From a virus: a stretch of DNA of 37,959 nucleotides. The translations under genes and the position numbers were made by a program. The DNA lies in the IMG/VR virus record IMGVR_UViG_3300013014_000002, positions 1 through 37,959 of that record; one strand, 5' to 3'. Below the pieces are notes generated by a model that saw only the letters and a list, made by a program, of their open reading frames with translations, was not told the DNA's origin and ran no database searches. Each line of letters opens with the position of its first letter. Positions within the stretch are counted from its first letter, which is position 1. Below are positions 1 to 37,959 of the stretch, piece by piece.

Positions 1-83
1 AAACCGCTGGCTTGGCCTCCGGCAAAACTCCGGATTCCGTCAAACGCCAGAAGATCGTCTAAATTGTCCGAGTAGTACGGCAC
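1..83 (-). CDS. 5' fragment of tail/stopper gene (duplicate of the start at 37919)
   Basis: This is the redundant copy of the first codons of the 642-residue tail protein, cut by the window end. It begins at a GTG (81-83) preceded by AAAGGAG with five bases between. It shows that the adaptor gene ending at 94 is directly upstream of the stopper gene in the circular genome: the adaptor stop codon lies only ten bases before the GTG and abuts the Shine-Dalgarno sequence. Confidence 0.9.
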   Translation of the reverse strand, partial: MPYYSDNLDDLLAFDGIRSFAGGQASG

Positions 84-123
84 AATGACTCCTTTAGGCC
101 GAGAACATTTCTTCGATGGTTAG
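1..123. repeat. Left copy of 123-bp terminal direct repeat
   Basis: These bases are identical to 37837-37959. The copy covers the first 27 or so codons of the long tail/stopper gene (minus strand) and the last codons of the head-tail adaptor gene. Because it lies inside coding sequence, and 123 is an odd k-mer size used by de Bruijn assemblers, it is more likely the overlap of a circularised contig than a true T7-like terminal repeat, though the latter is not excluded. Confidence 0.97.
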
Positions 124-792
124 TTCGCCAAGGCTTTGAGGGGTAATCTGCTTTATCCCACCAACCTGGCTCAATTCGTAATTAGCCATTGCAGCAAGAT
201 CTGTATTTGCAGTCTGCGTGATAGCCTGTGCCTTGGCATACTGGCGTTCACGCTCCAGAGCATCGGCATGAGTTAGTGCAAGAACCAAGTGATGCACATG
301 AGGCAAGCGAAGTTCGTCATCCAAGGCAGCTTGAGATGGAGGAAAGTCAACAATGATGTTTGTGCGTGTAAGGCATTTAAGTTTTTCAACAACTCGCAAT
401 GGAATAGTTCCGCTTGTCGCAAGCCTTGGGTAAAGATTCAATTCTGCAACTCCGCTGCTGTTGCGCCCCGTGAAGTGATATGTGTCCGGATCTCCGGTAC
501 GGGCATCGTCAAGTAATCCTGGGTCTTGGCTGATGATTGTTGCCAAGTCAATTGGATCAACCTCCGCATCGTTGTATGCAACGGAAAGAGGTGTTTCTAC
601 ATTTGTACCTAAAGTAATAAGGCGGGTTGTTCCGACAGAATAGGTCGAATTTGTAACAGTCTCGCGCCAAGGGGCAAAGTCCCATACACGCCGATAGGCC
701 AGACTTGCTGCTTTCTGTAGAAAGGTAAGAGTATCCGAGTCGGTCTTCCCGACCTTCTCACCGGCGTATTGCGCAATTTCAGATAGTGTCAT
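94..792 (-). CDS. Head-tail adaptor / tail tubular protein A-like
   Basis: The protein has 232 residues. It probably forms the ring joining portal to tail tube in the neck. It is a mixed alpha/beta protein with an N-terminal helical segment containing WDFAPWRETV, followed by Asp-rich loops and a C-terminal helix pair (about 165-205: HHLVLALTHADALERERQYAKAQ, shown here only as the general pattern of a helix rich in Ala, Leu and charged residues). Length, helical ends and position directly before the long beta-rich tail gene match T7 gp11 or P22 gp4-type adaptors. The ATG start follows a short gap after the 33-codon ORF. No catalytic motif is visible. The assignment rests on synteny more than on motifs. 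Confidence 0.7.
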   Translation of the reverse strand: MTLSEIAQYAGEKVGKTDSDTLTFLQKAASLAYRRVWDFAPWRETVTNSTYSVGTTRLITLGTNVETPLSVAYNDAEVDPIDLATIISQDPGLLDDARTGDPDTYHFTGRNSSGVAELNLYPRLATSGTIPLRVVEKLKCLTRTNIIVDFPPSQAALDDELRLPHVHHLVLALTHADALERERQYAKAQAITQTANTDLAAMANYELSQVGGIKQITPQSLGELTIEEMFSA

Positions 793-797
793 TTATC

Positions 798-899
798 TTA
801 TGATTGATTCACAATGGATGATGGGTCAATCTCATTGTTATTTTCATCAAAATATTTAACTTCCCTTGTCTCACAATTTGATTCAATTCTTGCAATCAT
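798..899 (-). CDS. Small hypothetical protein, 33 residues
   Basis: An ATG-to-TAA ORF (MIARIESNCE...) fills the otherwise empty 113 bases between fibre and adaptor genes, in line with the operon. It starts six bases after the fibre stop codon (TGA TAA AT ATG) and ends five bases before the adaptor ATG. The product is polar and acidic with no membrane segment. The ribosome-binding site is weak, so it may be only a spacer. Confidence 0.4.
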   Translation of the reverse strand: MIARIESNCETREVKYFDENNNEIDPSSIVNQS

Positions 900-904
900 A
901 TTTA

Positions 905-2074
905 TCACTCGTACATGATGTTGACGGAGCCAGCGTCAAATGTGTCGGTTCCGTTTGCAGTTGTTAAGCGAATCCTATCCAATGAACCAGATAATGCGGT
1001 AGCTCCTCCGCTTTGTGTTACGGCAAGAGCAAATCCAGAATCAGCAACAATTCCAGTTTCAACCCAAGTATTTGATCCAAACAAGTTTAATGTTGCACTA
1101 CCATAATTTATGGAAGCAGCAGAGCTTTGAGCCACAATAATAAATGCACTGCTAAATGATCCCTTTAATGTGTTTGATAGATAATAATATCCACCATATC
1201 CAGATGTTTGAATGCTACCGCTTCCAATTTGAATTTGCAATAAAGAAGTCCCGCTTGTACTAACACCATTCAACATTACTGTAATCCTCTTCACCCAACT
1301 CGGAATACTAGTAAAGTCAATGGCTGTTCCGCTGGTTGATGCAACGGCAGTAGCGGAAGTAAATGGTTGCGATAATTGGGATGGAGTTACTTTTGATGCA
1401 CCAATTGTTCCTGTCCCCTGGCTAATCGTAAAATCACCAGCAAGTGTTGTGGATAAATTTGTAATTGTTCCAGTAGTGCTATTAAGTGTAGCTACTGTGC
1501 CTGTGGTGCTTCTTAATCCAGTAATAGTTCCGGTAGTACTATTGAGCGTAGCAATCGTTCCAAGCGTACTATTGATCGCACCAGAATAGGTTCCGCCAGT
1601 AATCGTAGCCGTGCTTGCCGTCAGCGTCTGGATCGTTCCATTGGTTATATTGGCCGCAGTAGATGTGGTCGTTCCAGCAGTCAGCGTTGGAATTGTTCCA
1701 AGCGTAATATTGGCTGTGCTTGATGTTAAATTCGGAATTGTTCCAGTTGTGATTGTTGCGCTTGTGCTAACTGTGCGATTGCCTGTGGCAGTTCCAAATG
1801 TAAAAACTCCAGATAGGTTTGCATTTGTATATGTACCGCCAGTAAGCGCATCATCAAAAAGATTTTGGACTGTTGTGCTTCTTGGTGCATCGCCAGCAGT
1901 AAGGCTTGCATCCGCAATCAACAATTTGTCATCTGTTGCAACGGATGACAGGTCTGTTTGATCAGTAATCAATGCCTGGTAAATATCCGTTCCATCAATA
2001 AGATTGTGCAACCCTGCGGCTGTAACTGTTCCATTGGTTGCAAATGTCTGCGAGCGATTGAATTTGATTGCCAT
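905..2074 (-). CDS. Repeat-rich tail fibre-like protein
   Basis: The protein has 389 residues. The N-terminal ~80 residues (MAIKFNRSQT..., DLSSVATDDKLLIAD) resemble a virion-attachment segment. Residues ~85-215 are imperfect 9-11-residue Thr/Gly/Ser repeats of the form TxGTIxTLxxxTxT, likely a beta-solenoid or triple-stranded beta shaft. The last ~150 residues (from about TAVASTSGTAIDF) form a distinct domain rich in Tyr, Ser and Gly with beta-sandwich character, a candidate receptor-binding tip. It starts one base after the stop of the related 279-residue gene upstream. This organisation is typical of phage fibres; the receptor is unknown. Confidence 0.75.
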   Translation of the reverse strand: MAIKFNRSQTFATNGTVTAAGLHNLIDGTDIYQALITDQTDLSSVATDDKLLIADASLTAGDAPRSTTVQNLFDDALTGGTYTNANLSGVFTFGTATGNRTVSTSATITTGTIPNLTSSTANITLGTIPTLTAGTTTSTAANITNGTIQTLTASTATITGGTYSGAINSTLGTIATLNSTTGTITGLRSTTGTVATLNSTTGTITNLSTTLAGDFTISQGTGTIGASKVTPSQLSQPFTSATAVASTSGTAIDFTSIPSWVKRITVMLNGVSTSGTSLLQIQIGSGSIQTSGYGGYYYLSNTLKGSFSSAFIIVAQSSAASINYGSATLNLFGSNTWVETGIVADSGFALAVTQSGGATALSGSLDRIRLTTANGTDTFDAGSVNIMYE

Positions 2075-2075
2075 A

Positions 2076-2915
2076 TTAAGCCACCATCCTTATTGCTGTT
2101 GCGTAAATTGTGCCAGCAGGAATTGTTCCGTGTGAAATTGTATCTGTATTAAGAATTGTGTATCTAACAACATTTGCGCCTTCAACCCTAAATTGGCTCA
2201 TCATTCTTGCACCAGCGGTAGGTACTCCAGCGGTTCCAGAGCTTGAGCTAAGTGAGTTAAGTCCACCAAATACAATATCACCAATCGCTGCACCAGAAAC
2301 TGTAAATGTTCCAGTTGTTATGTTTGATCCACTTGTTACTGAATCAAGGTCTTGAAGTGTCGCTCCAGTAAATGCAGCAGTGCCATAATTAAATGCTGTA
2401 ACTCCGCCAGTAGAGCCAGTAATCCTAGCTGTTCCAAATGTAGCAGAAGCAATCGTTGATACGTTTACTGATTCAGTCCCAATCGTAGCCGTTCCAGTTG
2501 AGGAAGTAATGTTTGATCCAAAAGTAATATTACCAAGCTGAATAGGAATTGTAGCAGTGCCAATTGTAGCTGTGCTTGCCGATAGGGTTCCAATGGTTGC
2601 TGTTCCTGTAGAGGCAGTAAGGCTTGTTCCAAATGTGGCTAGGCCAGAGGCAAATAGAGTTCCAATCGTTGCTGTTCCTGTAGATGCTGTTAGGTTTGTT
2701 CCAAAAGTAACAGGTCCTAAAAGGCTGCTATTGCTTGAAACTGTGAATGATCCGGTGCTTTGTACGGCATCAATTCCAATTGAAAGAGCAGATGAGGTAT
2801 TGTCTCCATCTGTAATAACCTCAACCGATCCTGCCGTAGGCAGCCCACCAAGACCAAATGTCTTCAATAGCTGTGAATAGCTGCTGGCAATATTCTGTGT
2901 TCCAAGTGTAGGCAT
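2076..2915 (-). CDS. Repeat-rich fibre/appendage protein
   Basis: The protein has 279 residues. Residues ~70-150 hold repeats of the unit TFGTxLTASTGTATIGTL; the DNA of the units at about 2590-2720 is also nearly identical, so recent duplication is likely. The C-terminal ~80 residues (GVPTAGARMMSQFRVEGANV onward) are less repetitive and end in a short beta-rich segment. It is immediately upstream of the other repeat-rich fibre gene and has similar composition, so the two may form one appendage. The N-terminal motif SYSQLLKTFGLG may anchor it to the virion. No enzyme motif is seen. Confidence 0.65.
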   Translation of the reverse strand: MPTLGTQNIASSYSQLLKTFGLGGLPTAGSVEVITDGDNTSSALSIGIDAVQSTGSFTVSSNSSLLGPVTFGTNLTASTGTATIGTLFASGLATFGTSLTASTGTATIGTLSASTATIGTATIPIQLGNITFGSNITSSTGTATIGTESVNVSTIASATFGTARITGSTGGVTAFNYGTAAFTGATLQDLDSVTSGSNITTGTFTVSGAAIGDIVFGGLNSLSSSSGTAGVPTAGARMMSQFRVEGANVVRYTILNTDTISHGTIPAGTIYATAIRMVA

Positions 2916-2923
2916 TTAATCTC

Positions 2924-3151
2924 CTAGCCGTTAAAGCGGTTTTTAAGGACATCCCAGGCCATTGAGCATACTAGCCCAATAAGACCGGCAACAGCCAGAA
3001 GCCTCGTCCGGAGGTGTTCCAGCGCAGATAATCTATTTACCACATCCGCATAGTTTGACAAGCTTGTCTCAACCATTTTATACAGAGCAAGTTGTCTCTC
3101 CTCCATTCTGGCGAGTCTTTCTCTCAAGTCAGCTACTTGGTCGGAACTCAT
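2924..3151 (-). CDS. Coiled-coil protein with C-terminal membrane segment (XhlA-like)
   Basis: The protein has 75 residues. Residues 1-48 are a heptad-like charged helix (DLRERLARMEERQLALYKMV) and residues ~50-66 a hydrophobic span (LLAVAGLIGLVCSMAWDVL) with a short basic tail. This is the layout of XhlA-type lysis accessory proteins and of some Rz-like proteins with reversed orientation. Its ATG overlaps the TGA of the upstream lipoprotein gene (ATGA), so the two are translationally coupled. The pair lies far from the holin/spanin genes at 10386-10883 and may be a second lysis cassette or a virion-anchoring pair. Confidence 0.6.
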   Translation of the reverse strand: MSSDQVADLRERLARMEERQLALYKMVETSLSNYADVVNRLSALEHLRTRLLAVAGLIGLVCSMAWDVLKNRFNG

Positions 3152-3270
3152 TTGACTTTACCAGCATCCTCGGCTGCACCCATGTCGCTATAGCGAGGTA
3201 GGTCTGCATTGGCATGCTTTTGTGACGAGCAACTAGACAGTAACAAAGAAATAAGAATTACACGGATCAT
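3148..3270 (-). CDS. Small lipoprotein, 40 residues
   Basis: I chose the ATG at 3270 because it overlaps the LamG gene stop in an ATGA and gives a clean lipoprotein signal: MIRVILISLLLSSC, with lipobox LLSSC and Cys at residue 14, then SSQKHAN. A longer in-frame start at 3345 would bury the signal inside the LamG gene. The mature part is about 26 polar residues. Size and lipobox match o-spanins (Rz1-like) or phage lipoproteins that block superinfection. It is coupled to the downstream coiled-coil/TM gene. Confidence 0.6.
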   Translation of the reverse strand: MIRVILISLLLSSCSSQKHANADLPRYSDMGAAEDAGKVK

Positions 3271-4025
3271 GTGAACGGATAAGTCTTCCCATCCCCAGCG
3301 TTGTATAATGCTGTTATTTCTGAGTCCGATAGTTCTCTGTTCCAAATTCCAACTTCATCTATAGAGCCTTCTTTCCCAACTGCAAAACTTCCGTCAGCAT
3401 TTCCATTTATTGAAATATTTTCTGTTGGAACATTTGCATAATTTCCAGAAGAAGAAGCTGAACCATCTAATATACTATCAACATAAACTTTAATTGAACC
3501 TGTTCTCTTCCAAGTCATTGCGATATGATGCCAATCTCCATCATTTATTGTGTATGAACTTTCCGCCCTGTCATAATCTGGCGTGTCACTCCAAAAAATA
3601 GTTCCATATACTCTTCCATCTGAAAACATATCAAATTGGATTGCTGACCCGCCCCAATTTGCCCCAGTGCTTTGATCAACTATAAAAAAATCATCCTCTA
3701 CTGTTGTTTTTACCCAAGCTGAAATGCTGTATTCATCTCTTGATCCATTAAGAAATGTACAGCTTCTTGAGAAATATGTTGAATTATTTCCACTAAAACT
3801 TGCACTTCCATTTATTATTCCAGCCCCCAAAGACACTCCGCCAGTTCCATTCGGTGCTGAAAGCGTTCTGGAATTTCCAGATGAATCAAGAAGTGAAACG
3901 CCTCCGCTTCCATTATTATCAAATTTCCAGTAAGCTAGTAATCCATTAAGAAGGGATGATGGCGCAGCTGTGCCTTTAGCTTTTCTTATTTTTGAAAGCG
4001 ATAAACCTAATCCCAATTGAGGCAT
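3267..4025 (-). CDS. LamG/concanavalin-like domain virion protein
   Basis: The protein has 252 residues. After a ~28-residue N-terminal segment comes LLNGLLAYWKFDNNGSG, then a LamG_3-type jelly roll: GSASFSGNNSTYFS, EYSISAWVKTT, DGDWHHIAMTWKRTGSIKVYVDG-like strand, and the closing SIDEVGIWNRELSDSEITALYN. These are hallmark motifs of carbohydrate-binding LamG-like domains, common in phage decoration and fibre proteins. The likely role is binding a cell-surface or environmental glycan. The basic N-terminus (LSKIRKAKG) may attach it to the particle. It is coupled through ATGA to the small lipoprotein gene downstream. Confidence 0.85.
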   Translation of the reverse strand: MPQLGLGLSLSKIRKAKGTAAPSSLLNGLLAYWKFDNNGSGGVSLLDSSGNSRTLSAPNGTGGVSLGAGIINGSASFSGNNSTYFSRSCTFLNGSRDEYSISAWVKTTVEDDFFIVDQSTGANWGGSAIQFDMFSDGRVYGTIFWSDTPDYDRAESSYTINDGDWHHIAMTWKRTGSIKVYVDSILDGSASSSGNYANVPTENISINGNADGSFAVGKEGSIDEVGIWNRELSDSEITALYNAGDGKTYPFT

Positions 4026-4079
4026 ATAATTAAATCTCTATTAACCTCAAGGAATTTTAATCCTGTGGTTAACTAATAA

Positions 4080-4319
4080 TTAACCAGCCTTATATCCGAT
4101 TACAGTTCCAGTACCAGCCGTATAGCTGTCAAATTCACCATAAATAACATTACCAGATCCAATAGTAATTCCAGTAAGTGTTCCATCATATCTACCACTA
4201 ATTGCGCTAAACGTGGTATCTGTGAGCATTTGAATTGCCCAATAGCCAGGAGTTGCAGTGCCTGTGCTACCAACCGAAAATCCATATTGGCCTTGAAATT
4301 TATCTAATGCACGCGACAT
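4080..4319 (-). CDS. Small beta-rich protein, 79 residues (decoration candidate)
   Basis: MSRALDKFQGQYGFSVGSTG followed by Gly/Thr-rich strands (TLTGITIGSGNVIYGEFDSY). No known family is recognised. It is one of a run of three small Gly/Thr/Ala-rich genes between capsid and LamG genes, each closely spaced, so a capsid-decoration or small tail component is plausible. The central phrase SAISGRYDGTLTGITI resembles self-assembling beta strands rather than an enzyme. Confidence 0.6.
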   Translation of the reverse strand: MSRALDKFQGQYGFSVGSTGTATPGYWAIQMLTDTTFSAISGRYDGTLTGITIGSGNVIYGEFDSYTAGTGTVIGYKAG

Positions 4320-4330
4320 ATTTTTATTCC

Positions 4331-4567
4331 TTAATCTTTTCTATTGTAAATTGCCATTGCACCACCTGTAAGTGCAACCTGGTCGATATCACCATAAACA
4401 GTTACACCAGCGTTAAATGTTGCCGTGCTTGTTGCGCCGCTAATAACAAGTGTTGCTGTGGAAAGCGTAAGAGCAGTTACTGCATCGTAGCTTCCAGTAT
4501 TAGTGGAAGCTGACGATGCAATAATTGTCCCAGCATTACCAAGCGTAAGGCGGGATAAGAGACGCAT
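4331..4567 (-). CDS. Small Thr/Ala-rich protein, 78 residues
   Basis: MRLLSRLTLGNAGTIIASSA then repetitive TATLVISGATSTATFNAGV, similar in style to the fibre repeats. The start codon shares its A with the stop of the upstream gene (TAATG), indicating coupling. A beta-rich decoration or appendage subunit is plausible; the function is unknown. Confidence 0.6.
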   Translation of the reverse strand: MRLLSRLTLGNAGTIIASSASTNTGSYDAVTALTLSTATLVISGATSTATFNAGVTVYGDIDQVALTGGAMAIYNRKD

Positions 4568-4761
4568 TAGGTATGAAGGGCAATCCGGTAGGAAGTGCCG
4601 TTGAGCGTGACGTTCAAGGAAGCAGGAGAGGTTGCAACAGTATTAACCGTGCCACCGCTGGAGCTTGCCGTAAACTCAATTACGTTTGTCTGGCCTTGGG
4701 TATCAAAGCGGATAGCTTTTCCCTTGGCCTTGCGTGCGCTTCGTACAAATTCATTCGCCAT
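4567..4761 (-). CDS. Small hypothetical protein, 64 residues
   Basis: The N-terminus is basic (MANEFVRSARKAKGKAIRF), followed by beta-prone SSSGGTVNTVATSPASLNVT. The gene overlaps the upstream 96-residue gene by 11 bases and the downstream gene by one (TAATG). Its Shine-Dalgarno GGAGAAAAAAAT lies within the upstream gene. Probably a minor capsid component, judged by position only. Confidence 0.6.
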   Translation of the reverse strand: MANEFVRSARKAKGKAIRFDTQGQTNVIEFTASSSGGTVNTVATSPASLNVTLNGTSYRIALHT

Positions 4762-5041
4762 ATTTTTTTCTCCTTAAAGCCGCACGTTTGATGCTATCTG
4801 GCGTGTATTGGCTTTTAAATCTACTGCCAAGCTTTTGTTCCTGGCGGTAGTACCCCTTCATCAAATTTGTTTGATTGACTCCCAGCGGGTTGTCGAGGGG
4901 TTCGCCAACCCCCACTAGGCTCAATCTTTGCGGGACGGTGAATCGTTTAAGATAACGAGGGACAGAGTCCCTTTCGGCCACAGCCTTTTCCAGTTCGACA
5001 ACTTTCCCATTTCTGGTGTCCTCGTACTGGTAAACAGGCAT
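4751..5041 (-). CDS. Small basic protein with FmdB-like N-terminus lacking cysteines
   Basis: The protein has 96 residues. The opening MPVYQYEDTRNGKVVELEKA has the rhythm of FmdB-type zinc-ribbon proteins (MPxYxYxC..CG) but every Cys is missing, so it cannot bind zinc in that way. The C-terminal third is strongly basic (KSQYTPDSIKRAALRRKKYG). It lies two bases after the gene next to the capsid gene, so it may contact capsid or packaged DNA. The function is unknown. Confidence 0.6.
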   Translation of the reverse strand: MPVYQYEDTRNGKVVELEKAVAERDSVPRYLKRFTVPQRLSLVGVGEPLDNPLGVNQTNLMKGYYRQEQKLGSRFKSQYTPDSIKRAALRRKKYGE

Positions 5042-5042
5042 A

Positions 5043-5414
5043 TCAGCTATAGTTCTTCTTATCCGATTCCTCGGCCAACTTCATCATCTTTTCCTCTTCG
5101 GACATTGAATTTTCACCCTCGGCCATGTCTTCCGACTTGTCCTTGGATTCACTCTCGCTCATGGCGTGTTCCACATTAACGTGGGCAATACCATTCTCGA
5201 TCATGTCAATTGTTCCAGAGAGTTCAACAGAATCACCCACTTCCGGTGCAACATCCTCGCCACCATCGTTCATCTCGAACTTGGAGACAGGAAGCATTAC
5301 CATTCCAGCTTTCGCCATTTTTTTCATAGGTTTTTCAGATGAAGGAGAAGACGGGGAGGTTTCACCCTCCCCGCCTTTCCGAGGTCCCATACCAATTACT
5401 AGCATGGTTCCCAT
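5043..5414 (-). CDS. Capsid-adjacent acidic protein (cement candidate)
   Basis: The protein has 123 residues and three parts: a Gly/Pro/Ser-rich basic N-terminus, a short beta segment (MVMLPVSKFEM ... PEVGDSVELSGTIDMIENGI) that looks like a small OB/SH3-type barrel, and a very acidic Glu/Ser/Lys tail (SESESKDKSEDMAEG). It starts seven bases after the major capsid gene. In phages with N4-gp56-type capsids a small gene with a VGDxVxLxG core often follows the capsid gene, which suggests a decoration or cement role. Confidence 0.55.
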   Translation of the reverse strand: MGTMLVIGMGPRKGGEGETSPSSPSSEKPMKKMAKAGMVMLPVSKFEMNDGGEDVAPEVGDSVELSGTIDMIENGIAHVNVEHAMSESESKDKSEDMAEGENSMSEEEKMMKLAEESDKKNYS

Positions 5415-5421
5415 TTAATTA

Positions 5422-6450
5422 TTAGCTGTAGTTGGATTTCGCAACGATGACTCGGAAGAACCGAGGATCGAGTTGCTTGGCAGCGTAGAACGTCTTGAAG
5501 GACGCAACGATGCGCTGTCCATACGGGTCGCTCTTGTCAGCAGCGTCCAAGATCGTGACCTTCGGAGCGAAGGGCGATCCAGAAGCGGCGATGGAGGACA
5601 AGCTAGGAACGCCGAACGCGCCACCACCGAGGAGGACGTTGGCATATCCGGTGTTAGCACCAGTTGTTCCAACGCTGTTTTCAGCGATGCCGGAGGCGGA
5701 TGTATTGAAGGTCTGGACGTTGGTCGAAGAAATGACCGACACGCCAAACAACTTGCCGATTTCACCTTTGAAGATGGCTTCGGGGTTCGAGTAGCTCGAA
5801 ACCTTCAACCAATCATCATCCTGCTGCAAGTCACGGATAACGGCAGGGTGCGCAACAAGCGCGTAGCCGTCCTTGATCTTGGGAGCGCGGGCGATGAACA
5901 GCGAGGTGGCACCATCGAGCAAGTCGGTGGAGGTCATCGCGCTGTTAGCAACGGACGAGGTAGCCCAGGTCGTGCCGTTAGTCGTGTTCTGAGCATAACG
6001 GGCATACGATTTGGTGGCTACACCGGTTCCGGTGCTGGTCGAGGAATCCTGCACCAACGCGCGGTGACAGAGTGTGTCAGCGTGGAGGGCGGCATCTTCG
6101 CCAAGTTGTTTCGTGGCCTGCGCCAAGTGCGAGAACAATTCGGTGGCAAGGACTACATCGGTGAGGATGATCTTGCTTCCGTATTGGACAAGCGTGGCTT
6201 CAACCGAGGACAGCGTGAGATCACGCTCGTCACCAGAGGATGGGGTTGTTCCTTCCGACAAGGCGGAGATAGCAGTGATGCTAGGGTCGCCAAAGCGGAA
6301 AAACCTAATGGTTTTGTTTCCGCCAGTTTTGGTCGGGTAGGGGGTTTTCATTGCGAACTGCTCCATTTGGAGGAGCGGGATCGCGCGTTCCAGAAGTGCT
6401 TTTGAGAAGTAAGCCTGGAATTGCGCTGAGACTGAGCCAGTAGTTACCAT
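5422..6450 (-). CDS. Major capsid protein, N4-gp56-like
   Basis: The protein has 342 residues. It is the HK97-fold shell subunit. Features that fit the N4-gp56 major capsid family: an N-terminal arm with AYFSKALLERAIPLLQMEQF, then TGGNKTIRFFRFGDPSI, a SEGTTP turn before TLSSVEATLVQYGSKIILTD, the E-loop/spine region, a mid-domain KDGYALVAHPAVIRDLQQDDDW, GEIGKLFGVSVISSTNVQ, and a terminal DPYGQRIVASFKTFYAAKQLD stretch. It follows the scaffold gene directly. The start ATG lies ten bases after AAGGA. The protein keeps the usual length of the family and shows no sign of a fused protease or frameshift. Confidence 0.92.
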   Translation of the reverse strand: MVTTGSVSAQFQAYFSKALLERAIPLLQMEQFAMKTPYPTKTGGNKTIRFFRFGDPSITAISALSEGTTPSSGDERDLTLSSVEATLVQYGSKIILTDVVLATELFSHLAQATKQLGEDAALHADTLCHRALVQDSSTSTGTGVATKSYARYAQNTTNGTTWATSSVANSAMTSTDLLDGATSLFIARAPKIKDGYALVAHPAVIRDLQQDDDWLKVSSYSNPEAIFKGEIGKLFGVSVISSTNVQTFNTSASGIAENSVGTTGANTGYANVLLGGGAFGVPSLSSIAASGSPFAPKVTILDAADKSDPYGQRIVASFKTFYAAKQLDPRFFRVIVAKSNYS

Positions 6451-6477
6451 ATAATTAAGTATCCTTGTTTGTTATGA

Positions 6478-7452
6478 CTATCCAACCCTGTCAACCTCGC
6501 CTGCAAGTTTCATCAATTCACGTTCCTGTTCGTCTAGCGAAAGTTCGTGAAAAGCTTTTGTCTTGGCAGGACCTTTGGGCTGTCCAGATGCCGGAGTAGT
6601 CGCTTTTCTGAGTTGAGCGAGTTCTCGCTCATACTCTACAACCTTTTTGGACAAATCGGAGGCGGACTCCGCCTTGAGCTTTACCTTTGCAATTCCAACC
6701 GCATCCTTGATCCCAGCAGGATAATTGCGTAGGATGGCGTGGTTTTGCAACATTTCCGATACGGCTTTATACAAAGTGCTGCTTGAATCCTTGAGTTCTG
6801 GATTGGCTTCGACTTCATCGAGCAGATTCTTATCCCAGGCAGACTTTAATTCTGCTTGAGTTTTCTGCTCGATCTCGCGCCTATCTTCAACTTCGATTTC
6901 ACCAGCCTTTTGTTCAGCGAGTTTTGCAAGATCATCGCGGCCTTCATCACGGTAGCTCTTTGCCGCTTCCCTGTAATCTTCCGCGCTAAACTTGCGATTG
7001 CTCGCCTTTGTCTCGCTTTGAGTAGTTTCTGAAGTCTTCCTTGCCCTTTCAGCCTCGATCTGCTCTCGTTCAGCTTTGATTCTGGCTTTCTCTGCTCGGA
7101 CATCTTCCCACTCTTTCTCAAGTCGCGATTTTGCCTTCTCGTAACGGGTAGGCTTCTTTTCGGAAGCCGACTCCGACTTGTCTTCTGAAGGTTGCGTTGT
7201 TAAAGAACTTTTATCTTCCTCGGATTTCTCCTTGGCAGACGAAGCCTCATCCGAGGCCTCTAGTTTTGTTTTTTCGGCTTTTTCAGCAGGCGCGGGTGTC
7301 TGCTCGGTATCTCCGCTGGCCTTATCCTCAACAGGTGTTTCTACTTTGGCTTTTTCGTCTTCCTTGGGAGTAGGACTAAAGTCCCGTCCCTCGTCAGCCG
7401 CTTGCGCCATTGCCAATACATCCGCTTCGGTCAGGTTATTTGAATCTGCCAT
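6478..7452 (-). CDS. Capsid scaffolding protein
   Basis: The protein has 324 residues and is highly charged with long helices. Residues 1-100 are acidic and disordered (EDKAK, Pro/Glu/Lys-rich), and residues ~100-200 are a coiled coil (RYEKAKSRLEKEWEDVRAEK). After a Glu/Lys segment (~160-215) it ends with a second helix (VVEYERELAQLRKAT) and the C-terminal FHELSLDEQERELMKLAGEV, likely the capsid-binding element. Position directly before the major capsid gene and this composition are classic for phage scaffolds. No protease motif is present in it or nearby. Confidence 0.85.
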   Translation of the reverse strand: MADSNNLTEADVLAMAQAADEGRDFSPTPKEDEKAKVETPVEDKASGDTEQTPAPAEKAEKTKLEASDEASSAKEKSEEDKSSLTTQPSEDKSESASEKKPTRYEKAKSRLEKEWEDVRAEKARIKAEREQIEAERARKTSETTQSETKASNRKFSAEDYREAAKSYRDEGRDDLAKLAEQKAGEIEVEDRREIEQKTQAELKSAWDKNLLDEVEANPELKDSSSTLYKAVSEMLQNHAILRNYPAGIKDAVGIAKVKLKAESASDLSKKVVEYERELAQLRKATTPASGQPKGPAKTKAFHELSLDEQERELMKLAGEVDRVG

Positions 7453-7501
7453 TTTGACCCTTTCTTTACACTTGTCGGCAGGGAGTCATTCTGCCTAAAG
7501 G

Positions 7502-7825
7502 TTAGTTGGCTATTGTATCATCCGATCCGTCCTCATAGCCAAGAACGGCGGAGTTAAGTTTTTGGGTTGCGAGCGATTCTAAGGTCGCTACACAACCACG
7601 GAAACCTTTAGCATACCCACAAGCGTCTGCAAGTGCCTCTGATTTCTTCATCACGGCATTGCCATTTTGACGCAAAGTTAAGTTTAAAAGAATAAGGCTA
7701 AGACGCTTTCCGGTTGGCGTAGAAAGGAATCCTGTCCAAGCCTTCTCATCCTCATCCTCCCATTTAGGCTCATCTACCCATTCTTGGTCGCGGATGAATG
7801 CCAATGCTGCTTTTAGTTTCCTCAC
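7502..7825 (-). CDS. Hypothetical structural-region protein, 107 residues
   Basis: The product starts MRKLKAALAFIRDQEWVDEP and is helical, ending in an acidic tail (GYEDGSDDTIAN). The GTG start overlaps the upstream stop as GTGA, with AAAAGGGTGG upstream. It contains KKSEALADACGYAKGFRGCV, perhaps a small helical bundle. The family is not recognised. Position between portal and scaffold is often occupied by small packaging or assembly factors. Confidence 0.6.
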   Translation of the reverse strand: MRKLKAALAFIRDQEWVDEPKWEDEDEKAWTGFLSTPTGKRLSLILLNLTLRQNGNAVMKKSEALADACGYAKGFRGCVATLESLATQKLNSAVLGYEDGSDDTIAN

Positions 7826-7953
7826 TCTGAAAAACCACCCTTTTTAGCCTTCATCATGCGCCAAATCTTGGGCTTAATGGTTGAGTTCTTCTTGCTTCGG
7901 CTTGTGCCAGCCTTACGGCGAGCATTGATATTGGCATATAGACCTTTTTTCAT
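7822..7953 (-). CDS. Small basic protein of the KKGLYANI type, 43 residues
   Basis: The translated product begins MKKGLYANINARRKAGTSRS and is followed by a Lys/Arg-rich tail ending KAKKGGFSE. Short basic proteins opening with (K/A)KGLYANIxA(K/R)R are widespread in podoviruses near portal and capsid genes; their function is unknown. The stop overlaps the next start (GTGA) and the ATG is four bases after the methyltransferase stop. Its recognisable opening and tight packing make it a real gene. Confidence 0.75.
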   Translation of the reverse strand: MKKGLYANINARRKAGTSRSKKNSTIKPKIWRMMKAKKGGFSE

Positions 7954-7957
7954 TTCG

Positions 7958-8497
7958 CTATTTTACCATATCCTGGCTGTTAGACAGCTTTATCGCCCAT
8001 GAATCACCATTGAATAAAGTATAATCCTTATCCCCAATCTCTTCTTTTAAAGCCTTCTTAACAGATTCCCAACTCCAATCGTGACCAGCCATAATCCCGC
8101 CGTCTTTAAGCTTCTTGCGCCAGCCTTTTAGGTCGGCAAGCACGCCTTCATAGCGATGATCTCCGTCAATATAAACAAGATCACATGATCCATCTTCTAC
8201 AAATTCAAGCGCATCTAGGCTCTTTCCTCGACTAAACATCACGTTCTTTAGCTCGCATGTGCGCTCTTGAAATGCCTCAAAGACAAACTTCATAGGGCAT
8301 TGTTGGCTTGCCCTATCGTTAATGTCATATCCGTTAAGCCAGGGATCTACAGCAAGAACTTCTTTGAAATACTTGGCTAGTACAATTGTTCCCTCACCGC
8401 TATACGCACCAATCTCAATTGCCTTACCATTTGCACCTTGTTCATTCGCCCACTTACAAAGATCGGCCAAGCCTTCCTGCTGGAAGGCATCCCGCAT
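7958..8497 (-). CDS. Class I SAM-dependent methyltransferase (Methyltransf_24-like)
   Basis: The protein has 179 residues from the ATG at 8497, which has AAGG eight bases upstream. A TTG at 8512 overlapping the portal stop would add five residues. Motif I is AIEIGAYSGEGTIVLAKYF (SAM-binding glycine loop), motif II VLAVDPW, and the post-II motif is LVYIDGDHRYEGVLADL, a signature of the Methyltransf_24/cephalosporin hydroxylase-like group that often acts on sugars or small molecules. The closing GGIMAGHDW fits the same group. It sits among head genes, so it may modify a virion glycan or protein; the substrate is unknown. Confidence 0.8.
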   Translation of the reverse strand: MRDAFQQEGLADLCKWANEQGANGKAIEIGAYSGEGTIVLAKYFKEVLAVDPWLNGYDINDRASQQCPMKFVFEAFQERTCELKNVMFSRGKSLDALEFVEDGSCDLVYIDGDHRYEGVLADLKGWRKKLKDGGIMAGHDWSWESVKKALKEEIGDKDYTLFNGDSWAIKLSNSQDMVK

Positions 8498-8508
8498 TAC
8501 CGGAACCT

Positions 8509-10389
8509 TCAAGCCATCATCGGACCGGCTTGTTGCCCTTGCATGGCTTCAGGAGGCAACTGTTGCCCCTGTTGCTGCATTTGAGCCTTGCCTGCATCAC
8601 GAAGCTGTTTCTGAATCGCGCGGGATGTGTTGGGGTCAATCTGCTCCAAGGCAGCCAAGTGCTGTTGCAAGTGTGCCATCAGAACTTGCATTGCACTCTG
8701 ATCGACCGCTTGTTGCCGCTGTTGAGCGGCTTGGTTAAATGCAAAGAGAACGGATATGTGCGCTTTGTGATCATCGCTAGGCTTGATTGCGACAGGGAAT
8801 CCAGTAGCGAGCATCGTTGCAATTTCAGTCGCTTGATCTTCAGCCTGATCGCCAGAGGCTGCGTTAGGATCTTGGAAGAGTCTGCGGACCAGCGATGGGT
8901 CATCTTGTTCAAGCACCGATTTAACCAGTTCGCCCTGATTAACAAAAGGATTATTTTGGAACATCTGCATCCGAGCTACCGACTTCTGCAATGCAAACTG
9001 CCGATTGATAAAGTCCAATCCACCTTTCGGTTCGATTGAATATTCATCATGGATGCCATCTGGAGGCATGGAGCCTGTTTCTTCGGCATACCGATACATC
9101 AAATCCTTCTTGTTGTACTGCGTGTAAAGCGACCAGCATTGTTTGAATAGGTGAGCAAGACCCATTCGGAACATGCGATTGCGAAGATCGCCAGAGGCTG
9201 CTGCCTGTGACTGCAATGCTTGGATCTCGGTGGCAGTCTTGCGATCCGATACTTGGAACTGCGATCCAGCACCGAAGTCTGGATTACCCATGCGCTGTTC
9301 GGACAACAAACGCTCTTCGAGCATCAGCTTCTGGAAATCAAAAGGAGGTTGACTGAACTGAACCGGCTTTAATCCCTGCGGAAGAATCTGACCAGGTTGC
9401 ATCTTCAGATTCGATGTGTTCAGCGAGATCGGGTTCTGTGCCTCAAAAACGGGTCGGTTGGCCAGTTCAACGTAATCGGAGAGGGAGTTCTTTAGTTTAT
9501 TTAGCAGGTTCTCGTTCGGGAGCAGGATCTCTGCAACGCCTCTCGGACTGTACCAACCGCCCCCTGTGACCTCATAGGGGAAATCTACGAAAGGAGGTTC
9601 GCCGTGACGATACGGCAAAGTGAAAGGCTTACGGACATCTTCGGTTACGACAAGCGGGCTGTATGTCTCGACCTTCCATCCGTCTTCAGAAGGCGTGTAC
9701 ATCTCCCAAAGAATGATGCGATCATTTTCAGCTTCTTGAGTAATTCCTTCCCGTCTATAAATCTCATCCTGAATCTCACTTCGTAAGCCCACCGATTTGG
9801 AGGGTTTACCAGAAATTGTTTTGATAAATTCCTCATCCTGTTTGTACAGGGGATTTGCCTTATAGGAATCGACACTTGTCGAGACGATGTGAACGATGAA
9901 ATCTGCATCCTTAAACTCCTTTGTGTAAGCCGGAACAATGATGTGGAAAGGATCAATAGCCTCGAAGTCGATGCGCTTCTTGTCCTCGTTCCAAATGATC
10001 TTCGCAACTCCACGCCCGTAGAGCAGGATGTTGTCGATGACGGAAACAATCTCTTTCTGGAAATTGGTGCGCTCGCGCATGTTGTAGTCAAACCAACGCT
10101 CGGCGGAAACAGTCAGCGGTGCCAACTGCTGGCGCATTGGAACAAAGCTGGAAAGAATGTCGTTGCCGATCGCGCTGTTGACGAAGGATGGCTTCAGCTT
10201 CTCAATCGCTGTGTCAATCAACTGAACGTGAAGGTCGGCGGCTGTAGGCCAAGGCTTGACCTTCCGGCGAACACCAAAGTAACGAGCCTGGTAAAACAAC
10301 CGTTGCCGGTTCTCCCATGTCTCTCGCTGATTGAGCGAATCAATGATTCTGGAATAGTATTCTGTTCTGCGAGTATCTTTGGCGTTCAT
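8509..10389 (-). CDS. Portal protein
   Basis: The protein has 626 residues and forms the dodecameric DNA channel. Features typical of podovirus portals: N-terminal helices with YYSRIIDSLNQRETWENRQR, a wing region with WFDYNMRERTNFQKEIVSVIDNILLYGRGVAKIIWNEDKKR-like segment (about residues 95-140), KTATEIQALQSQA in the stem/crown and a long Gln-rich C-terminal tail (HLQQHLAALEQID, QQQGQQLPPEAMQGQQAGP), which resembles the flexible barrel/tail of portals. Position between terminase and scaffold agrees. The ATG overlaps the o-spanin stop (ATGA). It is considerably longer than siphovirus portals and in the podovirus range. Confidence 0.88.
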   Translation of the reverse strand: MNAKDTRRTEYYSRIIDSLNQRETWENRQRLFYQARYFGVRRKVKPWPTAADLHVQLIDTAIEKLKPSFVNSAIGNDILSSFVPMRQQLAPLTVSAERWFDYNMRERTNFQKEIVSVIDNILLYGRGVAKIIWNEDKKRIDFEAIDPFHIIVPAYTKEFKDADFIVHIVSTSVDSYKANPLYKQDEEFIKTISGKPSKSVGLRSEIQDEIYRREGITQEAENDRIILWEMYTPSEDGWKVETYSPLVVTEDVRKPFTLPYRHGEPPFVDFPYEVTGGGWYSPRGVAEILLPNENLLNKLKNSLSDYVELANRPVFEAQNPISLNTSNLKMQPGQILPQGLKPVQFSQPPFDFQKLMLEERLLSEQRMGNPDFGAGSQFQVSDRKTATEIQALQSQAAASGDLRNRMFRMGLAHLFKQCWSLYTQYNKKDLMYRYAEETGSMPPDGIHDEYSIEPKGGLDFINRQFALQKSVARMQMFQNNPFVNQGELVKSVLEQDDPSLVRRLFQDPNAASGDQAEDQATEIATMLATGFPVAIKPSDDHKAHISVLFAFNQAAQQRQQAVDQSAMQVLMAHLQQHLAALEQIDPNTSRAIQKQLRDAGKAQMQQQGQQLPPEAMQGQQAGPMMA

Positions 10390-10598
10390 TTGTTGCGCTC
10401 CACTTTAAGTTCATACGAAAGATCGTTGACGGCATTCAATGCCTTCCTAGCCCATTCACGGGTTCCAGGCGTACCCCTGCGGATTTCGATGTAGGTAGGA
10501 TCTTTCATCAGTTCCTCAACTATCCCTGTTGTGTGGGTTACTGGTGTCGTTGTTGCGCATCCACCAAGAATCACCGCGAAGGTCACGCTCAATAGCAT
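10386..10598 (-). CDS. Lipoprotein, o-spanin (Rz1-like) candidate
   Basis: The protein has 70 residues from the ATG at 10598, which has a strong GGAGG ten bases upstream, so I prefer it to the longer in-frame ORF reaching 10706. The N-terminus MLLSVTFAVILGGCATT is a lipoprotein signal with lipobox ILGGC (Cys 14). The rest is polar and helical (TREWARKALNAVNDLSYELK). The first 83 bases lie inside the 62-residue ORF in another frame, as for Rz1 inside Rz. It follows the holin-like gene and would fuse inner and outer membranes at lysis. The stop overlaps the portal start. Confidence 0.7.
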   Translation of the reverse strand: MLLSVTFAVILGGCATTTPVTHTTGIVEELMKDPTYIEIRRGTPGTREWARKALNAVNDLSYELKVERNK

Positions 10599-10704
10599 TG
10601 CGGTTATGCCTCCACTCACCTTCGATATTTTGAATACGCTTTTCCTTCCAGCCTGGAATGATGCGAAACACGGCTGCGATGATCTCAAGGATTGCACGCA
10701 GCAC
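10516..10704 (-). CDS. Small membrane-proximal protein, i-spanin (Rz-like) candidate
   Basis: The protein has 62 residues from a GTG at 10704, eight bases after the holin stop. The N-terminal 19 residues (MLRAILEIIAAVFRIIPGW) could form a membrane anchor, and the rest is highly charged (KEKRIQNIEGEWRHNRNAIE). It contains the start of the lipoprotein gene in another frame, which is the reason to suspect a spanin pair. It is short for an i-spanin, has no clear ribosome-binding site and could instead be a membrane-associated helper of the holin. Confidence 0.45.
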   Translation of the reverse strand: MLRAILEIIAAVFRIIPGWKEKRIQNIEGEWRHNRNAIERDLRGDSWWMRNNDTSNPHNRDS

Positions 10705-10712
10705 AAATAAAA

Positions 10713-10883
10713 TTATTTAATATTCAGTCCGACTGTCTTAAGAAAGTTGACAATCTTTTCCAAGAAGGAATCGTCAGCGGGAGTCGGTGTGAGCTTAACA
10801 ACAATACGCGCGGCAAGAACGATGCCACCAACAGCGGCTACGATCTCTTGCCAGTTTGAAGTAATCCAGTTCCATACATTCAT
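10713..10883 (-). CDS. Holin-like single-TM protein
   Basis: The protein has 56 residues from the ATG at 10883, chosen because GGAGGA lies seven bases upstream, in the end of the large terminase gene. One membrane span (about IVAAVGGIVLAARIVV) follows an N-terminal amphipathic stretch (MNVWNWITSNWQE) and precedes a C-terminal region with TPADDSFLEKIVNFLKTVGL. Size, single TM and adjacency to spanin-like genes suit a class III/pinholin-type protein. The name rests on context, not on a signature. Confidence 0.6.
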   Translation of the reverse strand: MNVWNWITSNWQEIVAAVGGIVLAARIVVKLTPTPADDSFLEKIVNFLKTVGLNIK

Positions 10884-10887
10884 TGTT

Positions 10888-12315
10888 TTATCCTCCAGGG
10901 TCAAATCCTGCCATCACGGGGTCATGTGACTCCATCAAGGCTTGAAGTGACTTCCAAGTTGGACGCTCTATCTGGAAAGTCAAGTCCAAGCCGATATTAC
11001 CACCGCTTATGCATAGTGCCAATGCATCCGCCCTATCCGGTGAGGCTATGCCTCTTGCCCGCATGGAGTCCTTGGATTCAACCCCAAGCTTGCCCTTGCT
11101 GTTTGTAATTGTGCGCCTGCATGTCAATTGCGCTGTCAAGTCCTCGTCATCTTCAGGAAGGATGATTTCAGCATCCTCAATCTTCTTTGCCATTCCATAC
11201 CACATCTCGGCTGACCGGTTGGTATAAGCATTGTTGTCGTATGCCGTAGCACCGAAGTTGACCCTATTGACAGACCATCCGGACTCGGCAAGGGCATCGC
11301 ACATAACCATACCCATGCCACTCGCGTCAGCGTAGATGTTGCTGGCTTCTAGTCCTGCCTTCTTAAACTCAACAATAAACCTACCCACAGCCGCCATCGT
11401 GTCTTTCTCACGCCATGCAATCATGGGCAGGATCTTGTTTCCATCGCTTATGCAGATCACGTTCTGATCGCCTCCGGCAGCAAAGTCAACGCCAGCCATC
11501 CGGATACCTGGCTTAAATCTAGGTGGTGCGTTATAGCAGTTTTGCAGTTGGTTTAGATTGATGACCAAGCTTTCTGCGCCTATGTCCACAAACTCTCCGT
11601 AGATCATAGAGCGGGTTAGCGGGTGTTTCTCGCCGTACCGCTGGGTTATCTCGTCAATCTGCTTCTGCGTTATGTGTGGGCAGTCGAAGGCTGTGACAGC
11701 GTGCTTTGACCACATGTTGGCTTCCTTGGTGAATGCCCGATAGAAAGCCCCGCTGGTCCCGCCAGGGCTGGATGCGATTAGCAAACGGGTTGGTTGACAC
11801 CGGCTGATGGCCTCGAATAGCGGGTCTGCGACAGTCTTGGCTTCGTCAACTACCATCAGCAATGGGTGATATTCGTGGTCCTCTGCATGCCAGCCTTCAG
11901 CCCGTCCTGGGTCGGTGGCTGAGTAGCCTATAATGCGGCTGGTGTTGCCGTTTGGGTGAAGGTAGCGGATCTCGCCAGATGTGACCTCCCATGCGCCACC
12001 AAGTTTGGCAATATGATTGCGCAGGCTAGGCCAGAGTTGGCTTTCGACTTGGCGGAAAACGCCAGCGGTTGTTACGGCGATTGAGCGTGGGTAAACCAAC
12101 GCATGCCATATCAGAATTGCTGAAATTACCGTGCTTGTCTTGCCGGAGCCGTTTGCTGCACGCAGGGCTACGCGACAGTCTTTAGGCTCAAGATCACGCA
12201 GTACCTTCCGTTGCCAATCATACAGATTGATTCCAAGCACGTTAGCAGCGAATGCGGCTGGTTTGGATAGGTCTTGTAGAATCTCTTCTTGGCTACGTTT
12301 AGGAGGCTTTGGCAT
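10888..12315 (-). CDS. terL: Terminase large subunit
   Basis: The protein has 475 residues. It is the packaging motor ATPase and nuclease. Walker A is AANGSGKTS (about 53-61), Walker B is LLMVVDEAK (152-160), with a coupling motif in LLIASSPGGTSGAFYRAF (178-194). The RNase H-like nuclease has acidic residues in MAGVDFAAGGD (Asp 277), IYADASGMG (Asp 330) and the final SPDRADALAL. Length is normal, without intein or insertion. It ends three bases before the holin-like gene (with the Shine-Dalgarno inside its end), and the small terminase gene precedes it by 61 bases. Confidence 0.95.
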   Translation of the reverse strand: MPKPPKRSQEEILQDLSKPAAFAANVLGINLYDWQRKVLRDLEPKDCRVALRAANGSGKTSTVISAILIWHALVYPRSIAVTTAGVFRQVESQLWPSLRNHIAKLGGAWEVTSGEIRYLHPNGNTSRIIGYSATDPGRAEGWHAEDHEYHPLLMVVDEAKTVADPLFEAISRCQPTRLLIASSPGGTSGAFYRAFTKEANMWSKHAVTAFDCPHITQKQIDEITQRYGEKHPLTRSMIYGEFVDIGAESLVINLNQLQNCYNAPPRFKPGIRMAGVDFAAGGDQNVICISDGNKILPMIAWREKDTMAAVGRFIVEFKKAGLEASNIYADASGMGMVMCDALAESGWSVNRVNFGATAYDNNAYTNRSAEMWYGMAKKIEDAEIILPEDDEDLTAQLTCRRTITNSKGKLGVESKDSMRARGIASPDRADALALCISGGNIGLDLTFQIERPTWKSLQALMESHDPVMAGFDPGG

Positions 12316-12376
12316 TAGTGTGAGTTAAGACCTCTTTTTGTTTTGTGCCAGAATAATTTAGGGGGGTATATGCGTA

Positions 12377-13006
12377 TTAAATGGTGGCTGGGGGCTGGGC
12401 GGGTGGCGTGGTGGTGTACTTGGCCAAGCTTTCTGCCCTTGGTTTGCGTCTTCTCATGCTTACTTTTCTAGGTCTAGGAATCTTACCAGGCATTGTGGTT
12501 ACAATAGTTTGCGTGCCATCTGTCGCACAATAGCTATTGTCTCGAATTGGTAGAGCCGGTTTCTCCTCAATTACTTCCGCATCAATAACTTGTGCCTTTT
12601 TTCTGCCAGCAATTCCCGCCAGAAGTTGAGCCAGATTACCGCTGATTCCGTGAGTGTGTTCTTGCGTAACTTGCAGTCTAGCACTTGGTTGCGAATGGTT
12701 ATAGATTCGCTCTGCCATCCAAGCCTTTGCTTGCCACGATTTTGCACCCGCTAACTCTATGTCTCGGAGGAGAGACAATTCGTGTCTTTTTCTGGCTGTC
12801 TCCACTCTACGAGCGAAATCTGGTTTCCTTTGCGACCAAGTGCGGATGGTGGAAGGATTCACGCCAACCAATGCTCCCGCTTTCTCCAATGTGAAACCAG
12901 AGCCACACGCCGAGATTATTTCCTCGGCAATTTTATCAGTGAATATCTCTCGTCCGTTTTTTGACTTTTCAATCGTGGAGCCGGATTCCGTTGCGCTTTC
13001 GTCCAT
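12377..13006 (-). CDS. terS: Terminase small subunit (HTH DNA-binding)
   Basis: The protein has 209 residues. Residues ~20-65 contain a helix-turn-helix: AEEIISACGSGFTLEKAGAL, GVNPSTIRTWSQRKPDF. After this comes a helical oligomerisation region (RRVETARKRHELSLLRDIEL, AWMAERIYNH). The tail is basic and Pro-rich (PRPRKVSMRRRKPRAE). Small terminases recognise the packaging site and regulate TerL. It is the first gene of the late leftward block and diverges from the plus-strand small-gene block 75 bases away. The upstream sequence has no strong Shine-Dalgarno. Confidence 0.8.
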   Translation of the reverse strand: MDESATESGSTIEKSKNGREIFTDKIAEEIISACGSGFTLEKAGALVGVNPSTIRTWSQRKPDFARRVETARKRHELSLLRDIELAGAKSWQAKAWMAERIYNHSQPSARLQVTQEHTHGISGNLAQLLAGIAGRKKAQVIDAEVIEEKPALPIRDNSYCATDGTQTIVTTMPGKIPRPRKVSMRRRKPRAESLAKYTTTPPAQPPATI

Positions 13007-13044
13007 AGGGAAAATCTACCATAAAAAGAAATAGAAAAAAGATG

Positions 13045-13074
13045 TTGACGCATCCAAGCTGTTTGAATTAGTCT
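13045..13074 (+). promoter_or_regulatory. Candidate promoter of the plus-strand block (TTGACG - 18 - TAGTCT)
   Basis: TTGACG (13045-13050) and TAGTCT (13069-13074) are separated by 18 bases, seven bases before the first ATG of the plus block. No Shine-Dalgarno lies between, so the transcript may be leaderless. The same arrangement appears at 26958-26987 (minus strand) and partly at 27559-27586. It lies in the only gap between the divergent terminase and plus-strand operons. Confidence 0.35.
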
Positions 13075-13081
13075 CTCGTTT

Positions 13082-13297
13082 ATGAAAACAGAACTGACAC
13101 ACGCCGAAGCGACCACGGCTCAAGATGTTCGCATTTCCGAATTGCTTGAAACCATCTCCACCTTAAAAGCCACGCTCGAAGAATGCTTGGACTTTGTGAT
13201 GGAGAAACACGATTTTGACAAACCCAAAAACAAAACCGCTTGTCTTATCTCCTCCATTGATGAAGCAATCTACCAAGCAGACGAGGCAACAAAATAA
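13082..13297 (+). CDS. Small coiled-coil protein, first gene of plus block
   Basis: The protein has 71 residues (MKTELTHAEATTAQDVRISE...). Residues 15-45 form a helix with LLETISTLKATLEECLDFV, then a polar stretch with KPKNKTACLISSIDEAIYQ. No family is recognised. As the first gene of the divergent block it is probably expressed early. The ATG has no upstream Shine-Dalgarno, unlike the following genes. Confidence 0.55.
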   Translation: MKTELTHAEATTAQDVRISELLETISTLKATLEECLDFVMEKHDFDKPKNKTACLISSIDEAIYQADEATK

Positions 13298-13323
13298 ACA
13301 CCAAACCAAAGAAAGGAAACACA

Positions 13324-13725
13324 ATGAGCAAAATCAAAACGCCAGACGATTGCGGAGATAATAAGGTCATATTCCGATATGATGACCCAGAGTTTTTTGT
13401 GGGTTATTATGGAGGACAAACTTGGAACGGCTGGGATTGCGTCCGAGTTGATAAGCCGACATTTGATCGCTTGAGGAAAATCTGCGAGGAACAAGGAGGA
13501 GACTTGGAGGACTACGACAACGCAGAGGCAGACGAGTTTGGTTTGTATTCTTTAGATGGCCATTGCACGCATGTTTGCGGGTTTACTCATAAAGGAATCT
13601 TTGTGACTAATCCTTTTCAGACGGAGTGCGGGAGGTTTGATGCAGATCCGTTGAAGCACTACGGCCTCAATCTTGACGAGATCATTGGAATATTTGGCAA
13701 GGATTACGAAAAGCTATTGAGCTAG
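13324..13725 (+). CDS. Hypothetical acidic protein, 133 residues
   Basis: The product (MSKIKTPDDCGDNKVIFRYD) is acidic, rich in Gly, Phe, Tyr and Trp, and has five Cys plus several His that could bind metal (GHCTHVCGFTHKGIFV, about 86-101). The family is unknown. It starts after GAAAGGAAACACA, the purine-rich leader shared by several genes in this block, and ends five bases before a hairpin. Confidence 0.6.
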   Translation: MSKIKTPDDCGDNKVIFRYDDPEFFVGYYGGQTWNGWDCVRVDKPTFDRLRKICEEQGGDLEDYDNAEADEFGLYSLDGHCTHVCGFTHKGIFVTNPFQTECGRFDADPLKHYGLNLDEIIGIFGKDYEKLLS

Positions 13726-13730
13726 GCGAT

Positions 13731-13769
13731 CAGACCCCGAACACATTTGAAAGAGTGTGTTTCGGTCTG
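13731..13769 (+). terminator. Intergenic hairpin 1 (imperfect)
   Basis: The left arm CAGACCCCGAACACA pairs with GTGTGTTTCGGTCTG after two small bulges, leaving a loop of about ten bases. No T-run follows, so it could be a weak terminator, an RNA-processing site or a stabilising element. It lies between the 133- and 134-residue genes. Confidence 0.5.
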
Positions 13770-13815
13770 GCCGTGTGGCTGGAACAAAAGAAACCAAAAA
13801 GAAAGGACACATAAT

Positions 13816-14220
13816 ATGGGATATGAATTAAAACTTAAAGTCGGAACAATCCACCCAGCTCAAAGGGATCAAAAGGGGCGAGAGTGGTTCAATGATGAAT
13901 GCGAAATTGATTTGTCTTGTTGCGGTAGATCCAATGTGGGCGATTTGGCAGATAGCTTTATGATAAAAAAGGGAAAGCCAGTTCTTTATTGGTATGAAGG
14001 ACACGTTAAGAAGTCGGAAGATTCTTACGGACACAAGCCGATGCCAATATCAACAAAATCGGTAATTGAAGCCCTTCGCAAAGATGTGAAGGTTCTGGAT
14101 CATGGAGACAATGATCGCCCATACAGACGCTTTGAGTGGGCGTTGTCTCTGCTCGAAGCCATTGAGAAGAGAGATAACGGACAAAAGAAAGAGTTTTGCG
14201 TCATCTTTGAGGGGCATTAA
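13816..14220 (+). CDS. Hypothetical protein, 134 residues
   Basis: The start is the ATG at 13816, preceded by AAAAAGAAAGGACACATAAT, and gives MGYELKLKVGTIHPAQRDQK. A longer start at 13747 would run through the hairpin and leader. The product is a mixed alpha/beta protein, with CEIDLSCCGRSNVGDLADSF and a region around YGHKPMPISTKSVIEAL. The family is not recognised. The stop lies one base before the next ATG. Confidence 0.6.
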   Translation: MGYELKLKVGTIHPAQRDQKGREWFNDECEIDLSCCGRSNVGDLADSFMIKKGKPVLYWYEGHVKKSEDSYGHKPMPISTKSVIEALRKDVKVLDHGDNDRPYRRFEWALSLLEAIEKRDNGQKKEFCVIFEGH

Positions 14221-14221
14221 A

Positions 14222-14353
14222 ATGATCTGCTTCTCCATTTACTCCCGATCCGGTTCTTTCGTCTGTCGTTTTATAGAACGCAGCAAAGCCGAAATGTGGA
14301 GGCGCTTCAACGGCATCCAAGAATATGTAATCAGAAAGGAGGTTTGGCGATGA
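14222..14353 (+). CDS. Small basic protein, 43 residues
   Basis: The ATG at 14222 is preceded by GAGGGGCATTAA. The product starts MICFSIYSRSGSFVCRFIER and is basic and aromatic (SKAEMWRRFNGIQEYVIRKE). It overlaps the next gene by ATGA, which also fits a real, translationally coupled gene. Its 3' part carries the Shine-Dalgarno of the next gene. Unknown function. Confidence 0.6.
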   Translation: MICFSIYSRSGSFVCRFIERSKAEMWRRFNGIQEYVIRKEVWR

Positions 14354-14430
14354 AGTCATTTGCGATTTTGATGTTTGGGATTTTGTTGGGCGTGAGCCTG
14401 GCAAGCTGGATCGAATTGCTTTGGAATTAG
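14350..14430 (+). CDS. Single-TM microprotein, 26 residues
   Basis: This ORF has a near-perfect Shine-Dalgarno (AGAAAGGAGG, seven bases before ATG) and overlaps the upstream stop (ATGA). The product starts MKSFAILMFGILLGVSLASW and ends IELLWN, almost entirely one transmembrane helix. It may be a membrane-active early protein or a regulator of a membrane enzyme. It is too short for most gene callers. Confidence 0.65.
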   Translation: MKSFAILMFGILLGVSLASWIELLWN

Positions 14431-14434
14431 TTTT

Positions 14435-14469
14435 CCCTCGTCTCTCCTCGTTATTGAGGGGAGGAGAGG
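14435..14469 (+). terminator. Intergenic hairpin 2
   Basis: Arms CTCTCCTC (14442-14449) and GAGGAGAG (14461-14468) pair perfectly with an 11-base loop; the flanking CCCTCGT...GAGGGGA can form an alternative stem. It resembles hairpin 3 at 14739-14772 in primary sequence as well as structure. Confidence 0.6.
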
Positions 14470-14522
14470 TCAAACTCGATAGAGATGGCCTAGCAAACAA
14501 AAAAGAAAGGACACAGAAATAA

Positions 14523-14732
14523 ATGACAAAGGTATCTAAAAAGTTGCAGAGATTGCTTAGTGCGGAATTCAGTCTGCACGAGGTGCATTGTTCGGCTTAC
14601 GATGTTTACAGCAAACTGGATCGCGTAAGGGGTATGAAGAAGATCGTGGATCGTGCTTTCGCATTATATGCGGAAGCGGAGGAATTTCACGCTCTTCTTT
14701 CTAAAAAGATAAAGGAGATCCAAGGAAAATAA
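14523..14732 (+). CDS. Small helical protein, 69 residues
   Basis: The product starts MTKVSKKLQRLLSAEFSLHE and is entirely helical with Lys-rich ends (ALLSKKIKEIQGK). No family is recognised. It starts nine bases after AAAGAAAGGACACA, the leader shared with the 134-residue gene. A DNA- or RNA-binding helper is possible from the basic ends, but nothing visible proves it. Confidence 0.6.
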   Translation: MTKVSKKLQRLLSAEFSLHEVHCSAYDVYSKLDRVRGMKKIVDRAFALYAEAEEFHALLSKKIKEIQGK

Positions 14733-14738
14733 ATCTTT

Positions 14739-14772
14739 CCTCGTTTCCCCTCGTGACGGAGGGGAACGGAGG
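14739..14772 (+). terminator. Intergenic hairpin 3
   Basis: Left arm CCTCGTTTCCCCTC and right arm GAGGGGAACGGAGG pair at 12 of 14 positions around a six-base loop (GTGACG). A second small hairpin (GGATG...CATCC, 14771-14800) follows. No T-run is present. The core CCTCGT-TC-CCTCGT...GAGGGGA also occurs in hairpin 2, so the two are probably copies of one element. Confidence 0.6.
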
Positions 14773-14840
14773 ATGGATTCCGGCTCTCGCCTGGGCATCC
14801 TAACAAACGGCAGCGTAGCCTATAAGGAGCATACAAAAAT

Positions 14841-15023
14841 ATGACAGAAGATGAAATTATTAAAGCCTACCTTTCGCGCCTAGGCAAAAAAGGCGGGAGC
14901 GTAAAAGGATCTTGCAAAGCTCGCAAGCTTTCGCGTGAGCATTACCAAACGGTAGCTCAGGCACAGCGGGAGCGCTGGGATAAGTGGCGGGCTACAAACG
15001 GCAAGCCAGCCATCAAACACTAG
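14841..15023 (+). CDS. Small basic protein, 60 residues
   Basis: The product begins MTEDEIIKAYLSRLGKKGGS and is rich in Lys and Arg (SVKGSCKARKLSREHYQTV, AQRERWDKWRATNGK). The Shine-Dalgarno AAGGAG is eleven bases upstream. Small proteins with a LGKKGGSVKG-type basic loop occur in phages and may bind nucleic acid. It ends one base before the stop of the convergent minus-strand gene. Confidence 0.65.
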   Translation: MTEDEIIKAYLSRLGKKGGSVKGSCKARKLSREHYQTVAQAQRERWDKWRATNGKPAIKH

Positions 15024-15024
15024 C

Positions 15025-15225
15025 CTAGCGACCTATCCGGCAACAACAGGCTCTGTTACCCAATGGCCTGTTAGGGATAGGTGGTGGCTCAACCTTAAAC
15101 TTTACACTATGCTCCTGGTGTCCTCTACTTACCTTGCCACCAAGACGCTTTCTAGGCCTATCCTGGCTCGATTCTGAGGCATCCTGAAGCCTCTTCTTGC
15201 CTTCCTTTGGTGCTTTACGTCTCAT
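15025..15225 (-). CDS. Small basic protein at the convergent end
   Basis: The product starts MRRKAPKEGKKRLQDASESS and is very basic and probably disordered (QDRPRKRLGGKVSRGHQEHS), with a Cys cluster at the end (NRACCCRIGR). It overlaps the upstream 95-residue ORF by 11 bases and ends one base from the stop of the plus-strand gene. Tight packing on both sides argues for a real gene, but composition alone gives no function. Confidence 0.45.
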   Translation of the reverse strand: MRRKAPKEGKKRLQDASESSQDRPRKRLGGKVSRGHQEHSVKFKVEPPPIPNRPLGNRACCCRIGR

Positions 15226-15502
15226 CTACCTCATCCCCATCAAAGTCCTTAGGAATCGAATCCTTGAGCGATTGCAGGTCCTTCTGATGCTTCCTAAAGA
15301 ACAACGACAGCCTAGCTACTGCCAAACTAATCTCCGCCCACTCAGTCTCGAACACCTCAAAGGAACAATTGTTTTCCATGTCATTCACAAGCTGGCACAG
15401 CAAACGGAGGACTGCATGCAACTGCGCATTCTCTGCGTGCAGCAGCCGGATATACTGCATCTTCAGCCTATCTGAGTCTTTCACCTGGTTATTGTAGCAC
15501 AC
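15215..15502 (-). CDS. Small helical protein, 95 residues or fewer
   Basis: The product is helical and Leu-rich (MQYIRLLHAENAQLHAVLRL, FETEWAEISLAVARLSLFFR) with an acidic end (DFDGDEVDET). The GTG at 15502 lacks a Shine-Dalgarno; an ATG at 15460 giving 81 residues is equally likely. It lies downstream of the large stem-loop at 15531-15608 and is the penultimate gene of the middle block. No family is recognised. Confidence 0.5.
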   Translation of the reverse strand: MCYNNQVKDSDRLKMQYIRLLHAENAQLHAVLRLLCQLVNDMENNCSFEVFETEWAEISLAVARLSLFFRKHQKDLQSLKDSIPKDFDGDEVDET

Positions 15503-15530
15503 CGGCTCGCACCCTTTTTAATTAAAAGTG

Positions 15531-15608
15531 AATCGCACTACGGGAATGAGCGTAGCGGTAGGGGTAGGACGGACTAAGGAGTCCTACCTCTACATTCCCT
15601 TCGTGATT
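15531..15608. other. Large interrupted stem-loop
   Basis: AATCGCAC...GGGAATG (15531-15547) pairs with CATTCCC...GTGATT (15593-15608), and inside it GTAGGGGTAGGAC pairs with GTCCTACCTCTAC at 12 of 13 positions around the loop GGACTAAGGA (15571-15580). On the minus strand it is followed by CACTTTTAATT, so it could end leftward transcripts. It could equally be part of an origin. It is by far the strongest secondary structure I see in a non-coding stretch. Confidence 0.75.
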
Positions 15609-15614
15609 GTCTTT

Positions 15615-15664
15615 CATATATATATATGAGTCTGAATGCTCAATAAATGACAGCGAAATGACAG
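15615..15664. repeat. AT-rich palindrome and 9-bp direct repeat
   Basis: CATATATATATATG (15615-15628) is a perfect 14-base palindrome. It is followed by two copies of AAATGACAG (15645-15653 and 15656-15664) two bases apart. Next to the large stem-loop and the primase-helicase gene end, this resembles iterons and an AT-rich unwinding segment, but it could be a promoter or operator region for the two downstream small genes. Confidence 0.6.
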
Positions 15665-15667
15665 GAC

Positions 15668-17623
15668 CTAGAAAGTAACTTGGTTGGCAGTATATAAGCC
15701 GTTGTCTGATAGTATCTTGTTAGCTTTTGACAGCCTTTTAAGGTGGCGATAGAAGGTTGACTCAGATACTTCTAGCTTTTCCATGATGTGACGGCATAAA
15801 TCTCCTGCCAGCCACTCCTTGCTACCCATCTCTGTCAGGAACCTTTTATCGTCAACCGCCTTGTGCGCACCTGGCTTCTTTAGCTTGTCAGGGTTAAGGC
15901 TAAAGTTCTGGCGGAACAATGGATATCCCCATTGTACTACGAAGGCATCCATAGGTGAGAAGTTGCGGAGCGTGACCTCACAGGTGAAGGTGCGCTCATC
16001 CTCTTCGTGCGGTGTCAAGACCACCAAGCTATCGGGGTTACGCGCAAAAACACCTGACCCGCTAAACCTATCAATCGCCTCGCTGCCACTCTTATTCCCC
16101 TTGGAGAAGTGATGTGACAGGATGATTGACAGATTGTGGCGTGTGGCTAGGTACTCAAACTCGTTCATAAGGCTTGACATGTCTCCGGCTGAGTTCTCAT
16201 CCCGCTCGCCCATGAGCATGTAGTTAGGATCGAGAATGATGGCCTGGTACCCGCGCCCCTCAATCTGCTTCTCGATCATTGGGCGGATTAGAGTGAGATC
16301 GGCAGCATGACCGCGCAGGGTCCAAACATCAAAGTCATCGACCTTCCCTTCCAATCCCTTCGCCTTGATGACATCCGCCAACCTGTTGCGGAAACTCCAT
16401 TCTTGGATCTCGAAATTAATAAACAGCACTCGCGCCTGATGCGTCTGCTGACCCCACCAAGGCACACCAGCATGTAACGAAAGGGCTAAGTCAATCAGCG
16501 ACCATGACTTGTAGGCTTTGCTACCTCCGCCCAGGAGCAACTTGCCTCCTCTGTGCAGCATCCCATCAATCAGAACCTGTGGAGCAGGCATGTCTTCACG
16601 CACCAACTCTGAGTATGATTTGATCGGCGGCCATTCCTCGGTCTTCGGTTTTAGTCCCAATGCAACTGCTGGTTCAATCATCGGTAGTTCATTCATTGTT
16701 CCCCCCTTGCAGAACCATAGAAGGCTCTGTGTTTTGTCATCTCTTTTTGCACCTGGCATTCTTACTGGCTGGCTTGGTTTGAATGTTGCTGGATCGCATC
16801 CTAGCGGAACTAGGAATGCCTTTAACTGATCTAGAACATCCGTACTGGAAGGCATATCAAACCATCCATGCAAACTCTTTCCGCCAGTATCCACAACTGC
16901 CCGCAACTTCATGCGAAACAAATCACGCATGGCTTGGAACACGGCACCCATCTCCGGCTTGGTCAGTACATCCGACTCCACCACCAGGTACCGGCGCACC
17001 TCCACGTTGTCATTAGCTCTGCTAATAGTTCCAGACTTGAATACTGCTCCAGTTGTAAACTGCCCTACTGGTTGTGAAAGCTTCATCCAATCCTCGGCCC
17101 GCTGGAAGTTTTTGGGATGGCTACCACTATCCTTGACCGCTCCTACCCACACAATGTCATCCGGCCTAAACAGCGACAGCATCCCTTGGTAATCATTAAA
17201 GCCATCCAGCTTTTGCGGGCTGGTCTCGTACATGTCCGATGGGTCCCAGCTATAGTGGGTCAAGTACCTTGATTTGTTTGATTCAGCAATCGTTCCGATC
17301 CGGTCAATGATCTCAGTCTCGGCATCCTTCTGGACTGCCAATGTCCTAGCCCCCCCTGTCACTCCAGACATGATGTTAATCGGCCTATACAACGGATCAT
17401 CCAGAATCAACTTGCGCAGTTGCTTGTTAACCAAATCCCTGTGCGCAACGCATGATGTATGCCAGCAAAAGACTGTAGGAACGCTGTCAATGAAGACTGT
17501 GGTATCTCTTACCCTGGTGTGGCTTGTGTGGGTATGTTCACCTGGACACTTGCACAGCCCGTGATTCTCGGACTGCCAGTCAACTACACCTACAATTGAT
17601 TCTGCTTTAGATTGCGAGTTCAT
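15668..17623 (-). CDS. Primase-helicase (AEP-like primase fused to RecA-fold helicase)
   Basis: The protein has 651 residues from the ATG at 17623, chosen because it overlaps the Mom-like stop (ATGA); a GTG at 17641 is possible. Residues ~22-60 have paired Cys/His (GLCKCPGEHTHTSH, FCWHTSC) like a zinc-binding primase head. Residues ~210-255 (RYLVVESDVL, DTGGKSLHGWFD) match archaeo-eukaryotic primase core motifs. A RecA/AAA_25-type ATPase follows: Walker A LLLGGGSKAYKSW (364-374), Walker B AIILDP (461-466) and LSIILSHHFSKGN (498-510). The end (EVSESTFYRHLKRLSKANKI) is a winged helix. It would prime and unwind at the phage origin; no polymerase is encoded. Confidence 0.85.
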   Translation of the reverse strand: MNSQSKAESIVGVVDWQSENHGLCKCPGEHTHTSHTRVRDTTVFIDSVPTVFCWHTSCVAHRDLVNKQLRKLILDDPLYRPINIMSGVTGGARTLAVQKDAETEIIDRIGTIAESNKSRYLTHYSWDPSDMYETSPQKLDGFNDYQGMLSLFRPDDIVWVGAVKDSGSHPKNFQRAEDWMKLSQPVGQFTTGAVFKSGTISRANDNVEVRRYLVVESDVLTKPEMGAVFQAMRDLFRMKLRAVVDTGGKSLHGWFDMPSSTDVLDQLKAFLVPLGCDPATFKPSQPVRMPGAKRDDKTQSLLWFCKGGTMNELPMIEPAVALGLKPKTEEWPPIKSYSELVREDMPAPQVLIDGMLHRGGKLLLGGGSKAYKSWSLIDLALSLHAGVPWWGQQTHQARVLFINFEIQEWSFRNRLADVIKAKGLEGKVDDFDVWTLRGHAADLTLIRPMIEKQIEGRGYQAIILDPNYMLMGERDENSAGDMSSLMNEFEYLATRHNLSIILSHHFSKGNKSGSEAIDRFSGSGVFARNPDSLVVLTPHEEDERTFTCEVTLRNFSPMDAFVVQWGYPLFRQNFSLNPDKLKKPGAHKAVDDKRFLTEMGSKEWLAGDLCRHIMEKLEVSESTFYRHLKRLSKANKILSDNGLYTANQVTF

Positions 17624-18189
17624 ATAAGATCGTACTGCCACTTGATTTTACTGGCATTACTTTGATCTGATCCTCGAACTCGATTATTGCTTTTCCAAGA
17701 TGCAAATTTTGTCATCCCAGCAATCCTCCATCCAGAGGCTTTATAGATAGTACCCAAGTGAACATTTGTATCTTGATAGCTAATAAGTGTTGTAATTTCT
17801 GCAAATGATTTGCGAATTGTTTTAATCATTATTGAAATCATTCTGCTTGCCGTATTTTTAGGTGCATTCTTGGATATAGCCATCCTTCTTAACTCTAAAA
17901 TTTGATACGCATTTTTCATTTTATTTCCAGCAATCGGACTTGACCATATTGCAGTTGCATAATTTATAAAAGAATATTCTGCAACAAAACACGCATATCT
18001 TTTGCTTCGCACTACATTCGACCAATGAATTCTTGGCAATCTGCTATGCCATAATTCATTTAAGCCACAAGCCAAATGAACATTGCATTGGCGTATTTTA
18101 AGTTGGAGCGGCGAGGTGGGAATTGCACCCCCATCTTCACTTTGGAAAAGTGGCGCATTGTTTGTTATGCTATCGCCGCAAAAGTTCAT
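17620..18189 (-). CDS. Mom-like GNAT protein (putative adenine modification)
   Basis: The protein has 189 residues from the ATG at 18189 (GGATGA eight bases upstream; a GTG at 18228 would add 13 residues). Features: NELWHSRLPRIHWSNV (45-59), a GNAT-like strand LELRRMAI (98-105), the acyl-CoA loop APKNTASRMISIMIK (109-123) and SYQDTNVHLGTIYKASGW (137-154). This pattern matches the Mom/XF1762-type family, in which phage Mu Mom carbamoylmethylates adenine to block restriction. It is near a Dam-like methyltransferase, which supports a DNA-modification role. It ends in an ATGA overlap with the primase-helicase. Its first ~25 codons coincide with a tRNA-like fold. Confidence 0.75.
   Translation of the reverse strand: MNFCGDSITNNAPLFQSEDGGAIPTSPLQLKIRQCNVHLACGLNELWHSRLPRIHWSNVVRSKRYACFVAEYSFINYATAIWSSPIAGNKMKNAYQILELRRMAISKNAPKNTASRMISIMIKTIRKSFAEITTLISYQDTNVHLGTIYKASGWRIAGMTKFASWKSNNRVRGSDQSNASKIKWQYDLI
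18104..18179 (-). other. tRNA-like 76-nt fold inside the Mom-like gene
   Basis: Read on the minus strand: acceptor GCGGCGA/TCGCCGC (7 bp perfect), TA, D-stem GCAT/ATGC with an 8-base loop lacking GG, anticodon stem CCACT/AGTGA (4 of 5) with loop TTTCCAA (anticodon UCC, glycine), a poor T-arm around TGCAATT, then T and an encoded CCA. The T-arm mismatch, missing D-loop GG and full overlap with a conserved-looking protein argue against a functional tRNA. It may be a mimic or chance. Confidence 0.25.
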
Positions 18190-18239
18190 ATAAAAATCAT
18201 CCGGCTTTGTTTCAAGTGGTCGACACACGGAGGCACCAG

Positions 18240-18258
18240 ACGCAGGATCTCCCTGCGT
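18240..18258 (-). other. Perfect 7-bp hairpin between Dam-like and Mom-like genes
   Basis: ACGCAGG and CCTGCGT pair around a five-base loop. It lies 28 bases after the Dam-like gene stop. No T-run follows, so it is more likely an RNA-processing or translation-control element than an intrinsic terminator. Confidence 0.5.
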
Positions 18259-18285
18259 ACCATTCGCCGGATTGTTGGAGTTATA

Positions 18286-18738
18286 TCACATTCTGTAACT
18301 ACCCTGCTTCTTATCTCCCTCAAGAATAAAGCAGGCAATATGTCTTCCAGTACCAGGGCCAACAGATCCGTCCTCGGTTGCAATCCATTTAACATCCCTC
18401 AAATTCATAACCCTTGCACCAGCTTCAAGCAACATTAAAACCCACTTATCAATTGGATATACCATAACAACTTTCTTTCCTTTCTTGCTTTCCTCAATAC
18501 ATTTCCTAGCCCAAGCAGTAGCACCCTTCTTCTTTCCTTTGTGAAGGACAACACCAAATGGAGGATTCACATAATTTGATTCACCCCACTCAGCGTCAAG
18601 GCCATCAAAGTTATCTGGCTTTGGATATGGGCAAGGATCAAATGTAAATGCAAACTCATCGTTGAGCCACCTATACAGTTCTGGAGGAGTAAGCCAGTAA
18701 TGCTTGCCATCCTTGCTGTTGCCTTTCTCAAAACTCAT
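18286..18738 (-). CDS. Phage DNA N6-adenine methyltransferase (Dam family)
   Basis: The protein has 150 residues. It would transfer a methyl group from SAM to N6 of adenine in DNA. Motifs: HYWLTPPELYRWLNDEF (N-terminal segment typical of phage Dam-type proteins), DPCPYPKPDNFDGL, and the catalytic NPPF in SNYVNPPFG (58-61), then KKVVMVYPIDKWV. Length is normal for the small phage family. Its ATG overlaps the stop of the zinc-ribbon gene (ATGA). Target specificity is unknown. Neighbouring Mom-like and C5 methyltransferase genes indicate a defence against host restriction. Confidence 0.88.
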   Translation of the reverse strand: MSFEKGNSKDGKHYWLTPPELYRWLNDEFAFTFDPCPYPKPDNFDGLDAEWGESNYVNPPFGVVLHKGKKKGATAWARKCIEESKKGKKVVMVYPIDKWVLMLLEAGARVMNLRDVKWIATEDGSVGPGTGRHIACFILEGDKKQGSYRM

Positions 18739-19286
18739 TTCAACCCCCGCCTCTTCTGCTCCGCTTGGATAGCGGCCTCAATCTTCTCGCATTCGGACAT
18801 AAAGAAGAACTCATCCTTACATTTTGGGCATTGTGTTCTGGTTATGTTAGGTGCGGTGAAAGGCTCGCCGTTCAGCTTGCAAACCGAATCCATCTTGAGA
18901 TCGCCAGTAAACTCAACTGTGTTTGATTTGCGACAAGTTGGACATAACTCAACTGGCTTCTTCAAAGCCTCCAATACCTTGTCAACTCTCTCCACCGATT
19001 GCCAAGGCAAAATAGTGTGTCTGCACCTTGGGCATCTTTCTAGGTCAAGGTCTTTAATAGTTTCCCCGCCTATGTGGTAGTCCTCGACTATTGCCTCGTA
19101 AGTTCCTTTCCAGCATTCTGCACATAAACCTTTAGGCGGGAGCATGCCATTCTCCATAGCAAGCTCGTCCATGCCCTTCAGCATTCTATCCGAAATATCA
19201 GAAGGTCCGTCCTCAAGCCAGCAATCATCTTGGGTTACGCAAAGCGTGTAGGTTTCCTCGCCCCAACGAAACTTTACTTTGTTCAT
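18735..19286 (-). CDS. Zinc-ribbon protein with YgiT/MqsA-type finger
   Basis: The protein has 183 residues. Cys 55/58 and 85/88 in LCAECWKGTYEAIVEDYHIG ... LERCPRC have the spacing and intervening pattern of the YgiT-type zinc finger at the N-terminus of MqsA antitoxins. A second ribbon uses Cys 115/118 (LCPTC) and 153/156 (QCPKC). The N-terminal 50 residues (MNKVKFRWGEETYTLCV) are an extra acidic domain. There is no HTH after the finger and no toxin gene next to it. It sits in an ATGA-linked set with GT9 and Dam-like genes, so a role in nucleic-acid binding or antitoxin mimicry is possible. Confidence 0.7.
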   Translation of the reverse strand: MNKVKFRWGEETYTLCVTQDDCWLEDGPSDISDRMLKGMDELAMENGMLPPKGLCAECWKGTYEAIVEDYHIGGETIKDLDLERCPRCRHTILPWQSVERVDKVLEALKKPVELCPTCRKSNTVEFTGDLKMDSVCKLNGEPFTAPNITRTQCPKCKDEFFFMSECEKIEAAIQAEQKRRGLK

Positions 19287-20392
19287 TTCTTCTCCTCCAA
19301 CTCCATCGCCTTCTTGCTCGCCTCAACAATATCCTCCGCAGTAATGTTGCGGAGCGCGTTGCACCACATCTGAGTCTTGGCTGTCTTGTTTGTCGCATCC
19401 TTGCACTTGGCTTGTGGCAATCCTGCATGCGGCCTGCATGGGGCATGAGGACATACTTCCGGCTTAAACACCGACACGTTGAGCGGGTAGTAGGTCATAC
19501 GATCCGCAGGGTCATAGCTTCCCCACAACGACACGCACGGCGTATTAAGTCCAGCAGCGATGTGGTTCACAGAACTATCCGGAGCCACCACAAAGTCTGC
19601 GTTGGCTATTACAGGGAACAGCGAGCGGATCGCCTTGGTCGTATTGAACAAGTCAATGACTCTCGGATGATCGACATGGAAATTGTTGCTATTGTCCAAC
19701 CCAATAATCACAGCGTGATGTTCGGGGAAAGCTTCCAGCAATGCCAAGACTGCATCCTGCCCCATCTTTGGCGGGTAGGTGCGAGTAGGTCCAGACGATG
19801 AAACGTGGTAGGCAAAATACTTCTCCGGTAAAGGCCATTTACCCAACGCCTTGATCTCTTCGTGGTCTGGTTCGATTAGGTGAAGCATGGGCTTGCAATA
19901 CTTCGCCATCGTCTTCTCATCCCACACACCCATCCATTCGTAGATCCGCTTGTAACAATTACCAGGACCAGTTCCGAGTTTCGTCTCCCCAACCTGACCG
20001 CTGAACAGATCGTCCGTGGGTAGGTGCGCATCGTATGAATCCCATGCCTCCAAGGTGCATGGCAGCGGGTAAAGCTTTGCGCCTAGTCCGGCGTATAGCG
20101 GAAGGTTCCTGGCCGGTGCATAAACATCGACTATCCCGCCAGACTCCTGCACCAAGTAGTTTACGAAAGCCGTTGCGATCACGGCATCCCCAATCGCTCC
20201 AGCCCGATACACGGCTGTCGCTCCGCCAGTTGATCTGCCCTTGTAGTACGGCTTAATCTTGTGTGGGCATGGGATTGAATCCGCCCATATCCCACCGGTC
20301 AATTCGTCCGGAATGACGTAGGTATTGCGAACATGAAGAAGGTTGTCATCCACCTTGTGGATTGAGTTTGTATTATTTGTCCATAGTTTCAT
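19283..20392 (-). CDS. GT9-family glycosyltransferase (heptosyltransferase-like)
   Basis: The protein has 369 residues from the ATG at 20392 with GGAGA eight bases upstream (a longer start at 20434 would add 14). The N-terminal Rossmann segment is AVYRAGAIGDAVIATAFVNY, and the C-terminal domain holds FVVAPDSSVNHIAAGLNTPCVSLWGSYDPADRM-type signature (only the pattern D-S-S-x-x-H-x-A-A-x-L-x-T-P-C-x-x-L-W-G is quoted), the hallmark of GT9 enzymes that bind nucleotide-sugars. Extra Cys residues cluster near 315-345. Phage GT9 genes are uncommon; substrates could be host LPS, virion glycoprotein or modified bases. Confidence 0.85.
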   Translation of the reverse strand: MKLWTNNTNSIHKVDDNLLHVRNTYVIPDELTGGIWADSIPCPHKIKPYYKGRSTGGATAVYRAGAIGDAVIATAFVNYLVQESGGIVDVYAPARNLPLYAGLGAKLYPLPCTLEAWDSYDAHLPTDDLFSGQVGETKLGTGPGNCYKRIYEWMGVWDEKTMAKYCKPMLHLIEPDHEEIKALGKWPLPEKYFAYHVSSSGPTRTYPPKMGQDAVLALLEAFPEHHAVIIGLDNSNNFHVDHPRVIDLFNTTKAIRSLFPVIANADFVVAPDSSVNHIAAGLNTPCVSLWGSYDPADRMTYYPLNVSVFKPEVCPHAPCRPHAGLPQAKCKDATNKTAKTQMWCNALRNITAEDIVEASKKAMELEEKK

Positions 20393-20532
20393 TTGTTGTT
20401 CTCCATTTTTGTTGACATAACTGCAACGTAACATTTAGCCAAGTCATCAAGATCAAGCTTTAATAAATTTTCACGCTCGCTCTCTGGAATGGTTGTCATT
20501 ATTTCCCTTATCATTTCTTTCCTAACATTCAT
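20389..20532 (-). CDS. Small hypothetical protein, 47 residues
   Basis: The product begins MNVRKEMIREIMTTIPESER and ends MSTKMENNK; it is helical and charged. It has GAAAGG upstream, and its stop overlaps the GT9 start codon (ATGA). It is too short for the usual cutoff and fills the gap between the cytosine methyltransferase and GT9 genes. Unknown function. Confidence 0.6.
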   Translation of the reverse strand: MNVRKEMIREIMTTIPESERENLLKLDLDDLAKCYVAVMSTKMENNK

Positions 20533-20544
20533 TGTGCTGCCTTT

Positions 20545-21882
20545 CTATTTAGCTTTCTCCACCGCGTCAATCCTTTTCCCAATCCATGCCATGCACGGCA
20601 CGGCCATTGAGTTTCCCAAGGCTTTATATCGTGGACCATCTGGGCATTGATCCGCTGGCTTGTTACGCCAGGGGATAAGCGTGTGATCATCGTCAAAGCC
20701 TTGGAGGCGTTCACATTCTCTCGGCGTAAGTCTGCGTACTGCCATTAAATCTTGCGGTTGCACCAAAGGCACATTCCCACCGCCTGTTCCATATCGTGAT
20801 ACGCAACTAGGAGCGACATCGTGTGGGCCAGTTACTCGGCTGTCGTTGGGGTGGTTTTCAAATAAGACAGCATGCGGACCCCTTGCGACCAAGGAATCCA
20901 TAGTCTCACCATGCTCAATACGAGGTTTGTATTGTGCATTCTCGCCTTGGTTGAATGCTGCCCGATCAATGATTACTGGTTCAATTTTAACCGCCATAAT
21001 CCTTCCGCTGTAAGCATCCTGACCATTAAGTCCCCCCCCCATGTGTGCGCCATCGCTCAAGCAACCACATACCTCTCGTTCAGGAATCGCTTCGTGAAGT
21101 GCCTTAATTTCCATCAAGGCTTCGTCAGTATATACTCCTGAATCTTTTTTGTATTGAGTGATTGTTTGACTGACAACGCTTGCCTCAAGCACCGCACCAG
21201 CCAATTGATTCCGTATAGGGCCATCCTTTGCTCGTGCATCTAGGGTAGGATTTAAATCAGTAAAGCGACCGCCTCCAGGGCCGATTTCAATACCTCCGGC
21301 AATTCCTTTCCTCGCTTCTCGGCTCGGCGCAGGATTCCGGCGCACGCTTTCGGACTCAAATAAAACCTTTGCGGCAAGGTTCCCTTTTCCAAGATATGCG
21401 ACAACGAACACACGCCTGCGTCTTTGGGCCACTCCGAACCATTGAGCGTCCAAGACTCGGTATGCCCACTCATACCCCAGCTCCCCCAACGCTCCGAGGA
21501 AGGAACCAAAATCTTTTCCTCCGTTAGATGACAGGACACCGGGGACATTTTCCCAGACAAGCCATCGAGGTTTGAGACGTTCAGCGATTGCAAGGTAGGT
21601 AAGCATGAGGTTGCCTCTTGGGTCTTTAAGTCCTTGTCGCAATCCCGCAACGCTGAAGGATTGGCATGGCGTGCCTCCGACCAGAAGGTCAATTGATCCG
21701 CTTTGTATTGGCCATTGTTCATATTTGCTCATGTCTCCTAAGTTTGGAACCTCCGGCCAATGATGCTTCAGCACCGCTGACGGGAATGGTTCAATTTCTG
21801 AAAACGCTACTGGCTCCCATCCAATCGGCTCCCAAGCCTTGGATGCTGCCTCAATGCCAGAGCATACTGATAAGTATTTCAT
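20545..21882 (-). CDS. C5-cytosine DNA methyltransferase
   Basis: The protein has 445 residues from the ATG at 21882 (GGAGGAGAA upstream). Motif I is SVCSGIEAASKAW (SAM loop), motif IV GGTPCQSFSVAG (catalytic Cys 73), motif VI WENVPGVL (Glu 111) and motif VIII QRRRRVFV. A ~190-residue variable region (about 190-375), presumably the target-recognition domain, precedes motif IX/X (RRLTPRECERLQGFDDDHTL, YKALGNSMAV). A run of nine G (nine C at 21032-21040 on the plus strand) lies in this region. It follows a 59-codon gene with an ATGA overlap. No cognate restriction gene is present. Confidence 0.93.
   Translation of the reverse strand: MKYLSVCSGIEAASKAWEPIGWEPVAFSEIEPFPSAVLKHHWPEVPNLGDMSKYEQWPIQSGSIDLLVGGTPCQSFSVAGLRQGLKDPRGNLMLTYLAIAERLKPRWLVWENVPGVLSSNGGKDFGSFLGALGELGYEWAYRVLDAQWFGVAQRRRRVFVVAYLGKGNLAAKVLFESESVRRNPAPSREARKGIAGGIEIGPGGGRFTDLNPTLDARAKDGPIRNQLAGAVLEASVVSQTITQYKKDSGVYTDEALMEIKALHEAIPEREVCGCLSDGAHMGGGLNGQDAYSGRIMAVKIEPVIIDRAAFNQGENAQYKPRIEHGETMDSLVARGPHAVLFENHPNDSRVTGPHDVAPSCVSRYGTGGGNVPLVQPQDLMAVRRLTPRECERLQGFDDDHTLIPWRNKPADQCPDGPRYKALGNSMAVPCMAWIGKRIDAVEKAK
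21032..21040 (-). repeat. Homopolymeric G9 tract in the cytosine methyltransferase gene
   Basis: Nine consecutive C on the plus strand (nine G in the coding strand) encode Gly-Gly-Gly at about residues 281-284. Such tracts slip during replication and can switch a gene on and off, and they are also a common place for sequencing errors. Confidence 0.9.
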
Positions 21883-22058
21883 TTCTCCTCCGCTATTTCC
21901 TTGCAAACCAAAGCCGCTGCATCGACTAGGGCAATGATCTGGATGATGTCAATCGCATGTCCGTGGTTCGCGCGATCCCTCTCAATAGCCAGCCTATTGC
22001 GAGCATTGAGAAGGATGTCGCACGCCCACTTGAGGCGGTCTTTTGCCTCTACTTCCAT
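21879..22058 (-). CDS. Small helical protein, 59 residues
   Basis: The product starts MEVEAKDRLKWACDILLNAR and ends ALVCKEIAEEK; nearly all helix. The start shares an A with the upstream stop (TAATG) and the stop overlaps the C5 methyltransferase start (ATGA). It probably forms a coupled unit with that gene, perhaps a subunit or inhibitor. No family is recognised. Confidence 0.65.
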   Translation of the reverse strand: MEVEAKDRLKWACDILLNARNRLAIERDRANHGHAIDIIQIIALVDAAALVCKEIAEEK

Positions 22059-22240
22059 TACATTCCGGACCGCATGCGGAACTTGCGAGGTGACTTGTTG
22101 CTCTTGCCAGCAGCCGACAGCGCAATGGCAATCATCTGCTTGCGGGAACGAGCCTTGCCGCCTGCTCCACGCTCCTTGCCCTTCTTTCGGTTATCTGCTG
22201 CAAGTTCGCTCATGTTCTTCGATACGTCTTTGCCTAGCAT
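22058..22240 (-). CDS. Small basic protein, DUF6496-like
   Basis: The product has 60 residues and a core with KARSRKQMIAIALSAAGKSN, as in the DUF6496 group of very small basic phage and bacterial proteins (KSRKQAIAIALSEAG-type). The N-terminus (MLGKDVSKNMSELAADNRKK) is also basic. The Shine-Dalgarno AAGGAG lies within the end of the upstream gene. It may bind nucleic acid; the function is unknown. Confidence 0.65.
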   Translation of the reverse strand: MLGKDVSKNMSELAADNRKKGKERGAGGKARSRKQMIAIALSAAGKSNKSPRKFRMRSGM

Positions 22241-22242
22241 AT

Positions 22243-22476
22243 TTATTTCTCCTTGTTGTTGTAATAGGGATTCGGCACCTCTGGTGCCTTTACCCCGAAG
22301 CTTGGATTCTCACATCTGCGACAATCACGAATATCAAAATCAAGTATCTCGCCAGAATTAAGCATGATTGTGAATATCTTGTTATGATCCATCCCATAGT
22401 CGGTAACGATGAATGCCAGTCCCTCGCCTTTGGGGGTCATCATCCATAGTTCTGGATTGAGTTGGATCATCTCCAT
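22243..22476 (-). CDS. Small hypothetical protein, 77 residues
   Basis: I place the start at the ATG at 22476 (AGGA six bases upstream); alternatives are an ATG at 22470 in an ATGA with the oxygenase stop, or a GTG at 22509. The product has WMMTPKGEGLAFIVTDYGMD, KIFTIMLNSGEILDFDIRDC and a CRRCE turn, a small beta barrel of the type seen in several phage proteins. No catalytic motif. Confidence 0.55.
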   Translation of the reverse strand: MEMIQLNPELWMMTPKGEGLAFIVTDYGMDHNKIFTIMLNSGEILDFDIRDCRRCENPSFGVKAPEVPNPYYNNKEK

Positions 22477-23033
22477 GCTGGTCCTGTAAACCAAGCTACC
22501 AACACCCACCTAGTACCCCATATCGGCGCACGGGCGCGATGTTCTAGGTAGGACGGGAACCAGCATCCGGCTCCCTGTTCTCGAATAAACTGAGCATTCT
22601 CAATATCAGCCTTAACCTGTAACCCGCCACCAAGATATTCGCTTGGGTCGGAAAGGTTGACTACCGCTGTAAGTTTCCTGTCGCTTCCATTATACGAATC
22701 GAAGTGCCACCAAAACTGTTGGAGTGGCGAGTATTTCAGAATCTGTAACTGCTGCATTCCAGTAATGTCAAATCTCCAGCTATCCTGGTTGATTGATTTT
22801 GTAAGCTCGGCCATCACGCTGTAAATCCATTTATGATGCTGGCTGTTTGGAACCCAACACGAGGTGCAAGTTCTAGCAAGCGATACCTTGTGCGTGCCAT
22901 CCTTCTTCATCACGGTTGACCGCTTCATCCCAATGATCTGCGCGTCCTCACGCAGCATCATGCATTGTGCAGGAGTGAGAACGTATCGGTCAACGCTCGC
23001 ACCTAGAACTTTCTGAATGTATTTATCTGCCAT
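22467..23033 (-). CDS. 2OG-Fe(II) dioxygenase (prolyl-4-hydroxylase-like)
   Basis: The protein has 188 residues. The double-stranded beta-helix core shows the facial triad His 110 and Asp 112 in QQFWWHFDSYN, distal His 165 in SYLEHRARA, and Arg 175 in WGTRWVLVAWFTGP for 2-oxoglutarate. The strand RKLTAVVNLSDPSEYLGGGL and SYLEHRARAP are typical of the PKHD/P4H group. Substrates in phages include proteins, nucleotides and DNA bases. Neighbours include methyltransferases and glycosyltransferases, so hydroxylation preceding glycosylation is a reasonable inference but is unproven. Confidence 0.85.
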   Translation of the reverse strand: MADKYIQKVLGASVDRYVLTPAQCMMLREDAQIIGMKRSTVMKKDGTHKVSLARTCTSCWVPNSQHHKWIYSVMAELTKSINQDSWRFDITGMQQLQILKYSPLQQFWWHFDSYNGSDRKLTAVVNLSDPSEYLGGGLQVKADIENAQFIREQGAGCWFPSYLEHRARAPIWGTRWVLVAWFTGPAWR

Positions 23034-23172
23034 TGTCGATCTCCCTTTTTATCCAGCAAAACAATGCATAAACACCAAGCAACAGGAATGCGAGTAAAGA
23101 TGCCAGGAATGACATGTAAAGCACAACCCAACACGCGACCCATGCAAAATCTGCCATTGCATCAATCATCAT
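23023..23172 (-). CDS. Small membrane protein, 49 residues
   Basis: The product (MMIDAMADFAWVACWVVLYM..., ending CWIKREIDNGR) is almost entirely hydrophobic, either one long or two short helices, with a basic end. The start overlaps the upstream stop in an ATGA and the end overlaps the dioxygenase gene by 11 bases. A membrane role is likely but unknown. Confidence 0.6.
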   Translation of the reverse strand: MMIDAMADFAWVACWVVLYMSFLASLLAFLLLGVYALFCWIKREIDNGR

Positions 23173-23483
23173 TTTGTAGCCTTGAAGACTCGCCTAATTA
23201 GAGTCTTGTTGTCAATAGGAACTCCGGAGGCTCGGCACCAGAATCCGACTGCACCGATCTTAAAGTCTCGGATTAGCTTCTGGATCTGGTGGACATTCTT
23301 GTATTCCTCGCAATCACCAAGAAAGAATCTCTTGCCTAGATTCCGGCGCAGGATCTTCATGCCGTCAATCAACCCTCGGCGTTGCAGCAGCCTGACATCG
23401 TCAATCGCTCGCTTGGCAACCTCTCCGGCCAATTGTTGTAGTTTCTCATCGTAATCTCCCTTGGTAAGATGGGTCGAGCGCAT
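23169..23483 (-). CDS. Hypothetical protein, 104 residues
   Basis: The product is helical with Arg/Lys-rich segments (MRSTHLTKGDYDEKLQQLAG; VRLLQRRGLIDGMKILRRNL) and an aromatic C-terminal part (IGAVGFWCRASGVPIDNKTL). The basic helices suggest nucleic-acid binding, but no family is recognised. It is tightly packed between neighbouring genes. Confidence 0.6.
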   Translation of the reverse strand: MRSTHLTKGDYDEKLQQLAGEVAKRAIDDVRLLQRRGLIDGMKILRRNLGKRFFLGDCEEYKNVHQIQKLIRDFKIGAVGFWCRASGVPIDNKTLIRRVFKATK

Positions 23484-23707
23484 CAGTATCTCCTCTTTGT
23501 TTTCTTCTTGTGATGCTCAACCCACTTGGCGTACTCGTTCCACAGGAAGGCTGCATTCTGCGCCTCTTGCTTGGTTTCAAATATGTCTGTGAGCGGTGGA
23601 AGGCCATTCGCCGGTACAGCACCCCATAGTCGCGGGCCAATCGTGTATCCGGCAGTAGTATGGATGCGCCACTTGCCACACTCGGCAACTACCTTGACTG
23701 TGGTCAT
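23483..23707 (-). CDS. Hypothetical protein, 74 residues
   Basis: The product starts MTTVKVVAECGKWRIHTTAG and ends AKWVEHHKKKTKRRY; a short beta sheet followed by a helix (TKQEAQNAAFLWNEYAKWVE) and a strongly basic tail. Overlaps both neighbours by one to four bases. The fold resembles small single-domain phage proteins of unknown function. Confidence 0.6.
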   Translation of the reverse strand: MTTVKVVAECGKWRIHTTAGYTIGPRLWGAVPANGLPPLTDIFETKQEAQNAAFLWNEYAKWVEHHKKKTKRRY

Positions 23708-24369
23708 CGACCAAGCTCCACAAGCTTGGCATCGTCAGACTTAATCTGCTCAATCAATTTAGGCATGTCTCCTGACTGCCCAGCGTAATGAATGCAGTAC
23801 GCATCCTTGTAGCGATCAAGCCCAAAGTGCGACTCAACGCTGGTCATACAATTGTATGCAGGATCAAGTTCTTGTACCGGAACATTCCACAGGTGGACCA
23901 TAATGTTCATCCATGTCTGCTCGGCAAAATGGTTTGGCAGCAGTCCGAGCGGAGGCATCGACAATACGCCAACAGCCTTGGATGAGATCACAAAGACTCC
24001 TGTATTGACGTAGAACCTAGGATCAATCTGCGCACCGAATGCGCTTGCCAGCTTTCCCATCTCATACTTGCGATCCAAGAACGCACCCTCATCAAAGGCA
24101 CAGAACATCTCGACTCCATCACCCATGTCATCGCAGTCGTTTGCAATCAGAATATCCGAGTCAACAAACGTGATCTGCTCATATCCCTTTGTGGCCATGA
24201 TATTCCCGATAGCCGACTTGCTATACTGCACCGGCTCGACCAATGGTTTCTCAAGCGCAAGGAAATCAATCTTATGCCTCTGGCAGTAAGCCTCCATCCT
24301 TGGCCTTGTAAGATCCAAGACCTTCTTCCAATCATCCCCGAATGCCTGCGTAACTAATGCGCGCTTCAT
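23704..24369 (-). CDS. GT-A glycosyltransferase (GT8-like)
   Basis: The protein has 221 residues. The nucleotide-sugar binding DxD is in ITFVDSDILI (Asp 70, Asp 72), followed by a Ser/Gly acceptor region with RFYVNTGVFVISSKAV and a C-terminal CIHYAGQSGD, as in GT8/galactosyltransferase-like proteins. The N-terminus MKRALVTQAFGDDWKKVLDL is typical of the fold. It is the second glycosyltransferase in the genome. It is flanked by small genes with four-base overlaps. The acceptor is unknown; the virion, host glycans or modified DNA are possible. Confidence 0.85.
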   Translation of the reverse strand: MKRALVTQAFGDDWKKVLDLTRPRMEAYCQRHKIDFLALEKPLVEPVQYSKSAIGNIMATKGYEQITFVDSDILIANDCDDMGDGVEMFCAFDEGAFLDRKYEMGKLASAFGAQIDPRFYVNTGVFVISSKAVGVLSMPPLGLLPNHFAEQTWMNIMVHLWNVPVQELDPAYNCMTSVESHFGLDRYKDAYCIHYAGQSGDMPKLIEQIKSDDAKLVELGR

Positions 24370-24542
24370 TTCTTATTCCTTCTTTTGGGCTTTGCTTCCT
24401 TCCACACATCAAACTTGTCATCAAGTTGAACTGACCAAAGCATAAGGTTCTTGTAGATTCCGTATCCAATACCGGCACGCAGCAATGTCCGGCTGGTTAT
24501 ATCCCCTAAGTAATATAGTGCTAAAGACAGAGCAAGTTTCAT
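24366..24542 (-). CDS. Small protein, 58 residues
   Basis: I start it at the ATG at 24542, which overlaps the upstream stop (ATGA) and has GAGGGACAA upstream. The product starts MKLALSLALYYLGDITSRTL and ends in a basic tail (KEAKPKRRNKK). The first half could be a signal or membrane-associated helix. No family. Confidence 0.55.
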   Translation of the reverse strand: MKLALSLALYYLGDITSRTLLRAGIGYGIYKNLMLWSVQLDDKFDVWKEAKPKRRNKK

Positions 24543-24721
24543 TTGTCCCTCTTGTCGTAATCTTCCCAGGTATAATTCCAGCAGGCTTCTACTGCTTCGT
24601 CTCTCGAAGCGTAGGTATCGAAGTGGGACCAATCTTCCTCGTTACCTTCACCAGCTTCGTCAATGTAAACTGCCCACTCTGGCTTTCCGTCTTCATCCAA
24701 CTCTTTCTTAATCCATCTCAT
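24539..24721 (-). CDS. Small acidic protein, 60 residues
   Basis: The product starts MRWIKKELDEDGKPEWAVYI and contains HFDTYASRDEAVEACWNYTW. Acidic with several Trp and Tyr, it looks like a compact alpha/beta domain. Stop and start overlap with both neighbours. Function unknown. Confidence 0.6.
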   Translation of the reverse strand: MRWIKKELDEDGKPEWAVYIDEAGEGNEEDWSHFDTYASRDEAVEACWNYTWEDYDKRDK

Positions 24722-25014
24722 AATCTTGGTACCTCTTTCTTTATTTGAGCTAACACGAACAGCGACCTTACCAACGCACGCTCAAGATGGTCAACACTTG
24801 TTTCACCATTGTTGTCAGGACAAGGCGAAGATTTGTGAAGCTGCATCTGCGCGGTGGCAAGATGACGTATCGCGCGTGCAATATGGTAATCGTGGGTAGG
24901 ACGATCCTTCTCCAGCCAATCTCCATAGGCAGACTTATCCGATCCCTTGCCCATCACGCGCCACACGATTTCCTGTGCAGCGTTGCCCATCTCTTGGATC
25001 GTTGGAGCGTTCAC
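24718..25014 (-). CDS. DUF5664-like protein (possible dNTP diphosphohydrolase relative)
   Basis: The protein has 98 residues from a GTG at 25014 overlapping the nuclease stop in GTGA, with GGAGG nine bases upstream; a TTG at 25056 would be an unlikely start. The segment YHIARAIRHLATAQMQLH followed by SVDHLERALVRSLFVLAQIK has the layout of DUF5664 phage proteins (RH..., then HL.HA...), a group related to all-alpha NTP pyrophosphohydrolases. Acidic metal ligands are less evident, so activity is uncertain. Confidence 0.5.
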   Translation of the reverse strand: MNAPTIQEMGNAAQEIVWRVMGKGSDKSAYGDWLEKDRPTHDYHIARAIRHLATAQMQLHKSSPCPDNNGETSVDHLERALVRSLFVLAQIKKEVPRL

Positions 25015-25829
25015 AGCTTCATGCCTGGAGGCGTGTATTGCTTGACCCAAGCCCAAACCTTCTGCATCGCGCAGAAGGCTATTCCGGCTTGGTAAAGCTC
25101 ATCCTCATCCCAAACCTTCGTCATCAACTTGGTTGGATCGTTGGATGCCAAGACTACCGAGACGCATGCTGCTTTTGGATTCTCGCTTGCCGATCTGTAA
25201 GCCCAAAGTTGGGCGCAGTCCGTATCGTAGAACGGATCGTACTTCGGATTAACCTTTCTGTTCTTTAAGTCGATGATAGCGTCACCCACATTGCGTAGCT
25301 TGACGTAGGCATCACACCTGCCCGCATAGCCTGCGCCGACAAGACCCTTTTCGCACCAGTACGTTTTCTCAATGTTTGCATCGGACCACTTCTTAAAGGT
25401 TTCGATATACGGAGCAAGTGTTTCATCTCCGGATACGGCTCTTCCGAGTAGGATGTTCTCCATTTCGGTGTGCATTTTTGTTCCATGTTCTGCAGCTTTC
25501 CCTGTCGATTCTTTCGAGTCTTTAACGACTCTCTTTGCGTAGTCTTCGAGTGTTTCATTTTCCTCCTTTGGCAGCGTCAAGCATGCCATGATTGCCTGTT
25601 CGATCTTCCAATTGGTAAGCTGTGGCTTGTCCAGAATAGATAGGATGCTTGTGACGCTAGGATACAGAAGCATCTTTCTGGCATCAGCCACAGTCGTGTT
25701 GCGGAAATTTCCATTTTTGCCAAGCACAGTATGGGCGGATTCACCCTCTGCTGTGTACCAATGACCCGCCTGGTCGCTGTGGACCAGACGGGTATTGGAT
25801 GGCTCCTTACTGGTAATAGTAAGTGCCAT
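25011..25829 (-). CDS. PD-(D/E)XK exonuclease (RecB/Cas4-like)
   Basis: The protein has 272 residues. The nuclease motifs are His 120 in EHGTKMHTEME, Asp 173 in GYAGRCDAYV, and Asp 187 with Lys 189 in AIIDLKNRK, with Gln 207 and Tyr 211 in CAQLWAYRSA of the RecB-family motif QxxxY. It would degrade or process DNA ends in recombination. It follows the SSB-like gene by five bases; both proteins begin MALTI. The pairing with SSB-like and resolvase genes suggests a recombination or replication module. Confidence 0.82.
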   Translation of the reverse strand: MALTITSKEPSNTRLVHSDQAGHWYTAEGESAHTVLGKNGNFRNTTVADARKMLLYPSVTSILSILDKPQLTNWKIEQAIMACLTLPKEENETLEDYAKRVVKDSKESTGKAAEHGTKMHTEMENILLGRAVSGDETLAPYIETFKKWSDANIEKTYWCEKGLVGAGYAGRCDAYVKLRNVGDAIIDLKNRKVNPKYDPFYDTDCAQLWAYRSASENPKAACVSVVLASNDPTKLMTKVWDEDELYQAGIAFCAMQKVWAWVKQYTPPGMKL

Positions 25830-25834
25830 ATAAC

Positions 25835-26482
25835 TTAGAACGGTACGTTTTCGCCGTTGCCGTCTTTGTCTCCGATTTTGATAGGACCAGAAGACGATCC
25901 GGATGCGCCAAATTCCTTGGATGCGCGGATCTTATCCTGCAACCATTCCGGCATATCCTTGAACTGACCGCCCTCCTTCTCCTCGATCTCGTAGTACATA
26001 AGATCGTTGGTGGTTTTGGCAGGAGCAGTCATGCCCTTGGGAAGCTTGGAAGCTCCGGCAATGGCACAATACTGCCGCCCCTGCTGGCTGGTCTTGTGGA
26101 TCAGAGTCAGCATGGCTGGCTTGCCAAGAAGGTTCTTCAAGCTGAATGCCTGCAGTTCCTTGGCCGTGAATGTCTGGCCGCGCCATTGTTCCAAGAGTTT
26201 CCGCAGGCTGGCTTTCTCGCCAAGGCTGCGGGTCTGCTCGATGGATACGACCATCGGCTTGGATACCTTGGTACGCTTGCCATTCTCCTCAACCTCGAAC
26301 TCGTCCGTTTGATCCGGAAGCTCGAAGGTTAGGCGAACTTTGGGTGAGAACTTCTTTTGTCCTTCCCAATTCGTTTCCTGGTGACCGAGGTCAACCAGAC
26401 TGTAAAGAACGCCAACTGTTGCACCGGCTTCGGGCAACTTGCGCTCCGTGTTCTTTGATGTTTCGCTTATGGTTAGTGCCAT
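25835..26482 (-). CDS. ssDNA-binding-like protein
   Basis: The protein has 215 residues. The N-terminal half is beta-rich (GVLYSLVDLGHQETNWEGQK, KVRLTFELPDQT). The C-terminus (SSGPIKIGDKDGNGENVPF) ends in an acidic-hydrophobic tip like the DDDIPF tails through which SSBs contact partners. Its position before the nuclease gene matches phage SSB or recombination-mediator genes. No classic OB motif can be verified by eye, so I call it SSB-like. It has AAGGAG upstream of the ATG. Confidence 0.6.
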   Translation of the reverse strand: MALTISETSKNTERKLPEAGATVGVLYSLVDLGHQETNWEGQKKFSPKVRLTFELPDQTDEFEVEENGKRTKVSKPMVVSIEQTRSLGEKASLRKLLEQWRGQTFTAKELQAFSLKNLLGKPAMLTLIHKTSQQGRQYCAIAGASKLPKGMTAPAKTTNDLMYYEIEEKEGGQFKDMPEWLQDKIRASKEFGASGSSSGPIKIGDKDGNGENVPF

Positions 26483-26492
26483 GTTATCTCCT

Positions 26493-26951
26493 TTATTTAT
26501 TTGGGTTTATTGGTTGTATGTATGTGGGGTGAAGTTCGTCTGGCTTTTTAACCCAAAAGCCTCCGCCTACTGCGGTGTGGGTTAAAGCATTGGCATGCTC
26601 AATCTCCATGCGGGGAGGAGCGATTGTTCTGGCAAGTTCACAAATGTCATCGGCTGTCAAAATAACCAGCCACTTCTTTTCGCCATTGCGCCGGAAGAAC
26701 ACCGCTGGGATCTTTCCATTGGGACAATCACGCATAGCCTGTTGCATCCAGGCTTCCGGCTTTAACTGCTGGCAACGCTTGCCTTCGATATGAAAAGGAA
26801 AGTTCTCACAAACCACATCCCCGCTACCACCTTCTGGATTGCCTGCGTATTGGGCGGTCCTTCTGGCCTTCTGCCAGCCTTGCTCGCGCAAGTATCCAGC
26901 TAACTCCCGCTCTCCCGCTGCGCCCTTTGCCCTGCTATTGATTTTTCCCAT
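26493..26951 (-). CDS. Hjc-like Holliday junction resolvase
   Basis: The protein has 152 residues. The N-terminal helix GAAGERELAGYLREQGW carries Glu 14; GNPEGGSGDVVCENFPFHIEGK has Asp 45, Glu 56 and Lys 58 with the catalytic spacing of PD-(D/E)XK resolvases such as Hjc and phage relatives. It would cut branched DNA made in replication or recombination and prepare it for packaging. It starts at an ATG just downstream of the TTGACC/TAGAAC promoter candidate. The C-terminal half (AIARTIAPP... region) is variable. Confidence 0.8.
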   Translation of the reverse strand: MGKINSRAKGAAGERELAGYLREQGWQKARRTAQYAGNPEGGSGDVVCENFPFHIEGKRCQQLKPEAWMQQAMRDCPNGKIPAVFFRRNGEKKWLVILTADDICELARTIAPPRMEIEHANALTHTAVGGGFWVKKPDELHPTYIQPINPNK

Positions 26952-26957
26952 CCGCTG

Positions 26958-26987
26958 GTTCTAGCGGAACGACCCATGTCGGGTCAA
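26958..26987 (-). promoter_or_regulatory. Candidate promoter with overlapping inverted repeat
   Basis: On the minus strand TTGACC (26987-26982) and TAGAAC (26963-26958) are 18 bases apart, and the ATG of the resolvase lies six bases further. GACCCATGTCGGGTC (26971-26985) is a perfect five-base inverted repeat covering most of the -35 element and part of the spacer, and may be an operator. The spacing equals that of the candidate at 13045. Confidence 0.4.
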
Positions 26988-26996
26988 CAACCAAAT

Positions 26997-27176
26997 TTAA
27001 TTGCGATAATACTTATTAGCTTCCCTAATATCCCTATTGAACTGGCGCATCATCTCGTAAACAGTAAGACCCTCTTTAACTTCCGGATTTTTATTCAACC
27101 ATGCAATGGCCTCATCGAAGGATTCAACATCCCTCATAGCTTCCTCAAATTTTGCCCAAGCTTCTTCCTCAGTCAT
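26997..27176 (-). CDS. Small helical protein, 59 residues
   Basis: I place the start at the ATG at 27176, overlapping the endonuclease stop (ATGA). A longer ORF to 27242 would overlap that gene by 70 bases. The product starts MTEEEAWAKFEEAMRDVESF and is acidic with helix-rich segments (DEAIAWLNKNPEVKEGLTVY). It could inhibit or support the neighbouring nuclease; unknown. Confidence 0.55.
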   Translation of the reverse strand: MTEEEAWAKFEEAMRDVESFDEAIAWLNKNPEVKEGLTVYEMMRQFNRDIREANKYYRN

Positions 27177-27556
27177 AAGCTCTGGAATATCCTCCAGCCT
27201 TGCCCTGTCGAGGGACAAAGTTTTGTGGTTAATGTTTTGCACTTGGCTATTGGCAACAACCAGAAAAGATCATCGTGCATTGCCCAACATACAACGTAAT
27301 CCACTCCGGTAATGGGACGTTTTGGAATATTAAACCCATTTCCAATGGATGTGGTAAACCTGTACTTTGTTCGTCCCTGCTCAATTGCTTGTGCAGTCTT
27401 CACCTGGATTCTTGTAAACTTTCCGTTTTTTTCCGTAACTAGATCATATCCGGAAAAGTCTTCATAAGGCAAAAGCACATTGTAGCCACATCGTAGCAAC
27501 GCGCCGGTAACGCGCGTTACTCCAATTGCACCAACCTGTCGCGAGCCTAGTTTCAT
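27173..27556 (-). CDS. PD-(D/E)XK endonuclease-like protein
   Basis: The protein has 127 residues. The motif PYEDFSGYDLVTEKNGKFTR with Asp 38, then IQVKT (Gln 51, Lys 53), matches small PDDEXK_5-type endonucleases. The N-terminal helix (GSRQVGAIGVTRVTGALLRC) lacks the usual glutamate, so activity may be altered. It is the first gene of the minus-strand middle block, 38 bases from the divergent secreted-protein gene. It may act in DNA degradation or repair. Confidence 0.65.
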   Translation of the reverse strand: MKLGSRQVGAIGVTRVTGALLRCGYNVLLPYEDFSGYDLVTEKNGKFTRIQVKTAQAIEQGRTKYRFTTSIGNGFNIPKRPITGVDYVVCWAMHDDLFWLLPIAKCKTLTTKLCPSTGQGWRIFQSL

Positions 27557-27558
27557 GC

Positions 27559-27586
27559 TTGACGGATTTCGATTTGTCCTAGAGAC
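27559..27586 (+). promoter_or_regulatory. Weak candidate promoter of the secreted-protein gene
   Basis: TTGACG (27559-27564) and a TAGAGAC-like element (27580-27586) lie before the ATG at 27595. The TTGACG-to-ATG distance (36 bases) equals that at the resolvase gene, but the -10 spacing (15 bases) is different. The Shine-Dalgarno is poor. Confidence 0.3.
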
Positions 27587-27594
27587 TTTTCACC

Positions 27595-27933
27595 ATGAAA
27601 GCAATAATAATGATTGTAGTGACGGTGATGCTGATGGCATCGGTGATGGCGGATGATTTTGACGGAGGGGTGTACGACTCTGGATACGCCGTGTTTAGCG
27701 GCGGTAAAGGATTGGGCATAACATCAAATGGATTGATAGTTGACGATGGCATATTAAAGCTCACTCCGAAGGGGTGCTATTCTTCATGCGGTGATGTTTA
27801 TTATGGTGGAGATGAAATTGTGACAAAGACTGGATTTCTTTATTACGGATCGAATGGAACAAAAGTGCAGGTTGGTGACTACTATTCTGGAACAGCAGGA
27901 TCAACCTATGTATTCGAGAATGATTCAGAATGA
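27595..27933 (+). CDS. Secreted small protein (possible moron)
   Basis: The protein has 112 residues. The N-terminus MKAIIMIVVTVMLMASVMAD is a clear Sec signal peptide, and the mature part is Gly/Tyr-rich (GYAVFSGGKGLGITSNGLIV; GDYYSGTAGSTYVF) with two Cys in CYSSCGDVYY. The gene is alone on the plus strand between the middle and late blocks and ends with its stop next to the stop of the muramidase gene. It could be a lysogenic-conversion-type or periplasmic effector, but no family is recognised. Its orientation and isolation suggest an independently acquired gene. Confidence 0.7.
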   Translation: MKAIIMIVVTVMLMASVMADDFDGGVYDSGYAVFSGGKGLGITSNGLIVDDGILKLTPKGCYSSCGDVYYGGDEIVTKTGFLYYGSNGTKVQVGDYYSGTAGSTYVFENDSE

Positions 27934-28641
27934 TTAACCGCCGCCAAATGCGGACAATCTGTTGTTGATTCTATTTTGAAGTCCAACAATAAATTTCATT
28001 CTTCGCGGGTCTGCGGAAGCCCTTGCCTTTTCATCATTTAATTGAGCCTGACTAGCAGCAATCATAAGATCCCTTGGGCTTACGCTACCTATTGCGGATA
28101 ATGTTTTAGGTCCAATTGCCCCGTCAACTGCCACATTCTTTCCCAGGCTTCTTAAGCCTTCTTGGAGATACTTTGTTGCACCGCCCATTCCACGATTAAA
28201 CGCGAGATCCTGCGCGAATGGCTGGATGGCTTGTGGAAGTTGTGATACGAGTGGTGCTGTGTACTGGCTGATGTATTCGGCTGCTGCCGCTTCCCTGTCT
28301 TGGGCTGGCAATCCTGCGATCTTTCTGAATGCTTCTGGATGGTATCTGTCATTGATGCCAGCTACCTCGTAATCTCCACCCATATCCCCTGCTGGCAATG
28401 CATACACGGAAAGATTTCCCTTCTTGTCGCGCCGACCCTCCCAATTGACTGTTGTTTTTGCTGCATTTATAAGATCATTATTTGAATATTCTTGCGATTC
28501 GTCTGGAACAAATTGAAGTGGTGCTTCCGGTTGTTGAGTTGCTTCCGCCATCTGCTTTGGAGCAGATGTTTTCTGTTCAATCTGTGGCTCTATTTTGGGT
28601 GATTGGACATTACCCTGCATCATCTTCTCGTAGCGTTCCAT
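27934..28641 (-). CDS. GH108-like muramidase with peptidoglycan-binding C-terminus
   Basis: The protein has 235 residues. After a ~55-residue Pro/Gln-rich N-terminus containing LQFVPDES, the segment TVNWEGRRDKKGNLSVYALP (with the putative catalytic Glu in WEGR) and GGDYEVAGINDRYHP resemble the GH108/TtsA-type lysozyme domain. Then come AFNRGMGGATKYLQEGLRSL and AVDGAIGPKTLSAIG, typical of the GH108 C-terminal peptidoglycan-binding repeat. No other cell-wall hydrolase is seen in the genome, so it may serve both entry and lysis. Its SD (AAGGAG) lies in the end of the upstream ejection gene. Confidence 0.75.
   Translation of the reverse strand: MERYEKMMQGNVQSPKIEPQIEQKTSAPKQMAEATQQPEAPLQFVPDESQEYSNNDLINAAKTTVNWEGRRDKKGNLSVYALPAGDMGGDYEVAGINDRYHPEAFRKIAGLPAQDREAAAAEYISQYTAPLVSQLPQAIQPFAQDLAFNRGMGGATKYLQEGLRSLGKNVAVDGAIGPKTLSAIGSVSPRDLMIAASQAQLNDEKARASADPRRMKFIVGLQNRINNRLSAFGGG
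28498..28518 (-). repeat. FVPD motif copy in the muramidase N-terminus
   Basis: LQFVPDE at residues 42-48 repeats the LEFVPDE/IEFVPD units at the N-terminus of the 1193-residue ejection protein; the DNA (TCTGGAACAAATTG) is also closely similar to the copies at about 32111-32185. Confidence 0.75.
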
Positions 28642-28642
28642 T

Positions 28643-31600
28643 TTATTTCTCCTTTGGTGTCAAGTAATCCCTATTGTATTTTAAGAACTGCCTTTTCCCA
28701 TCTTCTGCTCCACGCTCGTAAGCTTTCTCCAAGGCTTTAACCTTGAAATCTGTGTCCATTCCATCAAATGTTGCGCTTTGGAATAAATTGTCCGCAAGAG
28801 CCTTTCTCCTTTGGCCTACATATTCTTGGTAAATTGAATACTGATTTTCATCAAGCCTATATGTAACCTTCTTATCCATGACATCTCTGGATGGAACAGA
28901 TGGAAGTACATTTGGATTTCCAGTTTCCTTCCATAGCTTATACAACGCAACATTTGTCTCATCACTTGGGACTACTCTTGATCTTGTGAAATCAAGGAAA
29001 TTATACAAGAATGGGTTTGCGCCTTCCGGTGTCTGCTTGATCGGGTTGCCCCACATATCCCTTTTGAGTGGAAGCTCCTCCGCACCAATTGCCTCCCTGG
29101 CAAACTCTGGCATCTTCGACTTGAGAACATTGGCAAATAGTTGCAAGCTATCATCTGTTTTTGGATCAACCATATTTTCCCGACTTGCCTTATTGAAGGC
29201 TTGCAATGTGTTTGGGAATGGGATTGATGAGATTGTACCGTATAATGATTCTAAGTAGCTGTCGTAATCTTCTTTTGAAATTGCATTAAGAAGAGTGTTT
29301 GTACTCTTCAAGAATGTTTGGTTGAGTGTATAGCTTGCAACTGACGGCAAGCCTTTAAGGGTTACATCAAGAACATCCTCAAGCAATCCAGAGCCTTCAT
29401 TTTTGCTTAATACATTTGCATAGACGTTAAAGATTGTCCCAAGATAACCAAAATTCTCGTAACTCTTTATCTCATCTCCAGCTTGGATTGCAGGATCTTC
29501 GCCATTCAATAGTCTATTTAATCCAGACATATTGATAGTATTAGGAGGCTGTGTTTCGTATTGGATTCCACGCTCTTTTGCAGACTTCGAGGCAGATCCA
29601 GTAATAACTCCAGCGCGATACAAGGCAGCAGCCGTACCTCCAATTACTGTCCCAACTATTCCTTTTGCCGCAGCTTCGAGTGATTTTTTTCTGTCTCCCT
29701 TAACTGCGTAATACGCGCTTTTAGAAAACGCCAATCCTGGTACTGCAACATCAACAACATCAGTAACAACATTAACTGGGGTCTTCGTATATGGAGCAAT
29801 AACTGCTTTAGTAAGTGGGCCAACAATTGGAATGCTTTTTACAGCATTTGCAACAACACCAACTACTGCTGTAAGTTTTGTGTCTTGTTGAAATGTGGCT
29901 TCTGCGGCCTCATTTGATATTCCCTTTAATTCTGCCTTTGTTGGGAATCTTACGCTTGCAATAACTTCCTCTGGAGTTTTGCCAGCCAAAATAGCTTGTT
30001 GGGCAAGAAGTCTTCCCTCTGCAAATCCTCTAGCTGGAACGTCACCAAGAGTTAATGTTCTGCCTACTGGCTCAGTGTACAATCCAATTATTCCTTCAGT
30101 AAGCTTTCGGACTCGATCAATAAAAGCAATATTGCCCTTTGCATTTGTGACCATGTCTTTTCCAGTAAAAGCTTGAGCAAGAGATTTGAATACAGTAAAT
30201 CCCTTAACCCCTTCTCCAGCCAGAGCAGATGAAGCTGGAATGCCTTCACCAAGGAATGCCCTAATTGCTTCCTTGGTTTTTTCAGCTCCACGAATCATTG
30301 CGCCTCTTGTTGTAAGCGAAGATTGTGCCATCGTCCTTTGACCAGCCCTTGCTATTTCTTCTTGTGTTTTCCCACCCAAGACCGCCTTTTGTTTTGCAAC
30401 AAAACTCAATACTGCATCTCCAGCGTTTGCTAGTGATCTCACGCCAAGTTGTCCAACTGCCCTGGCCACGTTAAATACTGGATTTTTTACAAGAGACAAT
30501 GGACTTAAAAGCGTAATCTGTATTCCTTGTGGAAGTGTTTCTCCAAGAATTTTTTTTGGGAAAATATTATCAGAATATTTCTGAAGTTTTGCCGCTGCAT
30601 TAGCCGCAGTTCTTCTTGCGTTTTCAGCGATAACAGCAGTTTCTTCAGTTAATTTTGATCTGTATGTTGCCTCCGCCTTAACTAACTCGGATTTAGCATT
30701 TTTACTTGCATTAAATAATTTAAGAACCTTGTCGCTTACGTCTTTGGGTATATTTCTATTAGCCGCCTCCGCTGCCTTTGATATGGTTGCCAAATACCCA
30801 GCAGGCGTGTTTAGGTACTCGCGTACATTCCTCAAGGAAACACCAGCCAGCGATGCGGCCTTTGTAAATTCATCCCAATTGATTGCGGCAGATGCTGGGT
30901 CTGCATCAATCTGCCTTGCGGCTAGTATTGCATTTGCCCCTGCTCTTTCCGCATCATCATAGGAAGACGAGGTAATGCTTCTTCTCGCAATGACATTTAA
31001 CTCATCATCCGTAAGGTCTTCAAGATTGCTTTTAATAGCACCAAGAGGAACATTCTGCCTTACTGTATTTGGCTGAAGCGCAACCTCTGCCTTGAATGGC
31101 TCTGGTGCTTTTTCAGACTTTAATACTCTTTCTGCCGTCTTTGCTATTTTAGATCCTTCTGGAGCTTCCGGCATCTTAAACTCTGGACGTACTGTGCCAG
31201 GCTCAAAACCAGCCTCGCCAACTACGCCTGGGCGTATTGGTTGTTGGCCTTCGATAGCTCCAATAACCTCTGATGGTTGCGGTTTTGCCTGTAATGACGG
31301 AACAGCTTTAGGTTGTAACAATTGCTGGAATTTGTCGATAGCTCTTGTTGGCCCAGCGAGTCCAGCACCAACAGCCATAGGTGTCGCAATCTCAAGAGAT
31401 TTTGTTGTAATTGGAAACATCGCAATATCGGCCTCCCGCATTCTTTGGTAGTCAGCGTAACCTTGTTCACCAGCCAAGATTCTTGCAAGTCCAGCTTGCC
31501 CCATTTCGCCTGCTTTATATCCAGCAGCACCACCAGCCAATCCTCCAGCAAGTATTCCGACTGGCCCAGCAGGCGCGCCAGCAACTCCACCCAAAATTGA

Positions 31601-32224
31601 GCCAGCAACTGCACTAGCTCCAGGTATAATTTGTTCCCCGACCGACCTTAACGATGCCCCAATAAGTGTTGGCGGCTTTTCCTCAATACGAACAACCCGC
31701 CCATCCTTTGCCTTACCAACCGCAAATCCAACACCCTTCTCTTTATCAAATCCAGATGACACAGTAAGAACGCCTTGCGCTTGAGCTTTACGAACAGCCT
31801 GCAACGCCTCTGGCTGAATCATGCCCTTCTTGATCGCTTCTTCGGTAGGAGCATAACCAGCGGATATAGACCCATCTGGTCTTGTCTCTGGAGGCAATGC
31901 CTCAAGAGCATCTGTTGCCTTTAGCAATGCTTCTTGTTGCGATAGTCCAGACTGAATGTTTTTATTTACCTCATTTGCTAGGAAATCAGCGCGTTCTGGT
32001 GCGTAAACATCAAGCGGATTTCCACCTTGTGCCACATAATCACGCTTGATTTGAGAAAGGTTATTCCTTTCCTCTGGAGATATTCTTAAGCCAAGTTCTG
32101 CCTGTTGTGTATCTGGAACAAACTCAATTGCCTCAGACTTGTCCGGTACAAATTCTATTGCTTGTTCGTCTGGAACAAATTCAAGCGCGGAATTACTGGC
32201 TGGTTGCTCAACGCTACTAGCCAT
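28643..32224 (-). CDS. Giant internal virion (ejection) protein, gp16-like
   Basis: The protein has 1193 residues. It is likely part of the ejectosome that crosses the cell envelope. The N-terminus has three FVPD repeats (residues 16-19, 25-28, 35-38). A Gly/Ala-rich hydrophobic segment around 190-245 (GASAVAGSILGGVAGAPAGP...) and others around 560-600 and 860-920 could insert in membranes. Long helices with Ala/Glu/Lys (VKAEATYRSKLTEETAVIAE) fill the middle. No transglycosylase motif is found; the muramidase is a separate downstream gene. Size and last position in the tail-core gene row match T7 gp16. Confidence 0.75.
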   Translation of the reverse strand: MASSVEQPASNSALEFVPDEQAIEFVPDKSEAIEFVPDTQQAELGLRISPEERNNLSQIKRDYVAQGGNPLDVYAPERADFLANEVNKNIQSGLSQQEALLKATDALEALPPETRPDGSISAGYAPTEEAIKKGMIQPEALQAVRKAQAQGVLTVSSGFDKEKGVGFAVGKAKDGRVVRIEEKPPTLIGASLRSVGEQIIPGASAVAGSILGGVAGAPAGPVGILAGGLAGGAAGYKAGEMGQAGLARILAGEQGYADYQRMREADIAMFPITTKSLEIATPMAVGAGLAGPTRAIDKFQQLLQPKAVPSLQAKPQPSEVIGAIEGQQPIRPGVVGEAGFEPGTVRPEFKMPEAPEGSKIAKTAERVLKSEKAPEPFKAEVALQPNTVRQNVPLGAIKSNLEDLTDDELNVIARRSITSSSYDDAERAGANAILAARQIDADPASAAINWDEFTKAASLAGVSLRNVREYLNTPAGYLATISKAAEAANRNIPKDVSDKVLKLFNASKNAKSELVKAEATYRSKLTEETAVIAENARRTAANAAAKLQKYSDNIFPKKILGETLPQGIQITLLSPLSLVKNPVFNVARAVGQLGVRSLANAGDAVLSFVAKQKAVLGGKTQEEIARAGQRTMAQSSLTTRGAMIRGAEKTKEAIRAFLGEGIPASSALAGEGVKGFTVFKSLAQAFTGKDMVTNAKGNIAFIDRVRKLTEGIIGLYTEPVGRTLTLGDVPARGFAEGRLLAQQAILAGKTPEEVIASVRFPTKAELKGISNEAAEATFQQDTKLTAVVGVVANAVKSIPIVGPLTKAVIAPYTKTPVNVVTDVVDVAVPGLAFSKSAYYAVKGDRKKSLEAAAKGIVGTVIGGTAAALYRAGVITGSASKSAKERGIQYETQPPNTINMSGLNRLLNGEDPAIQAGDEIKSYENFGYLGTIFNVYANVLSKNEGSGLLEDVLDVTLKGLPSVASYTLNQTFLKSTNTLLNAISKEDYDSYLESLYGTISSIPFPNTLQAFNKASRENMVDPKTDDSLQLFANVLKSKMPEFAREAIGAEELPLKRDMWGNPIKQTPEGANPFLYNFLDFTRSRVVPSDETNVALYKLWKETGNPNVLPSVPSRDVMDKKVTYRLDENQYSIYQEYVGQRRKALADNLFQSATFDGMDTDFKVKALEKAYERGAEDGKRQFLKYNRDYLTPKEK
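32111..32185 (-). repeat. Triple FVPD repeat in the giant ejection protein
   Basis: LEFVPDEQA, IEFVPDKSEA and IEFVPDTQQA follow each other at residues 14-41. The DNA copies differ (for example TCTGGAACAAATTC, TCCGGTACAAATTC), so they are older duplications under selection at the protein level. A fourth copy lies in the muramidase. Confidence 0.85.
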
Positions 32225-32229
32225 ATTTA

Positions 32230-32967
32230 TTATTTCGGTCTCTTAAATGTTCCTGCGCGTCCACCAATAATTACTCTGTCACCTTCTTTTACGCCAGCCT
32301 TTAATGCATCTTCTGGAGTATTGTATTGAGGAATACTACCCTGGGTGGCTTGTTGTTGCCCTGCTGGCTGTGGTGTTTGCTGTTGAGGAGTAGGTTTTGT
32401 TATAGAAGGCATTCCGTAGCTTTGAGGCATTTGATTATCTTTTAATGCCTGCATTTGAATCCCAGCAACATTGCGCCTTTGTTCTGTTTCCATTATCTTC
32501 TTTTCAATATCTTTTTCTTGCTCTGAATATGGCTTTCCAAACAATGCACCAGGTAAGAAATCTGGACCAGGCTTTACATTTCCACCAGCTTGAGCGGCTT
32601 GAATATCTTTCTTCTTTTGAAGATTTGTTTCAAGTTCAACTTCTGCTTTTGCCATATCAGCCTGATGCTTTGTAAACTTTCTGGATTGTTCGAGTTCCCA
32701 ATCAACCTGACGTTGCTTCGCCCATTGCATTTTCTGTTCCGGTGGCAATGCCTTAAATGGAATTGATTCTCCGTTCACATCAATCTTGAAATCCTCAAAA
32801 GGCAAAACTTGGCGTTGCGATGTTTGTTCCCTTGATGCTGCATCTTCTTCGTATCTTTTTAATTGAGCCTGTTGAAGCTGTTCACCCAATGAAGCCCTAC
32901 GCAATGCATCTTGATCACCAAAAGTTTGAGGATACATCTGCGCCAAATCTAAAGTAATTTTACCCAT
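32230..32967 (-). CDS. Internal virion protein, 245 residues
   Basis: The product starts MGKITLDLAQMYPQTFGDQD and is helical and Gln/Lys-rich (GEQLQQAQLKRYEEDAASRE; EKDIEKKIMETEQRRNVAGI), with a Pro/Gln linker (PTPQQQTPQPAGQQQATQGS) and an end that looks like a small barrel (VKEGDRVIIGGRAGTFKRPK). Its position between two large ejection proteins suggests a core or scaffold role comparable to T7 gp15's neighbours. No enzyme motif. Confidence 0.6.
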   Translation of the reverse strand: MGKITLDLAQMYPQTFGDQDALRRASLGEQLQQAQLKRYEEDAASREQTSQRQVLPFEDFKIDVNGESIPFKALPPEQKMQWAKQRQVDWELEQSRKFTKHQADMAKAEVELETNLQKKKDIQAAQAGGNVKPGPDFLPGALFGKPYSEQEKDIEKKIMETEQRRNVAGIQMQALKDNQMPQSYGMPSITKPTPQQQTPQPAGQQQATQGSIPQYNTPEDALKAGVKEGDRVIIGGRAGTFKRPK

Positions 32968-32975
32968 AAATCTCC

Positions 32976-34934
32976 TTAAATGCTTATGTTAGGTATCAAC
33001 GATCCAATTCCAGATGCAATCGCACCAAACTGTTGCGCACCCGAAGGCTGACTTGCAACTGCTCTGCTATAGGCACCATAAGTATTGGCAGTATAATCAG
33101 CAAGAGTATTGTAAATGCCTGTGGCATTCTGCGCACCCATAAATCCAGCATTAGGATTAACATATCCGTATGGATTTGCAGCAGAAGATCCAGCCTGGAA
33201 TTGCCCTGTCTGCTGTGGCTGTGAAGCCGCAAGGTAGTTGTTAAGCATGCCCTGCTGTTGTCCCAAACGCTGTGATGCCAAGTTGTACATTGTCGGACCG
33301 CCAGCAATAAAGCCTTGGGCGGCACCAAGACGAGATTGTTCAAGCGCATTGCGAAGTCCAAGATCGCGGGCTGCGGCTGCTCCTGTTGTCTCTCCAGAGC
33401 CAAGGAAAGCAGAAGCCGCACCATAACGTGCAAGCTTGCGTTGTTCGCCAGCCGCGCCGATCTGCGCTGCTTCCTGTACTGCAGGTCCAAGACCCTGTAT
33501 GTTCCCACGGGCTGTTTGCGCTCCAAGGATGGCCTGTTCGTAACCACGCCGTTCTTCGGCTCCTAAAGTCGAACCAAGACGAAGCTGATTGAGTGCCTCC
33601 TGTTCGATCTGATTGCGAAGGTCTTCAGTCTGCTTTGTCGTTGTCGCTCCAAGCGGAGTCTCGGCCATTGTCTGGTACTGCTTGGAAAGACCCCGAACAG
33701 TCGCACCAATCGTTGGATCAATGCTTTCAATTTGAGCAATTGTGCGCTCCTCAGGAAGACGGAGTGTTTCCCTAAACTTTGAAATGGAATTTGCTGCCTG
33801 CTGACCGCTTATTGGCTGATAATTGTTATAAAGATTCTGCGCTTCGAGTGTGTCCTTTTGAGCAGAGGCAAGCTGAGTATTTAGATTATCAATCGTTTTC
33901 TGTGCATCAGCCCTGCGCTTATCACCGGCAGGAAGATCGGTTAGGAACTTGTTCGCCTGTGAAATCTGGCTTTGTAAATCTATGGTCGCCGCAGTACCAA
34001 TATCATAAAGGCTTTTATATTGGTTCTTTCTGGCTGTATTGATGTCGTTAAGAATCTGATCATCTGTTACCTGGACATTCAGCTTCCCAGCAAGCCCGCC
34101 GGTTTGCATGACATTATCACCGCGCAAAGCCTCTAGTCCGGTTGAAAGTCTTGCTGTTCCAGCAACATTCTTGGCCTCATTCAGCCCAAGGTCGGACAGG
34201 CCAAACCTAGAAAATGATTCAATATACTTTGGAGTGGCTTGGTTGGCTTCGGCAACAAGCCTAGCCAATTTATCCTGCTCAACAAAGAACTTGCCCTGCT
34301 CGCTCTGCCTTTGCGATCCCTTGGCAGTCTGCCCTATTCTGGCTTCCTGCCTCTTGACAAGTTCCTGCTGGTTTCTGATTGCGTCAATTGCATCAATCGC
34401 CTGTTGCGAGTTGGCAATGATTTGCTTCCCGCCTTGACCAAGATCCTTGGAGTCAAAATCACGAACCTGTTTGGCTAAAGATTGCAGAGATGCATAATCT
34501 TTTGCATTTATGTTATCAGCACCAACAGACCTAATCGAAGCCAATGCATTTGAATAATTATTTACTGCCTGTGTAAAGCTTCCTGCTTCTGCTCCAACTT
34601 GAATCTTTGGCAATTCATATTGATATTTTTGTGTTGCGGCATTGAAATCAATGATCCCCCTCTTGGAGGTATATGCGGCAGGGTCAAGCTTGTAGATGTC
34701 TTTGATTACATCGGCCTGTGCCTTTGTTTCGTTGAATCTTCCCCTGGAAACATATTTATCTAAATCTGTAAGACCAAGCGCAGCATACTTCTCTTTGCTG
34801 GAAGTAACATCACTTGCTACTGGCTTTTGAGCCTGATAAACCAACACGCCCTTCTTGTCAGCTTCGTAAACCTTCCCGTCTGGATTCGTTACGATTGTTC
34901 CAGGTGGATAGTAGGGATTCGCAGTAGTAGCCAT
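32976..34934 (-). CDS. Internal virion (core) protein, gp15-like
   Basis: The protein has 652 residues. Apart from a short N-terminal domain (PPGTIVTNPDGKVYEADKKG) it consists of long coiled coils (DLQSQISQANKFLTDLPAGD; QKTIDNLNTQLASAQKDTLE) and a C-terminal Gly/Gln/Tyr-rich region (NPYGYVNPNAGFMGAQNATG). Such all-helical proteins next to gp14- and gp16-like genes form the inner core that is ejected ahead of DNA in T7-like phages. It starts one base after the 152-residue gene. Confidence 0.7.
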   Translation of the reverse strand: MATTANPYYPPGTIVTNPDGKVYEADKKGVLVYQAQKPVASDVTSSKEKYAALGLTDLDKYVSRGRFNETKAQADVIKDIYKLDPAAYTSKRGIIDFNAATQKYQYELPKIQVGAEAGSFTQAVNNYSNALASIRSVGADNINAKDYASLQSLAKQVRDFDSKDLGQGGKQIIANSQQAIDAIDAIRNQQELVKRQEARIGQTAKGSQRQSEQGKFFVEQDKLARLVAEANQATPKYIESFSRFGLSDLGLNEAKNVAGTARLSTGLEALRGDNVMQTGGLAGKLNVQVTDDQILNDINTARKNQYKSLYDIGTAATIDLQSQISQANKFLTDLPAGDKRRADAQKTIDNLNTQLASAQKDTLEAQNLYNNYQPISGQQAANSISKFRETLRLPEERTIAQIESIDPTIGATVRGLSKQYQTMAETPLGATTTKQTEDLRNQIEQEALNQLRLGSTLGAEERRGYEQAILGAQTARGNIQGLGPAVQEAAQIGAAGEQRKLARYGAASAFLGSGETTGAAAARDLGLRNALEQSRLGAAQGFIAGGPTMYNLASQRLGQQQGMLNNYLAASQPQQTGQFQAGSSAANPYGYVNPNAGFMGAQNATGIYNTLADYTANTYGAYSRAVASQPSGAQQFGAIASGIGSLIPNISI

Positions 34935-34935
34935 A

Positions 34936-35394
34936 TTAAATTATTCCCGTCCTTGGGATGCCTTTCAGATAGTCAACCGGAGCAACGCCTTGGTTCTGCT
35001 GAACTTCCTGCGGTACTGCACTCATAGGAGACTGACCATAAAGACGGGCAAACTGAATCGCTGCCTGCTGACCCAATCCCTGCTGTGTGGCAAATGCATT
35101 TGGAGACATTTCAAACTGACGGCGCATAGCTTCGAGTGAACGCTGTGGGCCAAGTTCACGCTCGACCTGTAGTCCAGCCTGGGCTGCTTTCTGCAAGTCC
35201 AAAGCCGACATCTGGCGTTCTAGTTCGCGCTGGCGAGGCATATACTTCTCGCGCAGGTTCTGCTCAAGTTTAGCCACATCTGGCTGTGTCGCAATGTAAG
35301 TCTCAAGGGATGACCTGTAGAAAAGATCATTGGCCTTTGACGCATCCACCGGATTGGGAGGAGGCGGAGGTGCAGGAATGGACGGCGATCCCAT
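34936..35394 (-). CDS. Internal virion protein, gp14-like candidate
   Basis: The protein has 152 residues. The N-terminal Pro-rich stretch (SPSIPAPPPPPNPVDASKAN) precedes helices (LEQNLREKYMPRQRELERQM; KAAQAGLQVERELGPQRSLE). In podoviruses proteins of this size with a Pro-rich start and coiled-coil body lie between the small core protein and the large core proteins and are ejected with DNA. The ATG shares an A with the upstream stop (TAATG). Confidence 0.6.
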   Translation of the reverse strand: MGSPSIPAPPPPPNPVDASKANDLFYRSSLETYIATQPDVAKLEQNLREKYMPRQRELERQMSALDLQKAAQAGLQVERELGPQRSLEAMRRQFEMSPNAFATQQGLGQQAAIQFARLYGQSPMSAVPQEVQQNQGVAPVDYLKGIPRTGII

Positions 35395-35762
35395 TAGCGA
35401 AATGCCTTTCTCATAAACTTCATGTAATCATACTCCTTTGGTTTACCGGAACGGTTGAAAGTGATCCGCTTGCGAGGACCGAAACGCTCCGCCAAGAGCA
35501 ACAGCAAGCACTTCAAGGATTTAGCACCTTTTGAGGAGATCGTCAAGTCCACAAAGACATTCTCGCCATCTTCGCTATGCACATAATGATCAGGCTTTTG
35601 CCCATCCTTTACGCACCTAGCCAGAGCTACTCCTACTATGCCATCTTCATCTCTCACAATACCAACCATCCCCTGCTTCTCAAACCATCCAAACCATTCA
35701 GCTAGGTTGTGCCACATGCCCTCCGGAACACCGCTTTTCTCGATGTATTCAATAGCTGTCAT
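35394..35762 (-). CDS. GNAT-like small protein, gp13-like candidate
   Basis: The protein has 122 residues. The middle (MVGIVRDEDGIVGVALARCV) followed by VHSEDGENVFVDLTISSKGA and FGPRKRITFNRSGKPKEYDY has the fold pattern of small GNAT/acyltransferase-like proteins. T7 gp13 is an internal virion protein of similar size and position after gp12. The match is by length, position and fold pattern only. No acetyl-CoA loop is clearly visible. Confidence 0.5.
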   Translation of the reverse strand: MTAIEYIEKSGVPEGMWHNLAEWFGWFEKQGMVGIVRDEDGIVGVALARCVKDGQKPDHYVHSEDGENVFVDLTISSKGAKSLKCLLLLLAERFGPRKRITFNRSGKPKEYDYMKFMRKAFR

Positions 35763-35763
35763 G

Positions 35764-35994
35764 TCACCAATTTTTGCATGACCACCACCGAGCCGATAAT
35801 TTACTTGGTGGTTTTGAGTCGCATTGATGCCTAGCCCTAAAGCTACGCCTGCGAGCAGGATTGTCCTTCTTAATCTTCATGTCAGGATCGCCGTATCGGA
35901 TTGTCTTGGACTGACCATTCTGACAGGCTCGCACAACAAACTTCTTGCGCTCGCCAGGTGTGCGCCTTGGACTATTGCAAGGTAATTCGCTCAT
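35764..35994 (-). CDS. Conserved small basic virion-region protein, 76 residues
   Basis: The product (MSELPCNSPRRTPGERKKFV...) contains FVVRACQNGQSKTIRYGDPD and RRRSFRARHQCDSKPPSK with the closing WWSCKNW. Small basic proteins with L-P-C-N-x-P-R-R-T-P, RYGDPDM and RRxSFRARH motifs are widespread in T7-like, cyanophage and SAR11 podophages; the function is unknown. The four conserved Cys suggest metal binding. ATGA overlap with the upstream stopper gene. Confidence 0.75.
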   Translation of the reverse strand: MSELPCNSPRRTPGERKKFVVRACQNGQSKTIRYGDPDMKIKKDNPARRRSFRARHQCDSKPPSKLSARWWSCKNW

Positions 35995-37919
35995 AGTGAT
36001 TTCTGAATTTCAATCGTATCCGGATTGGCAGCAGCCGTGATCTGGCGAATAGCCATTTTATTTGCAACAGAAGCAATCTTGATATTCAATAATCGCCATT
36101 TTTGGTATTTGCGCAGATCGCTTGCAAGCCTCTTTTTAACTGATGTCGGAAGAGTTGCTGGCAAAGCAAATTCAAGCGTAAGCGCAGAACTTGATATGTT
36201 TAGGTTTGGCTGGACATCAACATCGCCAACATCGGTATCACGCTGGATGGATATGGTTGTATCCGTAGAAAAAGAATCGTCAAATATAACCTCAAAATGG
36301 CTTCCATATTTTATGGCAAATGGATCTCCAAAGTTAAAGTCTTTTGTACGGACATATGACTCGTAATCAAATACGCCGGTTGATGTGGTTGTGGTTGTTC
36401 CAGATGTCGTGGTGTAAACCCCATAATCACGATAATCAGCAGATGTAACCTGAGCCGGAGTCTTGTATCCGCTATATCTTGTAATTTGGCCGGTTGTCAA
36501 TTTCATCATCAACCTCAAGCCTTGATCCTGAAAATTTGCTAGTGCAAATTGCATTACATTCGGAGTCCATGTTCCCTCAAATGCGCCCAGCGTTGTGTTG
36601 TAAACAATGATTGTATCATTGTAATCATTTGATTCTGTTGGTACGGCAAGAAAATACCTGTTATCGTAAAAGTGAGCAGTAGCTATTCCTATCTTTGCCA
36701 CATTGATTTCTTGAATGACATTCTTTATTACTTCAGATAGTGGAAGGCCAACAGATGTGAAATCGTCTGCCGTGGATCTTACAAGGGATCTAATTCCGTC
36801 ATCCGAAAGAAAGAATATGTCGCTGTTTACCTGGACGGCAGATCCTTCCGCAACGCATCCTGTATTGTTTGAAATTAACTGAACAGTCCAATCGGCTGCG
36901 GTGGTTGCATCCGGAGGAATTGTTACTTGGAATATGCGCCTCTTTTTAAATACAATAATTCTGTTTTGATAGTATTGAACAATTGCAGTTATCTCGTCTC
37001 CATCATCTGCATTTACAACAATGCTATTGGATGCATCCCAAATTGATGCGTCAAGAATATCGGATGCGTAAAGTGTGTTTCGTTTGCTTGCTGATCCAAC
37101 TCCAAATAATCTATTACCAGTATTTATTAAAAGCCTTAAATCTAACGGAGGAGGGCTAACCGTTGCGGTGGCTATTGCTCCAGATCCATTTCCAATAATT
37201 GTAACTGTAGGCGCGCCAGAATAACCAGATCCTCCGTCAACTACAGTAACGCCAGTAACAGCACCACCAGCAACAGTTGTAATTAAGGTTGGTAATGCTC
37301 CACCCCAATCTGGTCCTGTCACAACTGCCGTTGCGCTGGTATATCCACTGCCTGCCGTAGTTACGGTTATTGCCCTAACTTTACCAGCTTGTCTTGTTGC
37401 AATATCTCCATCATAATAGTAAAGCGCGCCATCCGAATCAGCCATATACATCTTGTCGTTAAATTGAGCCATGCTTACTTTTGCGTCAAAGCTGGTTGAA
37501 AATCCGTCAGCCCATTTTTGCGCTTCATTATTCCATGTTCTTGTAGCTCCAGTTAAATTATCCCATATTTCTTCAATTCTGTGTGGTCCAGTATTCCCGT
37601 CAGAATTAATCGCTGTTCCGTTTGAATTGATTGTATAAAGTTTTCCTTGAATTACTGCAACAAGCCTTTCGGTTTGCGCTGTATCGTAGTATCGCATTCC
37701 GCCAATTGATCCCTCTTGGCTAGTTGCGGATGTGCTAAAACTTGCAACTCCCTTGCGTGTTTCAAGGCTACCCTTTGGAGATAGGGTCATGTTTACTAAT
37801 TGCTGAACTTGATTTTCAGCCAATAGATCAGATTGCAAACCGCTGGCTTGGCCTCCGGCAAAACTCCGGATTCCGTCAAACGCCAGAAGATCGTCTAAAT
37901 TGTCCGAGTAGTACGGCAC
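35991..37919 (-). CDS. Tail tubular protein B / stopper-like, beta-rich
   Basis: The protein has 642 residues from a GTG (37917-37919) with AAAGGAG five bases upstream. Repeated short beta blades (SIGGMRYYDTAQTERLVAVI, KVSMAQFNDKMYMADSDGAL, LINTGNRLFGVGSASKRNTL, VAEGSAVQVNSDIFFLSDDG) suggest a beta-propeller like those of T7 gp12 and P22 gp10. An insertion near residues 190-255 repeats GSGYTSATAVVTG and GGSGYSGAPTVTIIG, the GSGY-type domain seen in many tail proteins. The final ~100 residues (KYGSHFEVIFDDSFSTDTTI) form a further domain. Upstream is the adaptor gene; downstream the core genes. The first codons are repeated at the left end. Confidence 0.75.
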   Translation of the reverse strand: MPYYSDNLDDLLAFDGIRSFAGGQASGLQSDLLAENQVQQLVNMTLSPKGSLETRKGVASFSTSATSQEGSIGGMRYYDTAQTERLVAVIQGKLYTINSNGTAINSDGNTGPHRIEEIWDNLTGATRTWNNEAQKWADGFSTSFDAKVSMAQFNDKMYMADSDGALYYYDGDIATRQAGKVRAITVTTAGSGYTSATAVVTGPDWGGALPTLITTVAGGAVTGVTVVDGGSGYSGAPTVTIIGNGSGAIATATVSPPPLDLRLLINTGNRLFGVGSASKRNTLYASDILDASIWDASNSIVVNADDGDEITAIVQYYQNRIIVFKKRRIFQVTIPPDATTAADWTVQLISNNTGCVAEGSAVQVNSDIFFLSDDGIRSLVRSTADDFTSVGLPLSEVIKNVIQEINVAKIGIATAHFYDNRYFLAVPTESNDYNDTIIVYNTTLGAFEGTWTPNVMQFALANFQDQGLRLMMKLTTGQITRYSGYKTPAQVTSADYRDYGVYTTTSGTTTTTSTGVFDYESYVRTKDFNFGDPFAIKYGSHFEVIFDDSFSTDTTISIQRDTDVGDVDVQPNLNISSSALTLEFALPATLPTSVKKRLASDLRKYQKWRLLNIKIASVANKMAIRQITAAANPDTIEIQKSL

Positions 37920-37959
37920 AATGACTCCTTTAGGCCGAGAACATTTCTTCGATGGTTAG
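37837..37959. repeat. Right copy of 123-bp terminal direct repeat
   Basis: Identical to 1-123 and ends within the end of the adaptor gene, whose stop codon is at 37930-37932. With the left copy it shows that the sequence closes into a circle of about 37,836 bp. Confidence 0.97.

Follow-up and report, generated by a model that had tools for sequence, protein, structure and literature searches.

MqsA (YgiT) of Escherichia coli is described as a single zinc finger joined to a C-terminal HTH-XRE domain, with MqsR as its cognate toxin. Its N-terminal domain (MqsA-N) is a four-cysteine zinc domain with long strands, a short third strand past the last CxxC, and a helix. Passages of PMC2791442 place the zinc cysteines at positions 3, 6, 37, and 40 (an x30 spacing), center the main MqsA-MqsR interface on strand 3, which follows the last CxxC, and assign DNA binding and dimerization to the C-terminal HTH; they also report that MqsA-N lacking the HTH binds and neutralizes MqsR and rescues cells. 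Inhibition of MqsR by MqsA is attributed, in a part of PMC9636575, to a steric block of mRNA binding. Other described proteins that bear comparison with the one studied here are the YgiT-type finger proteins (TIGR03831); ZifS (TTHA0897), a small single protein of Thermus thermophilus, for which the matches in a literature search comprised unrelated papers alone; and Com of phage Mu, a small CCCC zinc protein of 62 aa with one finger, encoded in an operon with mom. Phages also encode antitoxin mimics, of which T4 Dmd is one. The DarTG case is another, described in a portion of PMC11481870.

The window is the whole 37,959-nucleotide stretch of phage DNA analyzed here, and the phage from which it comes is known from environmental DNA. 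Positions 1 to 123 and 37837 to 37959 form an exact direct terminal repeat of 123 bp, which suggests a complete genome; the search tool classed the ends as linear. Among annotated phages, the nearest terminases are those of Akkermansia phages (35 to 38% identity), a hint and no more of a Verrucomicrobiota-like host.

Domain makeup of the finger protein

As the preliminary description of this DNA had stated, an ORF of 183 aa with an ATG start occupies positions 18735 to 19286 on the minus strand. It encodes an N domain (N; residues 1 to 51, 19134 to 19286) followed by two zinc fingers, F1 (residues 52 to 111, 18954 to 19133) and F2 (residues 112 to 183, 18738 to 18953). The CxxC-x26-CxxC unit reported earlier is that of F1 (C55-x2-C58-x26-C85-x2-C88), and F2 reads C115-x2-C118-x34-C153-x2-C156. 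The further claim that F1 has the layout of the MqsA zinc domain holds as a near likeness and not as an identity, with spacings of x26 (F1) and x34 (F2) against x30 in MqsA. The second ribbon that had been noted is present, but it is not of another kind; F2 is the better YgiT-type finger, and the preliminary description had chosen the weaker one.

All four F1 cysteines are invariant in an alignment of 13 sequences, as are all four F2 cysteines across 8 aligned sequences; left out of the latter alignment was L036, whose F2 is truncated and lacks the second CxxC. When 12 relatives were compared with the window gene, dN/dS ranged from 0.00 to 0.32 in N, F1, and F2 (F2 is absent from 4 of them, and one N value was not computable). 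Because of these ratios, the finger ORF is real beyond chance: it is a gene on which purifying selection acts, in each of the three modules. That the gene is a decaying relic without function, as the shortened F2 of L036 and its fusion to the tail of a neighboring gene might suggest, is extremely improbable in view of the same ratios and the invariant cysteines.

Assignment of the fingers to the YgiT/MqsA-N kind of zinc domain, as first proposed from the letters of the sequence, is backed by profiles, by fold, and by curated cutoffs passed in relatives. The best NCBIfam match is TIGR03830 (the MqsA family), with an E value of 1.8e-5 over two stretches, the better one in F2; at 24.5 bits the window protein misses the cutoff of 61.8, and none of the relatives tested passes it. 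With the Pfam MqsA model (PF15731), the window protein has an E value of 0.0043, best in F1, and scores 17.6 against a cutoff of 30. With TIGR03831, the YgiT-type finger model, the F2 of the window reaches 13.9, under the cutoff of 20.2. The suggested search against YgiT-type profiles thus left the window protein under every curated cutoff but carried the F2 of five relatives over that of TIGR03831: L030 (27.5), L042 (28.2), L149 (28.7), L066 (21.9), and L072 (21.8). The F2 of L030 also passes PF15731 (31.1 versus 30). F2 is common to the window protein and these five relatives; in L066 and L072 it stands alone as a gene, whereas in the window it is joined to N and F1. F1 matches the MqsA/YgiT models weakly and falls below cutoff in every relative tested. 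The two fingers are homologous to one another (hhalign probability of 94.8 and E value of 5e-8 for that single comparison).

Structure prediction, which had likewise been suggested as a check, gave an AlphaFold model with a mean pLDDT of 85.0 and a pTM of 0.39, so the model does not fix the relative placement of the domains. For F2, MqsA came first in both Foldseek and VIA-align. The top five Foldseek rows in the PDB are MqsA entries (probability of 0.99 to 1.00; E values of 0.04 to 0.18, none below 0.001). VIA-align superimposed 66 residues of F2 on 3gn5_B (E. coli MqsA-N) with an rmsd of 2.7 and a Z score of 7.7, a value below 8 that may mean merely a common arrangement. ZifS was the second-best fold group (Z score of 5.1), and all groups after it scored below 4. 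The F2 model has the MqsA-N fold with its four-cysteine site, the cysteines being invariant and zinc binding predicted. We regard F2 as very probably of the YgiT/MqsA-N fold and family and F1 as probably so. Searches of the sequences of solved structures with the whole protein, the F2 profile, and the F1 profile gave nothing meaningful. The best PHROGs match to the finger protein had an E value of 0.022, and PADLOC returned only weak matches to finger proteins (E values of 0.03 to 0.05).

The likeness to MqsA ends with the zinc domain. The phage protein has two fingers and an unrelated N domain in place of one finger and an HTH-XRE domain. No HTH model of Pfam or NCBIfam matched it, its C terminus being the F2 helix, and among its neighbors the HTH matches were weak, below cutoff, and confined to the end of the primase-helicase. 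A Pfam scan of ten neighboring and nearby proteins detected no toxin, and MqsR (PF15723), DUF4258 (PF14076), and ParE/RelE (PF05016) had no match in the record; the MqsR control exceeded its cutoff in 0 of 14 genomes, which makes this a weak negative. Within that scope, the earlier observation that neither an HTH nor a toxin gene lies nearby was borne out. When counted without gaps from the last CxxC, a projection made without structural alignment, MqsA residues K47 and R61 fall on W95 and K109 in F1 and on M163 and Q177 in F2. The MqsR contacts of MqsA are not clearly kept in the fingers.

Exchange of modules within a variable genomic slot

Including the window gene, 56 distinct ORFs of the family were collected, counted as distinct by tail and downstream sequence. 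They encode N+F1 (18 ORFs), N+F1+F2 (16), N (13), N+F2 (7), and F2 (2, the genes of L066 and L072). N, predicted from the AlphaFold model to be a beta-beta-beta-alpha domain of about 51 aa, is therefore present in 54 of the 56 ORFs and forms a gene by itself in 13. No match to the N fold was found by Foldseek in the PDB or BFVD at an E value of ≤0.001; the best VIA-align Z score was 4.0, and the top BFVD row was an uncharacterized 66-aa phage protein (probability of 0.98; E value of 0.11). To judge from the model, N has no confident known structural relative, and the absence of a match does not show a new fold. In L046 to L050 and L238 to L255, N alone lies between an HNH-like gene and a radical-SAM-like gene, before a terminase-like gene (labels assigned by eye).

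Since N alone makes up 13 of the 56 ORFs, the protein may owe its main activity to something other than the fingers. Zinc ribbons often serve to bind other proteins. It is conceivable, if doubtful, that the protein is not an antitoxin mimic at all and that N is an effector which the fingers, serving as grips, aim at RNA polymerase, a nuclease, or another host factor. The near constancy of N fits such an arrangement, as does the finding that, after MqsA and ZifS, eukaryotic RNA polymerase subunits of the zinc-ribbon type fill most of the next VIA-align rows; those matches, however, are weak and generic, and the proposed effector is the domain for which no confident structural relative was found.

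Several comparisons reveal how the modules move. L029 resembles an N+F1+F2 gene from which F1 has cleanly gone. N and F2 of the same proteins have diverged to different degrees, as expected if modules are shuffled; in L015, dN is 0.33 for N and 0.11 for F2. The N+F1 copies of L021 to L024 are 95 to 96% identical to the window sequence, and the primase of these loci is 42 to 43% identical, so near-identical copies sit in a different phage backbone. In L036 (positions 1177 to 1689), the cut-short F2 runs in frame into the tail of a neighboring 49-aa gene, and the NGE that the two share probably marks a recombination joint. The finger gene is accessory and horizontally exchanged, and its modules are shuffled between phages. 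No close relative of the window protein, or of its relative in L268, was found among annotated phages; searches of plasmids gave no match to the family, and the bacterial genome contigs scanned held no relative.

The finger ORF overlaps its neighbors by 4 nt on each side, all on the minus strand. Upstream is a family 9 glycosyltransferase gene (GT9, PF01075; 19283 to 20434), and downstream is a gene for a Dam-like adenine methyltransferase (18286 to 18738; PF05869 at 24.7 bits, below the cutoff of 28.1; PADLOC orphan methyltransferase, E value of 8e-8), which is absent in some relatives. The mom gene lies two genes downstream of the finger gene. Further on, the primase-helicase (15668 to 17641) is a single 657-aa ORF here and in L032; many relatives have it as two separate ORFs, and unrelated primases take its place in others (L001 to L005, L008, and L033 were noted).

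The stretch from the glycosyltransferase to the primase-helicase is a variable slot in this phage group. Among 75 newly fetched loci anchored on GT9 (L051 to L125, from the best 80 of 217), the module was present in 13, 10 of which lie on contigs already found through the finger gene. The slot was complete end to end in 65 of the 75; 11 of these held the module, and 12 had a gap of less than 100 nt. The slot also carries Dam, Mom, HNH, GIY-YIG, and PDDEXK-like genes and, as judged by eye, PAPS reductase-, radical SAM-, and QueD-like genes.

The preliminary description had offered, as a second possibility, a zinc-ribbon partner for the DNA-modifying enzymes beside it. A nucleic-acid-binding or structural helper of the adjoining Dam, C5-methyltransferase, or Mom would suit the 4-nt overlap with Dam in the window and the N genes found near methyltransferase-like genes in other phages (L265 to L269). 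However, the gene downstream of the finger gene varies by phage (Dam, Mom, HNH, PDDEXK, GIY-YIG, or primase), Dam being directly next in 9 of the 58 ORFs counted; many copies have no Dam, the stretch read in L261 and L262 shows no methyltransferase, and modules occur at few mom loci. The partnership was not borne out, and we consider a helper role decidedly unlikely.

RNA-like elements around mom

Two putative structured elements lie around mom in the window. The first resembles a three-way junction of about 75 nt and lies ahead of mom (18191 to 18279, minus strand). It occurs 151 times in 134 loci (82 distinct sequences), always on the coding strand, and stands ahead of the next gene in 74 of the 75 glycosyltransferase-anchored loci. 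All six pairs of its hairpin are kept in 81 of the 82 sequences. The outer helix averages 6.94 bp, compared with 5.29 bp when partners were re-dealt (maximum of 5.68 in 500); in roughly one sequence in ten, the best helix found is away from the expected place. The element is conserved, and both its outer helix and its hairpin covary. It matches no Rfam family and may serve as a leader or, for cargo genes, as an insertion hot spot.

The second element falls within the mom ORF, at its 5′ end. There, the Rfam tRNA model scores 36.0 bits, above its gathering score, at 18108 to 18179 on the minus strand, and a tRNA-Gly(UCC)-like fold spanning 18104 to 18179 is read in frame as the N terminus of Mom, as it also is in L001, L018, L021, L030, L043, L154, and others. 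The stretch is 76 nt long, has the anticodon UCC, and encodes its own CCA end; it was present in 89 loci (which can share contigs) as 27 distinct sequences. For 25 of the distinct sequences, standard pairs fill 98.1% of the 525 pair cells, and 7 of 21 pairs have changed on both sides. Four of five measures exceeded all 500 shuffles; for the remaining one, further pair types, the count was 30 of 500. These compensatory changes support a tRNA-Gly-like fold. Of the 18 environmental mom loci tested, among them the window, 13 gave an Rfam tRNA match above threshold, and ARAGORN at its default setting called no tRNA there. Several results tell against the generality of the element: most loci with the stretch were recovered by patterns taken from within it; when the Mom core was scanned for by itself, the stretch was present in 2 of 5 loci, Rfam having no match in the remaining three; and none of four isolate phages with mom had it. 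Just downstream of the N+F1 gene of L269 is a short ORF encoding the peptide of the tRNA-like stretch, with no mom gene in the stretch read.

The fold has no canonical D-loop GG, and its T loop has UGC in place of UUC. The product of Mom is a glycinamide adduct on adenine. Glycyl-CoA is named as a possible Mom donor in a passage of a review (PMC7824862), and staphylococcal tRNA-Gly species that escape EF-Tu and feed cell-wall transferases likewise have no D-loop GG, according to a part of PMC4052509. Together, these points make it testable that a phage tRNA-Gly feeds Mom, and the tRNA-Gly-like RNA is a possible dedicated glycine donor for the enzyme. Among the matches listed in a literature search, which covered no preprints, no paper described a tRNA donor for Mom.

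The proximity of the finger gene to mom raises the question of whether its product activates mom translation, as Com does in phage Mu. Com is likewise a small CCCC zinc protein, the finger gene directly overlaps mom in L021 to L024, and the tRNA-like fold overlying the mom start could need opening. However, Com is a small single finger, and the phage protein joins two fingers to an N domain; its match to the gpCom PHROG has an E value of 8.3. Of 80 loci anchored on mom, 6 had a module, which adjoins mom in 4 of them, all on the contigs of L021 to L024; this list is biased, being the best 80 of 106 ranked by similarity to the L088 Mom and coming from scan patterns drawn from the tRNA-like stretch. 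A scan with the window-type Mom core, itself biased by its small yield of 5 loci, gave 2 with modules, both on contigs already known through the finger gene. Because coupling to DNA-modification genes is not conserved, a Com-like role is very unlikely and was set aside.

Proposed function and implications

The best reading of the finger protein, as we infer it from the comparisons above, is that of an adaptor which lacks an HTH and attaches to a protein of the host, either a toxin or something else. Toxin binding, with the protein acting as an antitoxin mimic, is the leading form of this reading and is put forward tentatively. The missing HTH is no obstacle to mimicry, because MqsA-N alone neutralizes MqsR. 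A toxin-binding half without the regulatory half, an accessory setting, and the shuffling of modules together make toxin-binding counter-defense the best single reading; our reserve stems in part from the MqsR contacts considered above, which the fingers do not clearly keep.

Under the toxin-binding reading, each finger would work in the manner of MqsA-N: its short third strand would dock on a host protein and so block it, with no contact with DNA. The likeliest targets would be RelE/MqsR-like toxins released during infection, and F1 and F2 could be suited to different ones. N would supply a function common to all the combinations, whether dimerization, stability, or an effector surface. The gene would then be counter-defense cargo in a variable slot shared with DNA-modification and homing-type genes. 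In principle this would resemble the DarTG case and T4 Dmd, in which a phage protein neutralizes a host toxin. A broader and unlikely extension is that the constant N and any combination of two MqsA-N-type fingers form a counter-defense kit, with phages gaining, losing, or swapping fingers according to the toxins of their hosts. Phages would in that case use the toxin-binding domain of MqsA, parted from the DNA-binding half, as a modular inhibitor.

If the toxin-binding reading is correct, the family would be a natural, evolving set of toxin inhibitors, a comparison of N, N+F1, N+F2, and F2 would reveal which finger pairs with which toxin, and toxin-antitoxin systems would gain a measurable place in the contest between phage and host. 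If the partners of the fingers are of another sort, N is a hitherto unstudied domain, common to distinct phage backbones and under strong selection. The tRNA-Gly-like fold over mom would make the donor of Mom directly testable.
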